From Myxococcales bacterium (GTDB lineage Bacteria > Myxococcota_A > UBA9160 > UBA4427): a stretch of 64,000 nt of DNA. Each line of letters starts with the position of its first letter. The stretch's first letter is position 1. The stretch is taken from positions 1 through 64,000 of the forward strand of contig JAAZXM010000007.1 of the NCBI GenBank assembly GCA_014240165.1, in the 5' to 3' direction. The notes below the pieces were generated by a model. The model was not told the DNA's origin and did no database searches. It saw only the letters and a list, made by a program, of their open reading frames with translations. The position numbers and the translations under genes were made by a program. This document shows, in pieces, positions 1-64,000 of the stretch.

Positions 1-52
1 GGCCGAGGCGAGAACTAGCAGCGTTTCGGGGAGTTGGGGCCGCTGCTGCCGG

Positions 53-85
53 GCTGATTTTTCTGATCGGTGTAAATAAATCAGC
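53..85. repeat. inverted repeat, 8-bp arms with 17-nt loop
   Basis: GCTGATTT at 53-60 is exactly complementary to AAATCAGC at 78-85. The loop is A+T-rich. It could fold as a weak hairpin in RNA or be a protein-binding dyad; nothing in the sequence decides which. Confidence 0.5.
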
Positions 86-141
86 GTGGGTCACGGAGCC
101 TGGCGGTGAGGGGGTGGGGCGGTTGGTGTCTTGGTTATGGG

Positions 142-157
142 TACACATATATGTGTA
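142..157. repeat. 16-bp perfect palindrome
   Basis: TACACATATATGTGTA reads the same on both strands and stands in GC-rich DNA. It resembles a dimeric repressor operator. It is loosely like NrdR boxes (ACAC, AT-rich centre, GTGT) but the central spacing differs, so no regulator is assigned. Confidence 0.55.
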
Positions 158-369
158 AGGAAGAGCGAGATTCCGGCCGGACAACTGCTCAAACTGTGAG
201 CGCCGCGTCACCATCTCGGGGCTGAGGGCCAGGGAGGACCCGTGGCCTGGGAGGGCAGGGCACTCCCGCAACGGGCTCTGAAAGCCGCTTGTTCCCAGGC
301 GGAGGGGGCATGCCTAGGCACCCAAAGCGGCTCCGCCCACAGCGCCCAAACGGAGCCGAGCGAAACTAG

Positions 370-391
370 TAGGTGTCAAATAGGTGTCAAA
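370..391. repeat. tandem 11-bp direct repeat
   Basis: TAGGTGTCAAA occurs twice back to back (370-380 and 381-391). It lies about 70 bp beyond the 3' end of tRNA-Phe. No function can be assigned from sequence. Confidence 0.6.
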
Positions 392-459
392 CCGGCTTCG
401 GTCCCAGGCTTCGCTGATCCGCACAACAGAAATTCACGAACCGGGTCGGTGGCATAAGC

Positions 460-535
460 TGGTGGCCCAGGACAGAATTGAACTGTCGACACCGTGATTT
501 TCAGTCACGTGCTCTACCAACTGAGCTACCGGGCC
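460..535 (-). tRNA. tRNA-Phe (anticodon GAA)
   Basis: Read on the minus strand the 76-nt sequence folds as a standard cloverleaf. The acceptor arm GGCCCGG pairs with CTGGGCC (one G-U pair). The D-arm contains AGCTCAGTTGGTAGAGC, the anticodon stem CGTGA/TCACG encloses loop CTGAAAA with anticodon GAA, and the T-arm contains GTTCAATTC. The 3' CCA is genome-encoded (positions 462-460). It stands alone, with no neighbouring tRNA. Confidence 0.97.
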
Positions 536-585
536 ACCGCTCTGAGGGCGGGAGCATAGCCGCCCGGTCGCGATTTCCCAGCGTC

Positions 586-1371
586 TTAGCGCTGGGCGAG
601 GGCGGGAAAGAACCGGGGCCGCTCGGGCCCGAGCTTGGATTCCGGGCCCGGGAGCGTGGGGGCGGGGCGCGCCGCGGGGGCGCGGGGGGCCTGCGGGTCG
701 AGGATCTCGATGCGGTCGATCACCACGTCTTCCAGGGGGCGATTGGGCTTGCCCCAGCGGCCGTGGAGGTCGGTCTCGACGCTCGCGATGGCGTCGGCCA
801 CTTCGATGCCCGCGGCCACGCGTCCGAAAACGGTGTGTCGGCCGTCCAAATGCCGGGCGTCGCCTTGAACGATGAAAAACTGTGAGCCCCCGGTGTTCGG
901 CCGGCCGGTATTCGCCATGGCGACCGTGCCCCGGGTATGGGGCGCGTCGCTGGGCTCGTCGGGCAGGTTAAAGCCCGGGCCCCCGTCGCCGTCGTTGTTC
1001 GGGTCATTGTCCCGGGTGTTGGGGTCGCCGCCCTGGATCATGAAACCCGGCACGACCCGGTGAAAGGTGGTGCCGTCGAAGAAACCCGTGCGGGCGAGTT
1101 CGATGAAGCTGGCCACGGTCAGGGGGGCCAGTTCGGGGTAGAGCTCGAGCAGCAGAGTGCCGTGATCCCGAATATGAAAAACAGCGCGCGGATGCGGACC
1201 GGTCGGCCAGGCAAAAGCTGCCGTCGGTTTCGCCGGGTTCTGGCTGGCGGTCTCATCGTTGCCGCATGACGCAATGATGAGAGTCAGCAGAACCACGAGT
1301 GCCGCGGTCGCGCCCAAGGATCGTGCCCGGGCCGCCGGCCGCACCGTCGCGTGTGATAGCGTTGAGGTCAT
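586..1371 (-). CDS. lipoprotein cyclophilin-type peptidyl-prolyl isomerase
   Basis: Cyclophilin-family PPIase (about 261 aa) predicted to be anchored in the cell envelope and to catalyse proline isomerisation in exported proteins. The N-terminus has Arg residues, a hydrophobic stretch and lipobox IASC (Cys36), followed by a low-complexity linker. The catalytic core carries FHRVVPGFMIQGGD with the active-site Arg, and GSQFFIVQG. The C-terminus ends in a Pro/Ala-rich tail. ATG 1371 is preferred over the in-frame ATG at 1380 because AGAGAGG lies 11 nt upstream of it. The start overlaps that of the divergent ggt gene. Family assignment is secure; the physiological substrate is unknown. Confidence 0.93.
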   Translation of the reverse strand: MTSTLSHATVRPAARARSLGATAALVVLLTLIIASCGNDETASQNPAKPTAAFAWPTGPHPRAVFHIRDHGTLLLELYPELAPLTVASFIELARTGFFDGTTFHRVVPGFMIQGGDPNTRDNDPNNDGDGGPGFNLPDEPSDAPHTRGTVAMANTGRPNTGGSQFFIVQGDARHLDGRHTVFGRVAAGIEVADAIASVETDLHGRWGKPNRPLEDVVIDRIEILDPQAPRAPAARPAPTLPGPESKLGPERPRFFPALAQR

Positions 1372-3151
1372 GCAAGCCATGCCCTCTCTATCGGCCTGTG
1401 CGCCCCAGAAATTGAGCGATTCCCTCGGGTTTCGACGTCTCTTGCGGGCCCAGGGGCGCCCTGGGCGCCTCGCAGCGCTGGCTCTGCTCCTTCTGGCCTG
1501 CTGGCTCCCCGCCGCCGCCCAGGCCGCGGCCCGGGCCCCGGCAGTGGCCGCGGGGGGCATGGTGGTGAGTTCATCCGACCTGGCCGCCCAGGCCGGGGCT
1601 TCGGTGCTGGCCGCCGGGGGCAATGCGGTGGATGCGGCCGTGGCCACGGCCTTTGCGGTGGCGGTGACCCAGCCCTTCTCGGCCGGGCTCGGGGGCGGGG
1701 CCTTTGCGTTGGTGCGCCGTCCGGATGGCGAGGTGATCGCCCTCGATGCCCGGGAGACGGCCCCCGCCGCCGCCACGCGCGATATGTATCTCGCCGAGGG
1801 TTTGCCCGCGCGCCCTTCGATCCACGGGCCCCTGGCGGTGGCGATCCCGAGTTTCACCGCCGGCATGGCGCTGATGCTCGAGCGCTGGGGCACGCTGCCC
1901 CTGGCCCGGGTGCTGGCCCCCGCCATCGAACTCGCCGAGGGCTTCCCCCTCGCTGCCTTCCAGGCCGCGCGCATCAACGCGCTCAAGGATCGCTTCGATC
2001 CGGGGCGCTTTCCCGAAACCGTGCGCATTCAATTTGCCCCGGCGGCGGATGGCCGGGCCGACGTGGGAGAAATGCTCGTGCAGGCGGATCTCGCCCGCAC
2101 CCTGCGCGCCATCGCGAAGGCGGGGCCGGGTGTTGTCCAGGGCGGGCCCATCGCTAAGAAGATCGTCGCCGAGGTGCGCCGGCGCGGCGGCATTCTCAGC
2201 CTTGCAGATCTCGAAGGCTACGCGCCCAAGGTCCGCGCGCCGGTGCAAGGCCAGTACCGCGGCCTCCAGGTCTACTCCTTCCCGCCGCCTTCTTCGGGCG
2301 GAGCCGTGCTGCTTCAATGTCTCAACATCCTCGAAGGTTTTGATCTGGCTGCGACGGGTCCCGGCAGTTCCGCGAGCCTGCACCCGGTGGCGGAAGCCAT
2401 GAAACTCGCCTTCGCGGATCGCGCCGCCTATATGGGCGACAGTGATTTCGTCGATGTGCCCGTGGCGCGGCTGATCTCGCGGGAGTACGCCGAGGCCCAA
2501 CGCGCCCGGATCGACCCCGCCCAGGCTTCCGACGTCAAGGCGCCGGGCCTGCCGGCGAACGATGCGGGCACCGCGCATCTTTCGGTGACCGACGGCCAGG
2601 GGGGCGCGGTGGGGATCACCATGACGATCAACACCTCGTATGGCTCCGGCATCACCGTGCCGGGCACCGGGATCATTCTCAACAACGAGATGGATGATTT
2701 TTCCGTGGCGCCCGATACCCCCAATGCCTACGGGCTTGTGGATACCCGGGGTGCCAACGCCATTGCGCCGGGCAAGCGGCCGCTTTCGAGCATGACCCCC
2801 ACGCTGCTCGTCAAGGACGGCAAACCCTTCATGGTGACGGGCAGCCCGGGCGGGCCGCGCATCATCAGCACCGTGTTGCTCACCATCCTGAACGTGGTCG
2901 ACTGGGGGATGGACGTGCAGGCGGCGGTCTCGGCGCCCCGTTACCACCACCAATGGATCCCCGACAAACTCCGCGTCGAACCCGATACCCCCGCCGATGT
3001 GGTGGATGCCTTGCGGGCCCGGGGTCACACCGTGGACGTGCAGTCCCGACATTGGTCCGCCGCCGAAGCCATCGTGATCGATCCCGCCAGCGGGCTGCAT
3101 TACGGGGGCAGCGATCCGCGCACGGATGGCGGTGCTTACGGGCCGCGTTAG
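1370..3151 (+). CDS. ggt: gamma-glutamyltransferase
   Basis: Gamma-glutamyltranspeptidase, an Ntn-hydrolase that cleaves or transfers the gamma-glutamyl group of glutathione in the periplasm; made as a proenzyme that splits itself. The N-terminus is a signal peptide (hydrophobic core about residues 33-48 ending AAAQA). The nucleophile Thr is about residue 401 in GTAHLSVTD. Downstream are SYGSGITVPGTGI, NNEMDDF and the GSPGG oxyanion loop. About 593 aa, usual for the family. ATG 1370 or 1379 are both possible; GAGG lies just upstream. TTG codons at 1412 and 1442 would give shorter signal peptides. Divergent from, and overlapping, the cyclophilin start. Confidence 0.93.
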   Translation: MQAMPSLSACAPQKLSDSLGFRRLLRAQGRPGRLAALALLLLACWLPAAAQAAARAPAVAAGGMVVSSSDLAAQAGASVLAAGGNAVDAAVATAFAVAVTQPFSAGLGGGAFALVRRPDGEVIALDARETAPAAATRDMYLAEGLPARPSIHGPLAVAIPSFTAGMALMLERWGTLPLARVLAPAIELAEGFPLAAFQAARINALKDRFDPGRFPETVRIQFAPAADGRADVGEMLVQADLARTLRAIAKAGPGVVQGGPIAKKIVAEVRRRGGILSLADLEGYAPKVRAPVQGQYRGLQVYSFPPPSSGGAVLLQCLNILEGFDLAATGPGSSASLHPVAEAMKLAFADRAAYMGDSDFVDVPVARLISREYAEAQRARIDPAQASDVKAPGLPANDAGTAHLSVTDGQGGAVGITMTINTSYGSGITVPGTGIILNNEMDDFSVAPDTPNAYGLVDTRGANAIAPGKRPLSSMTPTLLVKDGKPFMVTGSPGGPRIISTVLLTILNVVDWGMDVQAAVSAPRYHHQWIPDKLRVEPDTPADVVDALRARGHTVDVQSRHWSAAEAIVIDPASGLHYGGSDPRTDGGAYGPR

Positions 3152-3193
3152 TTCCCTTGGCCTGGGGCCACCGGGCTCTGACTCCCTGGTTCC

Positions 3194-3211
3194 GAAGCCA
3201 GCTGTGGCTTC
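3194..3211. terminator. possible bidirectional hairpin between ggt and pspC
   Basis: GAAGCCA (3194-3200) pairs perfectly with TGGCTTC (3205-3211) around a 4-nt loop. It lies in the 61-bp gap between the convergent ggt and PspC-like genes. No U-tract follows on either strand, so termination is inferred from position and stem only. Confidence 0.35.
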
Positions 3212-3212
3212 T

Positions 3213-3401
3213 TCAGTCCTCGCCCTGGGGCATGAGGAACCAGAGCAGCAGATAAATAAGGATGCCCGGGAACGCAGCGCTGAGGATCGAGACCATCACG
3301 TAGAGGAAGCGGACCGTGGTCGGAGACCAGTCGAGCCACTCGGCGATGCCGCCGCATACCCCGGCCAACATGCGGTCATCGGATCGGTGAAGGCCTGCCA
3401 T
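3213..3401 (-). CDS. PspC-domain small membrane protein
   Basis: A 62-aa protein that is essentially one PspC domain (phage-shock protein C family). The early segment RMLAGVCGGIAEWLDW is the family signature, followed by a hydrophobic segment from about residue 30 that would span the inner membrane. ATG 3401 has a strong GAGGAG upstream. No pspA, pspB or pspF is nearby, so a phage-shock role should not be assumed; many bacteria carry isolated PspC proteins. Downstream of the cytochrome and unknown genes on the same strand. Confidence 0.85.
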   Translation of the reverse strand: MAGLHRSDDRMLAGVCGGIAEWLDWSPTTVRFLYVMVSILSAAFPGILIYLLLWFLMPQGED

Positions 3402-3473
3402 GGCGGTCTCCTCTTCAGGGGGTGCGGCCTGTCTAGCACGGGAAAGAGGCGGCCGCGAAGGGCCCGCTGGCCC

Positions 3474-4331
3474 TCAGTCGTTCGGGGAGGCCACCACCGA
3501 GTAGAGGCCGCTCGCCACCGGATCCAGGGCTTCGTCTGAACTGTAGACCGCCACTCGGTAGCGGCCCGGGGGCAATTCGTTCCGAGGTTCCAGCCAGACT
3601 GCGCTATAGCGGGGGCCGCGGTCGACGGGGTAGGGGCGGAAGAGCACGATGCTGGGGTCGTCCACCCGGCTCCATTTGAGGAAGACCCGGTCTTCGCGGT
3701 AATCCGCGTTGGAAAAGGTGGCCAGAATGGGCTCCTGGCCGCTGAATTCGCGGCCCGTGCCGGCGCCCTCGCGGTCGGGGTCGCCCTTCAATTCTTCTTC
3801 AGAAAAGTACACGCGCGCCAGGCCGCCCGGGCGCTCGCTGGGTGCGCGGATCAGGTCTTCCATGGCGATCGCCGACATGCGCTGGGCCAGGGCCCGGGGG
3901 TCGCTAACATCCCGCAAATCCTCGGGGTGGGCGTCGGTGATCGTGGACAGGGCCGCGATGATCTCGTCGTCGCGCAGGGTATCGATGGCGGCGCCCAGCA
4001 CTTCGGAAGTATCGCCGGGGTAATCGGCGAGGCTACTCGCGGCTTCGATCGGTGCGCCGGCGGAAGAGGCAACGGACGCGCCTGTCCCGTCGGTACTCTG
4101 CGGAGTATCCGGGGAAGAGGAAGGCGAAAGACCCGCGACCGGCGAAGGGGATGACATCCCTTGAGGCGGACTAATGGCCGCGACCGCCGCCGTAGCCTCT
4201 GCGCCAAGCCATCGCCCTGCGCCCAGGCCCGCCACGAAAGCGAGGGCCCAGGCGAGGGCGATCAGTGCGTTGAGGCGCTTCGGCGATTTCGTCAGATACA
4301 GCCCTCGGCCACGTCCGGGTTGAAGGTACAC
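3474..4331 (-). CDS. unknown membrane-anchored protein
   Basis: Function not recognised. About 285 aa: a single hydrophobic segment near the N-terminus (about residues 20-45), a Ser/Pro/Ala/Thr-rich linker (about 50-95), an acidic helical middle part, and a C-terminal region (about 190-280) with alternating hydrophobic residues that looks like a beta-sandwich. The GTG start at 4331 overlaps the upstream cytochrome gene by 40 bp, suggesting co-translation; a later start is possible but would shorten the segment before the membrane anchor. Its coupling to the two cytochrome genes suggests an envelope partner of those proteins (inference). Confidence 0.6.
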   Translation of the reverse strand: MYLQPGRGRGLYLTKSPKRLNALIALAWALAFVAGLGAGRWLGAEATAAVAAISPPQGMSSPSPVAGLSPSSSPDTPQSTDGTGASVASSAGAPIEAASSLADYPGDTSEVLGAAIDTLRDDEIIAALSTITDAHPEDLRDVSDPRALAQRMSAIAMEDLIRAPSERPGGLARVYFSEEELKGDPDREGAGTGREFSGQEPILATFSNADYREDRVFLKWSRVDDPSIVLFRPYPVDRGPRYSAVWLEPRNELPPGRYRVAVYSSDEALDPVASGLYSVVASPND

Positions 4332-4987
4332 ATGACGTGGGCCGCGGTGTTCTCGGCGCAGTCATCGATGCAAAGCGTGGGATCGATCTGCGGCATCGTG
4401 GTGTGAATCTTACCCTGAAGCGAGCCGAAGGTGTAGCCGCTGCCGGTGCCGTAGTCGTACGCGGCGATATCAGTGATATTTCGCCCGGCGCTTGTCCCCA
4501 TTCCATCGGCGAGATGGCAGCCCAAGCAGAGAGCGTCGTAGCTGACCTGGCCCGCCGCGAGGTCGGCAGTGGCCGGGACCACGATCTTGGTGTCGGCCTG
4601 GCCGCAGCCCGCCGCGACCATGGGGTTGAAATTGCACAGGATCATGGCTGCGGCGTTCGCGGCGCAGTCTCCTTCACAGGCCGTGGCATTGCCCGCCGGC
4701 ATGGTGTCGTTGATCTTGGCCTGCAGGCTGGCGAAGGTGTAGCCGGTCATCGCTGCGGGGTCTTCCTTGGTGATATCGTTCACGCCGCCTCTGCCTGTCC
4801 CGTCGGCGAGATGGCAGTCCACGCAAAGGGTGTCATAGCTGTCCTGGCCCGAAGTCAGGTTGGCGCTTGCGGGCACAGAGATCAGATCGTTACTTCCTGT
4901 ATCCGAGTCCGAGCAGCCAAAGGCGCCCGTCAACACGACGAGGCCGATAACGACCGCTCCGCGTAGAGTTGCATTTTTTACTTTCAT
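4292..4987 (-). CDS. two-module c-type cytochrome lipoprotein
   Basis: Predicted lipoprotein (231 aa; lipobox Cys25) with two tandem modules, each with one haem c. Haem sites are CVDCH (55-59) and CLGCH (154-158). Likely axial methionines are in DTMP (Met96) and TTMP (Met198). Each module then has four non-haem Cys in the pattern C-x(3)-C, AAx(3)C and a last Cys after FNP. ATG 4987 is fixed by AAAGGAGGAG upstream. The gene is 125 bp downstream of the three-module paralogue and overlaps the following unknown gene. Probably an electron carrier in the periplasm; partner unknown. Confidence 0.88.
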   Translation of the reverse strand: MKVKNATLRGAVVIGLVVLTGAFGCSDSDTGSNDLISVPASANLTSGQDSYDTLCVDCHLADGTGRGGVNDITKEDPAAMTGYTFASLQAKINDTMPAGNATACEGDCAANAAAMILCNFNPMVAAGCGQADTKIVVPATADLAAGQVSYDALCLGCHLADGMGTSAGRNITDIAAYDYGTGSGYTFGSLQGKIHTTMPQIDPTLCIDDCAENTAAHVMCTFNPDVAEGCI

Positions 4988-5112
4988 CCTGGTACTCCTC
5001 CTTTGTCTTTCTGTCCTTTTGTCCTTAGTTCTCCGAGATCTGGGCGAATTCGTTCGGAGTTCGTTCTTTAATTCAGCAGTGCTCGGTTCTCTCCCTTTGT
5101 CCGGCCCCAACC

Positions 5113-6111
5113 CTAAGGGCAACCTTCGGCCCTTTCCGGGTTGAACTCACAAAAGACATAGGCCGCCACGTTCTCCGCGCAGCCGTTGCCAAGCGAGCAC
5201 AGGGCGGGGAGGGGGGGAGGCATCGAGATGTGGATCCGGCCCGAGAGGACACTGAAATCTCCCTGGCAAGAGAGGCAATCGGGGCCGGATAGCCTGAAGC
5301 TGCCGTCTGCGAAATGACATTGGCTGCAGAGGGCGGCGTAGCTGGCCTCCCCGGCAGCGAGGTCGGCGGTAGCCGGAATCACGGCCTTGGGGATCGTGAT
5401 TTCGCAGCTTTCGGCGTCGACCAGATCTGGGTTGAAGGCGCACAGCACATGGGCGGCGGTATCCAGGGCGCATTGGCCCGAGCAGTTGGTCGGGGCGCTC
5501 GGGGGCATGGTGTCATGGATATAGCTTTCGAGTCCTTCGAAGGATCCCTGGCACACCTGGCAATCGGTGAGGGGGGGGCCGAAAACGGTCCCATTGAACG
5601 TCACGCCCTGGCCCTCCGCTCCATGGCAGAATTGGCATTGCGCATAGGACTCTGCACCCTGGACCCGGTCGGCTTCGGGGGGGACGACGGCAAGGCTGAT
5701 CGCCTCGTCGCAGCCCTCGACGAGGTCCGGGTTGAGAGCGCAAAGGATGTGGGCCGCGGTGTCCCGGGCGCACGTATCCGATTCGCTGTCCTGGCAGGCG
5801 GCGGGGTTTCCTTCGGGCATGGTGGCGTGGATCCGGCTCACGAGAGGGTCGAAGCCCGCCTTGCAGGATTCGCAACCGAGGAGCGAGTTGCCGCGCTCGG
5901 TGCCGCTGCCGTCGATGGCGTGGCACGCCGCGCAGGCGCTCGCATAGTTGGAGATGCCCGAGGTCAGGTTGGCGACCGTGGGCACTTGGGCCTTCTGGCT
6001 ACTGCCCACGAACTGGCCGTCGGAGTCCGCGCATCCCAGGGCGATCGCGAGGGAAAGGACTGAGAGAAGGCAGATCAGCTTACCCGCTCTCATTTTCATT
6101 TTATCCTTCAT
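5113..6111 (-). CDS. three-module c-type cytochrome lipoprotein
   Basis: Predicted lipoprotein (332 aa; lipobox Cys27 in IALGC) with three tandem mono-haem modules. Haem sites: CAACH (60-64), CQFCH (159-163), CSQCH (262-266). Probable axial methionines: Met98, Met202, Met297 in IHxxMP. Each module has an extra CxxC (CESC 80-83, CQVC 184-187, CLSC 279-282) absent from the two-module paralogue, and the shared four-Cys tail with AAxxxxC and NP. ATG 6111 has AAAGG upstream. First gene of the minus-strand cytochrome group. The CxxC pairs lack a following His, so they are not haem sites. Confidence 0.88.
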   Translation of the reverse strand: MKDKMKMRAGKLICLLSVLSLAIALGCADSDGQFVGSSQKAQVPTVANLTSGISNYASACAACHAIDGSGTERGNSLLGCESCKAGFDPLVSRIHATMPEGNPAACQDSESDTCARDTAAHILCALNPDLVEGCDEAISLAVVPPEADRVQGAESYAQCQFCHGAEGQGVTFNGTVFGPPLTDCQVCQGSFEGLESYIHDTMPPSAPTNCSGQCALDTAAHVLCAFNPDLVDAESCEITIPKAVIPATADLAAGEASYAALCSQCHFADGSFRLSGPDCLSCQGDFSVLSGRIHISMPPPLPALCSLGNGCAENVAAYVFCEFNPERAEGCP

Positions 6112-6338
6112 GCAAATGCCTTTATCGAAATCGAACACCGACGGTTTGGACGCTCAGCCTGCGAACCCGTTCTCAGGCGCGCCGTGATCGGTTTTCGATT
6201 CCGTAGCAAACTCGCATCACCCATGCTGTCACACTCACATGAAGGGCAATTGAAGATGGGGTGCGAATACCACTTGCGGGCGTACGTTCTGTTGTCGTGT
6301 AGCGCGGCCAGGCCAACGGGATCAACAGGACAGGGTCT
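6112..6338. other. intergenic region upstream of cytochrome genes
   Basis: Separates the M16 peptidase stop from the first cytochrome gene, so it should hold the cytochrome promoter (read on the minus strand). I could not identify a convincing promoter or terminator. AAAGG, about 8 nt before ATG 6111, is the ribosome-binding site. Confidence 0.5.
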
Positions 6339-9008
6339 TCAGGGCGAGATCAACGCTTCGGTGTAGGCATCCAGACGCACAACTCGGCGTGCGACCCGCA
6401 AGACTTCATTTGGACTTATAGCTGCGATCTGGGCCCCATAGTTCAGGTGCGCGTCCGGCCCGAGCCCGTAGAGATCATCGAGCGCGATATGCGCAGCTCT
6501 TGCTGCACTGCGTTGCTGGTCGATGGCGAAGTTGCCGATCAGATGCCGGTGGGTCCGCCCGAGTTCTTTCGCGTCCGGGGGCGCTTCGAGCAGGGCTTCC
6601 AGGTGTTCGAAGATTCCGCGACGCGCTTCGTCGACCTTCTCGGGTGCGCAGCCTATATAGACGGCGAAAAAGCCGGGTGCGGCTCCTTCGACGTTCATGG
6701 CACTCACCGAGTAGGCCAGGCTGCGGCGATCGCGCAGATCAAGGAAGAGCCTGCCCCCCTGACCCGCCAGCAATTGGGAGATCACCTCCAGGGCATGGCG
6801 GTCCGGGTCATCCACGGCCAGTCCGCGAAAGCCGACGACCAGGTGGGCCTGGGCGCGGTCCTTGTTTTCGGCGGCGTGTCGCACGCCGTCTTCTCGGGGC
6901 TCTGGCGCCGGCGCCGGGCGCTGGAAATCGCCGCCGGGAAGCGGCGCGAGGCGCTCGGAAAGATCATCGGCCAGACGCTGGCCCTCAATATCGCCCGCGG
7001 CGGCGACCACCAGGTTGGGCGCCCGGATCAGGCGATCGTGGTGCTCGCGAATCGCGTCAACGGTGAATGCTTCCACGCTCTCGCGTTCGCCCAGCATGGG
7101 GAGCCGGTAGGGATGTTGCTGGAACTCGGTTCGGGCGAAAAGAAGGAAGGCGCGCTGAGCCAGTTGGTCTTCTCGCCGGTCGATGGCCGCCAGGGTTTCC
7201 CGGCGCTCGCGTTCCAACTCGCTGGCCGCGAAGCGCGGCTCGAGCATGACATCCCGAAGCAGATCGAGGCTCGGAGCCAGGTTCTGACTCGTGGTTTCGA
7301 GCGTGAACCCGAGACTGCTCCGCCCGGAGAAACCACTGACGTCGCTGGCGAGGTCTTCCACCGCCTCGGCAAATTCGGTGGCGTCGAGGGCGCGGGTTCC
7401 CCGGCTCCACATGGAGGCCAGAAAACTCGATCGCCCCGCCGAGCTTTGCTCCTCGGCGAGTTGCCCGCCGAGAAAGGCCGCGCGCAGGGCCACCACCGGG
7501 AGGTCGCGCCGCGGGTCCACATGAAGCACCGCACCATCGGGGAGCGGATAGGTTTCGATTCCGGCGGGCTCGCTCGGGGAGGGCGCCGGGGCCTTGTCGG
7601 TTGCCCTGTTGGGTTTGGCTGCGGTCTCTGCGGCTGGCTGCGCTGCTTGGCCCTTCGGCGCCCGAAAATCCTGGCGCGCCCGCGCGGCGCCGGCGCCCAG
7701 GGCATTCGCCATGGCTTCGGCGTCGAGGGTGTCGCCCTCCCGGTCGGGTACCAGGGCGGCTGCGGTCAGAAGTTCGGGCGCGAGGTATTCCTGGGCGACG
7801 CGCAAGAGATCTTCCCGGGTGGCGCCGCGCAGGGTTTCGAAATAACGCGCCTCGCTGCGCCAGTCGCCGCCGAGTACTTCGAAGCTTCCCAATTTATTCG
7901 CCAGGCCCGAAACGCTCTCTCGCTCGAAGTGTTCGCTGGAGAGGAAATTTGTCCGGGCGCGCTCGAATTCTCGGGGGCTGACGGGTTCGATGCGAAGCCG
8001 CTCGACCTCGGCCGCGACTGCCTCCAGAGCCTTGCGGCTGCGGGCTTCATTGCTCTCGAGACCAATGGAAAAGAGTCCGCGGTCGTAGGGGCTGTAGCTC
8101 GATGAATCGATCCGGTCGACCAGGCCGCTCCCCTCGCGGATGCTTCGCACCAGGCGGCTGGATTCGCATTCGCCCAGCACGAAGGCGAGCAGGTCGAGGT
8201 AGGTTGCATCCTCGTCCCGAAAGCGTGCGCCGGGCCAGCAGAGATCGAAACGCTGGGCCTCGAAGGGCCGGCGCTCCACCACGCTGGCCGGTCCTTCGGA
8301 CGGCGGTTCCGGGGGCCGCCGTCGCTGGGCGCCGGCGGGCTCGCGCCCGGCGAAGCGTTCGGCGAGTTGCGCCGCCAGGGCCGGGGCGTCGAAATCTCCT
8401 GCCGCAACGCAGGTGAGGTTGTCGGGTGCATACCAGCGCTCAAAGAAAGAGAGACAGCCGTTGCGGTCGAGGCCGGCGACGCTTTCCGGGGTGCCGAGTA
8501 TGGGCGCCCGGTAGGGATGAACATTGTAGGCCTGGCGGAAGCTCAGGTCGGAGAGCACGTGGCCCGGCGAATCCTCCGAGCGCCGGATCTCTTCGATCAC
8601 TACCTGCTGCTCGCGTTCGATCTCGGCCGAGTCGAAAATCGAGTGGCTCACCATGTCGGTGAGAACATCCACCGCGGTGATCAGGGAATCCGAAGGGACA
8701 GTGGCGTAGTACACGGTGACGTCAAAGGACGTGTAGGCGTTGACGCGCCCGCCCGCCCCCTCGATCTCGCCCGCGACGTCGCCCACGCCCCGGCTGGGCG
8801 TGCCCTTGAAGAGCATGTGCTCGTGAAAATGGGCGAGGCCTTTTTCTCCGGGGCCCTCGTCCGCGGATCCCACCCCCGCCCAGATTTGCAGGTCGGCCAC
8901 CGGGGAGCGGTGGGCGGGGCGCAGCAGCAGGGTGAGCCCGTTGTCGAGCTTTTCGTAGTAGACGTCTTCTTGGGGCACGGAGTCGGCCGAGGGTACCCAA
9001 GCGGCCAT
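6339..9008 (-). CDS. M16-family zinc peptidase, fused two-half form
   Basis: Insulinase/pitrilysin-family metalloprotease of 889 aa. The N-terminal half carries the inverted zinc motif HFHEH (His60, Glu63, His64) and the downstream EEIRRSED region that supplies the third ligand. A Pro/Ala/Lys-rich linker near residues 450-500 joins a second M16-like half that has no HxxEH and is probably the non-catalytic lobe. In many relatives the two halves are separate proteins. No clear signal peptide is present at this start, so localisation is uncertain. Divergent from hemW with only 32 bp between starts. Confidence 0.92.
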   Translation of the reverse strand: MAAWVPSADSVPQEDVYYEKLDNGLTLLLRPAHRSPVADLQIWAGVGSADEGPGEKGLAHFHEHMLFKGTPSRGVGDVAGEIEGAGGRVNAYTSFDVTVYYATVPSDSLITAVDVLTDMVSHSIFDSAEIEREQQVVIEEIRRSEDSPGHVLSDLSFRQAYNVHPYRAPILGTPESVAGLDRNGCLSFFERWYAPDNLTCVAAGDFDAPALAAQLAERFAGREPAGAQRRRPPEPPSEGPASVVERRPFEAQRFDLCWPGARFRDEDATYLDLLAFVLGECESSRLVRSIREGSGLVDRIDSSSYSPYDRGLFSIGLESNEARSRKALEAVAAEVERLRIEPVSPREFERARTNFLSSEHFERESVSGLANKLGSFEVLGGDWRSEARYFETLRGATREDLLRVAQEYLAPELLTAAALVPDREGDTLDAEAMANALGAGAARARQDFRAPKGQAAQPAAETAAKPNRATDKAPAPSPSEPAGIETYPLPDGAVLHVDPRRDLPVVALRAAFLGGQLAEEQSSAGRSSFLASMWSRGTRALDATEFAEAVEDLASDVSGFSGRSSLGFTLETTSQNLAPSLDLLRDVMLEPRFAASELERERRETLAAIDRREDQLAQRAFLLFARTEFQQHPYRLPMLGERESVEAFTVDAIREHHDRLIRAPNLVVAAAGDIEGQRLADDLSERLAPLPGGDFQRPAPAPEPREDGVRHAAENKDRAQAHLVVGFRGLAVDDPDRHALEVISQLLAGQGGRLFLDLRDRRSLAYSVSAMNVEGAAPGFFAVYIGCAPEKVDEARRGIFEHLEALLEAPPDAKELGRTHRHLIGNFAIDQQRSAARAAHIALDDLYGLGPDAHLNYGAQIAAISPNEVLRVARRVVRLDAYTEALISP

Positions 9009-9040
9009 CCCCGCGCCCGCGCCTGCCCTACATTGCGTTC

Positions 9041-10222
9041 ATGGCCTCCTCGGTGGGCGTCTACGTCCACATCCCCTTCTGCACCCGAATCTGCCCCTAC
9101 TGCGATTTCGCCGTGGAGGCGGCGGGGGATGCCAGCGCTTGGCAAGCCCGGGAGGAGGCCTATGTCCAGGCTTTGCTCGCCGAATTGGCGCTTCGCCAGC
9201 CGCGCTTCGCCGGCCGGGCCCTGGCGAGCCTCTACTTCGGAGGCGGGACGCCCTCGCTTTTCCGCCCGGATTCGCTGGCCCGGATTCGGGAGGCGGTGGA
9301 AGCCGCCTTTGTGCCGGCCGCCGAGCCCTTGGAGATCACCCTCGAGGTCAACCCCAGCAGCGTCGAGCGCGAGCGGCTTCCTGGGTTTCGGAGCGAGGCC
9401 GGAGTCAACCGCTTGTCGGTGGGGATTCAATCCTTCGATGACAGCCTGCTCAAGGCTCTGGGCCGAGGCCACGGCGCCGACGCGAGTCGCCAGACATGGG
9501 AAGCCGCCCGCCGAGCGGGTTTTGAGAACCTTTCCCTGGACCTGATCTTCGCCGCGCTTCACCAGACCGAGGCTGGCCTGGAGGCGGACCTGGCCGAGGC
9601 CCTGGCGGCAGAGCCCGAACACGTTTCCTGTTACGAACTCGTCTATGAGCCGGGGACGCCTTTTGGGCGGGCCGCCGCCGAGGGTCGCCTGGCTCCGTAT
9701 TCCGAAGAGGGTTCGGCGGATATGGCCGAGCGCATCGAGGATCGCCTGGGGGCGGCGGGCTATGCGCGCTACGAGCTCACCAACTACGCCCGGCCCGGCT
9801 ACGAAGCCGTCCACAACCGGCGCTATTGGCAGCGCCGGCCCGTCCTCGCCCTCGGAGTCGGCGCGCATTCCACCGATCCGCCGGATGCCGCTCGCCCCCA
9901 CGGCGCGCGTCATGCCAACCCGCGTATGCGGGCGGCCTGGCAAGAAGCGGTGGCGTCGGGCCGCTGGCCCCTGGGAGAGGAGGAAGTGCTCTCTCAAGGC
10001 GACGCCATGGCCGAGGCCTGTTTTCTTGGCCTCCGGTGCGCGGAAGGCCTGGACGAGGCGGCTTTCCAGGCGGAATTCGGAATTTCGCCTCGGGCGCAAT
10101 TTGGCGAGGCCATTGCGCGTTTCCTGGAAGAAGGGCTTCTCGAGGCTCGGGGGCCCCACGCCCTTCGGCTCACCCGTCGCGGGCGCATGCTGGCCGATAC
10201 GGTTTGCGCCGAATTCGTCTAG
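9041..10222 (+). CDS. hemW: HemW-type radical SAM protein
   Basis: Radical SAM protein of the HemN/HemW family (393 aa). The [4Fe-4S] site CTRICPYC (Cys14, Cys18, Cys21) sits in VHIPFC near the N-terminus, followed by the GGGTPS loop typical of the family and a C-terminal winged region. HemW proteins are haem-binding chaperones rather than coproporphyrinogen oxidases; the short N-terminus and the lack of a fourth Cys right after the cluster motif favour HemW over HemN. Convergent with the following hydrolase (9-bp gap). Confidence 0.92.
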   Translation: MASSVGVYVHIPFCTRICPYCDFAVEAAGDASAWQAREEAYVQALLAELALRQPRFAGRALASLYFGGGTPSLFRPDSLARIREAVEAAFVPAAEPLEITLEVNPSSVERERLPGFRSEAGVNRLSVGIQSFDDSLLKALGRGHGADASRQTWEAARRAGFENLSLDLIFAALHQTEAGLEADLAEALAAEPEHVSCYELVYEPGTPFGRAAAEGRLAPYSEEGSADMAERIEDRLGAAGYARYELTNYARPGYEAVHNRRYWQRRPVLALGVGAHSTDPPDAARPHGARHANPRMRAAWQEAVASGRWPLGEEEVLSQGDAMAEACFLGLRCAEGLDEAAFQAEFGISPRAQFGEAIARFLEEGLLEARGPHALRLTRRGRMLADTVCAEFV

Positions 10223-10231
10223 CCCGGCCGA

Positions 10232-10954
10232 TCAGGACGCGTGGGTCTGCAGGAACTCCACCACGCGCTGTGCCGATGCCTGGACGGCAGCGCCTTCCTT
10301 CCAGTCTTCGATGAGTTCGGCCCGGGGCGCGAGGTCGGCGACTTCGCGGCTGATGGCCTCGGGGTGGTAGAGGTCGTTGCCCATGAGAACCAGCAACGGG
10401 TTCTCGACGCCCCGAACGAAATCCCGGGAGACATTGAAGAGGAAATCGCCGTCGTACATGTTGCTGCGGAAGCTTTCCCAATCCCCTTCGGCGACTTCGG
10501 GTCGACCCGGGCGCAGGTCTTCTGCCCAACTGTCGAACATGGCGTAGAACGCCTCGCGGTTTTCGTCGCTGTGGCCAATGGGCTGAACCAGCACGGCCCC
10601 GGCCACCCGCTGGGCATCGGCCTCGATCAGCCCGAGCGCATAGGGGCCGCCGATGCAGCAGCCAAGGACATGGCACCGGTCGATCTCCAATGCATCGAGC
10701 AGGGCGACGTGGTCCGCCGCGTAGGTCCCCCACCCATCGCTCCCCTGGATCGGCGCTTCGGATCCGCCCGCATTGCGTTGGTCCATGGCGATGACGCGAA
10801 AATGGGGCGAGAGCACGTCAATGGGATTCCAGGGCATGCGTTCCCAGACATCGATCTTGGAGTGCATGCCGCCGGGGGCAAAAAGAAGGATCGGGAAGCC
10901 CTCCCCGAAGGTTTCGTAGTGGATCTTCAGTTCGCCTTCCTGCCAGATGGGCAT
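10232..10954 (-). CDS. alpha/beta hydrolase with cysteine nucleophile
   Basis: Alpha/beta-hydrolase fold protein of 240 aa, probably cytosolic. The nucleophile elbow is GCCIG (98-102) instead of GxSxG, putting Cys100 at the catalytic position as in dienelactone-hydrolase-like enzymes. The oxyanion region is FAPGGMHS and MDQRNAGGS follows strand 4. ATG 10954 is fixed by GAGGAGGGG immediately upstream; the longer open frame would run into the hrcA promoter region. Substrate unknown. Convergent with hemW. Confidence 0.8.
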   Translation of the reverse strand: MPIWQEGELKIHYETFGEGFPILLFAPGGMHSKIDVWERMPWNPIDVLSPHFRVIAMDQRNAGGSEAPIQGSDGWGTYAADHVALLDALEIDRCHVLGCCIGGPYALGLIEADAQRVAGAVLVQPIGHSDENREAFYAMFDSWAEDLRPGRPEVAEGDWESFRSNMYDGDFLFNVSRDFVRGVENPLLVLMGNDLYHPEAISREVADLAPRAELIEDWKEGAAVQASAQRVVEFLQTHAS

Positions 10955-11078
10955 GGCCCCTCCTCGAGTTCTGCCCCAGGCCCGGGCGCCGGGCGGGTCC
11001 CGCACGGTAGGGGAGGGGCGAGCTACGGGCACGGGGCGCGTGGGCGCGGAGGGCCGCCGGCCTTGGGGCCCCGGGCGA

Positions 11079-11107
11079 TTGACGGCCCGGCGCCGCGATG
11101 TTAGATA
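11079..11107 (+). promoter_or_regulatory. candidate sigma-70 promoter of hrcA operon
   Basis: TTGACG (11079-11084), 17-bp spacer, TAGATA (11102-11107). The start site would lie near 11114, giving a leader of about 40 nt before hrcA. The -10 match is only fair. No CIRCE-like dyad was found between 10955 and 11153. Confidence 0.4.
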
Positions 11108-11153
11108 CACGTGGCTGAATTTATTGACGTTTTTTCCGGATAGGGAGAGATCG

Positions 11154-12272
11154 ATGAGTCCCCACCGTGAGGACAGACGCGCCGCCCGCCGCCCGATGCC
11201 AGGGCTGACCGAGCGCCAGCGCATGGTGCTTCGCGCCGTGGTCACCGCCTACGTGGCCGAGGCCGCGCCCACGTCATCGGCGATGGTTTCCCACTTGCTC
11301 CCGGTGGCGCTTTCCAGCGCCAGCATTCGCAATACCATGGCCGACCTTTCGGAGTTGGGGTTGATCGAAAAGCCCCATGCGTCCGCCGGGCGGGTGCCCA
11401 CATCAACGGGGCTGCAGCTTTTTGTTGAGCAATTGCTGAACACCCAGGAACTCGCTGATTTCGATCGGCGCTCGTTGTCCAGCGCTTGCCAGGAGGTCTC
11501 CCACGAAAGTGTGACGCGTTGGGTTTCCCGGCTGCTTTCCGAGCGAACCCATCAACTCGGCTTCGTCGTCACCCCGCGAATCGAGCGGGTTCCCATGCGA
11601 CACGTGAGCTTTGTGCGCGTGGCCCGGGATCAATTGCTCGCGGTTCTGGTTCCCGAGGCGGGTCCGATCCAGCAGCGTGTCATCGGAGATATCGGTTTTG
11701 GTGACCAGGCGGAACTCGATGCGGTGGCGGCCCAACTCAATGAGAAACTCGCGGGGCGAACCCTGGGTGAGATGCGCGCCCTGCTCGAGCGCGAATTGAG
11801 CGACCTTCGGAGCGAGGCCCGTGGCCTCTACTTCAGGATGGCCGATCTGGGTATTCGCGCCTTTGCGGCTTCTGCTCAAGAAGAAGAAGACCTGGTGATC
11901 ACCACGCGCTCGGCGTTGCTCAGCCAGCCCGAGTTCAATGATCCCGGCCGCACTCGGGCGGTCTTCGAAGCGGTCGAAACCAATCGACGCCTGCTCGATG
12001 TCATCGGCCGGGTTCTCGAGGATCCGCGGGATTCGGTCTCGGTTTCCCTCGGCGAAGAACTCGAAGAATTGGGCCTGCATAATTGTGCCATGGTCGCGGT
12101 CTCCTACGGGCATGCGCGGCCGTCTACCCTGGCCGATGATGGAATAGCGCCCGAGGAAGACCCGGCCCTGGGTGTCCTCGGGGTGATCGGCCCCAATCGC
12201 ATGGATTACGGCCGGGTGATTCCCCTCGTGAGCTATTGCTCACGATTGGTGACCGAGAAACTTTCCCCTTAG
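11154..12272 (+). CDS. hrcA: heat-inducible transcription repressor HrcA
   Basis: HrcA (372 aa), dimeric repressor of chaperone genes that binds CIRCE operators and responds to GroEL availability. The N-terminal winged helix shows LTERQRMVLRAVV, SSASIRNTMADLSELG and KPHASAGRVPT, all HrcA hallmarks. A GAF-like and dimerisation region follows. ATG 11154 has GGGAGA upstream; an N-terminal basic extension precedes the helix-turn-helix. First gene of hrcA-grpE-dnaK-dnaJ. A CIRCE-like operator is seen at groES (38142-38168). Confidence 0.95.
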   Translation: MSPHREDRRAARRPMPGLTERQRMVLRAVVTAYVAEAAPTSSAMVSHLLPVALSSASIRNTMADLSELGLIEKPHASAGRVPTSTGLQLFVEQLLNTQELADFDRRSLSSACQEVSHESVTRWVSRLLSERTHQLGFVVTPRIERVPMRHVSFVRVARDQLLAVLVPEAGPIQQRVIGDIGFGDQAELDAVAAQLNEKLAGRTLGEMRALLERELSDLRSEARGLYFRMADLGIRAFAASAQEEEDLVITTRSALLSQPEFNDPGRTRAVFEAVETNRRLLDVIGRVLEDPRDSVSVSLGEELEELGLHNCAMVAVSYGHARPSTLADDGIAPEEDPALGVLGVIGPNRMDYGRVIPLVSYCSRLVTEKLSP

Positions 12273-12300
12273 GGGTTCCGCGGTAGGAGCGAGTGAAGAC

Positions 12301-12969
12301 ATGACGCCGCCCAAGAAAAAGAAGAGCGAAGAGTCCGAAGACGGCCCGAGTGTTGAGCCGGGAGAGGAACTCGCCGAGGCCCTACGCGAGGCGAGCGAGG
12401 CCGTGTCCGACCCCGCTGCGCCCGCCGAGCCGGAGAGCGGGGAAGAGCCCGCACCGGGTCCGGAGGCCCAATTGGAGGCCCTGAGGGCCGAACTCGACCA
12501 GACCCAGGACCGCTTCGTGCGCCTGCAGGCCGAGTTCGACAACTTTCGCCGGCGCAGTCTCAAAGAGCGTCAGGAAAGCCTCCAATACGGTCATCAGAAT
12601 CTCGTCAAGGATTTGCTCGCAACGGTCGATAACCTTGAACGGGCTCTGGGACATTCGGCGGAAGATGCCAGTTCGGATGCCGAGAGCGTCGTTCAGGGAA
12701 TCGAGTTGGTGAAGCGCGAACTGCTCGGCGCCCTGGGGAAGCACGGAGTCAAGGTCATTGAGCCCCAGGAGGAGGCATTCGATCCGACGTATCACGAGGC
12801 GATGGGACAGTTGCCCCACGCTTCCCTCGCGCCGAATACGGTCGTCGAGGTTCTCCAGAAGGGATACATGATCAACGACCGCATGCTTCGCCCAGCAAGA
12901 GTTCTCGTGGCCCGGAAACCCACGGAGCAGGAGGCGGCGGCAGCGGAGGCCGATAAAGAAAAAAGCTGA
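12301..12969 (+). CDS. grpE: nucleotide exchange factor GrpE
   Basis: GrpE (222 aa) releases ADP from DnaK. It has a long acidic, disordered N-terminus (about residues 1-55), a long helix that would form the dimer coiled coil (about 55-115, including FVRLQAEFDNFRRR), and the beta-wing domain with HEAMGQLPH and VVEVLQKGYMINDRMLRPA near the end. 28 bp downstream of hrcA, TAGGAG upstream of ATG. Confidence 0.96.
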   Translation: MTPPKKKKSEESEDGPSVEPGEELAEALREASEAVSDPAAPAEPESGEEPAPGPEAQLEALRAELDQTQDRFVRLQAEFDNFRRRSLKERQESLQYGHQNLVKDLLATVDNLERALGHSAEDASSDAESVVQGIELVKRELLGALGKHGVKVIEPQEEAFDPTYHEAMGQLPHASLAPNTVVEVLQKGYMINDRMLRPARVLVARKPTEQEAAAAEADKEKS

Positions 12970-12977
12970 GTCCGGAA

Positions 12978-13013
12978 CTCTTCGCTTTCGAAGCCGAGTC
13001 CGGAAGCGAAGAG
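12978..13013 (+). promoter_or_regulatory. hairpin overlapping the dnaK ribosome-binding site
   Basis: CTCTTCGCTT (12978-12987) is exactly complementary to AAGCGAAGAG (13004-13013), with a 16-nt loop. The right arm includes the first three bases of the Shine-Dalgarno tract GAGGAAAGGG (13011-13020) that serves ATG 13027. The fold would partly mask the dnaK ribosome-binding site and could act as an RNA thermometer; function is inferred. Confidence 0.5.
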
Positions 13014-13026
13014 GAAAGGGCACAGG

Positions 13027-14847
13027 ATGGGCGCCGTCATCGGAATCGACCTTGGGACCACGAATTCATGCGTGGCCTTCATGTCCGCCTCGGGCAGCGA
13101 GGTCATCGCGAATAGCGAAGGCTCGCGGACCACGCCTTCCATGGTGGCTCTCACCGAGAGTGGCGAGAAGTTGGCGGGCCAGGTCGCCAAGCGTCAGGCG
13201 GTGACCAACCCGGACCAGACGCTCTTCGCCATCAAGCGCTTGATCGGGCGAAAATTCGCATCGAGCGAGGTTTCCGCCTTTGCGGCGGTGGCTCCTTTTC
13301 CCATCGTCCCCGCCGATAACGGTGATGCCTGGGTGACCATCGGCGGCCGGGATTGCTCGCCCCAGGAAATCATCGCGACGATCCTCCAGAAAATGAAGGA
13401 TACCGCCAGCGACTTTCTCGACGAGGAAGTCGAAGGGGCCGTGATCACGGTTCCCGCCTATTTCAACGACGCCCAGCGCCAGGCGACCAAGGAAGCCGGA
13501 ACCATCGCGGGTCTCGAGGTTCTGCGGATCATCAACGAGCCCACCGCGGCCGCGTTGAGGTACGGGCTCGATGAGACCACCGAGAAGACCGTGGCGGTCT
13601 TCGACCTCGGTGGCGGGACTTTCGATATCTCGATTCTCCAGATCGGCGATGGGGTTTTTCAGGTCAAGAGCACCAACGGGGATACCTACCTGGGAGGCGA
13701 GGATTTCGATCGATGCATCGTCGAGCATCTCGCCGACGAGTTCAAAGGCGAGCACGGGATCGATCTGCGGAGCGACCCCATGGCGCTTCAACGGCTGAAG
13801 GAAGCCGCGGAGCGCGCAAAGCACGAACTCTCCTCCCTCGAGGAAACCGATCTCAACCTGCCTTTCGTGGCCTCTGACGAGGCCGGGCCCAAACACCTGG
13901 AAACCACGCTTTCCCGCGCATGCCTCGAGGAACTGACCGCTTCCCTGGTGGCGCGTCTCGAAGAGCCGTGTCGAACCGCGCTGCAAGACGCTGGCGTTCG
14001 AAGCGACGAACTGGACGAACTGATCCTGGTGGGCGGTATGACGCGAATGCCGCTGATCAGGGCGAAGGTGGAAGAAATTTTCGGAATGGAGCCGGGAACC
14101 GGGATGAACCCCGACGAGGTTGTGGCCGCGGGCGCGGCGATTCAGGCCGGTGTTCTTCGCGGAACCGTTCAGGATGTTCTGCTGCTCGATGTGACTCCGC
14201 TCTCCCTGGGCGTAGAGACCCAGGGCGGCGTCTTCACCAAGATTATCGAGAAGAACACGACGATTCCGGCAGAGAAGAGCCAGATCTTTTCCACCACCGA
14301 AGACAACCAGGACCGGGTGCGGATTCACGTTCTCCAAGGCGAGCGCGAGATGGCCCTGGACAACATGACCCTGGGCCGGTTCGAACTCGTCGGAATTCCC
14401 GAGGCGCCCAGGGGTGTTCCCCAGATCGAGGTCACGTTCGCTCTGGACCCCGATGGTGTGGCCCATGTTTCGGCCAAGGACCTTGGGACGGGCAAATCCC
14501 AGGGCATTGTTTTGACCGCCTCCAGCGGGCTCAGCGAGACGGAGGTTGAGAACCTCGTGGCAGAGGCGCGCCAGCACGCCGACGAAGACCTGGCCCTGCG
14601 CGGACGCACGGATCTGTGCAACAAACTCGAGGGCCTGGTCTATTCCACCGAACGGACGCTCGAGGAATTTGCCAGCGAGATCGGCAGCGCGGATCGCGAG
14701 CCCATGGAGGGCGCGCTTTCGGCTTCCCGGGCCAGCCTGGACAGCGGAGATGTCGACGAGTTGGAAGTCAGGATCGCCGAACTCTCTTCCCTGACCTACG
14801 CCCTGACCGAGAAGATCTACGCCGCATTGGGCGACGAAGTCGTCTAG
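13027..14847 (+). CDS. dnaK: molecular chaperone DnaK (Hsp70)
   Basis: Hsp70 chaperone (606 aa). ATPase-domain signatures: [13 protein letters not shown] at the N-terminus, [14 protein letters not shown], and the third signature beginning [13 protein letters not shown]. The substrate-binding domain and helical lid follow. It is about 30 residues shorter than E. coli DnaK and ends GDEVV, without the usual EEVKD-type tail. Lies 57 bp after grpE, with a leader hairpin over its ribosome-binding site. Confidence 0.97.
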
Positions 14848-15016
14848 ACTCCCCCAAGGGAAAACGAGAACGCCGGATCGAATTCGCCGCTCTCCGGCCC
14901 TTGACACTCGGGCTCGCGCGACGATTTGAGCGCGATCCGGGGATTGCCCGGTGGCCCGGTCGCTCTTGGCCCGGCCTGTGCAATTCGACGACCCACCGAA
15001 CCCGGGGCATCCGACT

Positions 15017-16150
15017 GTGAGCAAGCGCGACTACTACGAGGTGCTCGGGGTCGACCGGGGTGCCGGCGAAGCCGACCTGAAGACCGCCTATCGGCGCCTG
15101 GCCATGGAACACCACCCGGATCGGAACCCCGGCGATACCGTGGCCGAGGAGCGATTCAAGGAGGTCTCCGAGGCCTACTCCGTGCTTTCCGATGGGGAGA
15201 AGCGGGCGCGCTACGACCGCTTCGGCCACGCCGGGCTGGGCGGGGGCGGGGCCGGGGCACCGGATTTTGGCGATCTGGGCGGGTTTGGTGATCTCTTCAA
15301 CGACCTCTTCGGGGATATTTTTGGCGGTGGGGGCGGGCGCCGCGGACGCGGTCAGCGTGGTGCGGATCTCCGCTACAACCTCGAAATGGATCTCCAGGCG
15401 GTTCTCAGCGGCCTGACTTCCAGCATCGAGATCCCGAAGATGCGGAGCTGCGAGCCCTGTGGCGGCTCGGGCGCAGCCGAGGGGTCCTCACCGGAAACCT
15501 GTCCCCGTTGTCGTGGGGTGGGGCAGGTTGCTTTTCAGCAGGGCTTCTTTCGCGTCAACCGGCCCTGTGACGCGTGCTCGGGCGCGGGCGAGATCATTCG
15601 CGACCCGTGCAGGAGTTGCCGCGGGGGCGGGCGGGTGGAGTCTCGACAGAGCCTCCAGGTGAAGGTTCCGCCCGGGGTCGACGACGGTGCGCGGCTCCGA
15701 TTGGTGGGCGAGGGCGAAGCCGGAGTAGCGGGCGGCCCCCCCGGTGATCTCTACGTCGTGATCCATACCCGACCGCATCCCCTTTTCGAACGCGATGGCA
15801 CGGATCTCCATATCGAGGTTCCGGTGCCCTTCGTCCAGGCGGCCCTGGGGTCGAGGATCGAGGTTCCCACCCTCGAGGGGGCGGTGGAAATCGAAATGCC
15901 CGAGGGCACGCAATCGGGCAAGGTATTGCCCCTCAAGGGCATGGGGCTTCCCCCTCTGCAGCCCCGTTTGGACGCGGCCCGGCTCGAAAAGATGCGCGGC
16001 GATATCTTTGTGCGAATCTTCGTCGAGGTTCCCACGCGCCTGACCGACCGTCAGCGAGAGCTGCTCGAAGAGTTCGCGAGTGCGAGCGGCACCGAGGTTT
16101 CACCGGTCCACAGGCGCTTCGTCGACAAGCTGAAGGACTTCTTCGACTGA
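15017..16150 (+). CDS. dnaJ: co-chaperone DnaJ (Hsp40)
   Basis: DnaJ (377 aa from GTG 15017, encoding the usual [11 protein letters not shown] start). J-domain with HPD in [11 protein letters not shown], a Gly/Phe-rich linker, four CxxCxGxG zinc repeats ([32 protein letters not shown]) and two C-terminal substrate-binding domains. An in-frame ATG at 14951 would add 22 unusual residues and is rejected. The 169-bp gap after dnaK contains TTGACA (14901-14906) but no good -10 at the right distance. Confidence 0.96.
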
Positions 16151-16151
16151 A

Positions 16152-18380
16152 ATGATCCGAAGCGCCCCATCTCCTGGGCCCCTGGCTCTCGCTCTTCTGT
16201 TGAGCGGGCTACTGGCCGCCGCTTGCGCAGGACCGGGCGGGTTCGGTACGCGGATCCCCGAAGCCGAGCGACTGGCTTACGCGGCCGCTCTCGCCCCCCA
16301 GCCCGATGACCTCGCGGCCTCCGCCGATGCCTTGGAGGCCTTCGTGGCCACCTACCCGAGAAGCCTCCTGGCCGACGATGCGATGGAGGAACTGGCCCGA
16401 ATCGATTTCATCGAGGGCGGCCGAGAGGCGGCCTTCGCCCGGCTTCGCGAGACGATCCTTCGCTACCCGACCGGCGATCGTTCGGATTCGATTCGGCTGC
16501 GACTGGCGCTTTGGGAAAGTCAGGGAGGCGATCTCGAGGGCGCGCGCCGGCAGCTGAACGCCGTTCGTCCGGCGGGCTTGAGCCTGGCCGAGCGCCGCTT
16601 CTTCTACCGATTGCGGGTGCGGCTGGCGCCTTCGGACGGGGAGCGTTTGATCGATCTTGCGCGGCTGCGCGGTGTGACCGCCGAGTTGTATGCCGAGCAG
16701 GCGGGTGCCGATGGGCTCTTGCCCGACGCTTCGACCCTGAGCGATGACGTTTCGCAACTCGACCGGGAAATCGACGCCCTCATGGCGAGCCTCTCGGGGG
16801 AAGACCTGCTCCGGGCGATTCCGAAACTGGGCACCGCGGTGCCCGCCGCCCGAGTCCGCCTGGTGCTGTCCTGGCGCTCCCTGGTGGGGGGCGATCTGCC
16901 CCTGGCGACCTTCTGGCTCGAAGAGGCCGGGCGCTACCCCATGACCTCCTCGGATCGAGAAAGAATGAAGAGCTTGGCCATGCGCCTGGGCACCGGCGAA
17001 GGGGAGGCCGACGACCATTTCCTGCCCACCTTCCGCGAGGCGGCTTCGCGTTCCTGGCCGGAACTGGACGGGCTTGTCCTTCGCGTGGGTGTCGTTCTTC
17101 CGCTCAGCGGGCGCTACGCGCCCTTTGGCGAGGAAGCCCTGCGCGGCCTTCTGCTTGCCGCCGGGGCCTTCGACGTGTCGATGCCCGAGCCCATGGTGGT
17201 TCCGGTTCAGGATGAACTCGAGCAATTCCTCGCCGAACGGATTCCGGCGCCGCCGGGCGTGGCCCCGGAACCGCCCGCAGCGGCGCCCGAAGCGGTCTTG
17301 GCGCCGCCCGCTCCGGGCATCGAATTGGTGGTCCGTGACAGCGGGGGTAGCTCTGAGCGCGCGGCGGCGGCGGTTCGCGAATTGGCGGCGGACCCCGAAG
17401 TGCTCGCCATCGTCGGGCCCATCTTCTCCGCCGAATCCGAGGCGGCGGCCCGGGAAGCCCAGCGTCTGGGCATTCCCCTGCTGACGCTCTCGAATCGCCC
17501 CCAACTCAGCAGCGAACGCCCATTCGTATTTCGTCTGCGCATGACACCCGCCGACGAGATTGACCGGTTGGTGGAATACGCCATCGACGAAGCCGGCGCC
17601 GAGACCTTCGCGATTCTCTATCCCATGAGCCGCTATGGCCGAGGCATGCGAAGCCTCTATTGGGACGCGGTGGTCAGCCGAGGGGGCACCGTGGTGGCCG
17701 CCGCGGGATACGAGCCCGAGGCCACGGATTTCAATGCGCCGATCCGGGGCATGGTGGGTTTCGATCTGATCACGCCCAACGAGCGGGTCGCCCTGCAGGA
17801 GCGTTCTCGGGCGCTGCGCCGCGGCCGCCGACTCGAGCCCCAGGCCAGTGCCCTTCTCAAGGAGATCCTCTACACCCAACTCGGTCCCGATGGAGAGCCC
17901 CTGCCTCCACAGGTTGATTTCGATGCGCTCTTCATTCCCGATGGCCATGACAAGATCCAATTGATTGCGCCCCAACTGGCTTTTCACGAAATCGAGGGCG
18001 TGCAGCTATTGGGTTCCAGCGATTGGAACGATCCCGAGTTGATTGAAATAGGACGAGAACACGTGGTGGGTGCATTGGTTTCCACCCGTTTTCACGTGGA
18101 GAGCGAATTCGAAATTGTGAAGAATTTTTCAACCGATTATCGCGAGAGTTTCGGAAGTGATCCGGATGAATTCTCCGCCAGCGCGTTCGATGCGCTGAAC
18201 ATTGCTCTGACCCAAGTCTCCCTGGGCTACGGCACCCGATTGGAAATCCGTGACGGAATCCAACGAATTTACGGGTTTCCCGGGGTTTCAGGGGTGACCA
18301 GCATTCTGCCCGATGGGAATGCCCGGAAAAGACCCTTTCTGGTCGAGGTCAGGCGCCGCCGCTTCATGGGTATCGACTGA
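16152..18380 (+). CDS. lipoprotein with periplasmic-binding-protein fold (LpoA-like)
   Basis: A 742-aa predicted lipoprotein (lipobox ending LAAAC at Cys25). The N-terminal third is helical and TPR-like. From about residue 305 it has a type I periplasmic binding fold beginning LVLRVGVVLPLSGRYAPFGE, with a Pro/Ala-rich insertion near 365-390. This architecture matches the penicillin-binding-protein activator (LpoA) group and some amino-acid-binding proteins; a role in activating cell-wall synthesis is possible but not shown. Starts 1 bp after the dnaJ stop, so likely co-transcribed. Confidence 0.8.
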   Translation: MIRSAPSPGPLALALLLSGLLAAACAGPGGFGTRIPEAERLAYAAALAPQPDDLAASADALEAFVATYPRSLLADDAMEELARIDFIEGGREAAFARLRETILRYPTGDRSDSIRLRLALWESQGGDLEGARRQLNAVRPAGLSLAERRFFYRLRVRLAPSDGERLIDLARLRGVTAELYAEQAGADGLLPDASTLSDDVSQLDREIDALMASLSGEDLLRAIPKLGTAVPAARVRLVLSWRSLVGGDLPLATFWLEEAGRYPMTSSDRERMKSLAMRLGTGEGEADDHFLPTFREAASRSWPELDGLVLRVGVVLPLSGRYAPFGEEALRGLLLAAGAFDVSMPEPMVVPVQDELEQFLAERIPAPPGVAPEPPAAAPEAVLAPPAPGIELVVRDSGGSSERAAAAVRELAADPEVLAIVGPIFSAESEAAAREAQRLGIPLLTLSNRPQLSSERPFVFRLRMTPADEIDRLVEYAIDEAGAETFAILYPMSRYGRGMRSLYWDAVVSRGGTVVAAAGYEPEATDFNAPIRGMVGFDLITPNERVALQERSRALRRGRRLEPQASALLKEILYTQLGPDGEPLPPQVDFDALFIPDGHDKIQLIAPQLAFHEIEGVQLLGSSDWNDPELIEIGREHVVGALVSTRFHVESEFEIVKNFSTDYRESFGSDPDEFSASAFDALNIALTQVSLGYGTRLEIRDGIQRIYGFPGVSGVTSILPDGNARKRPFLVEVRRRRFMGID

Positions 18381-18500
18381 CCCTTTCGGCGCAGGGTGGG
18401 GCCGGAGCGTTGGGTGCAGGGGATGTGCAGGTTCTTCACGGGCCCGGGGAGTGAACAATTCCACTGGAGCCTAAAGTGAGTTCTCGTCCGCGTCGAAACG

Positions 18501-20915
18501 ATGAACATGACCACAGAAGCCGTTTCGCACCAAGAATTCCCGACTGAACTTCCCGTAATCAGCCTTCGCGAACTCGTTGTCTTCCCCTACATGGCACTTC
18601 CCCTGATCGTGGCGCGTGAGAAATCCGTCGCCGCCGTGGAAGACGCCCTGGCAGGGGACGGCATGGTTCTCCTGGTCGCCCAGCGCGATTCAGAGGCTTT
18701 CGATCCCGGCTTGGAAGAGCTGTACGAAGTGGGGACCGTCGCGATCGTGACGAGTCGATCGAGACTTCCGGACGGTCGCCTCAAGGTGCTGATCCAGGGT
18801 TTCGCCAAGGCGCGAATGGAAGCCGGGCAGGGAACTGGCGGCCGAGTTCGGGTTCGCGAGATCCCCGGCGATGAAGGTGCGGCTTGGAGTGTCGAAGGCG
18901 AAGCATTGGTGAGGTCGGTGCGGAGCCGGGTCGAACAGTTGTTGCCGCTCAAGAATCTTCCGCCCGAGGTTCTCTCGGTGACGGCCAATATCGACAAGCC
19001 CGGGCGCTTTGCGGATACGGTGGCATCGAATCTTCGCCTCCGGGTTTCCGAGGCCCAGGATATTCTCGAGACTCGGGATCCCCTGGCACGTCTGCGCCGC
19101 GTGGATGCGCTGGTTCGGCGAGAACTCGAAGTGACGAGCATGCAGGCCGAGATCCAGACCCAGGCCAAGCAGGAGATGTCTCGCGGCGAGCGCGAAGCTT
19201 TTCTGCGCGAGCAATTGCGCGCGATCCAGAACGAACTCGGCGAAGTTGATGGCGGCGGAAGCGAAGTCGACGAATACCGGGCCAAGGTGGTGGACGCGAA
19301 CTTATCCGCCGATGGTCTCGAGGAAGCGAATCGCCAGGTGCAACGCTTGTCGAATATGCACCCGGATGGACCCGAAGCCCAGGTGATTCGTAACTATCTG
19401 GACTGGCTCGTCAGCCTTCCGTGGGATCGATGTTCGCCCGATCGCCTGGACCTGAACGATGCGCGGGAAATCCTGAATGCCGACCACGCACACCTCGCAC
19501 GGGTGAAGGATCGGATTCTCGAATTTCTAAGTGTCCGCAAACTTCGCAACGACAGCCGGGGCCCGATTCTTTGTTTCGCCGGCCCTCCCGGCGTGGGGAA
19601 GACTTCCCTCGGCCGTTCCATCGCGCGATCCACTGGCCGGGAATTCGTACGGATCTCTCTTGGAGGGGTGCGGGACGAAGCGGAGATCCGGGGCCATCGG
19701 CGAACCTATGTGGGCGCCATGCCCGGCCGAATCATCCAGGCGATGAAGCAGGCGGGAACCAGCAACCCGGTCATCATGCTCGATGAGATCGACAAGCTGA
19801 GCAACGATTTCCGGGGTGATCCCTCGGCCGCGCTCCTGGAGGTGCTCGACCCCGAGCAGAATCATTCGTTCAGTGATCATTTTCTCAGCCTTCCCTTCGA
19901 TCTCTCCCGGGTTCTCTTCATTGCCACGGCGAACCGCCTGGACCAGATCCCGGGTCCGTTGCGCGACCGAATGGAAACCGTTCGCCTGTCGGGGTACAGC
20001 CAGGAAGAAAAGGCGGATATCGCCTCGCGTTTCCTGATCCCCCGGCAGATTGCCGAACACGGGCTCGCCGAAGACCATATGAACTGGTCGGCGGGTGCGA
20101 TTGAGGGCATTGTGAGCGGCTATACCCTGGAAGCGGGCGTGCGAAACCTCGAGCGTCAGATTGCGGCTGTTTGCCGCAAGGTGGCGCGCAAGACCGCCGA
20201 GGGTGATGCCAGCCGAGTTTCTGTGACCCGGCCCAGCTTGCTGCGTTACCTGGGCCCAGCGCCCCATGCGCGGGATGGCGAGGATCATTCGGATGAGGTG
20301 GGGGTCGTCAAGGGGCTTGCCTGGACGGAAGCGGGCGGCGAGTTGTTGCCCGTCGAGGCCTCGCTGGCCTCCGGCCGCGGGCTGGTGTTGACCGGCCAGA
20401 TGGGGGACGTGATGAAGGAGTCGGGCCAGACGGCCCTTTCCTTTGTTCGCACGACCCTTCGCGATGCCGGATCCGAGGCCGAGGAATTGGCCAAGAGCGA
20501 AGTGCATGTCCATGTGCCGGACGGTGCGACGCCCAAGGACGGACCTTCGGCCGGGGTGGCGATCGCCACGGCGATCCTTTCTGCTGCAACCGGCCGACCG
20601 GTTCGCGGCGGGATCGCGATGACCGGAGAGATTACCTTGCGGGGTAAGGTGCTCGCGGTTGGCGGAGTGAGGGAGAAGGCCTTGGCCGCGCTTCGAGCCG
20701 GCATCAGCGAGGTGATACTTCCGCGCCAGTGCATGAGCGATGTCGAGGAGATTCCCAAGGAACTCCGTCGCAAGCTCACCTTCATTCCCGTCAGCGAGAT
20801 GTCGGAAGTGCTCGAGGTTGCGCTCTGTGACAGCGCGGTTCCGCACAGCCAGGCGCCCAGTTGGCCGAAGCATCCCGTCAGTTCGAGTCACGCCGCCTTC
20901 GATTCGAAGGAATAG
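18501..20915 (+). CDS. lon: ATP-dependent protease Lon
   Basis: Lon (804 aa), cytosolic AAA+ protease for damaged and regulatory proteins. N-terminal substrate-binding domain from about residue 15 (LPVISLRELVVFPYMALPL), coiled-coil region, Walker A GPPGVGKT (361-368), Walker B IMLDEIDK, and the C-terminal Ser-Lys dyad: Ser683 in PKDGPSAGV and Lys726 in REKALAALRAG, 43 residues apart as in E. coli Lon. The last 35 residues are a Ser/Pro/His-rich tail. Second ATG at 18507 is possible. Follows the chaperone cluster. Confidence 0.96.
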   Translation: MNMTTEAVSHQEFPTELPVISLRELVVFPYMALPLIVAREKSVAAVEDALAGDGMVLLVAQRDSEAFDPGLEELYEVGTVAIVTSRSRLPDGRLKVLIQGFAKARMEAGQGTGGRVRVREIPGDEGAAWSVEGEALVRSVRSRVEQLLPLKNLPPEVLSVTANIDKPGRFADTVASNLRLRVSEAQDILETRDPLARLRRVDALVRRELEVTSMQAEIQTQAKQEMSRGEREAFLREQLRAIQNELGEVDGGGSEVDEYRAKVVDANLSADGLEEANRQVQRLSNMHPDGPEAQVIRNYLDWLVSLPWDRCSPDRLDLNDAREILNADHAHLARVKDRILEFLSVRKLRNDSRGPILCFAGPPGVGKTSLGRSIARSTGREFVRISLGGVRDEAEIRGHRRTYVGAMPGRIIQAMKQAGTSNPVIMLDEIDKLSNDFRGDPSAALLEVLDPEQNHSFSDHFLSLPFDLSRVLFIATANRLDQIPGPLRDRMETVRLSGYSQEEKADIASRFLIPRQIAEHGLAEDHMNWSAGAIEGIVSGYTLEAGVRNLERQIAAVCRKVARKTAEGDASRVSVTRPSLLRYLGPAPHARDGEDHSDEVGVVKGLAWTEAGGELLPVEASLASGRGLVLTGQMGDVMKESGQTALSFVRTTLRDAGSEAEELAKSEVHVHVPDGATPKDGPSAGVAIATAILSAATGRPVRGGIAMTGEITLRGKVLAVGGVREKALAALRAGISEVILPRQCMSDVEEIPKELRRKLTFIPVSEMSEVLEVALCDSAVPHSQAPSWPKHPVSSSHAAFDSKE

Positions 20916-20988
20916 GCCGAGGAAGGCCCGGGAGAGGCGCCGTTTTCGGGGCCTGTTCCCAGGGACGCCGGGCGTCTATCGTGCGCTC

Positions 20989-21951
20989 ATGTCACGGGCA
21001 TCCACGCTTGCAGATCTCGGCGAAGGGCGATTGATCGATCGCATCGCCCGTATGGCGCGCCGCCTGGACCAACCCGGCGTTGTCCTGGGTATCGGCGATG
21101 ACGCCGCCATCCTGCGCCCGCGCCCGGGCGAGGACCTGGTGACGAGCACCGACGCCATGGTGGAAGACGTGCACTTTCGCTGGGGGGAGCAATCTCCGGT
21201 GACCGTGGGGCGACGGGCTCTTGTGGCCAACCTCTCGGACCTGGCGGCCATGGGGGCGCGTCCATTGGGTTTCAGCCTGGCCCTGTCCGCGCCGCCCAGC
21301 CTGGAACTCGCACGCTTCGATGGCGTCTTGCGTGGGCTCCTGAGAGAGGCCCAGATCCATCGCTGCCCCCTGGTGGGCGGAAACCTGGCCCGGGCAACCC
21401 AGACGAGCCTGGCGATCCATGTGCTGGGCGGGGTGCCCCGGGGTCGGGCTCTTCGCCGGGATGCCCTCAGAGCGGGTGACCGTCTCTACGTGACCGGCCA
21501 ATTGGGCTCGGCCGCCCTCGCCAGGGCGGTTGCGGAAAGCGAAGCGAGGCCCATTCGGCAGCTTCCTGTGCCGCGCCTGGCCGCGGGCCGCGCACTTCTG
21601 GCGCTGCCGGGTCGGGGCGCCTGCATCGATCTTTCCGATGGCTTGCTGGCGGATTTGGGGCACCTGCTCAGAGGCACTGGCCTCGGGGCGCAGTTGGAGC
21701 CCGAGAGCCTTCCCCTGGCCCCGGGCTTTGCTCGGCGCTGCCGGGCATTGAGCCTGGATCCCCTGGCCCTGGCCCTGGCCGGTGGGGAGGATTACGAATT
21801 GCTCTTCAGCATCCGCGCACGCCCGGCTGCTCGCCTTTCCGTTTCCCGGCTGGCGCGCCGGCTCGGTGTGGGGGTCAGCGCCATCGGGACCATCACCCGG
21901 GAAGAGGGGATCGCGGGCGTCCCCCGCTTCGAGTCATTCCTTCACTATTGA
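20989..21951 (+). CDS. thiL: thiamine-monophosphate kinase
   Basis: ThiL (320 aa) phosphorylates thiamine monophosphate to the active diphosphate. Motifs: GIGDDAAIL near the N-terminus, TDAMVEDVHFRW, ANLSDLAAMGARP, GGNLARA and AGGEDYELLF. ATG 20989 begins MSRASTLADLGEGRLIDRI, a usual ThiL start. No other thi gene or TPP riboswitch is nearby. 73 bp after lon. Confidence 0.94.
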   Translation: MSRASTLADLGEGRLIDRIARMARRLDQPGVVLGIGDDAAILRPRPGEDLVTSTDAMVEDVHFRWGEQSPVTVGRRALVANLSDLAAMGARPLGFSLALSAPPSLELARFDGVLRGLLREAQIHRCPLVGGNLARATQTSLAIHVLGGVPRGRALRRDALRAGDRLYVTGQLGSAALARAVAESEARPIRQLPVPRLAAGRALLALPGRGACIDLSDGLLADLGHLLRGTGLGAQLEPESLPLAPGFARRCRALSLDPLALALAGGEDYELLFSIRARPAARLSVSRLARRLGVGVSAIGTITREEGIAGVPRFESFLHY

Positions 21952-22085
21952 TGCATTCGGAGTTTTCGTGCGCCGGCTTCCGCCACTCTTCCGTGTTGCC
22001 TCTCCGTGCCCGGCATGAATTCATCTTCAAGCTCGATCCCTTATGGGCCGATGAGATGGGTGAGAGCCTTGGGGGAAAGAAAGTC

Positions 22086-22478
22086 ATGCACCGCGTATTG
22101 ATCGCAGACGATGCACCTTATATGCGCAAACTCCTGCGCGAACTCGTTGAGACCCTCGGCTACGAGGTGGTCGCCGAGGCCGCGACGGGTCTCGAGGCAG
22201 TGGAACTCTTCGCCCTCTACCAGCCCGATATTGCCACGGTGGATACCGTGATGCCTCAGGGCTCGGGTGTCGATACGGTTCGGATGATCCGAAATCGTTT
22301 TCCCGCGGCGAAGATCGTGATGGCCAGTTCCCTCGGCCAGGAGCGATTGGTGGAAGATGCCATGGCGGCGGGTGCCCAGGGTTTCATCGGCAAGCCGTAC
22401 CAATTCGAAGCGGTGGAGTCGATTCTCGCCCTCGTCTTGGAGAAGAGCGAAGACTCGGACGACCGCGAAAGCGACTGA
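22086..22478 (+). CDS. single-domain response regulator (CheY-like)
   Basis: A 130-aa receiver domain without an output domain. It has the acidic pocket (LIADDAPYMRK), phospho-acceptor Asp in TVDTVMPQGSG, Ser in MASSLGQ and Lys in GKPYQFEA, so it should be phosphorylatable. ATG 22086 has GGGGGAAAG upstream; ATG 22056 would add 10 residues with a poorer site. No cognate kinase is adjacent; the nearest histidine kinase is 7 kb away. Target unknown. Confidence 0.9.
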   Translation: MHRVLIADDAPYMRKLLRELVETLGYEVVAEAATGLEAVELFALYQPDIATVDTVMPQGSGVDTVRMIRNRFPAAKIVMASSLGQERLVEDAMAAGAQGFIGKPYQFEAVESILALVLEKSEDSDDRESD

Positions 22479-22699
22479 ACGCTCGTCGCCTGCTCGCTGC
22501 ACGCCCCGCACCCGGCCCGATCGCCCCGGGGAGCCGCTTGGCAACGGCGTTTGCCGGAGGGTTGACCACGCCGAAGCGGGCGCTGGGGGGGTCTGATAAC
22601 GTCCGCTGGGGCCTTTCCTCGCCGTAGAGGCGGAGCCGGAGGCGCCGAACGGCGTGGTATTCAGCGGGATTGTGCGCCCGAAGCGAGGCAAAGCGCGAC

Positions 22700-23449
22700 G
22701 TGAACGAGGATCGAGTTCGCCAACTCCTGTCGGGAGTCCAGCAAGGTGGGGTGTCCATCGACGCCGCCGTCAAAGAATTGTCTCGTCTTCCTTTTGTGGA
22801 CACCGAGAGTGCGCGGGTGGATACCCATCGTGCCCTTCGCCAGGGCATCCCCGAGGTCATCTTTGGTCTGGGAAAAACCGTTTCTCAGATCGCCGAGGTC
22901 ATTACCGCGCTGCAAGAGGCCGGGCAGCCGGTATTGGTGACGCGGCTCGAAGCCGAGGCTGCCGAAGAGGTGGAGCAGCGGGTCCCGGGCGGCGTCTATC
23001 AGCGAACCTCGAGGCTGCTCTTCTACGGGCCCGAGACGGTGGAGATCGTCGGCAAGGGGACGGTCGCGGTGATCTCAGCGGGGACCGCGGACCTGCCCGT
23101 GGCCGCCGAGGCGGCGGGGGTGGCGGAATTCTTTGGCAACCGGGTTGAAATGATTACCGACGTGGGTGTGGCGGGTATTCATCGGCTTTTGGCCGCAGAG
23201 GAGAGCCTGCGCGCGGCCCGAGTCCTGATCGTGGTCGCCGGCATGGAAGGGGCGTTGCCCTCGGTGGTGGGCGGCATGGTGGACAAGCCGGTGATCGCCG
23301 TTCCTACGAGTACTGGCTACGGGGTTTCCCTGGGCGGCCTGACGGCGCTCTTTGGAATGCTGACGAGTTGTGCGTCGAATATCACGGTGGTGAATATCGA
23401 CAATGGATTCGGAGCCGCGCATGCCGCGACCCTCATCAACCGCCTCTAG
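22700..23449 (+). CDS. larB: nickel pincer cofactor biosynthesis protein LarB
   Basis: LarB (249 aa from GTG 22700) carboxylates nicotinic acid adenine dinucleotide to start nickel-pincer nucleotide synthesis. It is PurE-like: AVISAGTADLPVAAEAA, GVAGIHRL, VAGMEGALPSVVGGMV and PTSTGYGVSLGG are family hallmarks. GTG 22700 has GCGAGG upstream; a TTG at 22670 is a weaker alternative. Followed by larC with overlap. larE (sulfur insertion) and larA (lactate racemase) are not in the window. Confidence 0.93.
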   Translation: MNEDRVRQLLSGVQQGGVSIDAAVKELSRLPFVDTESARVDTHRALRQGIPEVIFGLGKTVSQIAEVITALQEAGQPVLVTRLEAEAAEEVEQRVPGGVYQRTSRLLFYGPETVEIVGKGTVAVISAGTADLPVAAEAAGVAEFFGNRVEMITDVGVAGIHRLLAAEESLRAARVLIVVAGMEGALPSVVGGMVDKPVIAVPTSTGYGVSLGGLTALFGMLTSCASNITVVNIDNGFGAAHAATLINRL

Positions 23450-24722
23450 CGGAAAACGCGGTGGAATCAAAAGTCCGGGTCCGAGGCGAATCCTCCACCT
23501 GGATGTCTTCTCGGGCATCGCGGGCAATATGTTTGCCGCTGCCCTCATCGATCTGGGGCTGAAGCGCAAACAACTCGAGGAGGACCTGGCGGGGCTCGGT
23601 GTCGATCATCGGATCAAGCTCGGCAAGGTGCGGCGCGCTGGTTTTTCGGCGCGCTCCCTGGAGGTGGTGGTGCCCGGGGCGCGGGGTCGCAAGGCCCGGA
23701 CCCCGAGCCGAGGCCATGACCATGGGCCGCACGGAGCCGCTGGCCATGGGGCGGGCAGTCGAGGCTATCTCGAGATCACGGAATTGCTCGGGAAGGCCCG
23801 GCTCAGCGAGACCGTCCGGAGCCGGGCCCTGGCGATTTTCGAGGCCCTGGGCCGGGCTGAGGCTCGCGTTCACGGGGTGACCCTGGACGAGGTGCACTTT
23901 CATGAGGTGGGCGCGGTGGACGCCATCGTGGATGTCACAGCGGCGGCCATCGGCATCGAAAGGCTGGAGATCGATTACGTCACCAGCAGCCCCGTGGCCC
24001 TGGGCCACGGCTCCACGGAGAGCGCCCACGGGCGAATTCCCCTGCCCGCCCCGGCGACCCTCGAACTTCTGAAGGGCATTCCCACGGTGCCCGCTCACGT
24101 GGAATGGGAAACGGTCACCCCCACCGGTGCGGCGATTCTGCGGACCCTGGTCGATGACTTCGTCCCGATGCCGGCGATTACGGTGGAGGCAATCGGCCTG
24201 GGGGCGGGCAACGACCGAAAAGGGCCCATGCCCAACGTATTGCGCGCAGTCCTTGGCCGGGAGAACAATCGCCTGGGTCGCGATCGCATCGTTGTACTCG
24301 AGGCCAATCTCGATGACCTCGTCCCCGAGCATTTCGATTTCGTGATGGAGCGACTCTTCGAAGAGGGCGCGCTGGATGTTTCGTTGCAGCATATCCAGAT
24401 GAAGAAGAACCGGCCGGGTTTCCTTTTGAGGGTGCTGGCCCGGCCTTCGGATCGAATGAATCTTTCGGGTGTTCTCTTTGCGGAGTCGGGCACACTCGGC
24501 GTCCGAGCCCAGGAGTGGGAGAGGCTTCTGCTCGAGCGCGAGCAGGGGCGCGTGGACACGCCCTATGGTCGAATCGCAGTCAAGTGGGTTCGCGACGCGG
24601 AGGGTGTCGTGCAGGTCTCGGCGGAATACGACGCCTGTAAACGCGCGGCCCGGCGGGCGGGCGTTCCCCTGCGCGATGTCGTGCGCTGCGCAGAAGAGGC
24701 GGCGCGGGAGCAGGCGTCCTGA
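23421..24722 (+). CDS. larC: nickel insertion protein LarC
   Basis: LarC (about 433 aa) inserts nickel into the pincer nucleotide. It starts with LHLDVFSGIAGNMFAAALID, then a His-rich segment (HDHGPHGAAGHG) likely to bind metal, VHFHEVGAVDAIVD, and the C-terminal region with ETNLDD-like EANLDDLVPE and ESGTLGVR. It is one uninterrupted frame, unlike the programmed-frameshift larC1/larC2 of Lactiplantibacillus. ATG 23421 (GGAG 6 nt upstream) overlaps larB by 29 bp; ATG 23403 is possible. Confidence 0.93.
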   Translation: MPRPSSTASSGKRGGIKSPGPRRILHLDVFSGIAGNMFAAALIDLGLKRKQLEEDLAGLGVDHRIKLGKVRRAGFSARSLEVVVPGARGRKARTPSRGHDHGPHGAAGHGAGSRGYLEITELLGKARLSETVRSRALAIFEALGRAEARVHGVTLDEVHFHEVGAVDAIVDVTAAAIGIERLEIDYVTSSPVALGHGSTESAHGRIPLPAPATLELLKGIPTVPAHVEWETVTPTGAAILRTLVDDFVPMPAITVEAIGLGAGNDRKGPMPNVLRAVLGRENNRLGRDRIVVLEANLDDLVPEHFDFVMERLFEEGALDVSLQHIQMKKNRPGFLLRVLARPSDRMNLSGVLFAESGTLGVRAQEWERLLLEREQGRVDTPYGRIAVKWVRDAEGVVQVSAEYDACKRAARRAGVPLRDVVRCAEEAAREQAS

Positions 24723-24736
24723 GCGATTCCCAGGCC

Positions 24737-25480
24737 GTGGACGCTTTGCCCTTCGATCTGCCGGGGCAGGGGGATGCCGATGCGGCGGCCCTTTGCGTGC
24801 ATGGGCTCACGGGTACGCCCTACGAGATCCGCCCATTGGCGCTGGCGATCGTCGGTCGCGGCATTCGCGCGCGTGGGCTTCTTCTTCCGGGGCATGGCAC
24901 GAGCCCCGAAGAGTTGGCCAGATCGACTTACTCGGATTGGGTAGACGCGGTGGGCGAGGAATACCGGGCATTGCGTGCACAGCACAACCGGGTTTTCGTG
25001 GTCGGCCTTTCACTCGGAGGAGTGCTCTCTCTCGACCTCGCGATCCGTGAACGCCCGGATGCCATTGCGGTGGTGGGCACACCGCTGCGCCTGGGGACGC
25101 CCATTCGACAATTGGTTCCCCTGGCCAAGTACCTGATGCCCATGCTCGAAAAGCGCGAGGGATCGGATATTCGCGACCCCGAGGCCAGGGCGCGCCACCC
25201 GGGCTACCCCCGTATGCCTCTCGCCAGCGTGCACGAGTTGGTCCGACTACAGCGGCGAGTCGTGGCGGGGTTGGGGCGAATCCGCGCGCCGGCACTCGTT
25301 GCCCACGGCGCCCATGACCGTACGGCCGACCCCCGGGATGCGGAACGCATTCTTCAAGGCCTGGGTTCGGCTCGCAAAGAGCGCCAGGTCTACCCGGATT
25401 CGGGTCATGTGGTGCCTGTGGACTACGATGGCGAACGCTTGTCAGTGGCCATTGCAGACTTCCTGGCGGGCTGCCTCTGA
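24737..25480 (+). CDS. alpha/beta hydrolase, carboxylesterase-like
   Basis: A 247-aa alpha/beta hydrolase resembling Est30-type carboxylesterases and monoacylglycerol lipases. Oxyanion region CVHGLTGTPYEIRPLA, lid-side LLPGHGTSPEEL, nucleophile Ser in GLSLGG, Asp in HGAHDRTADP and His in DSGHVVPVD. GTG 24737 lies 14 bp after larC, so co-transcription is likely; there is no evident functional link with nickel cofactor synthesis. Confidence 0.85.
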   Translation: MDALPFDLPGQGDADAAALCVHGLTGTPYEIRPLALAIVGRGIRARGLLLPGHGTSPEELARSTYSDWVDAVGEEYRALRAQHNRVFVVGLSLGGVLSLDLAIRERPDAIAVVGTPLRLGTPIRQLVPLAKYLMPMLEKREGSDIRDPEARARHPGYPRMPLASVHELVRLQRRVVAGLGRIRAPALVAHGAHDRTADPRDAERILQGLGSARKERQVYPDSGHVVPVDYDGERLSVAIADFLAGCL

Positions 25481-25597
25481 GGTGGCGGGTGGGTGAGAGC
25501 CCGAACGCAATCGCGCGCTGCTAAGGTGAGAGATCCTCGGGTCAGCCCATGGAAGTCGGGCGTCTGGGCGCGGAAATGATCACGAGAAGGAGAAGCG

Positions 25598-26446
25598 ATG
25601 AGTAGACCTGCGGGCGGATTGGAAGGCCGGGCTTTCCTGGTCACCGGTGGTGGTACGGGCATCGGGATGGCCTGTGCTGAGGCATTGGCTGCAGATGGCG
25701 GTGCGGTCACGATTTGTGGTCGGCGGGAGGACGTGCTGATCGCTGCTGCGAAGCGCGTGGAGGCCGTGGCCGGTTGCGGGGGAAGCGTGCAGCATGCGGT
25801 GGCGGATGTGACGGATGAGGAGAGCGTGGCCGCCGTAGTGGCCCGGGCGCTCGAACCTACCGGAAAACTCGACGGCTGCGTGGCCAACGCGGGCGGCGGT
25901 GGCGGCATGGGACCCTATCCGGTTCTCGAGACCGAAGAATTCCTGCGGGTTCTGCACTTGAACGTGCTGGGCACCATGCTCTGCGTGAAGCACGCCGCGC
26001 CCAGAATGGTGGCGGCGGGGGGTGGTTCCTTCATCGGTATGTCATCCCTGGCAGGCCATGTGCCGCATCCCTATTTCGGAGCGTATTGCGTGGGGAAGGC
26101 CGGCATCGAGGAGATGATGCGCAACTGCGCGAACGAGTTTGGCGCGCGTGGCGTTCGCTTCAACGCGATTCGGCCCGGCTTCATTGCGACCGAGATCATG
26201 GAAGGAATACCGCGCGATAGCGCGACCTACGCGAGCTATATCGAAAACACGCCCATGGGCGGCGTCGGGGAGTCCTCGGATGTCGGTCAGCTGGCCCGCT
26301 TTCTGGTGGGCGATGAATCGCGGTGGATTACTGGGACCTGCATCAATATCGATGGCGGGCATCATTTGCGCAGCGGTCCGGATTTCGGACCCTTCATCGA
26401 GCCGGCCTACGGTAAAGACGTGATGCAGGGAGAGTTGCCGGAGTAG
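25598..26446 (+). CDS. short-chain dehydrogenase/reductase
   Basis: Classical SDR (282 aa), NAD(P)-dependent oxidoreductase. Nucleotide-binding TGGGTGIG, NAG in CVANAGGGGG, catalytic Ser in GMSSLAG, YxxxK as YCVGK, and RPGFIATE after strand 6. GAGAAGGAGAAG precedes ATG 25598. Followed by a Rieske protein (61-bp gap) and a DUF3604 protein on the same strand. Substrate unknown. Confidence 0.92.
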   Translation: MSRPAGGLEGRAFLVTGGGTGIGMACAEALAADGGAVTICGRREDVLIAAAKRVEAVAGCGGSVQHAVADVTDEESVAAVVARALEPTGKLDGCVANAGGGGGMGPYPVLETEEFLRVLHLNVLGTMLCVKHAAPRMVAAGGGSFIGMSSLAGHVPHPYFGAYCVGKAGIEEMMRNCANEFGARGVRFNAIRPGFIATEIMEGIPRDSATYASYIENTPMGGVGESSDVGQLARFLVGDESRWITGTCINIDGGHHLRSGPDFGPFIEPAYGKDVMQGELPE

Positions 26447-26507
26447 CGAGTGCGGTTGGCCGTCGTGAAGATGAAAACGTCTAGCGAACTTCCCTGGGTC
26501 TTCCTTC

Positions 26508-26858
26508 GTGGCTGAGGCATCCGAAAATCGGATCTGCCGCCTGGAGGAGGTGCCCGATGGCGATGCTCGCGGTTTCTCGCTGGGAGAGTCGGATCGTCAT
26601 CGTGTTGGCCTGATCGTTGTGCGCATAGGCGAGGATGTGCGGGTCTACGAGAACCGCTGCCCGCATCGCGGTACGCCGCTGGATTGGGCGCCCGACCGGT
26701 TCATGGATGAGAACTCCGAGTATCTCATCTGCTCCACCCACGCCGCGCTCTTTCGCCCCGAGGATGGAGTGTGCGTGAGCGGGCCGTGCGAGGGGGAATC
26801 CCTCAAGCGGAAGGCAGCGAAAGTTGAAGAGGGTGTCGTGATCCTGCTTCCGGACTGA
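26508..26858 (+). CDS. Rieske-type [2Fe-2S] protein
   Basis: A small soluble protein (116 aa) consisting of one Rieske domain: CPHRG and CSTHAALF supply the two Cys and two His cluster ligands. It resembles Rieske ferredoxins and the small subunit of NirD-like proteins. It starts at GTG 26508 with no strong ribosome-binding site. It lies between an SDR and an exported DUF3604 protein and might pass electrons to an oxygenase that is not in the window. Confidence 0.87.
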   Translation: MAEASENRICRLEEVPDGDARGFSLGESDRHRVGLIVVRIGEDVRVYENRCPHRGTPLDWAPDRFMDENSEYLICSTHAALFRPEDGVCVSGPCEGESLKRKAAKVEEGVVILLPD

Positions 26859-26947
26859 TTCCTCGGTCGACCGCCCAGGGCGACTGAGCTAAACCCGGAT
26901 TCTGCCTGCGCCGGAGAGATTTCTCGAGCCACCCAATCGGAGGAATT

Positions 26948-28900
26948 ATGAATCGGATCTTCGCTCTAACCGTTCTCGGACTGTCTGTGACCGCTGTCGC
27001 CTTGCCGGGCAGAGCCGCGTCAGCCGAGCCTGGGCCGCCCTACGAGGTAACCGAAGAGCGTGAAGCCTGCGCGGACCACGACCCCCTGCGCCGTCCTTTT
27101 TTCGGCGATACCCATGTCCACACGGTCTATTCCTTCGACGCCAACTCGCAGGACACGCGAAATACGCCGCGCGACGCGTACCGACTCGCCCAGGGCGAGA
27201 AAATCGGCCTGCAACCCTACGATGCCGAAGGCAATGCCCTGCGCTCGGCTCAACTGCGTCGCCCGCTGGACTTCACGGCTCTGACCGATCACGCGGAATT
27301 GCTCGGCGAAATTCGAATTTGCCGCAACGAGGAACTGCCCGGTGGCGATTCGGATTTTTGCTGGACCTATCGCCTCAATCCCGTCAACGGTTTCGGCCCC
27401 CTCGCATTTCGGAACCTGCTGCTCCGGGACCGCTTCCAGTTCTGCGGCGAAAACGGCGAGCTCTGCCTCAAGGAGGCGATGGTGGTTTGGAGGGATATCC
27501 AAGCCGCCGCCGAGGAGGCCTACGACCGGAGTTCCGAGTGTTCGTTTACGAGTTTCGTTGGCTATGAGTGGACGGCTTCGGCCGGCAACGGCGTGAACCT
27601 CCATCGCAATGTCATTTTTCGCAACGACCGTGTGCCGAGCTTGCCTCCGAGTTGGGTCGAGACGCCTTCGGCCTACGCTCTCTGGCAGCATCTCCAGCGC
27701 GGGTGCATCGATGGTGTAGAGGGTTGTGATGCGCTCACGATCCCCCATAACTCAAACCTGAGTGGCCCCGGGCTCATGTTCGCTTCGGCCAAGGTTCGCA
27801 GCCTGGACGATCTCGACATGCCGGTGGACAAGGAGGAGGCCACCCTGCGTCAGCGTTGGGAACCCCTGGTGGAGATCATGCAGCATAAGGGGGATTCCGA
27901 GTGCCTGCTGGGCGGAGATACCTCGGACGAGGCCTGCGGCTTCGAGAAGTTGCCCTATAACAGCTTCGCCGGGGTCGGCCGGATTGCGGCGGATGGGGGG
28001 CTCGTGCTCGGCCCCTCCCTGGCGCCCGACCAGCGGGGCATGGTGCGCGATGCGCTGAAGAAGGGGCTTTTGATCCAGGAAGCGGTGGGTGCGAACTCGC
28101 TGAAATATGGGATCGTGGCCAGCACGGATACCCATTTGGGAACCCCCGGCCTGGCGGAGGAAGACGGAGCCAAGGGACATGGAGGCGCTGGAGCGCGCAA
28201 TACCCAGGGGCTGCCGGATGATCTCGAATTCAACCCGGGCGGGCTGGCGGTGATCTGGGCCGAGGAAAATTCTCGCGACGCGATCTTCGCAGGCATGCAG
28301 CGGCGGGAAGCCTACGGCACGAGCGGTACGCGGCCGGTGGTGCGCTTCTTTGGCGGCTGGGATTACGGCGCGGACCTCTGCGAGACCGGCGACCTGGCCG
28401 CCGCGGGCTACGCGGGTGGTGTGCCCATGGGCGGCGATCTCACGGCGGCGCCGAAGGGCGCTGAAGCCCCGCACTTCGTGGTTTCGGCTCTGCAGGATCC
28501 AGGCACGCCGAGTGCGCCGGGAACGCCGCTGCAGCGCGTGCAAGTCGTGAAGGGCTGGGTCGAGGACGGCAAGGCCCAGGAGAAGGTCTACGATGTGGCC
28601 GGCGGCGACAACGGCGCCAGCGTGGATACGAAGACCTGTGAGCGGAGCGGACAGGGTTCGGGTTCGCTCTGTGCGGTGTGGCAGGATCCTGAATTCGACG
28701 CGGGCCAGGGCGCGTTCTACTACGCCCGGGTGCTCGAGAACCCGACTTGCCGCTGGAGCCAGCAGATTTGCGTGGACTCCGGGGTTTCCTGCGACGATCC
28801 CTCCACCATCACAGCGGGCTTGGAGGGGTGCTGCAGTCCGGCCCACATTCCCGTGGTCCAGGAGCGAGCCTGGACGTCACCCATCTGGTACACGCCCTGA
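26948..28900 (+). CDS. exported DUF3604 protein
   Basis: A 650-aa secreted protein with a signal peptide (about residues 1-26, ending RAASA) and a DUF3604 body. It has PHP-like metal-site motifs: GDTHVHTVYSFDANS near the N-terminus, LTDHAELLGE, IPHNSN and STDTHLGTPG. The enzymatic role of DUF3604 is not established; a phosphoesterase-like hydrolase is plausible. A dozen Cys in the body suggest disulfides and a periplasmic or external site. ATG has GGAGG upstream. Confidence 0.88.
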   Translation: MNRIFALTVLGLSVTAVALPGRAASAEPGPPYEVTEEREACADHDPLRRPFFGDTHVHTVYSFDANSQDTRNTPRDAYRLAQGEKIGLQPYDAEGNALRSAQLRRPLDFTALTDHAELLGEIRICRNEELPGGDSDFCWTYRLNPVNGFGPLAFRNLLLRDRFQFCGENGELCLKEAMVVWRDIQAAAEEAYDRSSECSFTSFVGYEWTASAGNGVNLHRNVIFRNDRVPSLPPSWVETPSAYALWQHLQRGCIDGVEGCDALTIPHNSNLSGPGLMFASAKVRSLDDLDMPVDKEEATLRQRWEPLVEIMQHKGDSECLLGGDTSDEACGFEKLPYNSFAGVGRIAADGGLVLGPSLAPDQRGMVRDALKKGLLIQEAVGANSLKYGIVASTDTHLGTPGLAEEDGAKGHGGAGARNTQGLPDDLEFNPGGLAVIWAEENSRDAIFAGMQRREAYGTSGTRPVVRFFGGWDYGADLCETGDLAAAGYAGGVPMGGDLTAAPKGAEAPHFVVSALQDPGTPSAPGTPLQRVQVVKGWVEDGKAQEKVYDVAGGDNGASVDTKTCERSGQGSGSLCAVWQDPEFDAGQGAFYYARVLENPTCRWSQQICVDSGVSCDDPSTITAGLEGCCSPAHIPVVQERAWTSPIWYTP

Positions 28901-28906
28901 GTTTCG

Positions 28907-28939
28907 GGCGGATCGGGACCTGATTTTTCCCGATCCGCC
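28907..28939 (+). terminator. hairpin terminator after DUF3604 gene
   Basis: GGCGGATCGGG (28907-28917) pairs perfectly with CCCGATCCGCC (28929-28939) around an 11-nt loop, starting 7 nt after the stop codon. No U-tract follows, so it is a strong stem but not a textbook intrinsic terminator. Confidence 0.6.
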
Positions 28940-29301
28940 TTCGGCCCCCAGCTTTCCATCGGGCGGGCACGCGCGCCTCGAGATCCGGGCCGCAATTTGA
29001 GCCGGATTCCAGTACGCGCGGATTCTTTCGTTTTCCAGCGGAACGGCGCCGAACGCTTGCCGCCGTTTTGGCTGCACGGGCCCGTTCGCGCTGCGAGCGG
29101 GAAGTAATTTCGGCTCGGCGAAGGCGAGTTTTGTACGCCCTCTGCCGGTGGCATGCCGCTTGCCCTCCAGCCGCGCATCTTCGAACTCAATCTGGCCGCT
29201 ACTTCGTGCCGATATTGAAGGAAGGCGAAATCCCCGGGCATGGGGAGGCCGGTGTGGGCCGGCACGCCTGAAGAGCACCTCGGGTGCAGCACTCGAAGTG
29301 G
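28940..29301. other. intergenic region upstream of hybrid histidine kinase
   Basis: No gene seen. It carries a sigma-54-like promoter sequence at 29149-29163. The rest shows nothing I can assign. Confidence 0.5.
29149..29163 (+). promoter_or_regulatory. candidate sigma-54 promoter of the hybrid kinase gene
   Basis: TGGCATGCCGCTTGC matches the sigma-54 -24/-12 consensus (TGGCAyG-N4-TTGC), with exactly 10 nt between the invariant GG (29150-29151) and GC (29162-29163). The start site would fall near 29175, about 130 nt before the kinase start. A chance match on this scale is not negligible. Confidence 0.42.
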
Positions 29302-31827
29302 ATGGCGGACTCTATGCGCTTGGCCAAGATAACCGAAGCTCCCTTGATCTCTGTCCTTGGAGAGCTGTCGAGCGGTAGAACTTCCCCGGTGTTTATCCCG
29401 GCGCTTGCGGGGATCTTTCTTCTTTGCGGACTGCCCGGGCTGCTGCTTCTTTTGGGTTTCGATTTCTCCATCGTCCAGTTGAATGGCGCCGGAGCCGCGC
29501 TTCTTCAGCAGCCCTCGGAAGCGATCTTGCGCAGCGTGCAGGAAGCCGTTCGCGGCGCCTATATCCACACGATCTTTCAGTGGGTGACGTTCTTGTCGGC
29601 GCTTTTCTTCTGCGTTCTCGCCTTCGCGCGGTTCAGGCTGGAACGTGACCCTGCGCTTCCCCTTCTGGGCCTCAGCCTCGTCTTGGCGAGCCTGGTGACC
29701 GTCTGCCGTGGCGTGGCGGATCAAGGCCTCGAGGCGGGAGACGCCCAGGCGGCCGCCCTTCTCCAGACGGCCTGGGCGCTGACCCGTGGCATCGTGGCGA
29801 TCCTGCTGGTCGCCGGGCTTTCCCTGGTCGCGTGGAAGCGTGGAGCGGAGCGCCTGGGGCTTGCTTGCGGTCTCCTTGTCGTGATCAGTCTCGGGCTGGC
29901 TGAACTCGCCCAGGGGTTGATCTCGGGCATGGGGGATGAGACCAATCGGGCTCATGTCGGCGCTTTGTTCGAGTGGGTCGCCTTTCCCATCGCCTGGCTG
30001 CCGACCTTCGTATATATCAGCGGAGCGGTTTTCGTATTTCCCCGCTTCCTCGGGTTGCGAAGAGACATGGTCTCGATTGCGTTTGGTTTGGCGCTGATCC
30101 CGCACCTGGCCGCGGAGTTCTATCAGGTCTTCCTGTCCACGCGCTTTCTCGACTCGGGATTCAATATTGCGCACGCCCTCCACACCTTGGCCTATCTGCT
30201 TCCTGTGGGTGGCCTTCTCTTTGAGTACTTCTCCACCTTCCGCGAACTCGAGCGAAAAACCATTCGCTTGAACGACAAGAGCGAGGAGTTCAAGGCCCAG
30301 GCCGAGGCCCTCGATCAAGCGCGGCAACGAGCGGAAGAGGCCAACCGCGCCAAGAGCGAATTCCTGGCCAATATGAGCCATGAGATCCGAACGCCGCTCA
30401 CCGCTTTGGTGGGATACGCCGAATTGCTCACGCGTTCGCGAGGAGAAGAAGGCGACCAGGAGGCCTGGATGAAGGGCCTCAGGCGAGGCTCGAACCATCT
30501 TCTGGCCCTGGTCAACGACATTCTTGACCTCTCGAAGATCGAGGCGGGAAAGATGCAGGTATCGCTCTCTCCGCAGTCGCCGCTTCAGATCCTCAGGCAG
30601 GTGGTTCAGCTCATGCGCCCCCAGGCGAAGGAGAAGATGCTCTACCTCTCCCTCGAGCTTTCCGGAAACCTCCCCCGAACGATCGTCACAGACGAAGTTC
30701 GCCTGAGGCAGATCCTGGTCAACCTGGTGGGCAATGCGGTGAAGTTCACGGATGCCGGCGGCATCACGATCAAGATGCGTATGCGCAAGCTGGGAAAGAG
30801 TTCCTCGACCCTCGAAATTTCGGTGAAGGATACGGGGATCGGGATTCCCGAGGAGCGCCTGGCAGAGATCTTTTCTCCGTTTACCCAGGCGTCGGAGCAG
30901 CCTCACCAGGGGACGGGGCTGGGCCTGGACATTTCCATGCGCATGGCCGAATTGCTCGACGGAAAGCTCTCGGTTCAGTCGAAGCCGGGGCAGGGGAGCA
31001 CGTTTTCCTTGGGGCTGGATATTGGTGCCGTGACGAGTCTCGACATGGTCGAGCCCTCTGAGCTCGCTCAAACCCCCGATCCCCCGTTGGCGGCGGATGC
31101 CTCACTCGAGAACGACCCGTCATTCGAGGGGCGCCGTCTCCTGGTGGTGGAGGACGGACGCGATAATCAGCGGATCCTGCGCTTCCTGCTCGAAGAAGCA
31201 GGTGCTCGCGTGGATATAGCGGAGGATGGCAAAGAGGCTCTGGACACGGTCTCAGCATCCGAAGAGCCATACGACCTGATCCTGATGGACGTTCAGATGC
31301 CCGTGATGGATGGCTATGAGGCGACTTCTGAGTTGCGCCGTCGAGGCTTCCAGGCGCCGATCATCGCGATCACCGCGTATGCACTCGCCCGGGATCTGAA
31401 GCGGTGTCTGGCGGTGGGTTGCAATGATTTCGTTACGAAGCCCCTGGTTCCTGGGCAATTGCTCGGCACCCTGCAGCGATGGTTGGGGCGAGAGATCGCC
31501 TCTCCGCTCTTGAATGGATCGGCGAAAAGTCCGTTGAGAGGGCGCGAGCAGCGCTTTCGGGATCTCGTCCAGGCTTTCCTGGCGGGTATTCCCGACCGGA
31601 TCGCCGGTCTGGAGGCCGCTCGAGAGGGTGGAGATGAGGAGGCGTTGCGAACCCATGTCCATCAGATCAAAGGTTCCGCCGGCAGTTATGGGTACCCCCA
31701 TGTCAGCAATTGCGCCCGCCGCTGCCAGGAACTGCTGCGCAAGGGTGTGAACGCAGACGGGGTCGATCTGTGTATCGATGAACTCCTCGATCAGCTCTCG
31801 GAACTGGCTGCTCAGAGGGAGTCCTGA
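29302..31827 (+). CDS. hybrid histidine kinase with multi-TM sensor, REC and Hpt
   Basis: About 841 aa. An N-terminal membrane region with about eight hydrophobic segments (residues ~25-310), a coiled-coil linker, HisKA with SHEIRTPLTALVGY, HATPase with NLVGNAVKFTDAGG and DTGIGIPEE, a receiver with phospho-Asp in LILMDVQMPVMDG, and a C-terminal Hpt domain with HQIKGSAGSYGY. This is a complete intramolecular phosphorelay. The start is uncertain: GTG 29284, ATG 29302 or ATG 29314, none with a strong ribosome-binding site. Followed after 71 bp by a receiver-GGDEF gene, its likely partner. Confidence 0.92.
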   Translation: MADSMRLAKITEAPLISVLGELSSGRTSPVFIPALAGIFLLCGLPGLLLLLGFDFSIVQLNGAGAALLQQPSEAILRSVQEAVRGAYIHTIFQWVTFLSALFFCVLAFARFRLERDPALPLLGLSLVLASLVTVCRGVADQGLEAGDAQAAALLQTAWALTRGIVAILLVAGLSLVAWKRGAERLGLACGLLVVISLGLAELAQGLISGMGDETNRAHVGALFEWVAFPIAWLPTFVYISGAVFVFPRFLGLRRDMVSIAFGLALIPHLAAEFYQVFLSTRFLDSGFNIAHALHTLAYLLPVGGLLFEYFSTFRELERKTIRLNDKSEEFKAQAEALDQARQRAEEANRAKSEFLANMSHEIRTPLTALVGYAELLTRSRGEEGDQEAWMKGLRRGSNHLLALVNDILDLSKIEAGKMQVSLSPQSPLQILRQVVQLMRPQAKEKMLYLSLELSGNLPRTIVTDEVRLRQILVNLVGNAVKFTDAGGITIKMRMRKLGKSSSTLEISVKDTGIGIPEERLAEIFSPFTQASEQPHQGTGLGLDISMRMAELLDGKLSVQSKPGQGSTFSLGLDIGAVTSLDMVEPSELAQTPDPPLAADASLENDPSFEGRRLLVVEDGRDNQRILRFLLEEAGARVDIAEDGKEALDTVSASEEPYDLILMDVQMPVMDGYEATSELRRRGFQAPIIAITAYALARDLKRCLAVGCNDFVTKPLVPGQLLGTLQRWLGREIASPLLNGSAKSPLRGREQRFRDLVQAFLAGIPDRIAGLEAAREGGDEEALRTHVHQIKGSAGSYGYPHVSNCARRCQELLRKGVNADGVDLCIDELLDQLSELAAQRES

Positions 31828-31883
31828 CGAAGCCGGCGACGCATGGGTGCAATGGCGAGCAAGACATCGGGATTGCCCCGATG

Positions 31884-31890
31884 AAGGGAG
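31884..31890 (+). promoter_or_regulatory. ribosome-binding site deciding the GGDEF gene start
   Basis: AAGGGAG lies 8 nt before ATG 31899. It overlaps the upstream in-frame ATG 31881, so the downstream start is preferred. Confidence 0.7.
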
Positions 31891-31898
31891 ATGAGAAA

Positions 31899-32816
31899 AT
31901 GGTACGGCGTGGAAACTCGAATTGTGTTCTCTTGATCGACGATGATCCACATATCCACGATCTGGTGGTGTTTCATCTGGAAGATCGAGTGGGCAGCGTG
32001 ATCAGCGCCCACGATGCCAAGTCGGGACGATCCTTGGCGATTCAAGAGCGCCCAGCACTGATTCTTCTCGACATTCGCATGCCGGGTGAAGACGGAGTCT
32101 CATTGTGCAGGCAACTCCAGACGCATCCCGAAACCCGGGAAATCCCTGTGGTCTTCCTGACCGGTTGCGAAGAGCAGGATCAATTGGCCGAAGCCTTCGA
32201 AGCAGGTGCCGTGGACTACATCAAGAAGCCGATTTGCCGGACCGAGTTGCTGGCGCGGGTTATGGCGAGATTGCGAGCGAAATCCACCCTGGACCGAATA
32301 CGTGAGCAGGCGCGCATAGATGGCTTGACGGGGTTGGGGAATAGGGCGGCCCTGGATGAGTGCCTGGCGGAGAAGAGTCTCGATTGGGAGAAAGAGGGGC
32401 TCGACTACAGCCTGGCGATTCTCGATCTCGACCACTTCAAGCGCATAAACGACCAGCACGGGCATCGCATGGGGGATGAAGTTCTCTCCGCCGCTGCAAG
32501 CGCCATCTCGCGAATCAGCAGGCCCTATGACCGACTCTTTCGCTATGGGGGCGATGAATTCGTCGCGATCATATCGGGTGAGGATTCCTCGGACGCGTTC
32601 CGCGTCGTCGAGCGCATGGTCGAAGCGGTGCGTGGCATCAAGCTGCGCTCCTCGCGCGGGGAAGTGCATCTGACGTGCAGTGCGGGACTGGTCAGTCCCT
32701 CTGCTGCCCCGGGAATAGTCGAGCCGAACCAGGTCTTGGAGTTCGCGGACAGAGCGCTCTACCACGCAAAGAGTCAAGGCAGGGATTGCGCATTGGTCTA
32801 TTCGAGTCGGCTCTAA
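31899..32816 (+). CDS. receiver-GGDEF diguanylate cyclase
   Basis: A response regulator of 305 aa with a receiver (acidic pocket LLIDDDPHIHD, phospho-Asp in LILLDIRMPGEDG, Lys in YIKKPICR) and a C-terminal GGDEF domain that makes cyclic di-GMP. The active site YGGDEFVA is intact. RPYD sits five residues before GGDEF and is the usual RxxD inhibitory I-site. It lies 71 bp after the hybrid kinase, which suggests phosphorelay control of c-di-GMP production. Confidence 0.94.
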   Translation: MVRRGNSNCVLLIDDDPHIHDLVVFHLEDRVGSVISAHDAKSGRSLAIQERPALILLDIRMPGEDGVSLCRQLQTHPETREIPVVFLTGCEEQDQLAEAFEAGAVDYIKKPICRTELLARVMARLRAKSTLDRIREQARIDGLTGLGNRAALDECLAEKSLDWEKEGLDYSLAILDLDHFKRINDQHGHRMGDEVLSAAASAISRISRPYDRLFRYGGDEFVAIISGEDSSDAFRVVERMVEAVRGIKLRSSRGEVHLTCSAGLVSPSAAPGIVEPNQVLEFADRALYHAKSQGRDCALVYSSRL

Positions 32817-33041
32817 TCGGCTTGGTTTTGCCGAACTTTGTGAAATCCGAAAGAGCATTTATTTGCATCCGATTTCGAGAGATTGCAGCCCACTATGTAG
32901 ACCTGTTCCGTCCTTTGGAAAGCCTTCTCCTTCACATGCTGCTTAGATTCCGAACATCTTGTGTGCAGGTCGTCTGCTGAAGTAGGTCAAGAAAACCAAC
33001 GCATAAGGCATTGTTGGGCTTCTTCTGGAAACCTTCATGAT

Positions 33042-33057
33042 CGGCACAGGGATTGCA
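33042..33057 (+). promoter_or_regulatory. candidate sigma-54 promoter of the degenerate-receiver regulator
   Basis: CGGCACAGGGATTGCA matches the -24/-12 consensus except for its first base; the invariant GG (33043-33044) and GC (33055-33056) are 10 nt apart. The predicted start site, near 33068, leaves a leader of about 97 nt. No enhancer-binding protein gene is in the window. Confidence 0.45.
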
Positions 33058-33153
33058 TCTTGCCTCAGTCTCAATGAAATGCTCTCTCGCCATCCCGAGA
33101 ACTGAGAGTGCGATTGAGATGGCCGGAGCGTTTCTAAGAGCGACTCCATGAAC

Positions 33154-33160
33154 GGAGGTG
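33154..33160 (+). promoter_or_regulatory. Shine-Dalgarno deciding a TTG start
   Basis: GGAGGTG lies 4 nt before TTG 33165 (6 nt from the GGAGG core), supporting this rare start over the in-frame GTG at 33252, which has no comparable site. Confidence 0.65.
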
Positions 33161-33164
33161 CGGT

Positions 33165-33977
33165 TTGGAATCAAGAGAAGGCAAAGGTGGAGGCGGCGAG
33201 GCCAGGCCCAGTGCGGCCGATCTTGTGGCGAGAGGGACCGGAAGCGGTCAGGTGACTCATTTGAAAGCCCTGATCGCCAATGTGGAAATTCGAATGGCCG
33301 AGTTCCTTCGGTCCTCCCTCGAGAAGAATGGCATCTCTGTCGAAATCGAAAGCGATATTTTCGACGCGGTTTTCGGCGACTCTGAAGAAGGCTTTGACTG
33401 CATAATCATGCAGGCGGATCCGGTAACTCTTCAGGAGCTGTGCGCAACCGGGCAGTCGGATAGCCCAATTCTCGCGATCGTCGAAGAATCAACCGTGGAT
33501 GCTCGGGTACGCGCGCTGGACGCGGGTGCGGATGATTGCTTGAAGAGCCCGTTTGCGATCAGCGAATTGGTTGCTCGAATTCGGTCGCTCGCACGGCGCT
33601 TCCGACGCACGTCTGCATCGGAGACCACGGTGAGCGCGTTGCATGATTTTGAATACGTCAGGGATCTGAAATTGGTGAAGCGGAGCGATCGGAACGTCGC
33701 TCTTACCCATACCGAGGACGTAATTCTCGGGCATCTCCTGGAAAACGTCGGAAACGTTTTGAACTCCAGTGAATTGGCATTCCGGGTTTGGGGTTCCAGG
33801 GGCGGAGACAAGACGAATCTGGTCGCCGTTCACGTGGCGAACCTGCGGCGGAAGATCGACCGAGGCCACCCCTATCGATTGATTCACACTGCCAGGGGCC
33901 GTGGGTATTTCATCAATACCCGGGAGAAACTCAACAGCATCCGATCCATCACCATGAGTGATACGGTATTCCGCTAG
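33165..33977 (+). CDS. winged-helix regulator with degenerate receiver
   Basis: OmpR/PhoB-like architecture (270 aa from TTG). The receiver-like domain (about residues 32-145) lacks the phosphorylation chemistry: the acidic pair is replaced by Asn39-Val40 and the phospho-acceptor by Gln83 (in CIIMQADP), although the conserved Lys (LKSPF) remains. The C-terminal winged helix (about 160-252) is intact, with ALTHTEDVILGHLLEN, VAVHVANLRRKI and HTARGRGYFI. It probably binds DNA without phosphorylation or senses another signal. An Arg/Gly-rich 30-residue extension precedes the receiver. Confidence 0.87.
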   Translation: MESREGKGGGGEARPSAADLVARGTGSGQVTHLKALIANVEIRMAEFLRSSLEKNGISVEIESDIFDAVFGDSEEGFDCIIMQADPVTLQELCATGQSDSPILAIVEESTVDARVRALDAGADDCLKSPFAISELVARIRSLARRFRRTSASETTVSALHDFEYVRDLKLVKRSDRNVALTHTEDVILGHLLENVGNVLNSSELAFRVWGSRGGDKTNLVAVHVANLRRKIDRGHPYRLIHTARGRGYFINTREKLNSIRSITMSDTVFR

Positions 33978-34223
33978 GCGAGCTTCCGTTTGTCGGAGCG
34001 CCCGGAGCCGTGGTTGAAGCAGTCGATGTTCCCAGCGACATCTCCAATCGGGAGCCGTTTCCAGGCTTTAGCCTGTGACGGTCATCGCAGTCAGTCGCGG
34101 TAGTCAGACAGCGATAGCAGAGTGAGTGACACCGGCCGGAGGGGGCCGGAAGTTCGTTGGCGGCGGATCGTTAAGGGGGCTGCTGTTCGCCGCACTCTGG
34201 TCCTGTTGAGCTCGCGTTTCTCG
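33978..34223. other. convergent intergenic region
   Basis: Between the winged-helix regulator and the PEP-CTERM gene, which converge here. No gene and no hairpin with a U-tract were found. Confidence 0.4.
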
Positions 34224-34880
34224 CTATCGGAGGGAGCGCAGCGGCAGCAGGAGGAGACCCAGCAGAAGGAGGAGGCCGGTGCTGGGCTCAGGAACGACAT
34301 AGAAATACGTCGATTCGTAGGTGATATTCGTCAGGGGAATGCCTGTCATGGGCGAATTTGCGTAGCCTGGCCCGGCCAGCGGGCCGGCACCCACGCCGGC
34401 CGCAACGCCGCTGGTGGTCAATGTTGCCAGCCCGATCTCGTCGCTGACCAATACCAGGGTGCCGATCAAATGCGAGCCCGAGATGCTGAACTGGGGCGCA
34501 TCGCCGAACCATCCCCAAGTGATGAACGCCCCGTCGTAGGAGGGGTTGAAACTCGTAGCCATGGGTGGCGTGTCATTGGGTGCAAAAGAGAACGACAGGA
34601 CGTCGATGACCGCCGGGTCATAACCCAGATGAAAGGTGCCTCCCAGCAGCAGGTCCGTAAAGTCAATCGCCACGTTGACGGCGAGGATCGATCCCCGGGC
34701 GACTTCATACGAGACGGGCGTCACGGAAACGACGTTGGTCGGGCCGTACGAAGGGTCGTCGACTGGGCCCTCGTGGTGCCCCCAACTCAGCTGAGCCGAA
34801 AAAAGCACGAGGATGAGCGCGCACGACGCGATCGAAAGCTTCTTACGGATGCTGCTGACAACGCTCAGGCGCTTGCTCAT
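34224..34880 (-). CDS. PEP-CTERM sorting-domain protein
   Basis: A 218-aa exported protein. Signal peptide of about 34 residues (Arg/Lys-rich start, hydrophobic core SCALILVLFSAQLSWG). A cohesin-like beta-sandwich follows (FHLGYDPAVIDVLSF is typical of cohesin/Big-type repeats). The C-terminus has the exosortase signal VPEPSTG, then a Leu-rich transmembrane segment and a basic tail (RSLR). Such proteins are processed by exosortase and often linked to exopolysaccharide; no exosortase gene is in this window. Divergent from the copper-storage gene. Confidence 0.88.
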   Translation of the reverse strand: MSKRLSVVSSIRKKLSIASCALILVLFSAQLSWGHHEGPVDDPSYGPTNVVSVTPVSYEVARGSILAVNVAIDFTDLLLGGTFHLGYDPAVIDVLSFSFAPNDTPPMATSFNPSYDGAFITWGWFGDAPQFSISGSHLIGTLVLVSDEIGLATLTTSGVAAGVGAGPLAGPGYANSPMTGIPLTNITYESTYFYVVPEPSTGLLLLLGLLLLPLRSLR

Positions 34881-35392
34881 GACCGTGTACCGTCACTCCC
34901 CGATTGGATGAATTTGAAGACCAAGGCTCCGGTTCGAACCTTTTGGGGTTTTCTGGACGCCTCCCCCCCCATTTCTTATTCCATCAAAGGCGGAGGAAGT
35001 AAAATCCCATGGCAGAGAGGCCAGTGCGAGGTCATCGCGATGCTGCGAGTCGCATGCACGGGTGCGGCTTTCGGTCGGCGAAGGAAGCGCAATTCCTCGC
35101 GTTCGGTACGCAGAAAAGCTGAGTCTGGGGCAATTTTTTCCTTAGGCGGAGGTCGCGATTTTTTTTCGATGACGGCGAAATTTTTCTTGCCTGGCTCTAC
35201 GATCTACCATGCCGATGTATCGATTTTTCCACTCGGATTGCAATGTTTAGGCAGCGCTGGAGAAACTCCGCCCATGGAGGACTGGGTCGGAATCCAGGGA
35301 CCGCTGAATTCTGTGGAGATACGAATGTGCTAATTAGAGCCTGAGTTGGTTTTCGCCAACTTGGGCCCAGCCAGGACTCATAGGAGGTCGAT
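34881..35392. other. divergent intergenic region, PEP-CTERM and copper-storage genes
   Basis: 512 bp with lower G+C and several T-runs. It must contain promoters for both divergent genes, but I cannot place a -35/-10 pair with confidence. A short hairpin lies at 35344-35361. Confidence 0.5.
35344..35361 (+). promoter_or_regulatory. leader hairpin upstream of copper-storage gene
   Basis: AGTTGG (35344-35349) pairs with CCAACT (35356-35361) over loop TTTTCG. It ends about 20 nt before the AGGAGG ribosome-binding site. A regulatory role is speculative. Confidence 0.3.
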
Positions 35393-35947
35393 ATGGAGAC
35401 GTTGAAAGGCACGCAGGTTCGACAACTCGAAGAGACAAACCGCCTGGAGCGGCCGGATGGCCTCGGTTCAGAAAGAGCCCATGCGGGAGGGAGCGATCCG
35501 GCCATCAGTCGTCGGGTCCTGCTCGCGGGTGCCGCGGCATTCGCCGTGGGCGCTTCGGCCACGACTGCGACCGCCGCTGGCGGTGGGCACGAGCATCACC
35601 ATCACGATCACGGAAGCGGCGGGGAGCATGCGCTGATCCGTGCGGCGGCGGATTGCCAGGTGGCTGGCGAGATCTGCGAAGCCCATTGTCAGGCGATGTT
35701 GGCGACCGGCGATACGAGTCTCGCAGACTGCTCCGCGGCCGTGAGGGAAATGCTCGCTGGCTGCAGCGCCTTGACGAAACTCGCAGCGCTCGGATCGAAG
35801 CGCTTGCCCGAGATGGCGAAGCTCTGCCATTCGATGCTCGAGGAGTGCAAGGCCGAGTGCGACAAGCACGAAGATCACGACGAGTGCAAGGCATGCGCGA
35901 AAGCGTGCGAAGGCTGCATCGCTGAGTGCAAGAAGGTTATGGCCTGA
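35393..35947 (+). CDS. Tat-exported Csp1-type copper-storage protein
   Basis: Four-helix-bundle Cys-rich protein (184 aa) of the Csp family, which stores Cu(I) inside the bundle. A twin-arginine signal (SRRVLLAGAAAFAVGA, from residue 39) follows an unusually long 38-residue lead; a His-rich stretch (HEHHHHDHG) follows cleavage. Thirteen Cys (88, 95, 99, 113, 124, 145, 152, 156, 165, 168, 172, 175, 179) line the helices; the exported Methylosinus Csp1 also has 13. ATG has AGGAGG upstream. Ends at a strong bidirectional terminator. No copper pump or sensor gene is adjacent. Confidence 0.88.
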   Translation: METLKGTQVRQLEETNRLERPDGLGSERAHAGGSDPAISRRVLLAGAAAFAVGASATTATAAGGGHEHHHHDHGSGGEHALIRAAADCQVAGEICEAHCQAMLATGDTSLADCSAAVREMLAGCSALTKLAALGSKRLPEMAKLCHSMLEECKAECDKHEDHDECKACAKACEGCIAECKKVMA

Positions 35948-36002
35948 GCAAGAAGTGGGCTGGCCTTGAGCGCCTGAGCAGGTCGCTGACCTGACGTTTT
36001 CG

Positions 36003-36043
36003 AAAAAAACCCCCGTCGCATGATTCTGCGACGGGGGTTTTTT
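36003..36043. terminator. bidirectional intrinsic terminator
   Basis: CCCCCGTCGCA (36010-36020) pairs perfectly with TGCGACGGGGG (36027-36037) around a 6-nt loop. It is followed by T6 on the plus strand and preceded by A7, so it has a U-tract in both directions. It separates the convergent copper-storage and groEL genes. Confidence 0.95.
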
Positions 36044-36104
36044 CTCGATTGGAGGGCGGTTTGCTCACCCGCCCCCCGGATGGTTCGAAGTTCCTGAAGA
36101 GGAA

Positions 36105-37745
36105 CTACATCATGCCTGGCATGCCACCCATTCCGCCCGGCATACCGGCAGGTGCGCCTCCGCCGCCGTTCTCGTCGGGCTTTTCGGCGATCATGGCCTC
36201 GGTGGTCAGCAGAAGGCTGGCCACACTGGCCGCGTTCTGCAGCGCCGTGCGGACGACCTTGGTCGGGTCGATGACACCGGCCTTGATGAGGTCTTCGTAC
36301 TCCTCCTTGGCCGCGTTGAAGCCATTCGCACCCTTGAGCGACTTCACCTTGTCGACGACGATGGAACCCTCGATGCCGGCGTTCTCCGAAATGAACCGGA
36401 GAGGGGCTTCGATGGCCCTGGAGATGATGTTCACTCCAGCCTGCTGTTCCTCGGGGAGCGTCAGCGCCTCGAGTGCCTTCTTCGAGCGCAGCAGAGCAAC
36501 GCCGCCCCCAGGCACAATGCCCTCTTCCACGGCGGCCCGGGTTGCATGGAGAGCATCCTCCACCCGCGCCTTCTTCTCCTTCATTTCGGTCTCGGTGGCA
36601 GCTCCGACCTTCACAACGGCAACACCGCCGACGAGCTTCGCAAGTCGCTCTTGGAGCTTCTCGCGATCGTAGTCGGAAGTCGTGGACTCGATCTGGCTGC
36701 GAATCTCGTTTACGCGGCCCTCGATGTCCTTCTTGGTCCCCGCACCATCGATGATGATCGTGTTGTCCTTATCGATGCTGACGCGCTTGGCCTTGCCGAG
36801 ATCCTTGACCGTAACGTTCTCAAGCTTGAGGCCCAGTTCTTCAGCGATGACCTGGCCGCCCGAGAGAATGGCCATATCCTGGAGCATGGCCTTCCGGCGG
36901 TCGCCAAAGCCCGGGGCCTTGACTGCCGCTACGTTGATCGTGCCGCGGATCTTGTTGACCACCAGCGTGGCGAGGGCTTCACCCTCGATATCCTCGGCGA
37001 TGATCAGAAGCGGGCGTCCCTGGCGAGCGACCTGCTCGAGGACGGGAAGGAGATCCTTCATATTGCTGATCTTCTTCTCGTTCAGGAGAATCAGGGGCTC
37101 TTCGAGAACGCATTCCATGGACTCGGGATCCGTTACGAAGTAGGGCGAGAGATAGCCACGGTCGAATTGCATGCCCTCGACGACGTCAAGCTCGGTCTGG
37201 AGGCTCTTTCCTTCCTCAACCGTGATGACGCCTTCCTTGCCGACCTTGTCCATCGCCTCGGCAATGATGCCGCCAATCGTCGAGTCGCTATTGGCCGAAA
37301 TCGTACCGACCTGCGCGATCTCCTCAGCGCTACGGGTGGGCTTGGAAAGATTTCCGAGCTCCGCGCTGATGGTCTCGACTGCTGCGTCGATGCCACGCTT
37401 CAGATCCATGGGGTTGATGCCGGCGACGACCAGCTTGCTTCCCTCGCGGAAGATCGACTGGGCGAGAACCGTCGCGGTGGTCGTTCCATCACCCGCGACA
37501 TCCGAGGTCTTGCTTGCGACCTCTTTGACCATTTGAGCACCCATGTTCTCGAACCGGTCCTCGAACTCAACTTCCTTGGCGACGGAAACTCCGTCCTTTG
37601 TCACGGTCGGGGAGCCGAAGCTCTTCTCGATAATGACATTTCGACCCTTCGGGCCGAGTGTTACACGGACTGCGTTGGCGAGTCCGTCGACACCCGCGAG
37701 AATCTTCGCGCGGGCATCTTGATCGAAGAGAATTTCTTTGGACAT
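36105..37745 (-). CDS. groEL: chaperonin GroEL (Hsp60)
   Basis: GroEL (546 aa), the ATP-driven double-ring folding chamber. Starts [19 protein letters not shown], contains [28 protein letters not shown] and GGGVALLRS, and ends in the Gly/Met-rich tail [11 protein letters not shown]. It follows groES by 18 bp in one operon and is probably under HrcA control through the CIRCE-like operator upstream of groES. Confidence 0.98.
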
Positions 37746-37763
37746 TGTTGTGCTTGCTCCTGA

Positions 37764-38051
37764 CTACTCGAGGATTCCGAGGACATCTTCCTCGCGAATG
37801 ATGAGATGTTCCTCGCTCTCGATGTTGACTTCGGTCCCGGCGTATTTACTGAAGAGCACGCGATCGCCCTTCTTTACTTCCAGGGGTACAAGGTTGCCGT
37901 CGTCACCCGCCTTGCCGTTTCCGGTGGCGACGACTTTTCCTTCCTGGGGCTTCTCTTTTGCTGTGTCGGGAATAATGATCCCACCTGCTGTTTTTGCTTC
38001 TTCATCGACGCGCTTGACCAGGATTCGATCCTGGAGCGGACGGATCTTCAT
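37764..38051 (-). CDS. groES: co-chaperonin GroES (Hsp10)
   Basis: GroES (95 aa), the lid of the GroEL chamber. [14 protein letters not shown] start, mobile loop with [19 protein letters not shown], and [11 protein letters not shown] in the core. ATG 38051 gives the standard length; the frame remains open upstream but enters the operator and promoter. First gene of groES-groEL. Confidence 0.98.
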
Positions 38052-38141
38052 GACTCCATATCCTCGTGTAGGGACCGGCTTGGGCCGGTCGTCATTGTAT
38101 GCGGAGGCCGCCGCGAGGGTCGCGGTGGCCGGGTTTTGGCA

Positions 38142-38168
38142 TTGGCAGTCAGGAGGCCTGTCTGCCAA
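38142..38168 (-). promoter_or_regulatory. CIRCE-like HrcA operator of groESL
   Basis: Read towards groES: TTGGCAGAC, 9-nt spacer, GACTGCCAA. The arms are complementary at 8 of 9 positions and keep the 9-9-9 geometry of CIRCE (TTAGCACTC-N9-GAGTGCTAA), matching 13 of its 18 bases. The dyad continues inward to 12-bp arms with a 3-nt centre. It begins just downstream of the predicted -10 box, the usual place for CIRCE. Confidence 0.68.
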
Positions 38169-38177
38169 ACGCGCGGC

Positions 38178-38205
38178 AATCTAGATCGGGGCGGGGCGAG
38201 GTCAA
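38178..38205 (-). promoter_or_regulatory. sigma-70-type promoter of groESL
   Basis: On the minus strand: TTGACC (38205-38200), 16-bp spacer, TAGATT (38183-38178). The transcript would begin near 38171, immediately before the CIRCE-like dyad, leaving a leader of about 120 nt. Confidence 0.62.
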
Positions 38206-38363
38206 CCGCCCGCCCTGAAATAAATTGCGATGTTCACCCGAATTGGGCGCTCAGTGCACCCTCGGCGGCTTGACTTTCGCTTTGATTTCGCGAAGCTAGC
38301 CGGCGGCAAGGCGAAATTGTGACGAAAGGCCGATTCTGGCCGGCGACCCCAATCCCCCCGAAA

Positions 38364-38399
38364 ACCGATGAAGCGATGAGAGCGATGAGAGCGAGGAGA
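38364..38399 (+). repeat. 9-bp tandem repeats over the lexA ribosome-binding site
   Basis: Three adjacent 9-bp units GCGATGAGA, GCGATGAGA, GCGAGGAGA (38373-38399), with a degenerate fourth unit before them. The last unit supplies the GAGGAG ribosome-binding site of lexA. Copy-number change by slippage would alter the leader length. Confidence 0.6.
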
Positions 38400-38406
38400 G
38401 GAAGCC

Positions 38407-39012
38407 ATGGCACTGACCCGCCGCCAGCGCGAAGTTTACGACTACATCTGTGAATTTGTTGAGGAAAACGGCTATTCGCCCAGCCTCGAGGAGATTGGCG
38501 CACACTTCGACCTGGCCTCTGTCGCCACAGTCCACAAACATATCCAGCATCTCGTGGCGAAGGGGTTTCTCCGCAAGGCATGGAATCGCTCTCGCTCGCT
38601 GGAACCCGTCACGGAGGAGGTTTCCGAGCTTCCCACGATTCCCCTCCTGGGCACCGTGGCTGCGGGTTCCCCCATCGAGGCGATCGAGGAGCGGGGAGAA
38701 TCCATTCGGGTGCCCGCGCAGTTGATGGGCCGTCCCCAGGAGACCTACGCCCTCAAGGTACGCGGCGACTCGATGATCGAGGACCAGATTTGCGACGGTG
38801 ATCTGGTGATCGTGGAGAGCCGCTCCGAGGCCCGAAACGGCGAGACCGTGGTGGCCCTGGTGGGAGGGCACGATGCGACCCTGAAACGCTTCTACAGGGC
38901 CGGTTCCCAGGTCAAACTCGTCCCCGCGAACTCGACCATGCAGCCCATCGAGGTTGCGGCATCCGATGTCCAGATTCAGGGTGTCGTGCGGGGATTGATT
39001 CGTAGCTACTGA
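38407..39012 (+). CDS. lexA: SOS repressor LexA
   Basis: LexA (201 aa). N-terminal winged helix (LTRRQREVYDYICEFVEENGYSPSLEEIG). Self-cleavage site Ala86-Gly87 in TVAAGSP, catalytic Ser122 in RGDSMIE and Lys160 in TLKRFYR. RecA filaments on damaged DNA trigger cleavage. ATG 38407 has GAGGAGAGGAAG upstream. Divergent from groESL (355-bp gap). The leader has TTTCGC repeats but no SOS box of a type I recognise. Confidence 0.96.
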   Translation: MALTRRQREVYDYICEFVEENGYSPSLEEIGAHFDLASVATVHKHIQHLVAKGFLRKAWNRSRSLEPVTEEVSELPTIPLLGTVAAGSPIEAIEERGESIRVPAQLMGRPQETYALKVRGDSMIEDQICDGDLVIVESRSEARNGETVVALVGGHDATLKRFYRAGSQVKLVPANSTMQPIEVAASDVQIQGVVRGLIRSY

Positions 39013-39227
39013 GAGAACTTTGCTAGCGTGGCAAGCCCCTGGAGCGCGGCGTCGAGCCAGTTCGCCCGGTGTTTGCCCTGGCGCGGTGAGGCCAGCCAGA
39101 GCGGCCTGGGCTAAGGAGACTTCTTCGCCCGGGCAGCGGGGGCTGGCGATTTCGTCGCTGGCCATGCCGGCGGATCGGCATTTCGCGCGATCGCAGGGTT
39201 TGAGAAGGGTAGGGAGGAATCAGCGAC

Positions 39228-39635
39228 ATGCTTCGAGTTACGCGCAGCATTCATTTCTCCACGTCCCTGCGCTATTGGCTGCCGGATCTCAGCGAGCAGG
39301 AGAACCGCAAGCGCTTCGGCCAGGACGCCGACCGGCACGGTCACAACTATCGGCTGGAGATTACCGTCGAGGGCGAGCCCGATCCCGATACGGGAATGGT
39401 GATCAACCTGGGTCAACTCAAGGAAGTGGCGGAGCGCGAAATCATGACCCGCTTCGACCATAAAGATCTGAACCACGACACCGACTACTTCATTCATATC
39501 CCGCCCACGCCGGAGCATTTCGCGAGCCTGATTTTCAAACTCCTGGATGAAGCCTTGCCGGAAGGATTGCTCGACCGAGTCCGCCTCCACCAATCCTCGG
39601 ATCTTTTCGTGGATGTCATCCGGGGGCCTGCATGA
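39228..39635 (+). CDS. PTPS/QueD-family protein with altered active site
   Basis: 6-pyruvoyl-tetrahydropterin synthase fold (135 aa). It keeps the zinc pair HGH (His37, His39) and the Asp-His of the catalytic set (FDHKDLNHD). However, the first zinc His is Leu14 (FSTSLRY, usually AAHRL), the catalytic Cys position is Asp33 (FGQDADRHGHN), and the pterin-anchoring Glu near the end appears to be Gln (LHQSSD). It overlaps the next paralogue by 4 bp (ATGA). GGGAGGAA precedes the ATG. Probably inactive alone; possibly a subunit partner of the next protein. Confidence 0.85.
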   Translation: MLRVTRSIHFSTSLRYWLPDLSEQENRKRFGQDADRHGHNYRLEITVEGEPDPDTGMVINLGQLKEVAEREIMTRFDHKDLNHDTDYFIHIPPTPEHFASLIFKLLDEALPEGLLDRVRLHQSSDLFVDVIRGPA

Positions 39636-40048
39636 TCTACCTCACCCGCCGTTACAATCTTGCTGCTGCGCATGTACTCTCCCAGCCCGCGTTTTCCGCC
39701 GAAGAGAACGAAGAAATTTTCGGAAAGTGTGCGAACCCGGCTGGCCATGGACATGACTATGCTTTTGAGGTCTCGGTGACCGGGTCCATAGACTCGGAGA
39801 CCGGGCAGATCATCGCCCCGGGGCTGCTCGATGAAATCTTCGAGGAAGCCGTTGCTCGCCGTTTCAGTCATCGTCTTCTGAACGACGAGGAGCCCTTTGG
39901 GAGTCTTGTGCCCACCGCCGAAAACATCGCGCGGGTGTGTCACGAAGCGCTGGCGCACGGCGTCGAAAATCGAAGTGCCGCGCGTCTAGCCCATCTTCGC
40001 GTTACGGAAACGCCGAGGAATTTTGTCGAGCAGGGAGAAATATCATGA
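39632..40048 (+). CDS. 6-pyruvoyl-tetrahydropterin/6-carboxytetrahydropterin synthase homologue
   Basis: Second PTPS/QueD-family protein (138 aa). It has zinc ligands His14 (LAAAHVL), His39 and His41 (GHGHDY), catalytic Cys33 in FGKCANPAGHGH, and the terminal Glu in RVTETPRNF. The usual Asp-His is Ser-His here (RFSHRLLND), so the catalytic Asp is missing. The defect complements that of the preceding paralogue. Overlaps both neighbours by 4 bp, indicating translational coupling with folE, whose product (dihydroneopterin triphosphate) is the family substrate. Confidence 0.88.
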   Translation: MIYLTRRYNLAAAHVLSQPAFSAEENEEIFGKCANPAGHGHDYAFEVSVTGSIDSETGQIIAPGLLDEIFEEAVARRFSHRLLNDEEPFGSLVPTAENIARVCHEALAHGVENRSAARLAHLRVTETPRNFVEQGEIS

Positions 40049-40617
40049 GCGATCCCATCGAGGGACTGGTGACCGCACTCCTCAAGGAGTTGGGTGAAGA
40101 CCCCGGTCGAGATGGATTGGAGAGGACCCCTACCCGGGTTTCCGCCGCGATGCGGCGCTTCACCGAAGGCTACGATCAGGACCCAATCTCGATTCTCAAC
40201 AACGCACTCTTCAGCGTCGACTACGACGAGATGGTGCTGGTGCGGGATATCGATTTTTACAGCCTTTGCGAGCACCATATGGTGCCCTTCTTCGGGCGTA
40301 TCCACGTGGGCTATATCCCCGACGGAAAGGTGGTGGGACTCTCCAAGATTCCCCGCCTGGTGGAAATGTTCTCGCGGCGACTTCAGGTTCAGGAGCGGTT
40401 GACGACCCAGATCGCTGAAACGATCGAGACCGTATTGAAGCCGCGTGGCGTCGGGGTGGTGGTCGAATCGAAGCATTTGTGCATGATGATGCGAGGCGTG
40501 GAAAAACAGAATTCCTACGCCATCACCAGCTCATTGCGTGGCGAGTTCGAACAGGACTCCAAGACTCGCCAGGAGTTCATGGGCTTCCTGCGCTTGAACC
40601 GGGAGCCTTTCGTCTAG
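40045..40617 (+). CDS. folE: GTP cyclohydrolase I
   Basis: FolE (190 aa) converts GTP to 7,8-dihydroneopterin triphosphate, the entry to folate, queuosine and biopterin pathways. Zinc and active-site motifs: YSLCEHHMVPFFGRIHVGYIP and SKHLCMMMRGV. ATG 40045 overlaps the stop of the preceding PTPS-family gene (ATGA). The operon supplies FolE product directly to the two PTPS-like proteins. Confidence 0.96.
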   Translation: MSDPIEGLVTALLKELGEDPGRDGLERTPTRVSAAMRRFTEGYDQDPISILNNALFSVDYDEMVLVRDIDFYSLCEHHMVPFFGRIHVGYIPDGKVVGLSKIPRLVEMFSRRLQVQERLTTQIAETIETVLKPRGVGVVVESKHLCMMMRGVEKQNSYAITSSLRGEFEQDSKTRQEFMGFLRLNREPFV

Positions 40618-40638
40618 GCAGGGGCGGGGCTTCGCGTT

Positions 40639-41598
40639 CTATTCGAGCGGGAAACTCTCCCCCACCCAAGCTTCGCTGAGCGCCCAGAGTCGAAGGGCGG
40701 ACTCGGGGTTCATGGCATGGGGAGAAACCCCGGAGATTGACGCGCCGTCAACTTTTTCCTCGGCGACGTGGCAATCCTCGCAATAGAGACCGCCCTGACC
40801 CTCGAGCTCTCGGGTGGAGGCGACCCAACAGGAGGTCGCAGCTCCCTGTTCGATGCTCTTGAAAGTCGGTCGACCCCCTTCCGGATCTCCCCGGCTCATG
40901 AGATCTTGCACGTCTTCCGGTGTCAGGTGCCGGCCGAGTTCGGTCATGATCATCCCGGGATGTACCGCGATTGCTCGGACACCCTGGGCGCCGAGTCGCC
41001 GGTCGAGTTCTCGGGTAAAGAGGATATTCGCGGTCTTCGATTGCCCGTAGGCCTCCCACTTATCGTAGTCCCTCGTTTCGAAATGGGGATCGTCGAAGTC
41101 CACGTCCCCCAGCCTATGACCCGCGGAACTCAGATTGACGATTCGAGCGGGGGCCGCCGAGCGAAGGGCCGGGACCAGGAGGCAGGTCAGGAGGAAGTGG
41201 CCGATATGGTTCGTTGCCAGCTGAAGTTCCCAGCCAGCGGGGGTTCGTGTCAACTCGCAACCCATCAGGCCGGCATTGTTGATCAGGATGTCCAGAACTT
41301 CGTTTTCGGCCAGGAAGCGTTTGGCACAATCGCGCACACTGTCGAGAGAAGTGAGTTCGAGCGCCGTGATTTGGATATTTCCGGCTACGCCCGAGTCGCG
41401 AATCGATGCGGCGACGGCTTCCGCCTTCGGGATATCTCGGGCGGCCAGGGTGACGTTCGCGCCTATGCTCGCCAGGGCGCGCGCTGTCTCGGCGCCCAGG
41501 CCGCCTGAAGCGCCCGTGATCAGGACCGTCTTCCCCGTCAGGTCGGCGCCCTGGATGACATCGTTGCTGGTGGAGTCCTTGTCGAAGGGAGGCGGCAT
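40639..41598 (-). CDS. short-chain dehydrogenase (retinol-dehydrogenase-like)
   Basis: SDR of 319 aa. TGASGGLG cofactor loop, NNAG in ILINNAGLMG, catalytic Ser in NLSSAG, YxxxK in YGQSKTANI, and HPGMIMTEL. The long C-terminus with GLYCEDCHVAE is typical of the retinol-dehydrogenase/WWOX-like subgroup. The start at ATG 41598 lacks a clear ribosome-binding site; it lies 50 bp after the PpiD-like gene. Convergent with folE (21-bp gap). Substrate unknown. Confidence 0.9.
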   Translation of the reverse strand: MPPPFDKDSTSNDVIQGADLTGKTVLITGASGGLGAETARALASIGANVTLAARDIPKAEAVAASIRDSGVAGNIQITALELTSLDSVRDCAKRFLAENEVLDILINNAGLMGCELTRTPAGWELQLATNHIGHFLLTCLLVPALRSAAPARIVNLSSAGHRLGDVDFDDPHFETRDYDKWEAYGQSKTANILFTRELDRRLGAQGVRAIAVHPGMIMTELGRHLTPEDVQDLMSRGDPEGGRPTFKSIEQGAATSCWVASTRELEGQGGLYCEDCHVAEEKVDGASISGVSPHAMNPESALRLWALSEAWVGESFPLE

Positions 41599-41648
41599 GG
41601 GTGATATCCGTTTTTCTGCTGTGGGGGGAGGGTTGGAGCCGATTCCCC

Positions 41649-43178
41649 TCAGGAATCCGAAAGGACGAGCTGGGAGTTGACCAGGAGCTTGCCGTTCTGC
41701 TCCAGATCGATTCGGCGCCGGTCGACCCATTCCTGGACCAATCGATTTCTCTTGGAGTTCAGGAGATTCTCGCGCCGCGCCTCGACGGTCGCCTGGAGTT
41801 CTTCTTCGTCCGGGCTCTCCCGTTCGAGAAGTTGGATGAAGACGCGCTGGCTGCCCACGGTATGCATTCTGGGTGAAGTCGGGGCTTCGAGTTCGAGCGC
41901 GAACGCCGTATTCAGGATTTCCGGAGCGCCGCCCAGGCCTGGGATGAAGCCGTCCACCCGGCGGCCCAGGGGGCCCGCAAATTGGGTTTCGATTTCGAGA
42001 TTTGCGGCGGCGTCCTTGAGGCTCGCCCCCGCTTCGAGTTCGCTCGATACCGCCTCGACCAGCCGATTGGCTCGCTCGGTTGCTGCCTGGACGACCGCTT
42101 CTTCCCTCGCCATATCCGCGCTCACTTCGTCGAAGGGTTGGGTTCGGGCAGGAAGCTTCTCGATCACCTTGACCACGTGGAAACCGAACGCGCTCTGGAC
42201 CACATCGGACATCCCGCCCGCTTCCAGCGAGAAAGCCGCGTTGTCGATCTCAGGTGCGTTGACGCCTCGCGCGAAGACACCGAGATCGCCACCCGATTCG
42301 CGCGAGCCGGGATCCTCGGAAATTTCTGCAGCGACTGCGGCAAAGTCTTCCCCCGCCAATACCCGTTCACGAGCGAGCTCGGCTCTTTCACGGGCATCGA
42401 CCGTGGCGGCTTCGTTCGCCTCAGGGCCCACTTGAATCAGGAAGTGGGCGGCATGAACGCGCTCGCTTTCACTATAGGAGTCAATGTCTGCTTCGTAGCG
42501 GAGGCGTAACGTGTCTTCGTTGGCGCTGAGATAGGTTTGCAATGCCTCCTCGCTCAAATCTTCGCCCGGCGGAAGGGACTCGGTATCTAGAGCCACGTAG
42601 ACGAAGCGAACCTGCTCGAGGTCATAGAGTGCCGAGTCGCGCACTTCTCCCGGGCTGAGTGTGGCCTGGTCGTAGAGCAGGCTCACCATCTTCTGGGAAA
42701 GGAGGTCTCGTCGGACGGCTGAAAGAAAATTGCGCTGACTGCCGAACTCGTACTCGGTGTAATTCTTGAACGCGTCGACGTCGAAATTTCCGGACTCGTC
42801 GTTGAAAGAAGAACTGTCGCGAACCAGGTTCTGGATCTCTTCGCGGCTGACGCCCAGCCCGAGGTCCCGGGCCGATTGGGCGAGAACGACCGAGTCCACC
42901 AAGGCGCGCAGGGTTTGGGCGTCGAGGAAGGGCCCCATGGTTCGGGCGTCAAAGGCGTCACCCGCCTGCTCGCGATAGACCTGCTCCTGGCGAGAGCGGA
43001 GGCGTTGGTAGTCCGCCAGGTCGAGTCGGAATTCTCCCAATTCGATAATGTTTTTTCCCGAGGGGGTTCCCACCCCGGGCTGGCCGCCGACGCCCATGAA
43101 AAAGACAAAGACCGCGCCAACGAAGGCGACGAGGAGCAGGGTCAGCCAGCGCTGCCCCCTGCGGATCGATTCAAGCAT
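41649..43178 (-). CDS. PpiD/SurA-like membrane-anchored foldase
   Basis: A 509-aa periplasmic folding factor: one N-terminal membrane anchor (about residues 11-32), a SurA-N-like helical chaperone domain, one parvulin-type PPIase domain (AAHFLIQV, GGDLGVFARG, FGFHVVKV) and a helical C-terminus. This is the PpiD arrangement. GAGGGGGCTC precedes ATG 43178. Assists exported and outer-membrane proteins. Divergent from mreB across a 421-bp gap. Confidence 0.9.
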   Translation of the reverse strand: MLESIRRGQRWLTLLLVAFVGAVFVFFMGVGGQPGVGTPSGKNIIELGEFRLDLADYQRLRSRQEQVYREQAGDAFDARTMGPFLDAQTLRALVDSVVLAQSARDLGLGVSREEIQNLVRDSSSFNDESGNFDVDAFKNYTEYEFGSQRNFLSAVRRDLLSQKMVSLLYDQATLSPGEVRDSALYDLEQVRFVYVALDTESLPPGEDLSEEALQTYLSANEDTLRLRYEADIDSYSESERVHAAHFLIQVGPEANEAATVDARERAELARERVLAGEDFAAVAAEISEDPGSRESGGDLGVFARGVNAPEIDNAAFSLEAGGMSDVVQSAFGFHVVKVIEKLPARTQPFDEVSADMAREEAVVQAATERANRLVEAVSSELEAGASLKDAAANLEIETQFAGPLGRRVDGFIPGLGGAPEILNTAFALELEAPTSPRMHTVGSQRVFIQLLERESPDEEELQATVEARRENLLNSKRNRLVQEWVDRRRIDLEQNGKLLVNSQLVLSDS

Positions 43179-44637
<1,459 letters not shown>

Positions 44638-44708
44638 CGCCTGTCTGAAGACGTCGAGCTGCGCCTCTTCGTCCGGTCGAAATTTGCTTTGGCGGCGAAC
44701 GGGGAGCC

Positions 44709-45647
44709 ATGTTCGGATTCCTGAAGAGAATGAGCGCACCCATCGTACTCGGTGCCCTGATTCTTTTGGCTTTGGCTTCGATTGTCAGCGATCGGAGCGG
44801 GCTCCGTCGTTCAGACCTGCCCTGGTGGCAAGGTGTGTTGCTTGAAGTCACGGTTCCTGTTCAGAAGGCCGTGGCAATTCCCGCAGGTGCGGTGGGACGT
44901 TTTTGGCGCTCGTACCTCGACCTTGTTGATCTGAAGGCAGACAACGACGATCTTCGAGCGACCCTTCTCGAACTCGAAGAAGCGAACCTGCAGTTGCGAG
45001 AAGCACTTGTCTCCAGCGGACACCTCGAGCAGATCGTCGAGATGCGGGACGGCTTCGAGGTTCCGATGTTGCCCGCGGCAGTGGTCGGTCTGGATGTCAG
45101 CCCATTCTTTCATTCCGTGCTGGTGGATCGCGGAAGCGAGCACGGGATCCTGGCGGGGAATCCGGTCATCACCCATGCAGGGGTAGTTGGGGTGGTGACG
45201 AGAACTTCCGATCATGCTGCCAAGACGATGCTGGTGCTCGATCGCCAGAGCGCCGTCGATGGCGTCGTTCAGCGCAGTCGGACGCGGGGCATAGTTTACG
45301 GAAGGGGAACCGGCGAGCCCGAGTTCGCATTCGAAGCTCGAAGGGGCGACGTCGAGGTTGGGGACCTGCTGCTGACTTCGGGTCTGGGAGGCGTCTACCC
45401 GAAGGGCCTGAAGCTCGGAGAAGTGACGGCCTTATCGGATCCGGGGGGCGGCCTCATCCAGGTGGCGACAGTGACGCCAGCCGTGGATTTCGGGCGGCTC
45501 GAGCAGGTCTTTATCATGATGCGGCGGGGGCCCGGGATGAGTCTGCTCTACGAAACGGGCGAATTCATCGAACCCCCGCGCTCCCAGGCGGAGAATCGGG
45601 ACGAAGATGAAACGGCCGCTCTGGCGGGCAATGAAGGCGGTCTATGA
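44709..45647 (+). CDS. mreC: rod-shape protein MreC
   Basis: MreC (312 aa): one N-terminal membrane segment, a coiled coil (about residues 70-100) and two beta-barrel domains in the periplasm (VDRGSEHGILAGNPVI, GDLLLTSGLGGVYPKGL). It links MreB to penicillin-binding protein 2. The C-terminal 30 residues are an acidic tail. Overlaps mreD by 4 bp (ATGA). Confidence 0.95.
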   Translation: MFGFLKRMSAPIVLGALILLALASIVSDRSGLRRSDLPWWQGVLLEVTVPVQKAVAIPAGAVGRFWRSYLDLVDLKADNDDLRATLLELEEANLQLREALVSSGHLEQIVEMRDGFEVPMLPAAVVGLDVSPFFHSVLVDRGSEHGILAGNPVITHAGVVGVVTRTSDHAAKTMLVLDRQSAVDGVVQRSRTRGIVYGRGTGEPEFAFEARRGDVEVGDLLLTSGLGGVYPKGLKLGEVTALSDPGGGLIQVATVTPAVDFGRLEQVFIMMRRGPGMSLLYETGEFIEPPRSQAENRDEDETAALAGNEGGL

Positions 45648-46183
45648 AGGTTTTCTTCACGCTGCTCATGGCCGGGGTGCTCGTTCTGATGCTCGAGGGG
45701 GCCCTGGCCACCATTCTCCCGCCCCCCTGGTGCCCGGACCTTCGATTGTTGGCGGTGATCTGTATCGGTTTGCGTTGGCAAGGCTTGGCTCCGGGTTTGG
45801 CGCTGGCCTATCTCCTGGGCTCCTCCGCCGACGTGCTCTCGGGCTCATTGATGGGCCTGCATGCCCTGCTCAGCATGCTGACTTTCCTGAGCGCCGTCTT
45901 TGCCGGTCGTCAACTGAACCTCAAGGGGCTCTTTCCGCTGATGGCCTTCGCGGCGTCGGTCAGCTTTTTCTACGGGTTGGCGCTCTATGCCGTATCAATT
46001 TTCTTCGTGAGTGGGATCCAATTCGTTCCCCAATGGCTTTGGGAAAACCTTCTTCACTCGTTGGTGAATGGCTTGTTCGCCCCGCTTGTCTTCGAAGCTC
46101 TCACCCGGCTCGCCGTCTGGGCTGGGGCGGATGACAGTTCTGAGAGAGCGCTTTTCTTGGAGACTTCGCGAGGCCCGATGTGA
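45644..46183 (+). CDS. mreD: rod-shape protein MreD
   Basis: MreD (179 aa), a polytopic inner-membrane protein with about five or six hydrophobic segments. CPDLRLLAVICIGLRWQGLAP is typical of the family. Overlaps mreC at its start and mrdA at its stop (GTGA), so translation is coupled. Confidence 0.9.
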   Translation: MKVFFTLLMAGVLVLMLEGALATILPPPWCPDLRLLAVICIGLRWQGLAPGLALAYLLGSSADVLSGSLMGLHALLSMLTFLSAVFAGRQLNLKGLFPLMAFAASVSFFYGLALYAVSIFFVSGIQFVPQWLWENLLHSLVNGLFAPLVFEALTRLAVWAGADDSSERALFLETSRGPM

Positions 46184-48117
46184 TTGGTCGGGGTCTTTCC
46201 GAGGATCGCCTCTCGAGTGCCGAGGAAGCCCCTAGCGAATTGCGCGTCGGTTTGATCGCGATCATCATGTTGATCGCGTTCACTATTTTCGTGGTGCGGC
46301 TCTTTCAATTGCAGATCGTCGAGGGCGCCGACCTCGCCAGCCGTTCCGAACGCAATTCGATTCGGAGTCTCCGTCTCGAAGCGCCTCGCGGAGATATCGT
46401 GGATCGCGAGGGCCGAGTAATCGCCACCACCCGGCCGGCATATCGGGTTCGCGTGATCCCCAGTGAAATTCGTAGTCCCGAACGGGCGTATAGCGTGCTC
46501 GGCTGGTTGCTCGACCGCGACCAGGTCGAACTTGCAAGCCTCGTGGGTGAACCCCGAGGTCGGCGTCGTTTTCAACCCGTCGCGCTCGAGACGGATCTTG
46601 CGTACCTGAAGCGCGCCCAGGTGGAGAGCCATCGATACGCGCTGCCCGGTGTCGTCACCGATATGACACCGCGGCGCCATTATGTCGAGGGAAAGCGCGC
46701 GGCCCATCTGGTCGGCAGCATTGGCGAGATCGGTGCGGCTGAATTGGGCCGAGAAGATTTTCCGAGTTATAGGGCGGGCGACGTCGTCGGAAAATCGGGC
46801 ATTGAAGCGAGCCATGAGGCCCATCTGCGCGGCAAAGTGGGTGGTCGAAATATTGTTGTCGACGTGGCGGGCCAGGAAATCGAGATCGTCAATGAGGTAC
46901 AGCCGATACCCGGGGGCCGGATCGTGCTCACCATCGATCTCGATCTTCAGAGGGCGGCCGAGGAGGCCTTTCTCTCCGGGGATCCCGAGGTGCCGAATCA
47001 TCGGGGGGCGCTGGTGGCCATCGATCCGCGGAACGGCGAAATCCTCGCGATGGTTTCCCAGCCCGCGTACGACCCGAACGCTTTCGCAGGAGGAATCGAT
47101 TCCTCGGCGTGGAGCGCCCTGGTTTCCGATGAGAGCAAGCCTCTACGGAATCGGGCGATCGCCGGCCAATATCCACCGGGGTCCACCTACAAGGCGATCG
47201 TTGCTGTGGCTGGAATCTCCGAAGGCATTCTCGACCCGGAGAAAACGGTCTTCTGCCCGGGCGACTATCGCTTGGGTCGCCATACCTACCGGTGTTGGAA
47301 GCCGGGAGGTCATGGAGATGTCAACCTCGACCAGGCCGTGCTCGGAAGTTGCGATGTGTATTTTTATCAACTGGGTGTAGAACTCGGGGTCGATACGATC
47401 GCGCGCTATGCGAAGGAATTCGGCTTGGGCCGTCCGACGGGGATCGAGGTCCAGAGTGAGATGTCGGGCCTGGTTCCGAGTCGAGAGTGGAAGGAGAGAG
47501 CCCGGGGTGAGCGCTGGCTCAAGGGTGAAACCGTTTCGGCTTCCATCGGTCAGGGGTTCAACCTGACGACACCCATTCAACTCGCCCAGGCCTTCGCCAT
47601 CCTGGGGAACGGCGGCACGATTCATCGGCCCCATTTCATCAAGCATCTCGAGGCGTGGGACGGAACCGATCGCCACTACCCCGAACGCGATGCACCCAAA
47701 CCGACCGCACTCGATTCTGCGGCCATCGAGCGGGTGCGCCAGAGTCTCGTGGCGACTGTGCAGCATCCCGAGGGCACCGGCGCGCGGGCCCGGGTGAAGG
47801 ATGTGGTGGTTGCGGGCAAAACGGGTACGAGCCAGGTGGTTCGACTGAAACTGATCAAGGATCTCGAGGACGATGAGGTTCCCCTGCGCTTCCGCGATCA
47901 CGCGATTTTCGCGGCTTTTGCTCCCGCGGATGACCCTGAGATCGCCGTCGCTGTCGTGGTGGAGCACGCCGGCAAGGGTGGGGGCGCCGTGGCGGCCCCC
48001 ATGGCGCAGAAGGTTCTTGCTCGCTACTTCGAGAAAAATCCGGTGGAGCCGCAATCCGAATTGACCGCAACTGCCCAGACCCTATCCGGGACCCTGGCCC
48101 AGCCGGAGGCCGAGTAG
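46180..48117 (+). CDS. mrdA: penicillin-binding protein 2
   Basis: PBP2 (645 aa), the transpeptidase of the elongation machinery. N-terminal membrane segment (about residues 24-45), pedestal domain with RGDIVDREGRVIA, and transpeptidase domain: nucleophile Ser335 in GSTYK, the second motif as SCD in VLGSCDVYFY, and KTG at about 547 in AGKTGTSQ. The start is GTG 46180, overlapping the mreD stop. Confidence 0.96.
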   Translation: MIGRGLSEDRLSSAEEAPSELRVGLIAIIMLIAFTIFVVRLFQLQIVEGADLASRSERNSIRSLRLEAPRGDIVDREGRVIATTRPAYRVRVIPSEIRSPERAYSVLGWLLDRDQVELASLVGEPRGRRRFQPVALETDLAYLKRAQVESHRYALPGVVTDMTPRRHYVEGKRAAHLVGSIGEIGAAELGREDFPSYRAGDVVGKSGIEASHEAHLRGKVGGRNIVVDVAGQEIEIVNEVQPIPGGRIVLTIDLDLQRAAEEAFLSGDPEVPNHRGALVAIDPRNGEILAMVSQPAYDPNAFAGGIDSSAWSALVSDESKPLRNRAIAGQYPPGSTYKAIVAVAGISEGILDPEKTVFCPGDYRLGRHTYRCWKPGGHGDVNLDQAVLGSCDVYFYQLGVELGVDTIARYAKEFGLGRPTGIEVQSEMSGLVPSREWKERARGERWLKGETVSASIGQGFNLTTPIQLAQAFAILGNGGTIHRPHFIKHLEAWDGTDRHYPERDAPKPTALDSAAIERVRQSLVATVQHPEGTGARARVKDVVVAGKTGTSQVVRLKLIKDLEDDEVPLRFRDHAIFAAFAPADDPEIAVAVVVEHAGKGGGAVAAPMAQKVLARYFEKNPVEPQSELTATAQTLSGTLAQPEAE

Positions 48118-48119
48118 CC

Positions 48120-49226
48120 ATGAGCCTGGTTGATCGTCGGTCGGTTCAGAATTTCGATTGGGTCTTTCTTCTACTCGTCGCCGTCCTGGTGATTATGGGC
48201 CTGGTGAACCTGATGTCGGCCGCTGCGGCTGGTGTGGAGGGAGGGACGTCGAATGTCGTGCGCCGTCACGTGATGGTGATGGGGGCTGCGGCATTGGTGA
48301 TGGGCGTGTGTGCCTTCGTCGATTATCGGCACGTCGAGCGTTTTGCGCCGATCATCTTCGTTTTTTCACTTTTTCTCCTGGGCCTCACACTCGTGGTGGG
48401 CGTGGTCACACGCGGAGCGCAGGCCTGGCTTTTTGAGGGCGGGTCGTTTCAGCCTTCGGAGTTTGCCAAGGTGGCATTGGTGATCATGCTGGCGCGTTAT
48501 TTCCATCGCAACCCGCCGAGCACCATCCAGAGGTTGAGACAACTCGTTCCTCCTTTTCTGATCGTCGCCTTGCCCATCGGCCTGATCCTCCTGCAGCGTG
48601 ATCTTGGGGTCGCCCTGCTCACCCTGCTCGTGGCGCTGACCTACCTGCCCCTTCTCCATATCCCCATGCGTGCGTGGTCTGCGATTGCGGGCTTGGCCGC
48701 GGCGGGACTGGCCGCGCTCTGGACTTTCGGGCTGAGGTCTTATCAGCAACAGCGCATCCTGGACTTTCTCGACCCCGCCCGGGATCCGCTCTCTTCGGGT
48801 TATCAAGCCATCCAGTCGCGAATCGCCGTGGGATCCGGCGGTTTCCTGGGTGCGGGGTGGCAAGAGGGAACCCAGACTCAGCTTCGTTTTCTACCGACGC
48901 AGCACACGGATTTCGTATTCAGCGTTCTTGCCGAAGAATGGGGCTTCGTGGGAAGCACGCTCGTTCTGGCGTTCTTCATCGCTCTCCTGCTATGGGGTCT
49001 TTGGATTGCGCAGAGCTCCAAGGACGGGTTCGGAGCGATGCTTGCGGTGGGCCTTGTGGGGACGCTCTTCTGGCCCGCCACCATCAACATCGCCATGGTG
49101 CTGGGCCTTGCTCCAGTCATCGGTGTTCCCCTACCTCTCTTTTCGTACGGCGGGTCAGCTTTGATGTCTGCCGCAATTGCACTCGGCCTGCTGCTCAACG
49201 TTTCCATGCGGCGCTACGTGTTCTGA
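48120..49226 (+). CDS. rodA: rod-shape glycosyltransferase RodA
   Basis: RodA (368 aa) of the SEDS family, the peptidoglycan polymerase that works with PBP2. About ten membrane segments; SEDS motifs FQPSEFAKVALV, YQAIQSRIAVGSGGFLGAGW, FLPTQHTDFVFSVLAEEWGF and PLFSYGGSAL. Starts 2 bp after the mrdA stop. Last gene of the cell-shape operon. Confidence 0.96.
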   Translation: MSLVDRRSVQNFDWVFLLLVAVLVIMGLVNLMSAAAAGVEGGTSNVVRRHVMVMGAAALVMGVCAFVDYRHVERFAPIIFVFSLFLLGLTLVVGVVTRGAQAWLFEGGSFQPSEFAKVALVIMLARYFHRNPPSTIQRLRQLVPPFLIVALPIGLILLQRDLGVALLTLLVALTYLPLLHIPMRAWSAIAGLAAAGLAALWTFGLRSYQQQRILDFLDPARDPLSSGYQAIQSRIAVGSGGFLGAGWQEGTQTQLRFLPTQHTDFVFSVLAEEWGFVGSTLVLAFFIALLLWGLWIAQSSKDGFGAMLAVGLVGTLFWPATINIAMVLGLAPVIGVPLPLFSYGGSALMSAAIALGLLLNVSMRRYVF

Positions 49227-49320
49227 GGACGGCTCCCGCTGGACCCGAGCGGGCTGGGTCGTTATCATGACGGACTTCCCAAGCCGAATGGAACCCAGAT
49301 TCTGGACGAGGAGTTCTGAG

Positions 49321-50289
49321 ATGACTGCACCCTGGATCACCTATCGCCCCGAGTTGAAAGTGCTGGATTGCACGATTCGCGACGGGGGATTGGTCAATTC
49401 TCACGCCTTCGACGATGACCTCGTCTCGGCGGTCCATCGCGCCTGTATCGAGGGCGGGGTCGACTATATGGAGATCGGCTACAAGGCCTCCAAGAAGCTC
49501 TTTGCTCCGGGGAATTTCGGCGATTGGAAATTCTGCGATGAAGACCACATGCGCCGCGTTTTGGGGGAGAACGACTCGCCCCTCAAGATTGCTGCGATGG
49601 CGGACGCCGAAAAGACGGACTACCACGAAGACATTCTGCCCGCTGACCAGAGCGTTCTCGATGTGATTCGCGTTGCGACTTATGTCCACCAACTCCCCGT
49701 TGCGGTGGACATGATCAAGGATGCCGCGGACAAGGGCTACGAAGTGACCTGCAACCTGATGGCGATCTCGATCGTTCAGGAAGCCGAGATCGACCAGGCC
49801 CTGGAAGTTCTACGCGATACCCCGGTAGGGACCGTGGTCGTGGTGGACAGCTTCGGCGCGCTCTATGGCGAACAGGTCGCTCGGCTGGTGCAGAAGTACA
49901 GGGCAGCGCTCGAAGGGACGGGCAAGGAGGTGGGAATTCACGCCCACAACAACCAGCAATTGGCCTTCGCCAATACCATCGAATCCATTGTTCAGGGCGC
50001 CAACAGAATCGACGCCACAATCGCCGGCATGGGCAGGGGAGCGGGGAATTGCCCGATGGAATTGCTGATCGGGTTCCTGCGCAATCCGAACTACCGCCTG
50101 CGTCCCTTCCTGCAACTCCTCGAAGAGCACTTCGTCGCCCTGCAGGAGAAGCTGCGCTGGGGTGCGCTCGTGCCCTACAACATCACCGGTCAGCTGAACC
50201 AGCACCCGCGTAGCGCCATCGCCATGGTGGAGGGAGACGAAACCCACCAGTACGTGGAATTCTACGACAAACTCGTCGCCGACCTCTAG
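49321..50289 (+). CDS. aldolase-like DRE-TIM metallolyase
   Basis: A 322-aa TIM-barrel enzyme of the HMGL-like (DRE-TIM) superfamily, related to 4-hydroxy-2-oxovalerate aldolase and HMG-CoA lyase. LDCTIRDGGLVNSHAF carries the Arg-Asp metal and base motif, and IHAHNNQQLAFANT supplies the metal-binding His pair (HxHNN). ATG 49321 has GAGGAG upstream. Usual partners such as acylating acetaldehyde dehydrogenase are absent, so the substrate is unknown. Convergent with thioredoxin. Confidence 0.85.
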   Translation: MTAPWITYRPELKVLDCTIRDGGLVNSHAFDDDLVSAVHRACIEGGVDYMEIGYKASKKLFAPGNFGDWKFCDEDHMRRVLGENDSPLKIAAMADAEKTDYHEDILPADQSVLDVIRVATYVHQLPVAVDMIKDAADKGYEVTCNLMAISIVQEAEIDQALEVLRDTPVGTVVVVDSFGALYGEQVARLVQKYRAALEGTGKEVGIHAHNNQQLAFANTIESIVQGANRIDATIAGMGRGAGNCPMELLIGFLRNPNYRLRPFLQLLEEHFVALQEKLRWGALVPYNITGQLNQHPRSAIAMVEGDETHQYVEFYDKLVADL

Positions 50290-50299
50290 CCGCCCAGGC

Positions 50300-50318
50300 C
50301 GAGGGCGCTGAGCCCTCG
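50300..50318. terminator. hairpin between aldolase and thioredoxin genes
   Basis: CGAGGGC (50300-50306) pairs with GCCCTCG (50312-50318) around a 5-nt loop in the 55-bp gap between convergent genes. No U-tract on either side. Confidence 0.4.
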
Positions 50319-50344
50319 ATCATTCCGCGAGCGGCGAAGCGATC

Positions 50345-50668
50345 TCAGACGATTTTTTCCGCCATTTCGACGAAATTCGCCTTGGGGCGGACTCCGACGA
50401 GCTGATCCACCACTTGGCCGTCTCGGAAGCTGAGTACCGCGGGAATCGACCGGATTCCGAAATTGCCAGCGACGTGCTGGGAATCGTCGACGTTGACTTT
50501 GACGACTTTGACCCGGCCAGCGTAGTCGTCGGCCAGGGTCTTGATGATGGGAGCGATCTGTCGGCAGGGCTGACACCACTCGGCCCAGAAATCGACGATC
50601 ACCGGTGTTTCGGATTTGAGGACTTCCGCATCAAAATTGGTGTCGGTGACGTCGAGAATCTCGGCCAT
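50345..50668 (-). CDS. trxA: thioredoxin
   Basis: Thioredoxin (107 aa), cytosolic dithiol reductant. The active site is WCQPC (Cys32, Cys35) in place of the usual WCGPC; the Gly-to-Gln change would be expected to alter redox potential. The cis-Pro loop IRSIPAVLSF is intact. No signal peptide. Divergent from the macrodomain gene. Confidence 0.95.
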   Translation of the reverse strand: MAEILDVTDTNFDAEVLKSETPVIVDFWAEWCQPCRQIAPIIKTLADDYAGRVKVVKVNVDDSQHVAGNFGIRSIPAVLSFRDGQVVDQLVGVRPKANFVEMAEKIV

Positions 50669-50939
50669 TCTGAAGATCTCCTTGGGTATCTGCTCTCTGA
50701 TCGTGAATTTTCGTGAAATTCGAAGAGTGGCTGCCGGGGGCCTTTGGGGCCGGGGCTCGGCACGCCCCCTCCGCGACCGGCGGGCTCCCCCGACTTGCCG
50801 CGTGACGCCTCAGCATAGCAGCTTGAATTCGAGCCGACGCCCGGCGTCCTGCTGAGAACCTTCTTCGAGGGCGCGTTATGCTTGCCGTAGCCGGACCTCG
50901 GAAGGGGCAGGGCGAGCCGACGCAAGTGCGGAGGAGTTC

Positions 50940-51482
50940 ATGGGACGGGTTGTTTTGCTGGAGGGCGATATTACCGAGCAGTCGGTGGACGCCATCGTGA
51001 ACGCGGCCAATAGTGCCTTGATCCTGGGTTCGGGCGTGGCGGGCGCCATCCTCGAGAAGGGGGGCGATGTCGTTCAATCCGAATGTGAGGCGCATGGGCC
51101 TATTGCAGTCGGAGCTGCCGCCCTGACGGGAGCCGGGGCTCTGCCCGCTGGCTTCGTGATCCACGCCGCGAGTATGTCCCCGGGTGGCCAGTCCGATGCG
51201 GCCAGCGTCCGCTCGAGCGTGAGGGCGAGTCTCGAATTGGCAGCGGGCCAGGGTTTCCGAACCGTCGCCTTCCCCGCGATTGGGGCGGGTATCGGAGGAT
51301 TGTCCCTGCAGGCCTGCGCCGAGGTTTCTCTCGAGGAGGTCCGCTCGCACCTCGAGGGTGAGACCTCGCTCGAGGAGGTGCGCTTCGTCCTCATGGGCGA
51401 GCCGGCTTACCGCGTTTTCGAGATGGTCGACGATGCGGCTCGGGTTGCGCGGCAAATGGCCCGGATGACACAGAAAAGCTGA
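50940..51482 (+). CDS. macrodomain (ADP-ribose-processing) protein
   Basis: A 180-aa single macrodomain, likely to bind ADP-ribose or hydrolyse O-acetyl-ADP-ribose or ADP-ribosyl groups. GDITEQSVDAIVNAANSAL (NAAN catalytic-site region), GSGVAGAI, and the loop FPAIGAGIGG are hallmarks. GGAGGAG precedes the ATG. Stands between thioredoxin and the haem operon with no clear operon partner. Confidence 0.92.
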   Translation: MGRVVLLEGDITEQSVDAIVNAANSALILGSGVAGAILEKGGDVVQSECEAHGPIAVGAAALTGAGALPAGFVIHAASMSPGGQSDAASVRSSVRASLELAAGQGFRTVAFPAIGAGIGGLSLQACAEVSLEEVRSHLEGETSLEEVRFVLMGEPAYRVFEMVDDAARVARQMARMTQKS

Positions 51483-51573
51483 TTTTTCTCGCAACGTTTC
51501 CTTTCCCCGGGTCGTTCATCGGCACGGGGAAGCCCCGCGATCTATAGTGGGCAGAGTCGGAGGGGTGCGAAAG

Positions 51574-52368
51574 ATGACGGGGTTTCAGCAGGCGGCGGCA
51601 GCAATCTACTTGGCGGCGGGGATTGCTGCGCTTCTCGGGCTCGTCCTCCCATCGCCCCGCTTGACACGCCTCGCGGTGTGGGGCCTGGGGCTGGGCGCGG
51701 CCGTCCATATGGCGGCCTTCGCAACGCTTCATGAATTGCAACCCGTTCCTCAATTGACCGATCTCCCCTACGCGATTTCCTTTATGGCGTGGATTGCGGT
51801 GATCTCCCTGCTCGTCCTGATGTGGCGCCTTCGGCTCGCGGAGTTGACCGCCGCCGTCGGGCCGCTGGCCTTTCTGGCTGCCTTCATGCCCAGTATGGGA
51901 ATTCTCGCCGGGTCCGAAGGAACCGGGCTCCCCACGGGCGGGACCATGCCCCATGCGCATGTGCTCCTGTCCAGTGCGGGTCTCGGCCTGCTTGGAATTT
52001 CTGGCTTGGCGGGGATCTTCTACCTGCTGGAGCATCGGCGTCTCAAGAGCAAGCGTCTGGGTAAAGGAGGTTTTCGGCTGCCTTCGCTCGAAGCCCTGGA
52101 TCGAGTGAACGTGAGCGCCCTGGTCGTGGGGTTCCCCCTCTTGAGCCTGGGGCTGATTACGGGATCGGCCTGGCTCTATGGCGCCAGCGGCCAGATCTGG
52201 GTCTGGAGTCCCCACGCGATCTGGACCCTGGTGGGTTGGGGAATCTACGCGGCCATGAGCTTGGCCCGCTTCGCAGGCCACCAGGGCGCCCGCCAGGCGG
52301 CGGCGGCGGCCGTGGGTGGCTTCGCATTCCTGCTCTTTGCGGTGATCGGTGTGGAAGTCCTGCGATGA
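51574..52368 (+). CDS. CcsA/HemX-type cytochrome c assembly membrane protein
   Basis: A polytopic membrane protein (264 aa, about eight hydrophobic segments) of the CcsA/HemX family. It has a Trp-rich haem-handling motif variant, WVWSPHAIWTLVGW. It probably aids haem delivery or controls glutamyl-tRNA reductase amount. ATG 51574 has GGAGGGG upstream, preferred over GTG 51547. Its stop overlaps hemA by 4 bp, as in other ccsA-hemA operons. Confidence 0.87.
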   Translation: MTGFQQAAAAIYLAAGIAALLGLVLPSPRLTRLAVWGLGLGAAVHMAAFATLHELQPVPQLTDLPYAISFMAWIAVISLLVLMWRLRLAELTAAVGPLAFLAAFMPSMGILAGSEGTGLPTGGTMPHAHVLLSSAGLGLLGISGLAGIFYLLEHRRLKSKRLGKGGFRLPSLEALDRVNVSALVVGFPLLSLGLITGSAWLYGASGQIWVWSPHAIWTLVGWGIYAAMSLARFAGHQGARQAAAAAVGGFAFLLFAVIGVEVLR

Positions 52369-53747
52369 AGGTTCTTCTTCTGGGGATGAGCCATCGGAGT
52401 GCCCCGGTGGAGGTCCGCGAACATTTTGCGGCGGAGGGCGATGCCTTCGAGGAAGCGCTTCGTAAGCTTGTCGGACATCCGGAAATCACCGAAGCCGTTC
52501 TGATCTCGACCTGCAATCGAGTCGAGATCGTCGTGACGTCTCAAAATGCGTCCGAGGCGCGGCTGCGCCTCGAGAATTTTTTCCGTTCGGAGCTTGGAGG
52601 GAACGCGCCCGTACCTGGGGGCGGGGATCTCGATGATCACCTCTATTTCCATGCGGACCAGAACGCGGTGTCCCACGTATTTCGGGTTGCTTCGTCCTTG
52701 GATTCGATGGTCGTGGGCGAGCCCCAGATTCTCGGCCAGATGAAGGACGCTTATCGCGCCTCCGTGGAGGCCGGCAGTTGTGGACCGATCCTTTCCAGGC
52801 TCTTCCAAAGAGCGTTTGCCACGGCCAAGCGCGTCAAGAATGAAACCCGCGTCGCTCAGCGTCCCGTTTCGGTCGCGCGAGTCGCGGTGGAACTCGCTCG
52901 GCAGATCTTCGAAAACCTGGGAGACAAGAAGGCCCTGATGATCGGCGCGGGAGAGATGATCGAGGCCGCGCTCTTTGCTCTTCACCGCGAGGGCCTTCAC
53001 TCATTACGCGTGGCGAATCGTACGCGCGCCCGCGCCGAGGATTTAGCCCAGCGCTTCGAAGCTTCGGCGCATGGCCTGGAGGATCTCGACGCCCTGCTCA
53101 AAGACAGCGATATCGTACTTTCGTGCATCGGCGGTTCGGGATATGTGCTCGAGGTCGAGGCCGTTGAAAGGGCGACAAGAGCTCGGCGCAACAATCGCCC
53201 GATTTTTTTGATCGATATCGGTGTTCCTCGAAATATCGATCCGGCGGTGGACGATCTCGATAGCGCTTTCCTCTACGACATCGACAATCTCCAGGAGATT
53301 GCTTTCGCGAACGAGGAGGAGCGTCGGAGGGAGTCTCAGGGCGCCGAAAAAATCGTCTTGGAGGAGCAAGAGCGCCTCGAGGGCTGGATGGTTGCACTTC
53401 GCGCGGTGCCCACGATTCGACATTTGCGCGCGCGCGCCGAGGCCGTTCGCCAGGCGGAACTCGAGAAATCCCTGGGCAAGATGGACCTTACGGACTCCCA
53501 GTTCGAGCGCGTGGAAGCGCTGACCCGCTCCATCGTCAATAAGTTGCTTCATCGGCCGCTTGCGCGTCTTGGCGCCCAGACGGATCGCGAAGAGGGGCTC
53601 GTGATCCTCGAGGAAGCGCGGGCTCTTTTTGGTCTGGATGATTCAGATGCACCCGGGTCGGAGGTCGACTCCGAGGTGGATTCCGAGGACTCCGCCGAGG
53701 GGGAGGGCAGCTCTTCGACGGGTACTGAAGGTAGCGAGTCCAAATGA
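52365..53747 (+). CDS. hemA: glutamyl-tRNA reductase
   Basis: HemA (460 aa) makes glutamate-1-semialdehyde from glutamyl-tRNA, the first committed step of C5 haem synthesis. SHRSAPVEVRE near the start, catalytic Cys50 in STCNRVE, the MVVGEPQILGQMK region, NADPH-binding MIGAGEMIEAAL and a dimerisation helix. The last 35 residues are an acidic Ser/Asp/Glu-rich tail beyond the usual end. ATG 52365 overlaps the ccsA stop. Confidence 0.96.
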   Translation: MKVLLLGMSHRSAPVEVREHFAAEGDAFEEALRKLVGHPEITEAVLISTCNRVEIVVTSQNASEARLRLENFFRSELGGNAPVPGGGDLDDHLYFHADQNAVSHVFRVASSLDSMVVGEPQILGQMKDAYRASVEAGSCGPILSRLFQRAFATAKRVKNETRVAQRPVSVARVAVELARQIFENLGDKKALMIGAGEMIEAALFALHREGLHSLRVANRTRARAEDLAQRFEASAHGLEDLDALLKDSDIVLSCIGGSGYVLEVEAVERATRARRNNRPIFLIDIGVPRNIDPAVDDLDSAFLYDIDNLQEIAFANEEERRRESQGAEKIVLEEQERLEGWMVALRAVPTIRHLRARAEAVRQAELEKSLGKMDLTDSQFERVEALTRSIVNKLLHRPLARLGAQTDREEGLVILEEARALFGLDDSDAPGSEVDSEVDSEDSAEGEGSSSTGTEGSESK

Positions 53748-53760
53748 TGGGCAGGGTGAG

Positions 53761-54705
53761 ATGAGTACTGTCCGAATCGCGACTCGAGGGAGTGACCTCG
53801 CACTGGCCCAGGCGAACTATATTGCCGGCCGCATCGAGAACGAACTCTCGAGGCCGACGGAGATCGTGATCGTCAGTACCGCGGGCGACCGCATTCAAAA
53901 CGTTTCGCTGGCGAAGATCGGGGGCAAAGGCCTCTTCATCAAGGAGATCGAAGAGGTGCTTCTCGAGGGTGGGGCGGACGTTGCCATCCACAGCGCCAAG
54001 GATCTACCGGCCCAGATCGCGCCTGGGCTCGAATTGGCTGCCTACCCCGAGCGGGCAGACCCCCGCGACGCGCTCGTGGGCCATTCGCCGGATCTATGCC
54101 TGGACGACTTGCCTGAGGGAGCCCGGGTCGGGACCGGCAGTACCCGGCGGGCGGCACTCTTGCTGGCCCACCGTCCGGACCTGGAAATCGTTCCCCTGCG
54201 CGGCAACGTCCCTACGCGCCTGGCGAAGCGGGAGAGCGAGGCGTTGGCGGCGGTGGTGCTCGCTTGTGCGGGGCTGGATCGTTTGGGGCGTTCCGAGGTC
54301 ATCAGCGAGCGGATATCCCCGGATCTTCTTCTGCCCGCGGTCTGCCAGGGAATGCTGGCTCTGGAGAGTCGCATTGGGGATCCGCTTACCCAGGACCTTG
54401 CTCGGCTCAGCGCGCCAGAAAACGTGACCTCTGCCACCGCAGAGCGGAGCTTTCTCACGCGATTGGGCGGCGATTGCACGGTTCCCCTGGCCGCGCATTG
54501 CGAAAGCCTGTCGCCCGAACGGATTCGCATTCGAGGTTTGGTGGCCAGCCTTGATGGTCGCGAGATCGCAAGGGCCGAGGTGGAGGGAGACACAGCGGAT
54601 TCTGCGCGGCTGGGTGAAGCCCTGGCCGAGGCGGTTCTCGAAGACGGAGCCCAATCAATTCTCGATGCGCTTCGCGAAGGCGCCAATGGAGAGTCTGGCC
54701 CGTGA
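53761..54705 (+). CDS. hemC: hydroxymethylbilane synthase (porphobilinogen deaminase)
   Basis: HemC (314 aa) joins four porphobilinogens into hydroxymethylbilane. RIATRGSDLALAQA at the N-terminus, AIHSAKDLPAQ, GTGSTRRAALL, and Cys239 in LGGDCTVPLAAHC, which holds the dipyrromethane cofactor. ATG 53761 follows hemA by 13 bp. Overlaps the next gene by 4 bp (GTGA). Confidence 0.96.
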   Translation: MSTVRIATRGSDLALAQANYIAGRIENELSRPTEIVIVSTAGDRIQNVSLAKIGGKGLFIKEIEEVLLEGGADVAIHSAKDLPAQIAPGLELAAYPERADPRDALVGHSPDLCLDDLPEGARVGTGSTRRAALLLAHRPDLEIVPLRGNVPTRLAKRESEALAAVVLACAGLDRLGRSEVISERISPDLLLPAVCQGMLALESRIGDPLTQDLARLSAPENVTSATAERSFLTRLGGDCTVPLAAHCESLSPERIRIRGLVASLDGREIARAEVEGDTADSARLGEALAEAVLEDGAQSILDALREGANGESGP

Positions 54706-56309
54706 CGGGTGCTGATTCGGTCCCCATGGGTCGACTGATCCTGGTGGGTGCGGGCCCGGGTGATCCCGATCTCATCACTCTTCGGGGCGCGGCCGCATTG
54801 GGGCGAGCGGATATCGTTCTTTTTGATGAACTCGCCAGCGAAGAACTGTTGGGCTTGGCTTCGGTCGCTGCCGAACGAATCAACGTGGGAAAGCGGGGTC
54901 ATGATCCTCCCACGCGATCCCAAGACGAGATCAGTCAGCTGATCATCGATGGAGCTCGGGCGGGGAAGGTCGTTGTCCGGCTGAAGGGCGGTGATCCATT
55001 CATCTTCGGCCGCGGAGGCGAAGAAGCATCGGCGTGTGTGGCCGCGGGCATCCCCTACGAGATCGTTCCTGGAGTGACCTCCGCGCTCGCCGCGCCCGCC
55101 TACGCGGGCATCCCCCTGACTGATCGGCGCCATTCGGCGTCCTTTGCGGTGGTCACCGGGCATAATGATCCCGGACAGGCCGCCAAGGGAATCCGCTGGC
55201 GTGAGCTCGGTAGCGCGGTGGATACCCTGGTGATCTTGATGGGGATGCGAAATCTCCGCTCGCTTCTGGGGGAACTCATGGACGGCGGAACCGCGCCGGA
55301 GACGCCCGCGGCTGCTGTGATGAACGGGACTCGGCCGGAGCAGCGGGTACGGGTCGCCACGGTCGAAAGTCTCGCCGATGCCGTGGAGACGGCCGGTTTG
55401 AAAGCGCCCTCTGTCGTGGTGGTGGGTGCGGTAGCGAGCTTGCGAGAGACTCTTTCTTGGTGGGAGGTCTCGCCTCTTTTCGGTATGGGAGCCTTGGTGA
55501 GCCGGGCCCCTCATCAGGCGAGCGAGCTCGCGTCGGCTCTTCGCGCAGCGGGTGCGATCCCCTCGATTCGACCTCTGATCGATCTTTCTGCGAGCGATGG
55601 AGCCGAAGAATTGATCGCCATCGACGCGAGCCTTGCAAAGTTGGAGAGCTACGACCATGTCCTCTTCAGTAGCTCGAACGCAGTACGTTTCTTCATAGAG
55701 CATGTCGAGCGATGCGGATTGACGGGGAAATTGGCCGAGTTCTCGGCACGGGTTCTGTGCATTGGCGAGATGACGGCGCGTGCCGCGATGGACGCAGGCC
55801 TGAGAGTTCAGTTCATATTGTCGGCGGATGGGGGAGACGCCCAGGCCATGCTGGAGGAAATCCTTCGCTCGAGTTCGCCGCGAGGCCAGTCTTTCTTGAT
55901 TCCGGGATCCGATATTTCCCGGGAGGTTCTACCCGGAGGTCTGCGCGAAGCGGGAGCAGAAGTGGATTCAGTGGCTTTTTACCGCAACCGGCGTCCCGAG
56001 GTGGACGCCGAAACCCTTCGGCAGGATCTGGTTGCCGGTGCTTTGCCGCTACTCCCTTTCGCGAGTCCCTCGGCGGTTCGCCACTTTGGTGATCTCCTGG
56101 ACCCGGCATCCCGAGAGGCCAGTAAGCGGTGTATCATCGCGGCCATTGGGAAAACCACCGCCGCCGCCCTCTCCGAGATCGGGTTACCTGCTCAAGTTCT
56201 ACCCCGTCGCCCCGGTGTTCGGGAGATGGTGAAGGCTCTGGAGGAATTCGTCGCCGAGCGACGACAGAATGGTGAGTTGCCCGGTTGGCCGGGCGAGGAG
56301 GATGCATGA
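54702..56309 (+). CDS. fused uroporphyrinogen-III methyltransferase and synthase
   Basis: Two-domain fusion (535 aa). The N-terminal half (about 10-255) is a SUMT/CobA methyltransferase: [33 protein letters not shown] and [19 protein letters not shown]. The C-terminal half (about 262-520) is a HemD uroporphyrinogen-III synthase with poorly conserved sequence but [10 protein letters not shown] and [10 protein letters not shown]. It sends uroporphyrinogen III toward precorrin-2/sirohaem as well as haem. GTG 54702 overlaps the hemC stop. Such cobA-hemD fusions are common in this group. Confidence 0.93.
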
Positions 56310-57280
56310 GTTTTCCGCGAGATCGCCTTCGACGCCTGCGCGGGAGCGGGAAGCTCCGCCGCTTGGTCGCCGAAACAAGTCTTTCCCGTGACGATCTATT
56401 GCTTCCCCTTTTCGTTGTCGAGGGGAGCGGAACCCGCGAGCCCATCGCTTCAATGCCGGGTGTCCATCGTTTTTCGGTGGATCAGGTTGTTGATGAAGCC
56501 AAGCGCGTCGCCGACCTGGGCGTTCCCGGGGTGATGCTCTTTGGCATCCCGGAAGCCAAGGACGCCAGGGGGAGCGGTGCTGACCAATCGGACGGCATCG
56601 TTCAGCGAGCGGTTTCCGCCATCCGGGAGGGCGCCCCCGAACTTTGCGTCATTACGGATGTATGTCTCTGCGAATACACCGATCACGGGCATTGCGGAAT
56701 CGTTGAGGGAGAAGAGGTGGTCAACGATGCCTCGGTGGAGCGTCTCGCCTTGACGGCTCTTTCCCATGCTCGGGCGGGCGCCGACATGGTGGCTCCATCC
56801 GACATGATGGATGGACGCGTCGGGGCCATCCGCGCGGTTCTCGACGAACACGGTTTCGAGAATATTCCGATTCTTTCCTACGCAGCGAAATACGCCAGTG
56901 CGTTCTACGGGCCGTTCAGGGATGCCGCCGAGAGCACTCCGCAATTTGGTGATCGGCGCGGTTACCAGATGGACCCGGCCAATCGGAGGGAGGCGTTGCG
57001 CGAACTCCGGGCCGACTTTGAGGAAGGCGCCGACATCTTGATGGTCAAACCCGCGTTGGCCTACCTCGACATCATCGCGGATGCGCGGAGGAATTTTGAC
57101 GTCCCCATCGCCGCCTATCACGTTTCCGGGGAGTACTCGATGATTATGGCCGCGGCCGAACGTGGCTGGATCGACGGAGAGCGAGCCATGCTCGAGGCCA
57201 TGCTCTCGATCAAGCGCGCCGGGGCGGACATGATTCTCACCTACGCTGCGGCGGATCTGGCTGCTCGCCTGGAGAGTTGA
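56306..57280 (+). CDS. hemB: porphobilinogen synthase (ALA dehydratase)
   Basis: HemB (324 aa) condenses two aminolevulinates. Zinc-type active site [14 protein letters not shown] with three Cys, Schiff-base Lys residues in SYAAKYAS and [11 protein letters not shown], and [12 protein letters not shown] 56306 has GAGGAGG upstream and overlaps the preceding stop (ATGA). Confidence 0.97.
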
Positions 57281-57311
57281 AACCTTTCGGCAGAGAGAAC
57301 CTGGGAGCAGG

Positions 57312-57494
57312 GTGAGCGTCTTCTACAAAGTCGTTGAATTGGGCATCGTGGGCGAAGAAGAGATCGAAGAGGCCCTGAACGAGTGGACCGTCCAGGGGTG
57401 GGCCTTCGAGAGTATGCACTTTGCCATGAGCGAAGGGTCCAAGCGCCCAGCCATGGCGTTTCTGACTTTCACTCGGCATCGCGACGAAGACTGA
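57312..57494 (+). CDS. DUF4177-like small protein
   Basis: A 60-aa protein (GTG start) similar to DUF4177 proteins: an N-terminal strand (FYKVVELGIV), a helix (EEEIEEALNEWTVQGWAFESM) and two strands ending LTFTRH. Function unknown. It lies 31 bp after hemB and is probably the last gene of the haem operon. Confidence 0.75.
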   Translation: MSVFYKVVELGIVGEEEIEEALNEWTVQGWAFESMHFAMSEGSKRPAMAFLTFTRHRDED

Positions 57495-57551
57495 AGCACC
57501 TCGCCTCCTGTGCCCAGGGCGAGAAGCTTCGCCGAGTCGCTGCACTCCCGG

Positions 57552-57577
57552 ATGCTGGCCCGCAAATGGGCCAGCAT
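57552..57577. terminator. strong hairpin between convergent genes
   Basis: ATGCTGGCCC (57552-57561) pairs perfectly with GGGCCAGCAT (57568-57577), with loop GCAAAT. It lies between the haem operon and the WS/DGAT gene. No U-tract follows, so efficiency is uncertain. Confidence 0.5.
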
Positions 57578-57585
57578 TCCGGCCC

Positions 57586-59136
57586 TCAGGCGCTCGTGGG
57601 CTCGACCCTATCGCCTCCCGGAAGTACGCCTTCGGCGACTTCTACGCCCACGCCAGCCGCTTCTCCCTTATTGCTCTTTTTCACGGCCTGCTTTTTTCGG
57701 CTTTTCGTGGGGGTGATGCCCTGCTCGCTCGAGAGCGTGACACCGGCGGTGTGGGCGACATGATTCACCGAGTCCTTGATGAACGTGACGAATTTTGCCA
57801 GATCCGGAATGACGTCCGGGTTGGCGTTGAAGCCCCAGCAGACCTTGCCGTTGTAGCTCATCAGCGCAATTCCCAAGCCCATCTCGCCGAGGAGCGGAAC
57901 CTGGGGATAGAGGGAGAGGAGCTTGGCACCCTGCAAGTAGAGGGGCATCTGGGGTCCCGGCACGTTGGTGACGATCGAGTTGATGGGGCCGCTTACGGAT
58001 TGTGCGCCCAACGAGAGAAGGCTCGATGGAGCTATCTCGGCAGCCTTCATGATCATTTCTACGCCGAGGGCCTGGTTGGTGTTTTTCAGGTCCTGGGTGG
58101 TCTCGTTGATTCGTTCGAGTTGGTTTTTCGGATCTTCTTCATCGATGGGCAGAGCGAGCACCCAGGATGAGACCCGGTTGCCCAATTGGCCCTTCTCCTC
58201 TTCCCGGCGAATACTCACCGGTGCGGAGATCTTGAACTCGAGTTCCTCGGGTTGCGCACCCCGCATTTTGAGAAATCGCCGCACGGCTCCGGTGACGATG
58301 GTCAGGACCACGTCGTTCACCGAGCAGTCGAGGCCTCTTCGCATAGCCTTGATGTCGCCCAGGGGAATTTCGTACCAATCGAATTTGCGATGAGGGCTCG
58401 GCGGGCCGTTCATGGGTGTTTCGCTGGCATTCAGCCCCTGGCCGAGAGTCTGCCAGAGAATTTTCGCCCGGGCCGTGACTTCGGTGGCTAGGTCCTCGGT
58501 CTCAGAAACGAAGGCGTTGATCCCCTTGAGAATTTGGAGGGGCAGACTCGCGCGCCGCCAGACTTCGTCGCGAAGGAGGACGGAATTGGTCGGTGCCGGT
58601 CGAGGCGCGAAATTGGGCGCTTCGGGAATATCGGTGTCCGCTTCTGTCGACATCATGATCTGCGCGATATCGACGCCCGATGAGCCGTCGATCATGCAGT
58701 GATGAATTTTTGTAATGACTGCGAACCGGTCGCCTTCGAGTCCTTCGACGATCCAGGTCTCCCAGAGCGGCCGCGTGCGGTCGAGGGGCTGAGCCATGAT
58801 CCGTGCCGAGAGCCTCTTGAGCTGATCTTCAGTCCCCGGCATCGGAAGCGCAGTGTGGCGAACGTGGTACTCGAGGCTGAAATGCCGGTCGTCGACCCAG
58901 ACAGCGTGGTTCTCGAGAGGAATGAAATGCAGCTTCTGCCGATAGCGGGGAATGAGATGCAGATAGCTCTCGGTTGCACGCTTGATACGGTCGAAGTCGA
59001 TGCCACCACCTTCGCCTCGAAGTTCGGCGGCTTCGTAAATGAGCGTGGACGAGACGTGCATATGGCAATTGGGGGTTTCCATCAGAAGAAAGGAATTGTC
59101 CTGGGCTGATAGTCTGTCGGAATAAGTTTTCGGCAT
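57586..59136 (-). CDS. WS/DGAT-family acyltransferase
   Basis: Wax-ester synthase/diacylglycerol acyltransferase family protein (516 aa), which uses acyl-CoA to form storage wax esters or triacylglycerol. Catalytic HHxxxDG as HHCMIDG in ITKIHHCMIDGSSG; family blocks PLWETWIVEGLEGDRF, NDVVLTIVTGAVRRFL and VTNVPGPQMPLYLQGAKL. The last 40 residues are a Lys/Ser/Ala-rich tail. ATG 59136 has GAGGAC upstream. A lipid-storage role is inferred from family; substrate is not known. Confidence 0.93.
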   Translation of the reverse strand: MPKTYSDRLSAQDNSFLLMETPNCHMHVSSTLIYEAAELRGEGGGIDFDRIKRATESYLHLIPRYRQKLHFIPLENHAVWVDDRHFSLEYHVRHTALPMPGTEDQLKRLSARIMAQPLDRTRPLWETWIVEGLEGDRFAVITKIHHCMIDGSSGVDIAQIMMSTEADTDIPEAPNFAPRPAPTNSVLLRDEVWRRASLPLQILKGINAFVSETEDLATEVTARAKILWQTLGQGLNASETPMNGPPSPHRKFDWYEIPLGDIKAMRRGLDCSVNDVVLTIVTGAVRRFLKMRGAQPEELEFKISAPVSIRREEEKGQLGNRVSSWVLALPIDEEDPKNQLERINETTQDLKNTNQALGVEMIMKAAEIAPSSLLSLGAQSVSGPINSIVTNVPGPQMPLYLQGAKLLSLYPQVPLLGEMGLGIALMSYNGKVCWGFNANPDVIPDLAKFVTFIKDSVNHVAHTAGVTLSSEQGITPTKSRKKQAVKKSNKGEAAGVGVEVAEGVLPGGDRVEPTSA

Positions 59137-59597
59137 TTTGTCCTCGGTCTTTTTAATGGTCGCTGTTTGGATATCGATTGGGAGAAGAACCAGAAAGTTG
59201 ACTGTGAATTCGGAAAGTGAATTAAGCGAGTTACTTCTGGACCTTCGAACAATCCGGTGCTGAATCGCGCCGGTCATCGATGGAAGCGAGTGTGCCCGCC
59301 CGAACCGGATCCGCGGCATTCTTCGCCGGGTTCCGTGGCGGAGGGGTCGTGAATAAATATTCAGATGGTCTTGGAAAGGTCGAATTCGTTGGAAGGCCGA
59401 ACTTGCTGGAAGATCGATCTTCCTGCCTGGATTGTCTTGCTGAGATACGCCAAGTGGGCTGAATCCGGGCAGATACGGGGCAGGGAGGCGCAGTCTACCG
59501 GAAGTCATCGGAGCGTCAACGAAAGCGGGCTCGATGCAGCAACAGGCTGCACTTCTTGCCTGGGAGGGACATGGCGATGGGTTGGCTTGCGCCGTTG
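59137..59597. other. intergenic region upstream of WS/DGAT gene
   Basis: 461 bp with no credible gene. It should carry the WS/DGAT promoter on the minus strand; I could not place it. A hairpin CTTGCGC/GCGCAAG (59586-59592 with 59601-59607) spans the stop of the LLM oxidoreductase gene and may help end its transcript. Confidence 0.45.
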
Positions 59598-60644
59598 CTA
59601 GCGCAAGGCAGGGATCACATCTCCGGCAAGCCGCTCGAAGGATTCCAGCCGCTGGCCCTCATCGGCGCCCGCGATCTGGGGCCGTATAACGAGCAGGTTC
59701 ATTCCGAGGCTTTTCTGGTACTCCGCGAGGCGTTCTTTGACCTCTTCCACGCCACCGACGATGAGGCGTTCGCTGGCCGGTGCCGCCACCGCACGGGCCA
59801 CCACTGCGGGGAGCTTTGCACCGGAAGCCGAGCCCCTGCCCTCTGCTGCAAGGGCTTCCATCACTCTTGTACAGATGGTCGAATCTTCCGAGATAAAGAC
59901 AGTGCGCATGATAGGAGTCACCCAGCTACCAGGCTGACTCTGATCTTCGATTCCTCCACGATGGAGAGCCAGGTTTTCGCGGATCTGATCGAAGGTTTCG
60001 ATCGGCGATGCCAGGTAGGGCAGCCCGCGTCGGGAGGCCTGGGCGAGACCTTTCTGGCCGAAGGCAGCGACGGCGAGAGGCGGGTGGGGTTTCTGGAAGG
60101 GAATCGCCGGCTCTGGGAGAGTCGGGAAGCGGGAATCTTCGAAGAGGGAACCTTCGAGGCTGACAGGTTCTCCGCGCCAAGCCGCCAGCATCAGGTCGAG
60201 TGCCGCATCGAAGCGCGTGCGTTTCGTCGAGGGGTCGATCCCGAACGCCGAGAACAGGGGAGCTCGAAAGCCCCGGCCCAACCCGACGATCAGCCGGCCT
60301 TGGGAGAGGTGGTCGAGAGAGGCGACTTCTTCGGCAATGCGGAGTGGATTGTGAATCGGAATCAACAACGAAGTCGTTGCCAGCCGAATCTGCTGGGTGC
60401 GGGTCGCCAGCGCTGCGAGGGAGAGCAGGGGAGAGGTGCTCCCGCCCGGTGTGAAATGCATTTCGGGCAGCCAGACCGAATGCAGTCCGCTGCGGTCGGC
60501 ACGTTCGACCCATTCCCGCGCCCTGACCCATTCGCCATGGTTCATGGCGCCGCCCACCGAGATTGCCAGGGCGAGACCATCGATGCCCCAATAATCGAGA
60601 GCGGCACGTTGCGCGTTCGCTGATGCTCCGGTGGCTTGACTCAT
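59598..60644 (-). CDS. LLM-class flavin- or F420-dependent oxidoreductase
   Basis: Luciferase-like monooxygenase family TIM barrel (348 aa). VWLPEMHFTPGG, LATTSLLIPIHNPLRIAEEVA, LDHLSQGRLIVGLGRGF and AAFGQKGL fit the family; whether it uses FMN or F420 cannot be told from sequence alone. Overlaps the AarF-like gene by 4 bp, so translation is probably coupled. Confidence 0.88.
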   Translation of the reverse strand: MSQATGASANAQRAALDYWGIDGLALAISVGGAMNHGEWVRAREWVERADRSGLHSVWLPEMHFTPGGSTSPLLSLAALATRTQQIRLATTSLLIPIHNPLRIAEEVASLDHLSQGRLIVGLGRGFRAPLFSAFGIDPSTKRTRFDAALDLMLAAWRGEPVSLEGSLFEDSRFPTLPEPAIPFQKPHPPLAVAAFGQKGLAQASRRGLPYLASPIETFDQIRENLALHRGGIEDQSQPGSWVTPIMRTVFISEDSTICTRVMEALAAEGRGSASGAKLPAVVARAVAAPASERLIVGGVEEVKERLAEYQKSLGMNLLVIRPQIAGADEGQRLESFERLAGDVIPALR

Positions 60645-61999
60645 GTGCGTGCCCGCTCGATGCCAGGTCTCGGCGAGACGCCGGATGCATAGGGGAGAAT
60701 CGTTCTGAGCATATCGAGCTTGACGTCCAGAGTATGCCCGAGGCCCGAGAGTAGACCCATCACCCTGCCGACGAGAACGAGGTGGCTGGGAACTCGGATG
60801 ATGGGGTTTTCCCGGATCAATCGCGGCAAGTCCGCGCCGGCCTCGCGAACAACCTCGGGATCGAGGTAGGTCTGCTCGCGCAATCGTTTCGCTACGTCGA
60901 GCAGAATGACGGAAATCGCGTGAAGCGATTGCTGGGAATTGCCGCGGGTTTCAAACCCGATTCGGACCAGCGCCTTGCCCATTTCCTCGGCTTTTCCCTG
61001 CAAAAGGGCCGCCGCGAACTCGACCGTGCTCTGGCGAAACGAATCGGGAAGCTGCTTTGACAGTCCAAAGTCGAGAAAGACGATTCGGGGAATTTCACAG
61101 CCCGGGCTCGGGCGCAGTACCAGAAGATTTCCCGGATGCGGATCCGCGTGGAAGAATCCGTGTACGAGTATTTGTTCGCAATAGGCTTCCAGGAGGGATT
61201 GCATCACCTTCTTGGGCTCGATCTCTGCTGCTTCGAGTTCGCGGATATCGCTGATCTTGATGCCATCGACGAAGTCACTGACGAGAACTCGGGAAGTGGT
61301 GAATTCCCAGTGAATATTCGGAACGCAGAGATCTTCGCGGTGCTGGAAGAATTCGGCGATGCGCTCTGAGTTCATCGCTTCCTTGTAGAAATCCAGTTCG
61401 CGAGGGAGTTGCTCGCGAAATTCGTCGATCAGGGGGACCAGATCGAAATCCCGCTCGAAGAGTCGGATCGCTCGAAAGAGTGCCCCCAAATTGGAGAGGT
61501 CCGAAGCAACCAATTCGCGTATCTCGGGATATTGAACTTTGACCGCGACCCTTCTTCCGTCGGGGAGATGCGCTTCGTGGACCTGGGCGAGGGAGGCCGA
61601 GGCCAATGGCTCTCGGGAGAAGTCAGCGAATGCTTTCTCCAGGGGCATCTGTAATTCGTGCTCGACAACCGCGCGAATTTCGGAGAAAGGTCGCGGCGGG
61701 ACGCGATCTTGGAGGCGCGAGAGGACCTCGACGTATTCGGGAGGCAAGAGGTCCGAGCGCGCCCCCATGAACTGGCAACCCTTCAGGATCAGCCCTCGGA
61801 GTTCGATCGCTGCGGCGAAAATCGACTCGGCCGAAGTCTGATGGAAGCGGCGCCAACGCGCCTGATTCCCCGTTCTGTCCCCAACTCGGTCGAGGAGTTG
61901 ATTGGCCTTGATGCCCAGGTACACCCGGCCGAAAGTCGCGGCGATGCGGCGCGCACGGTAGGCCCGCCCGCTCAAGGATCTGATCTTTCGACTGGCCAT
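60641..61999 (-). CDS. AarF/ABC1/UbiB-family atypical kinase
   Basis: A 452-aa ABC1/UbiB family protein, an atypical ATPase or kinase linked with isoprenoid quinone and lipid metabolism. Conserved blocks: LPPEYVEVLSRLQD, VAVKVQYPEI, the catalytic loop HADPHPGN, and LDFGLSKQ. The KxGQ motif appears as KGCQ, and the Ala-rich loop as ASASLAQVH rather than AAASIGQVH. A hydrophobic region near the C-terminus may bind membrane. First gene of a pair with the LLM oxidoreductase. Confidence 0.9.
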   Translation of the reverse strand: MASRKIRSLSGRAYRARRIAATFGRVYLGIKANQLLDRVGDRTGNQARWRRFHQTSAESIFAAAIELRGLILKGCQFMGARSDLLPPEYVEVLSRLQDRVPPRPFSEIRAVVEHELQMPLEKAFADFSREPLASASLAQVHEAHLPDGRRVAVKVQYPEIRELVASDLSNLGALFRAIRLFERDFDLVPLIDEFREQLPRELDFYKEAMNSERIAEFFQHREDLCVPNIHWEFTTSRVLVSDFVDGIKISDIRELEAAEIEPKKVMQSLLEAYCEQILVHGFFHADPHPGNLLVLRPSPGCEIPRIVFLDFGLSKQLPDSFRQSTVEFAAALLQGKAEEMGKALVRIGFETRGNSQQSLHAISVILLDVAKRLREQTYLDPEVVREAGADLPRLIRENPIIRVPSHLVLVGRVMGLLSGLGHTLDVKLDMLRTILPYASGVSPRPGIERART

Positions 62000-62020
62000 C
62001 GCCCTCTCCGTCAGGCGACG

Positions 62021-63322
62021 CTACCAGAGGTCGGGGCGATCGGCCGGGCAACTCCATGCGCCGCCGAGATCCTCCCAGTCTTCTTCCTCTTCCTCTTCTT
62101 CGTCGATGTCCCAGGGAGGGTTGTAGGAACACATCGCCCAGGCGGTTGCGGAGAACTCGAGTACGTAATTGGGTCCCAGGTTTCGGTATTCGAAGGCCTG
62201 GGGCTCGAGCCAGCCCAGGTCCGAGAAGATCTCGAATCCAATGCGTGGGTCGGGCAGGCTGTCGATGTATTCGCCCTCGATCAACTCGGTCAGGCTCTCG
62301 GGATAGGCTTTCTCATCTTCGTAGTATTGTGCGAGAGCGTCGATGATCGCTTGAGCGCGAACATGGCGCGTGAGCGCGTAATCGGCGTCTGTAAGCGCTC
62401 TCCCCACGAAGAGCGGCAAGAAAACCAGGCAGCTTCCCAGGAGGAGCAGGCCGGCGCGCCGAACTCGTTCCTGTTCGGGTTCAGAGGAGCGCGTGAGGAA
62501 GAGAAGCGCCGTGATGCTCGCGCTGACCACGACCACCCCAATAGCCGACTCGGTCTCGAATTGAGGGAATCGGGCTCGGACCCAGAAGATCGGGAAGAGA
62601 CAGCCCGCGGCGAGCCAGAGCCAGCGCAGCCACGGCCTTCTCTTTGTCAGGCCTGATCCGCCGAGGCCGAGGGAGAGGCCGAGCATCAGCCCGCAGAGGC
62701 CGTAGGCGCCGATTTCCAACCCGACCAAGGGGATGGCGGGCCAAGGTGAGAAGTTGAAGGCGAGATTTTCGTCGCTTCCCGTCGAGTTGCGAATCACCGC
62801 AACGATGGCGAAGAAAATCGGGAGGTAGAGCAGAGCCTGCCAATGTGCGCGCAGGCGCAGACCTCGCTCCGCCAGGAGCGGCGAAGAGAGGGTGAGCCCG
62901 AGGGCGACCCCGGTGACCAGGATGACCACGGAAGCGCGCCAGTGAAAGAATTCCCAAACCTGGAGGGCTGAAGAGAGCCCGTAGAAGATCATGATCACCA
63001 CGCAGCTGAGGCTGCAGATCCCAATGGCACGTGCGACCGCGGAGCGGGTCGCGTAGACAAGCAGGGCCAAGCCGAGAATTGCGGGAGAAGCGAATACGGC
63101 GAGACCGTGGATCCAACTCTCCAGGTTCTCGTCCACCCATTCCGTTTCCCGGAGAAAAGCGGTGGGCTGCCAGGGGCTGTGGATTCGCCCCATCTCGGTG
63201 CCGCCCAATCCGTGATGGATAAACGCCGCGTACGCCACCATGGCCAGCGCCGTCGCCCAGCCCAGCAGGGGCAAGCGAGAAGGGGGAGGGTCAGGCGAGA
63301 GTATTCCGGGTGGGCGTTTCAC
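62021..63322 (-). CDS. unknown polytopic membrane protein with pilin-like C-terminal domain
   Basis: Function not recognised. About 433 aa from GTG 63322: roughly ten membrane segments (to about residue 310), then a soluble C-terminal part where RAQAIIDALAQYYEDEKAYP and SLPDPRIGFEI resemble the region after the transmembrane helix in type II secretion pseudopilins. It ends with a run of Asp/Glu (DEEEEEEEDWED) and two late Cys. Just upstream of the AarF-like gene (21-bp gap), so probably co-transcribed. Confidence 0.7.
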   Translation of the reverse strand: MKRPPGILSPDPPPSRLPLLGWATALAMVAYAAFIHHGLGGTEMGRIHSPWQPTAFLRETEWVDENLESWIHGLAVFASPAILGLALLVYATRSAVARAIGICSLSCVVIMIFYGLSSALQVWEFFHWRASVVILVTGVALGLTLSSPLLAERGLRLRAHWQALLYLPIFFAIVAVIRNSTGSDENLAFNFSPWPAIPLVGLEIGAYGLCGLMLGLSLGLGGSGLTKRRPWLRWLWLAAGCLFPIFWVRARFPQFETESAIGVVVVSASITALLFLTRSSEPEQERVRRAGLLLLGSCLVFLPLFVGRALTDADYALTRHVRAQAIIDALAQYYEDEKAYPESLTELIEGEYIDSLPDPRIGFEIFSDLGWLEPQAFEYRNLGPNYVLEFSATAWAMCSYNPPWDIDEEEEEEEDWEDLGGAWSCPADRPDLW

Positions 63323-63368
63323 TCGATCGTCGGCTGCCTCGGGTTCCGGGGAGTCCCCTTGGATTCTT

Positions 63369-63384
63369 GGGGGTACGAACCCCC
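63369..63384. promoter_or_regulatory. short GC hairpin between divergent genes
   Basis: GGGGGT (63369-63374) pairs with ACCCCC (63379-63384) around a 4-nt loop. It lies between the divergent polytopic membrane protein and CBS genes. Could be an operator dyad; not a terminator (no U-tract). Confidence 0.35.
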
Positions 63385-63489
63385 ATATGGCGACTGCGCA
63401 GTATAAGACTAGCGGCTCCAGTCCTTGATTAAGGCGAATTTTCTCGAATTTACTTCGGAAAGCATTCGTTCTTCGCGTAAGGTGGAGAC

Positions 63490-63900
63490 ATGCAGGATGT
63501 TCGCGGGATCATGAGCACCCAGATCGTTGCTATTGGTGCTGGTGATCTTCTGCTGACGGCCCATGACATCATGCGCTTGGGCGATGTCCGTCACATGCCC
63601 GTGGTCAGGTCGGGGAGATTGGTGGGTGTGGTCTCCGAACGTGATCTCTTGCGAGCGCTGCCTTCTCATCTCGGCGATGTCGAGGTGGAGGGGGACCGGC
63701 GCTTCCTGAATAGCGTGCCGGTGAGCCGGGTGATGTCCAGCCCGGCCATCGTGATCGACGCCAAGGCGACGGTGCGCGAAGCCGCGCGCGTGATGGCGGA
63801 AAAGAAGATCGGCTGCCTGCCCGTGATGGATGATATGGGTCGACTGCTGGGGATCGTCACCGAGATCGATATTCTCCGGGTGGTTGCCGAGGGGCACTAG
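63490..63900 (+). CDS. CBS-pair domain protein
   Basis: A 136-aa protein made of two CBS domains (about residues 5-60 and 78-134), a Bateman module that usually binds adenosine nucleotides. First repeat MRLGDVRHMPVVRSGRLVGVVSERDLL, shown here only as RHMPVV and VSERDL; second has GCLPVMDD and VTEIDIL. No effector domain is attached, so its target is unknown. AAGGTGGAG precedes the ATG. Confidence 0.92.
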   Translation: MQDVRGIMSTQIVAIGAGDLLLTAHDIMRLGDVRHMPVVRSGRLVGVVSERDLLRALPSHLGDVEVEGDRRFLNSVPVSRVMSSPAIVIDAKATVREAARVMAEKKIGCLPVMDDMGRLLGIVTEIDILRVVAEGH

Positions 63901-64000
63901 AAAAGCCGGTTCCCTCCCGCCCGAGGGGCAGCGAACCCCACTGCCGCCACCGGAGCACGAGCTTCGGCGGCTCTCAGCGGGGCAAGAGCGTCAAATTGCG

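Follow-up and report, generated by a model that had tools for sequence, protein, structure and literature searches.

The groESL promoter region and its inverted repeat

The stretch of DNA analyzed in this study (the window) comprises 64,000 nt of a Myxococcales genome, labeled G000. The order refers throughout to the UBA9160-like Myxococcota, whose genomes carry G numbers; individual loci carry L numbers. On the minus strand of the window, the groES and groEL genes were found downstream of the arrangement TTGACC-TCGCCCCGCCCCGATC-TAGATT-GCCGCGCGT-TTGGCAGAC-AGGCCTCCT-GACTGCCAA (Table 1). The hexamer pair TTGACC-16-TAGATT was the sole promoter-like site in 451 bp (9/12 matches; 0.1 in shuffled sequences), and the inverted repeat TTGGCAGAC-AGGCCTCCT-GACTGCCAA, which reads in the groES sense from 38168 to 38142, starts 9 nt past the −10 hexamer and 117 nt upstream of the groES ATG. 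From the promoter we infer a transcription start near 38171 and hence a dyad position of about +3 to +30, a placement that would suit repression at initiation or early in elongation.

Table 1. Positions of the groESL promoter, the dyad, the operon genes and the presumed repressor gene within the window.
Feature	Position	Strand	Remarks
−35 hexamer TTGACC, groESL promoter	38200..38205	-	GTTGACCTC invariant in the genus
−10 hexamer TAGATT, groESL promoter	38178..38183	-	CTAGATTGCC conserved in the genus
Left arm of the dyad, TTGGCAGAC	38160..38168	-	G at CIRCE position 7, A at position 8
Spacer, 9 nt, AGGCCTCCT	38151..38159	-	Outer bases lengthen the palindrome
Right arm of the dyad, GACTGCCAA	38142..38150	-	
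groES	37764..38051	-	First gene below the predicted operator; Pfam Cpn10
groEL	36105..37745	-	Second operon gene; Pfam Cpn60_TCP1
hrcA, presumed repressor gene	11154..12272	+	No other copy found in the genome
Codons of HrcA residues 41-43	11274..11282	+	Ser-Ser-Ala (canonical Gly-Ser-Arg/Lys); N terminus of helix 2

The CIRCE element is an inverted repeat bound by a dimer of the repressor HrcA, which thereby represses the downstream genes. The dyad of the window shares its geometry, with arms of 9 nt spaced by 9 nt and complementary at 8 of the 9 positions, and the palindrome can be extended inward to arms of 12 bp with one mismatch and a 3-nt loop. Thirteen of the 18 arm positions agree with the CIRCE consensus TTAGCACTC-N9-GAGTGCTAA and five differ: the left arm carries A3G, C7G and T8A, and the right arm has the mirror images of C7G and A3G. 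The outer hexamer (TTRGCA) is thus retained except at position 3, while positions 7-8 are altered. The G at position 3 is shared with the CIRCE of Desulfovibrio (cTgGCACTC / GAGTGCcAA; PMC545781, Table 8), which nevertheless has the consensus C and T at positions 7 and 8.

The dyad was the sole match when the window was scanned with up to three mismatches (0.02 expected), and the same limit yielded no canonical CIRCE elsewhere in the window. The pattern TTGGCA-N15-TGCCAA occurred once in the 4.28 Mb assembly (none in the backwards control). Genome-wide, GCACTC-N9-GAGTGC had no exact match, and its matches with one or two mismatches (248, against 137 in the control) were mostly noise. For a wider regulon in G000, the sole other place within three mismatches (C154:4126) was not better than the control. 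The preliminary description of this DNA had proposed a CIRCE-variant operator directly after a good promoter; the geometry, the five differences and the promoter were all borne out, the span then given (38142-38205) taking in the promoter as well as the dyad proper. It had overlooked the longer palindrome and the occurrence of G at position 3 outside this lineage.

A second stem was noticed in the groES leader at 38073-38090 of the window (GACCGGC-ccaa-GCCGGTC), 39 nt upstream of the groES ATG. By eye, it is retained in the genus with changes of pairs (GACCGGT-ggat-ACCGGTC in G046), and it may be a leader RNA structure. An Rfam scan assigned no family to the groES leader, this stem included, and the window as a whole yielded only a tRNA.

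Conservation of the dyad in the order

The groES leaders of as many as 80 genomes in the order were retrieved, 71 of them with enough upstream sequence. A 9-9-9 dyad was found in 67 of these 71, at about −90 to −265. With this conservation among related groES leaders, and with no canonical CIRCE elsewhere in the window, the preliminary proposal passed both of the checks that it had set for its refutation. Across 69 sites of the order, TTGGCA varied only at its first base and TGCCA was nearly invariant, while left-arm position 7 was split between G and C (31 sites each), with A at 6 sites and T at 1. The two arms can differ at this position, the pairs including G/G (23), C/C (19), C/G (12) and G/C (7), and G and C coexist inside the order, even within one genus. 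The A at position 8, present at a minority of the sites, makes the two arms asymmetric. In the five members of the genus, TTGGCAG (left arm) and CTGCCAA (right arm) were invariant, and the conserved blocks of the genus alignment were the promoter segments GTTGACCTC and CTAGATTGCC and both dyad arms.

The exact form TTGGCANNC-N9-GNNTGCCAA occurred at 39 places in 37 of the 80 genomes (one in the backwards control). By comparison of coordinates, 38 of the 39 are groES leaders; the remaining one (G072:C45:91) lies at a contig end. HrcA went undetected in three of the four dyad-less genomes, as opposed to 4 of the 67 dyad-bearing ones (Fisher p 0.002); the four dyad-bearing genomes concerned are draft MAGs that are 82-90% complete. 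Some genomes contain extra groES copies (L050, L064, L066, L068, L155, L158 and L160) with leaders of their own that lack the dyad, the main copy having it; these duplicates seem to be outside HrcA control.

In G000, the dyad lies in the groESL promoter/leader region, and none was found upstream of hrcA-grpE-dnaK, a departure from the canonical CIRCE/HrcA system; the 69 hrcA leaders of the order gave only two weak candidates. The main, and perhaps the only, HrcA target therefore appears to be groESL, and the hrcA leaders offer no second site that would confirm the operator. Likewise, groESL is the only constant HrcA target in the delta-proteobacteria (PMC545781).

Occurrence of the G/G form outside the order

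Among 84,980 species genomes, the pattern TTGGCAGWC-N9-GWCTGCCAA was found in 53 stretches. In 22 of the 53, the exact G/G site lies 47-222 nt upstream of groES, against 0.004 expected by chance for an assumed 250-nt target and a 3.5 Mb genome. Judged by record titles, about 14 of the 22 are outside the order, in Armatimonadota, Gemmatimonadota, Actinomycetota, Chloroflexota, Acidobacteriota, Patescibacteria, a betaproteobacterium and others. Seven further stretches contain hrcA near the site, and one G/G site precedes groEL. The G7/G7 operator form therefore recurs in many lineages and is not private to one. Three further matches (L167, L175 and L208), with no detected chaperone neighbor, have an almost fully palindromic spacer (CCGCGG core) and possibly belong to a different repeat element.

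The preliminary description had suggested a lineage-specific HrcA recognition sequence. The lineage-specific part did not hold, given that G at position 3 occurs throughout the order as well as in Desulfovibrio, and that G at position 7 mixes with C in the order and recurs in many phyla; the part concerning recognition by HrcA kept some support, since the partner HrcA differs at two positions that correlate with the operator, as described below.

HrcA and its relation to position 7

As noted in the preliminary description, hrcA is located in the window; together with grpE, dnaK and dnaJ it lies more than 20 kb from the dyad. The encoded protein, the single HrcA of this dyad-bearing genome, matched PF01628 (the C-terminal domain) above the cut-off with 146.7 bits and PF03444 with 19.4 bits, slightly below the cut-off of 21. 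It also matched 1STZ, the only solved HrcA structure found (E 1.8e-19), and winged-helix elements are present in its AlphaFold model (mean pLDDT 86.8), in which helix 2 spans residues 42-48, residue 41 precedes it, and helix 3 spans residues 55-67. For numbering and domain location, a B. subtilis HrcA sequence, to be taken as approximate, served as the reference line. Residues 39-43 of the window HrcA are Pro-Thr-Ser-Ser-Ala, where most HrcAs of the C/C type have Pro-Val-Gly-Ser-Arg/Lys.

Operators were paired with their HrcAs in 61 genomes of the order (groES sites), 20 genomes from outside it with G/G sites, and a background of 54 hrcA leaders drawn from three phyla. With 105 tree tips, the Gly-Ser-Arg/Lys motif (GS[RK]) was intact in 47 of 64 cases with C/C operators as opposed to 1 of 41 with G/G operators, the G/G genomes having been sampled deliberately. 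A tree built from the C-terminal domain of HrcA favored dependent over independent evolution (LR 45.2, 4 df), with an LR of 33.9 outside the order alone and a borderline 9.3 inside it (p about 0.055); the p-values are rough, because the motif had been noticed in part of the data before the test and the tree is approximate. When the columns of the DNA-binding domain were scanned, the Arg/Lys column ranked first (LR 31.6) and the Gly column second (27.9), and the best of 252 C-terminal columns (LR 24.3) fell below both. The columns of helix 3, the recognition helix, ranked below the helix-2 motif, and helix 3 was accordingly rejected as the main correlate, although its columns may still play a part. 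The preliminary description had pointed to the recognition helix, but the best-correlated residues are those at the start of helix 2.

A series within one genus shows the same association: HrcAs with GSK and GSK accompany C/C sites, one with GSA a G/C site and one with GSS a G/G site. Exceptions were found in both directions: GS[RK] is absent from 17 of the 64 C/C genomes and intact, as GSR, beside one G/G site (L181). The motif is thus neither required nor sufficient. The HrcA of Thermotoga maritima has Ser-Ser-Gln at the motif. G004 (L093, L126) encodes two different HrcAs, with the motifs GSK and GSP, and has a groES site of the G/G type; it was excluded from the test and is a natural case of a duplicated repressor.

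Alternative explanations

HrcA could bind the dyad while the change at position 7 reflects neutral drift at a base that the protein does not read, the correlation with HrcA residues then being due to shared ancestry. This explanation bears on the specificity part only and is compatible with the operator itself. The accessible part of a report on Waddlia chondrophila gives an HrcA motif, supported by ChIP-seq and EMSA (TAGCA-N15-TGCTAA; PMC4989314), that shares the fixed outer half-site core with the window dyad and leaves positions 7-9 outside the consensus; it differs in having A at position 3, and that part of the report makes no link to HrcA residues. It hints at a precedent for relaxed inner positions. 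Drift is also favored by the mixed C/G sites, which are common in the order, and by the borderline outcome of the tree-aware test within it. In 30 Bacillota leaders, however, position 7 was always C or paired as C, which argues that the base is read there, and the correlation holds across phyla on the tree, where the two motif columns exceed all tested C-terminal columns. We consider neutral drift possible, though rather unlikely.

A much less probable alternative is that the dyad functions chiefly as RNA, forming a hairpin at the 5' end of the groESL transcript with a role in stability or thermosensing, and not as a protein site. The predicted leader hairpin is strong (−18.7 kcal/mol, z −4.4), and complementary bases occupy spacer position 10 in 78% and position 11 in 67% of the order sites, as opposed to 30% in canonical sites. 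The pairing at position 10 is, however, mostly a fixed G-C, and only 4 of the 19 sites without G-C are paired, which indicates little compensatory change at this position. The arms frequently mismatch at position 7, which is unfavorable for a stem, the outer hexamers hardly vary, and an RNA role would leave the link with HrcA residues unexplained. An added RNA role may exist beside the HrcA operator.

That the dyad is instead a LexA (SOS) operator belonging to lexA (38407-39012), which is divergent from groES, shares its intergenic region, starts 239 nt from the dyad and adjoins groES in 46 loci of the order, is highly improbable, because the geometry is that of CIRCE, the dyad does not accompany lexA wherever it is found but precedes groES, hrcA or groEL in unrelated phyla whose retrieved flanks showed no lexA, and many lexA leaders have another conserved element, TTTCGC-N5-TTTCGC, closer to lexA. 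In the window this direct repeat (CTTTCGCTTTGATTTCGC, 38274-38291, plus strand) occurs upstream of lexA and only once in the genome; the form ACTTTCGC was found in 30 of the 46 lexA leaders of the order, and the repeat is a candidate LexA autoregulatory operator. Downstream of lexA, on the plus strand at 39228-40617, are a 6-pyruvoyl tetrahydropterin synthase gene, a similar-looking ORF (39632-40048) and a GTP cyclohydrolase I gene.

Proposed function and implications

The best joint explanation, which we hold with high confidence, is that the dyad is the groESL operator of HrcA, a CIRCE element, and that the replacement of C by G at position 7 is tied to the loss of GS[RK] in helix 2 of HrcA. 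Judged from the sequences compared, the inverted repeat is very probably a conserved HrcA binding site in which the position-7 pair has been flipped. Its geometry, its placement, its partner and the G at position 3 are known from CIRCE; the variant lies in the sequence, with G for C at position 7 and G for A at position 3 in both arms and A for T at position 8 in one. In the literature searched, mostly open-access, neither the G7 form nor a connection between it and HrcA residues was found described.

In the proposed mechanism, an HrcA dimer would occupy the two half-sites just past the promoter and block groESL transcription. HrcA is maintained in an active state by GroE (Mogk et al. 1997, as summarized in PMC8533110), which also stimulates HrcA binding in Campylobacter (PMC8533110). 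Upon heat, unfolded protein would draw off GroEL, or HrcA itself would unfold, the repressor would be released and groESL would be induced. The outer hexamer TTGGCA/TGCCAA would form the fixed part of the half-site, with position 7 having moved from C to G. Loss of GS[RK] would relax the specificity at this position, where the motif residues may make direct contact, and the operator could then drift among C/C, C/G and G/G; the mixed C/G sites and the single-genus series fit a relaxed rather than a switched specificity. In its general form, the proposal is that the Gly and the Arg/Lys at the N terminus of helix 2 set the position-7 specificity of HrcA, that loss of either relaxes or switches the preference, and that C/C operators have moved repeatedly to G/G, in some cases via mixed sites. 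We regard this proposal as about equally likely to be right or wrong. The operator prediction is solid and the specificity hypothesis moderate.

CIRCE has been called highly conserved across bacteria (PMC545781), and scans with TTAGCACTC-N9-GAGTGCTAA would miss the G7 form. A safer pattern for annotation is TTRGCA-N15-TGCYAA combined with a groES or hrcA context. Moreover, the repeated replacement of C by G at position 7 provides a natural series on the joint change of a repressor and its operator, in which two HrcA residues can be named.
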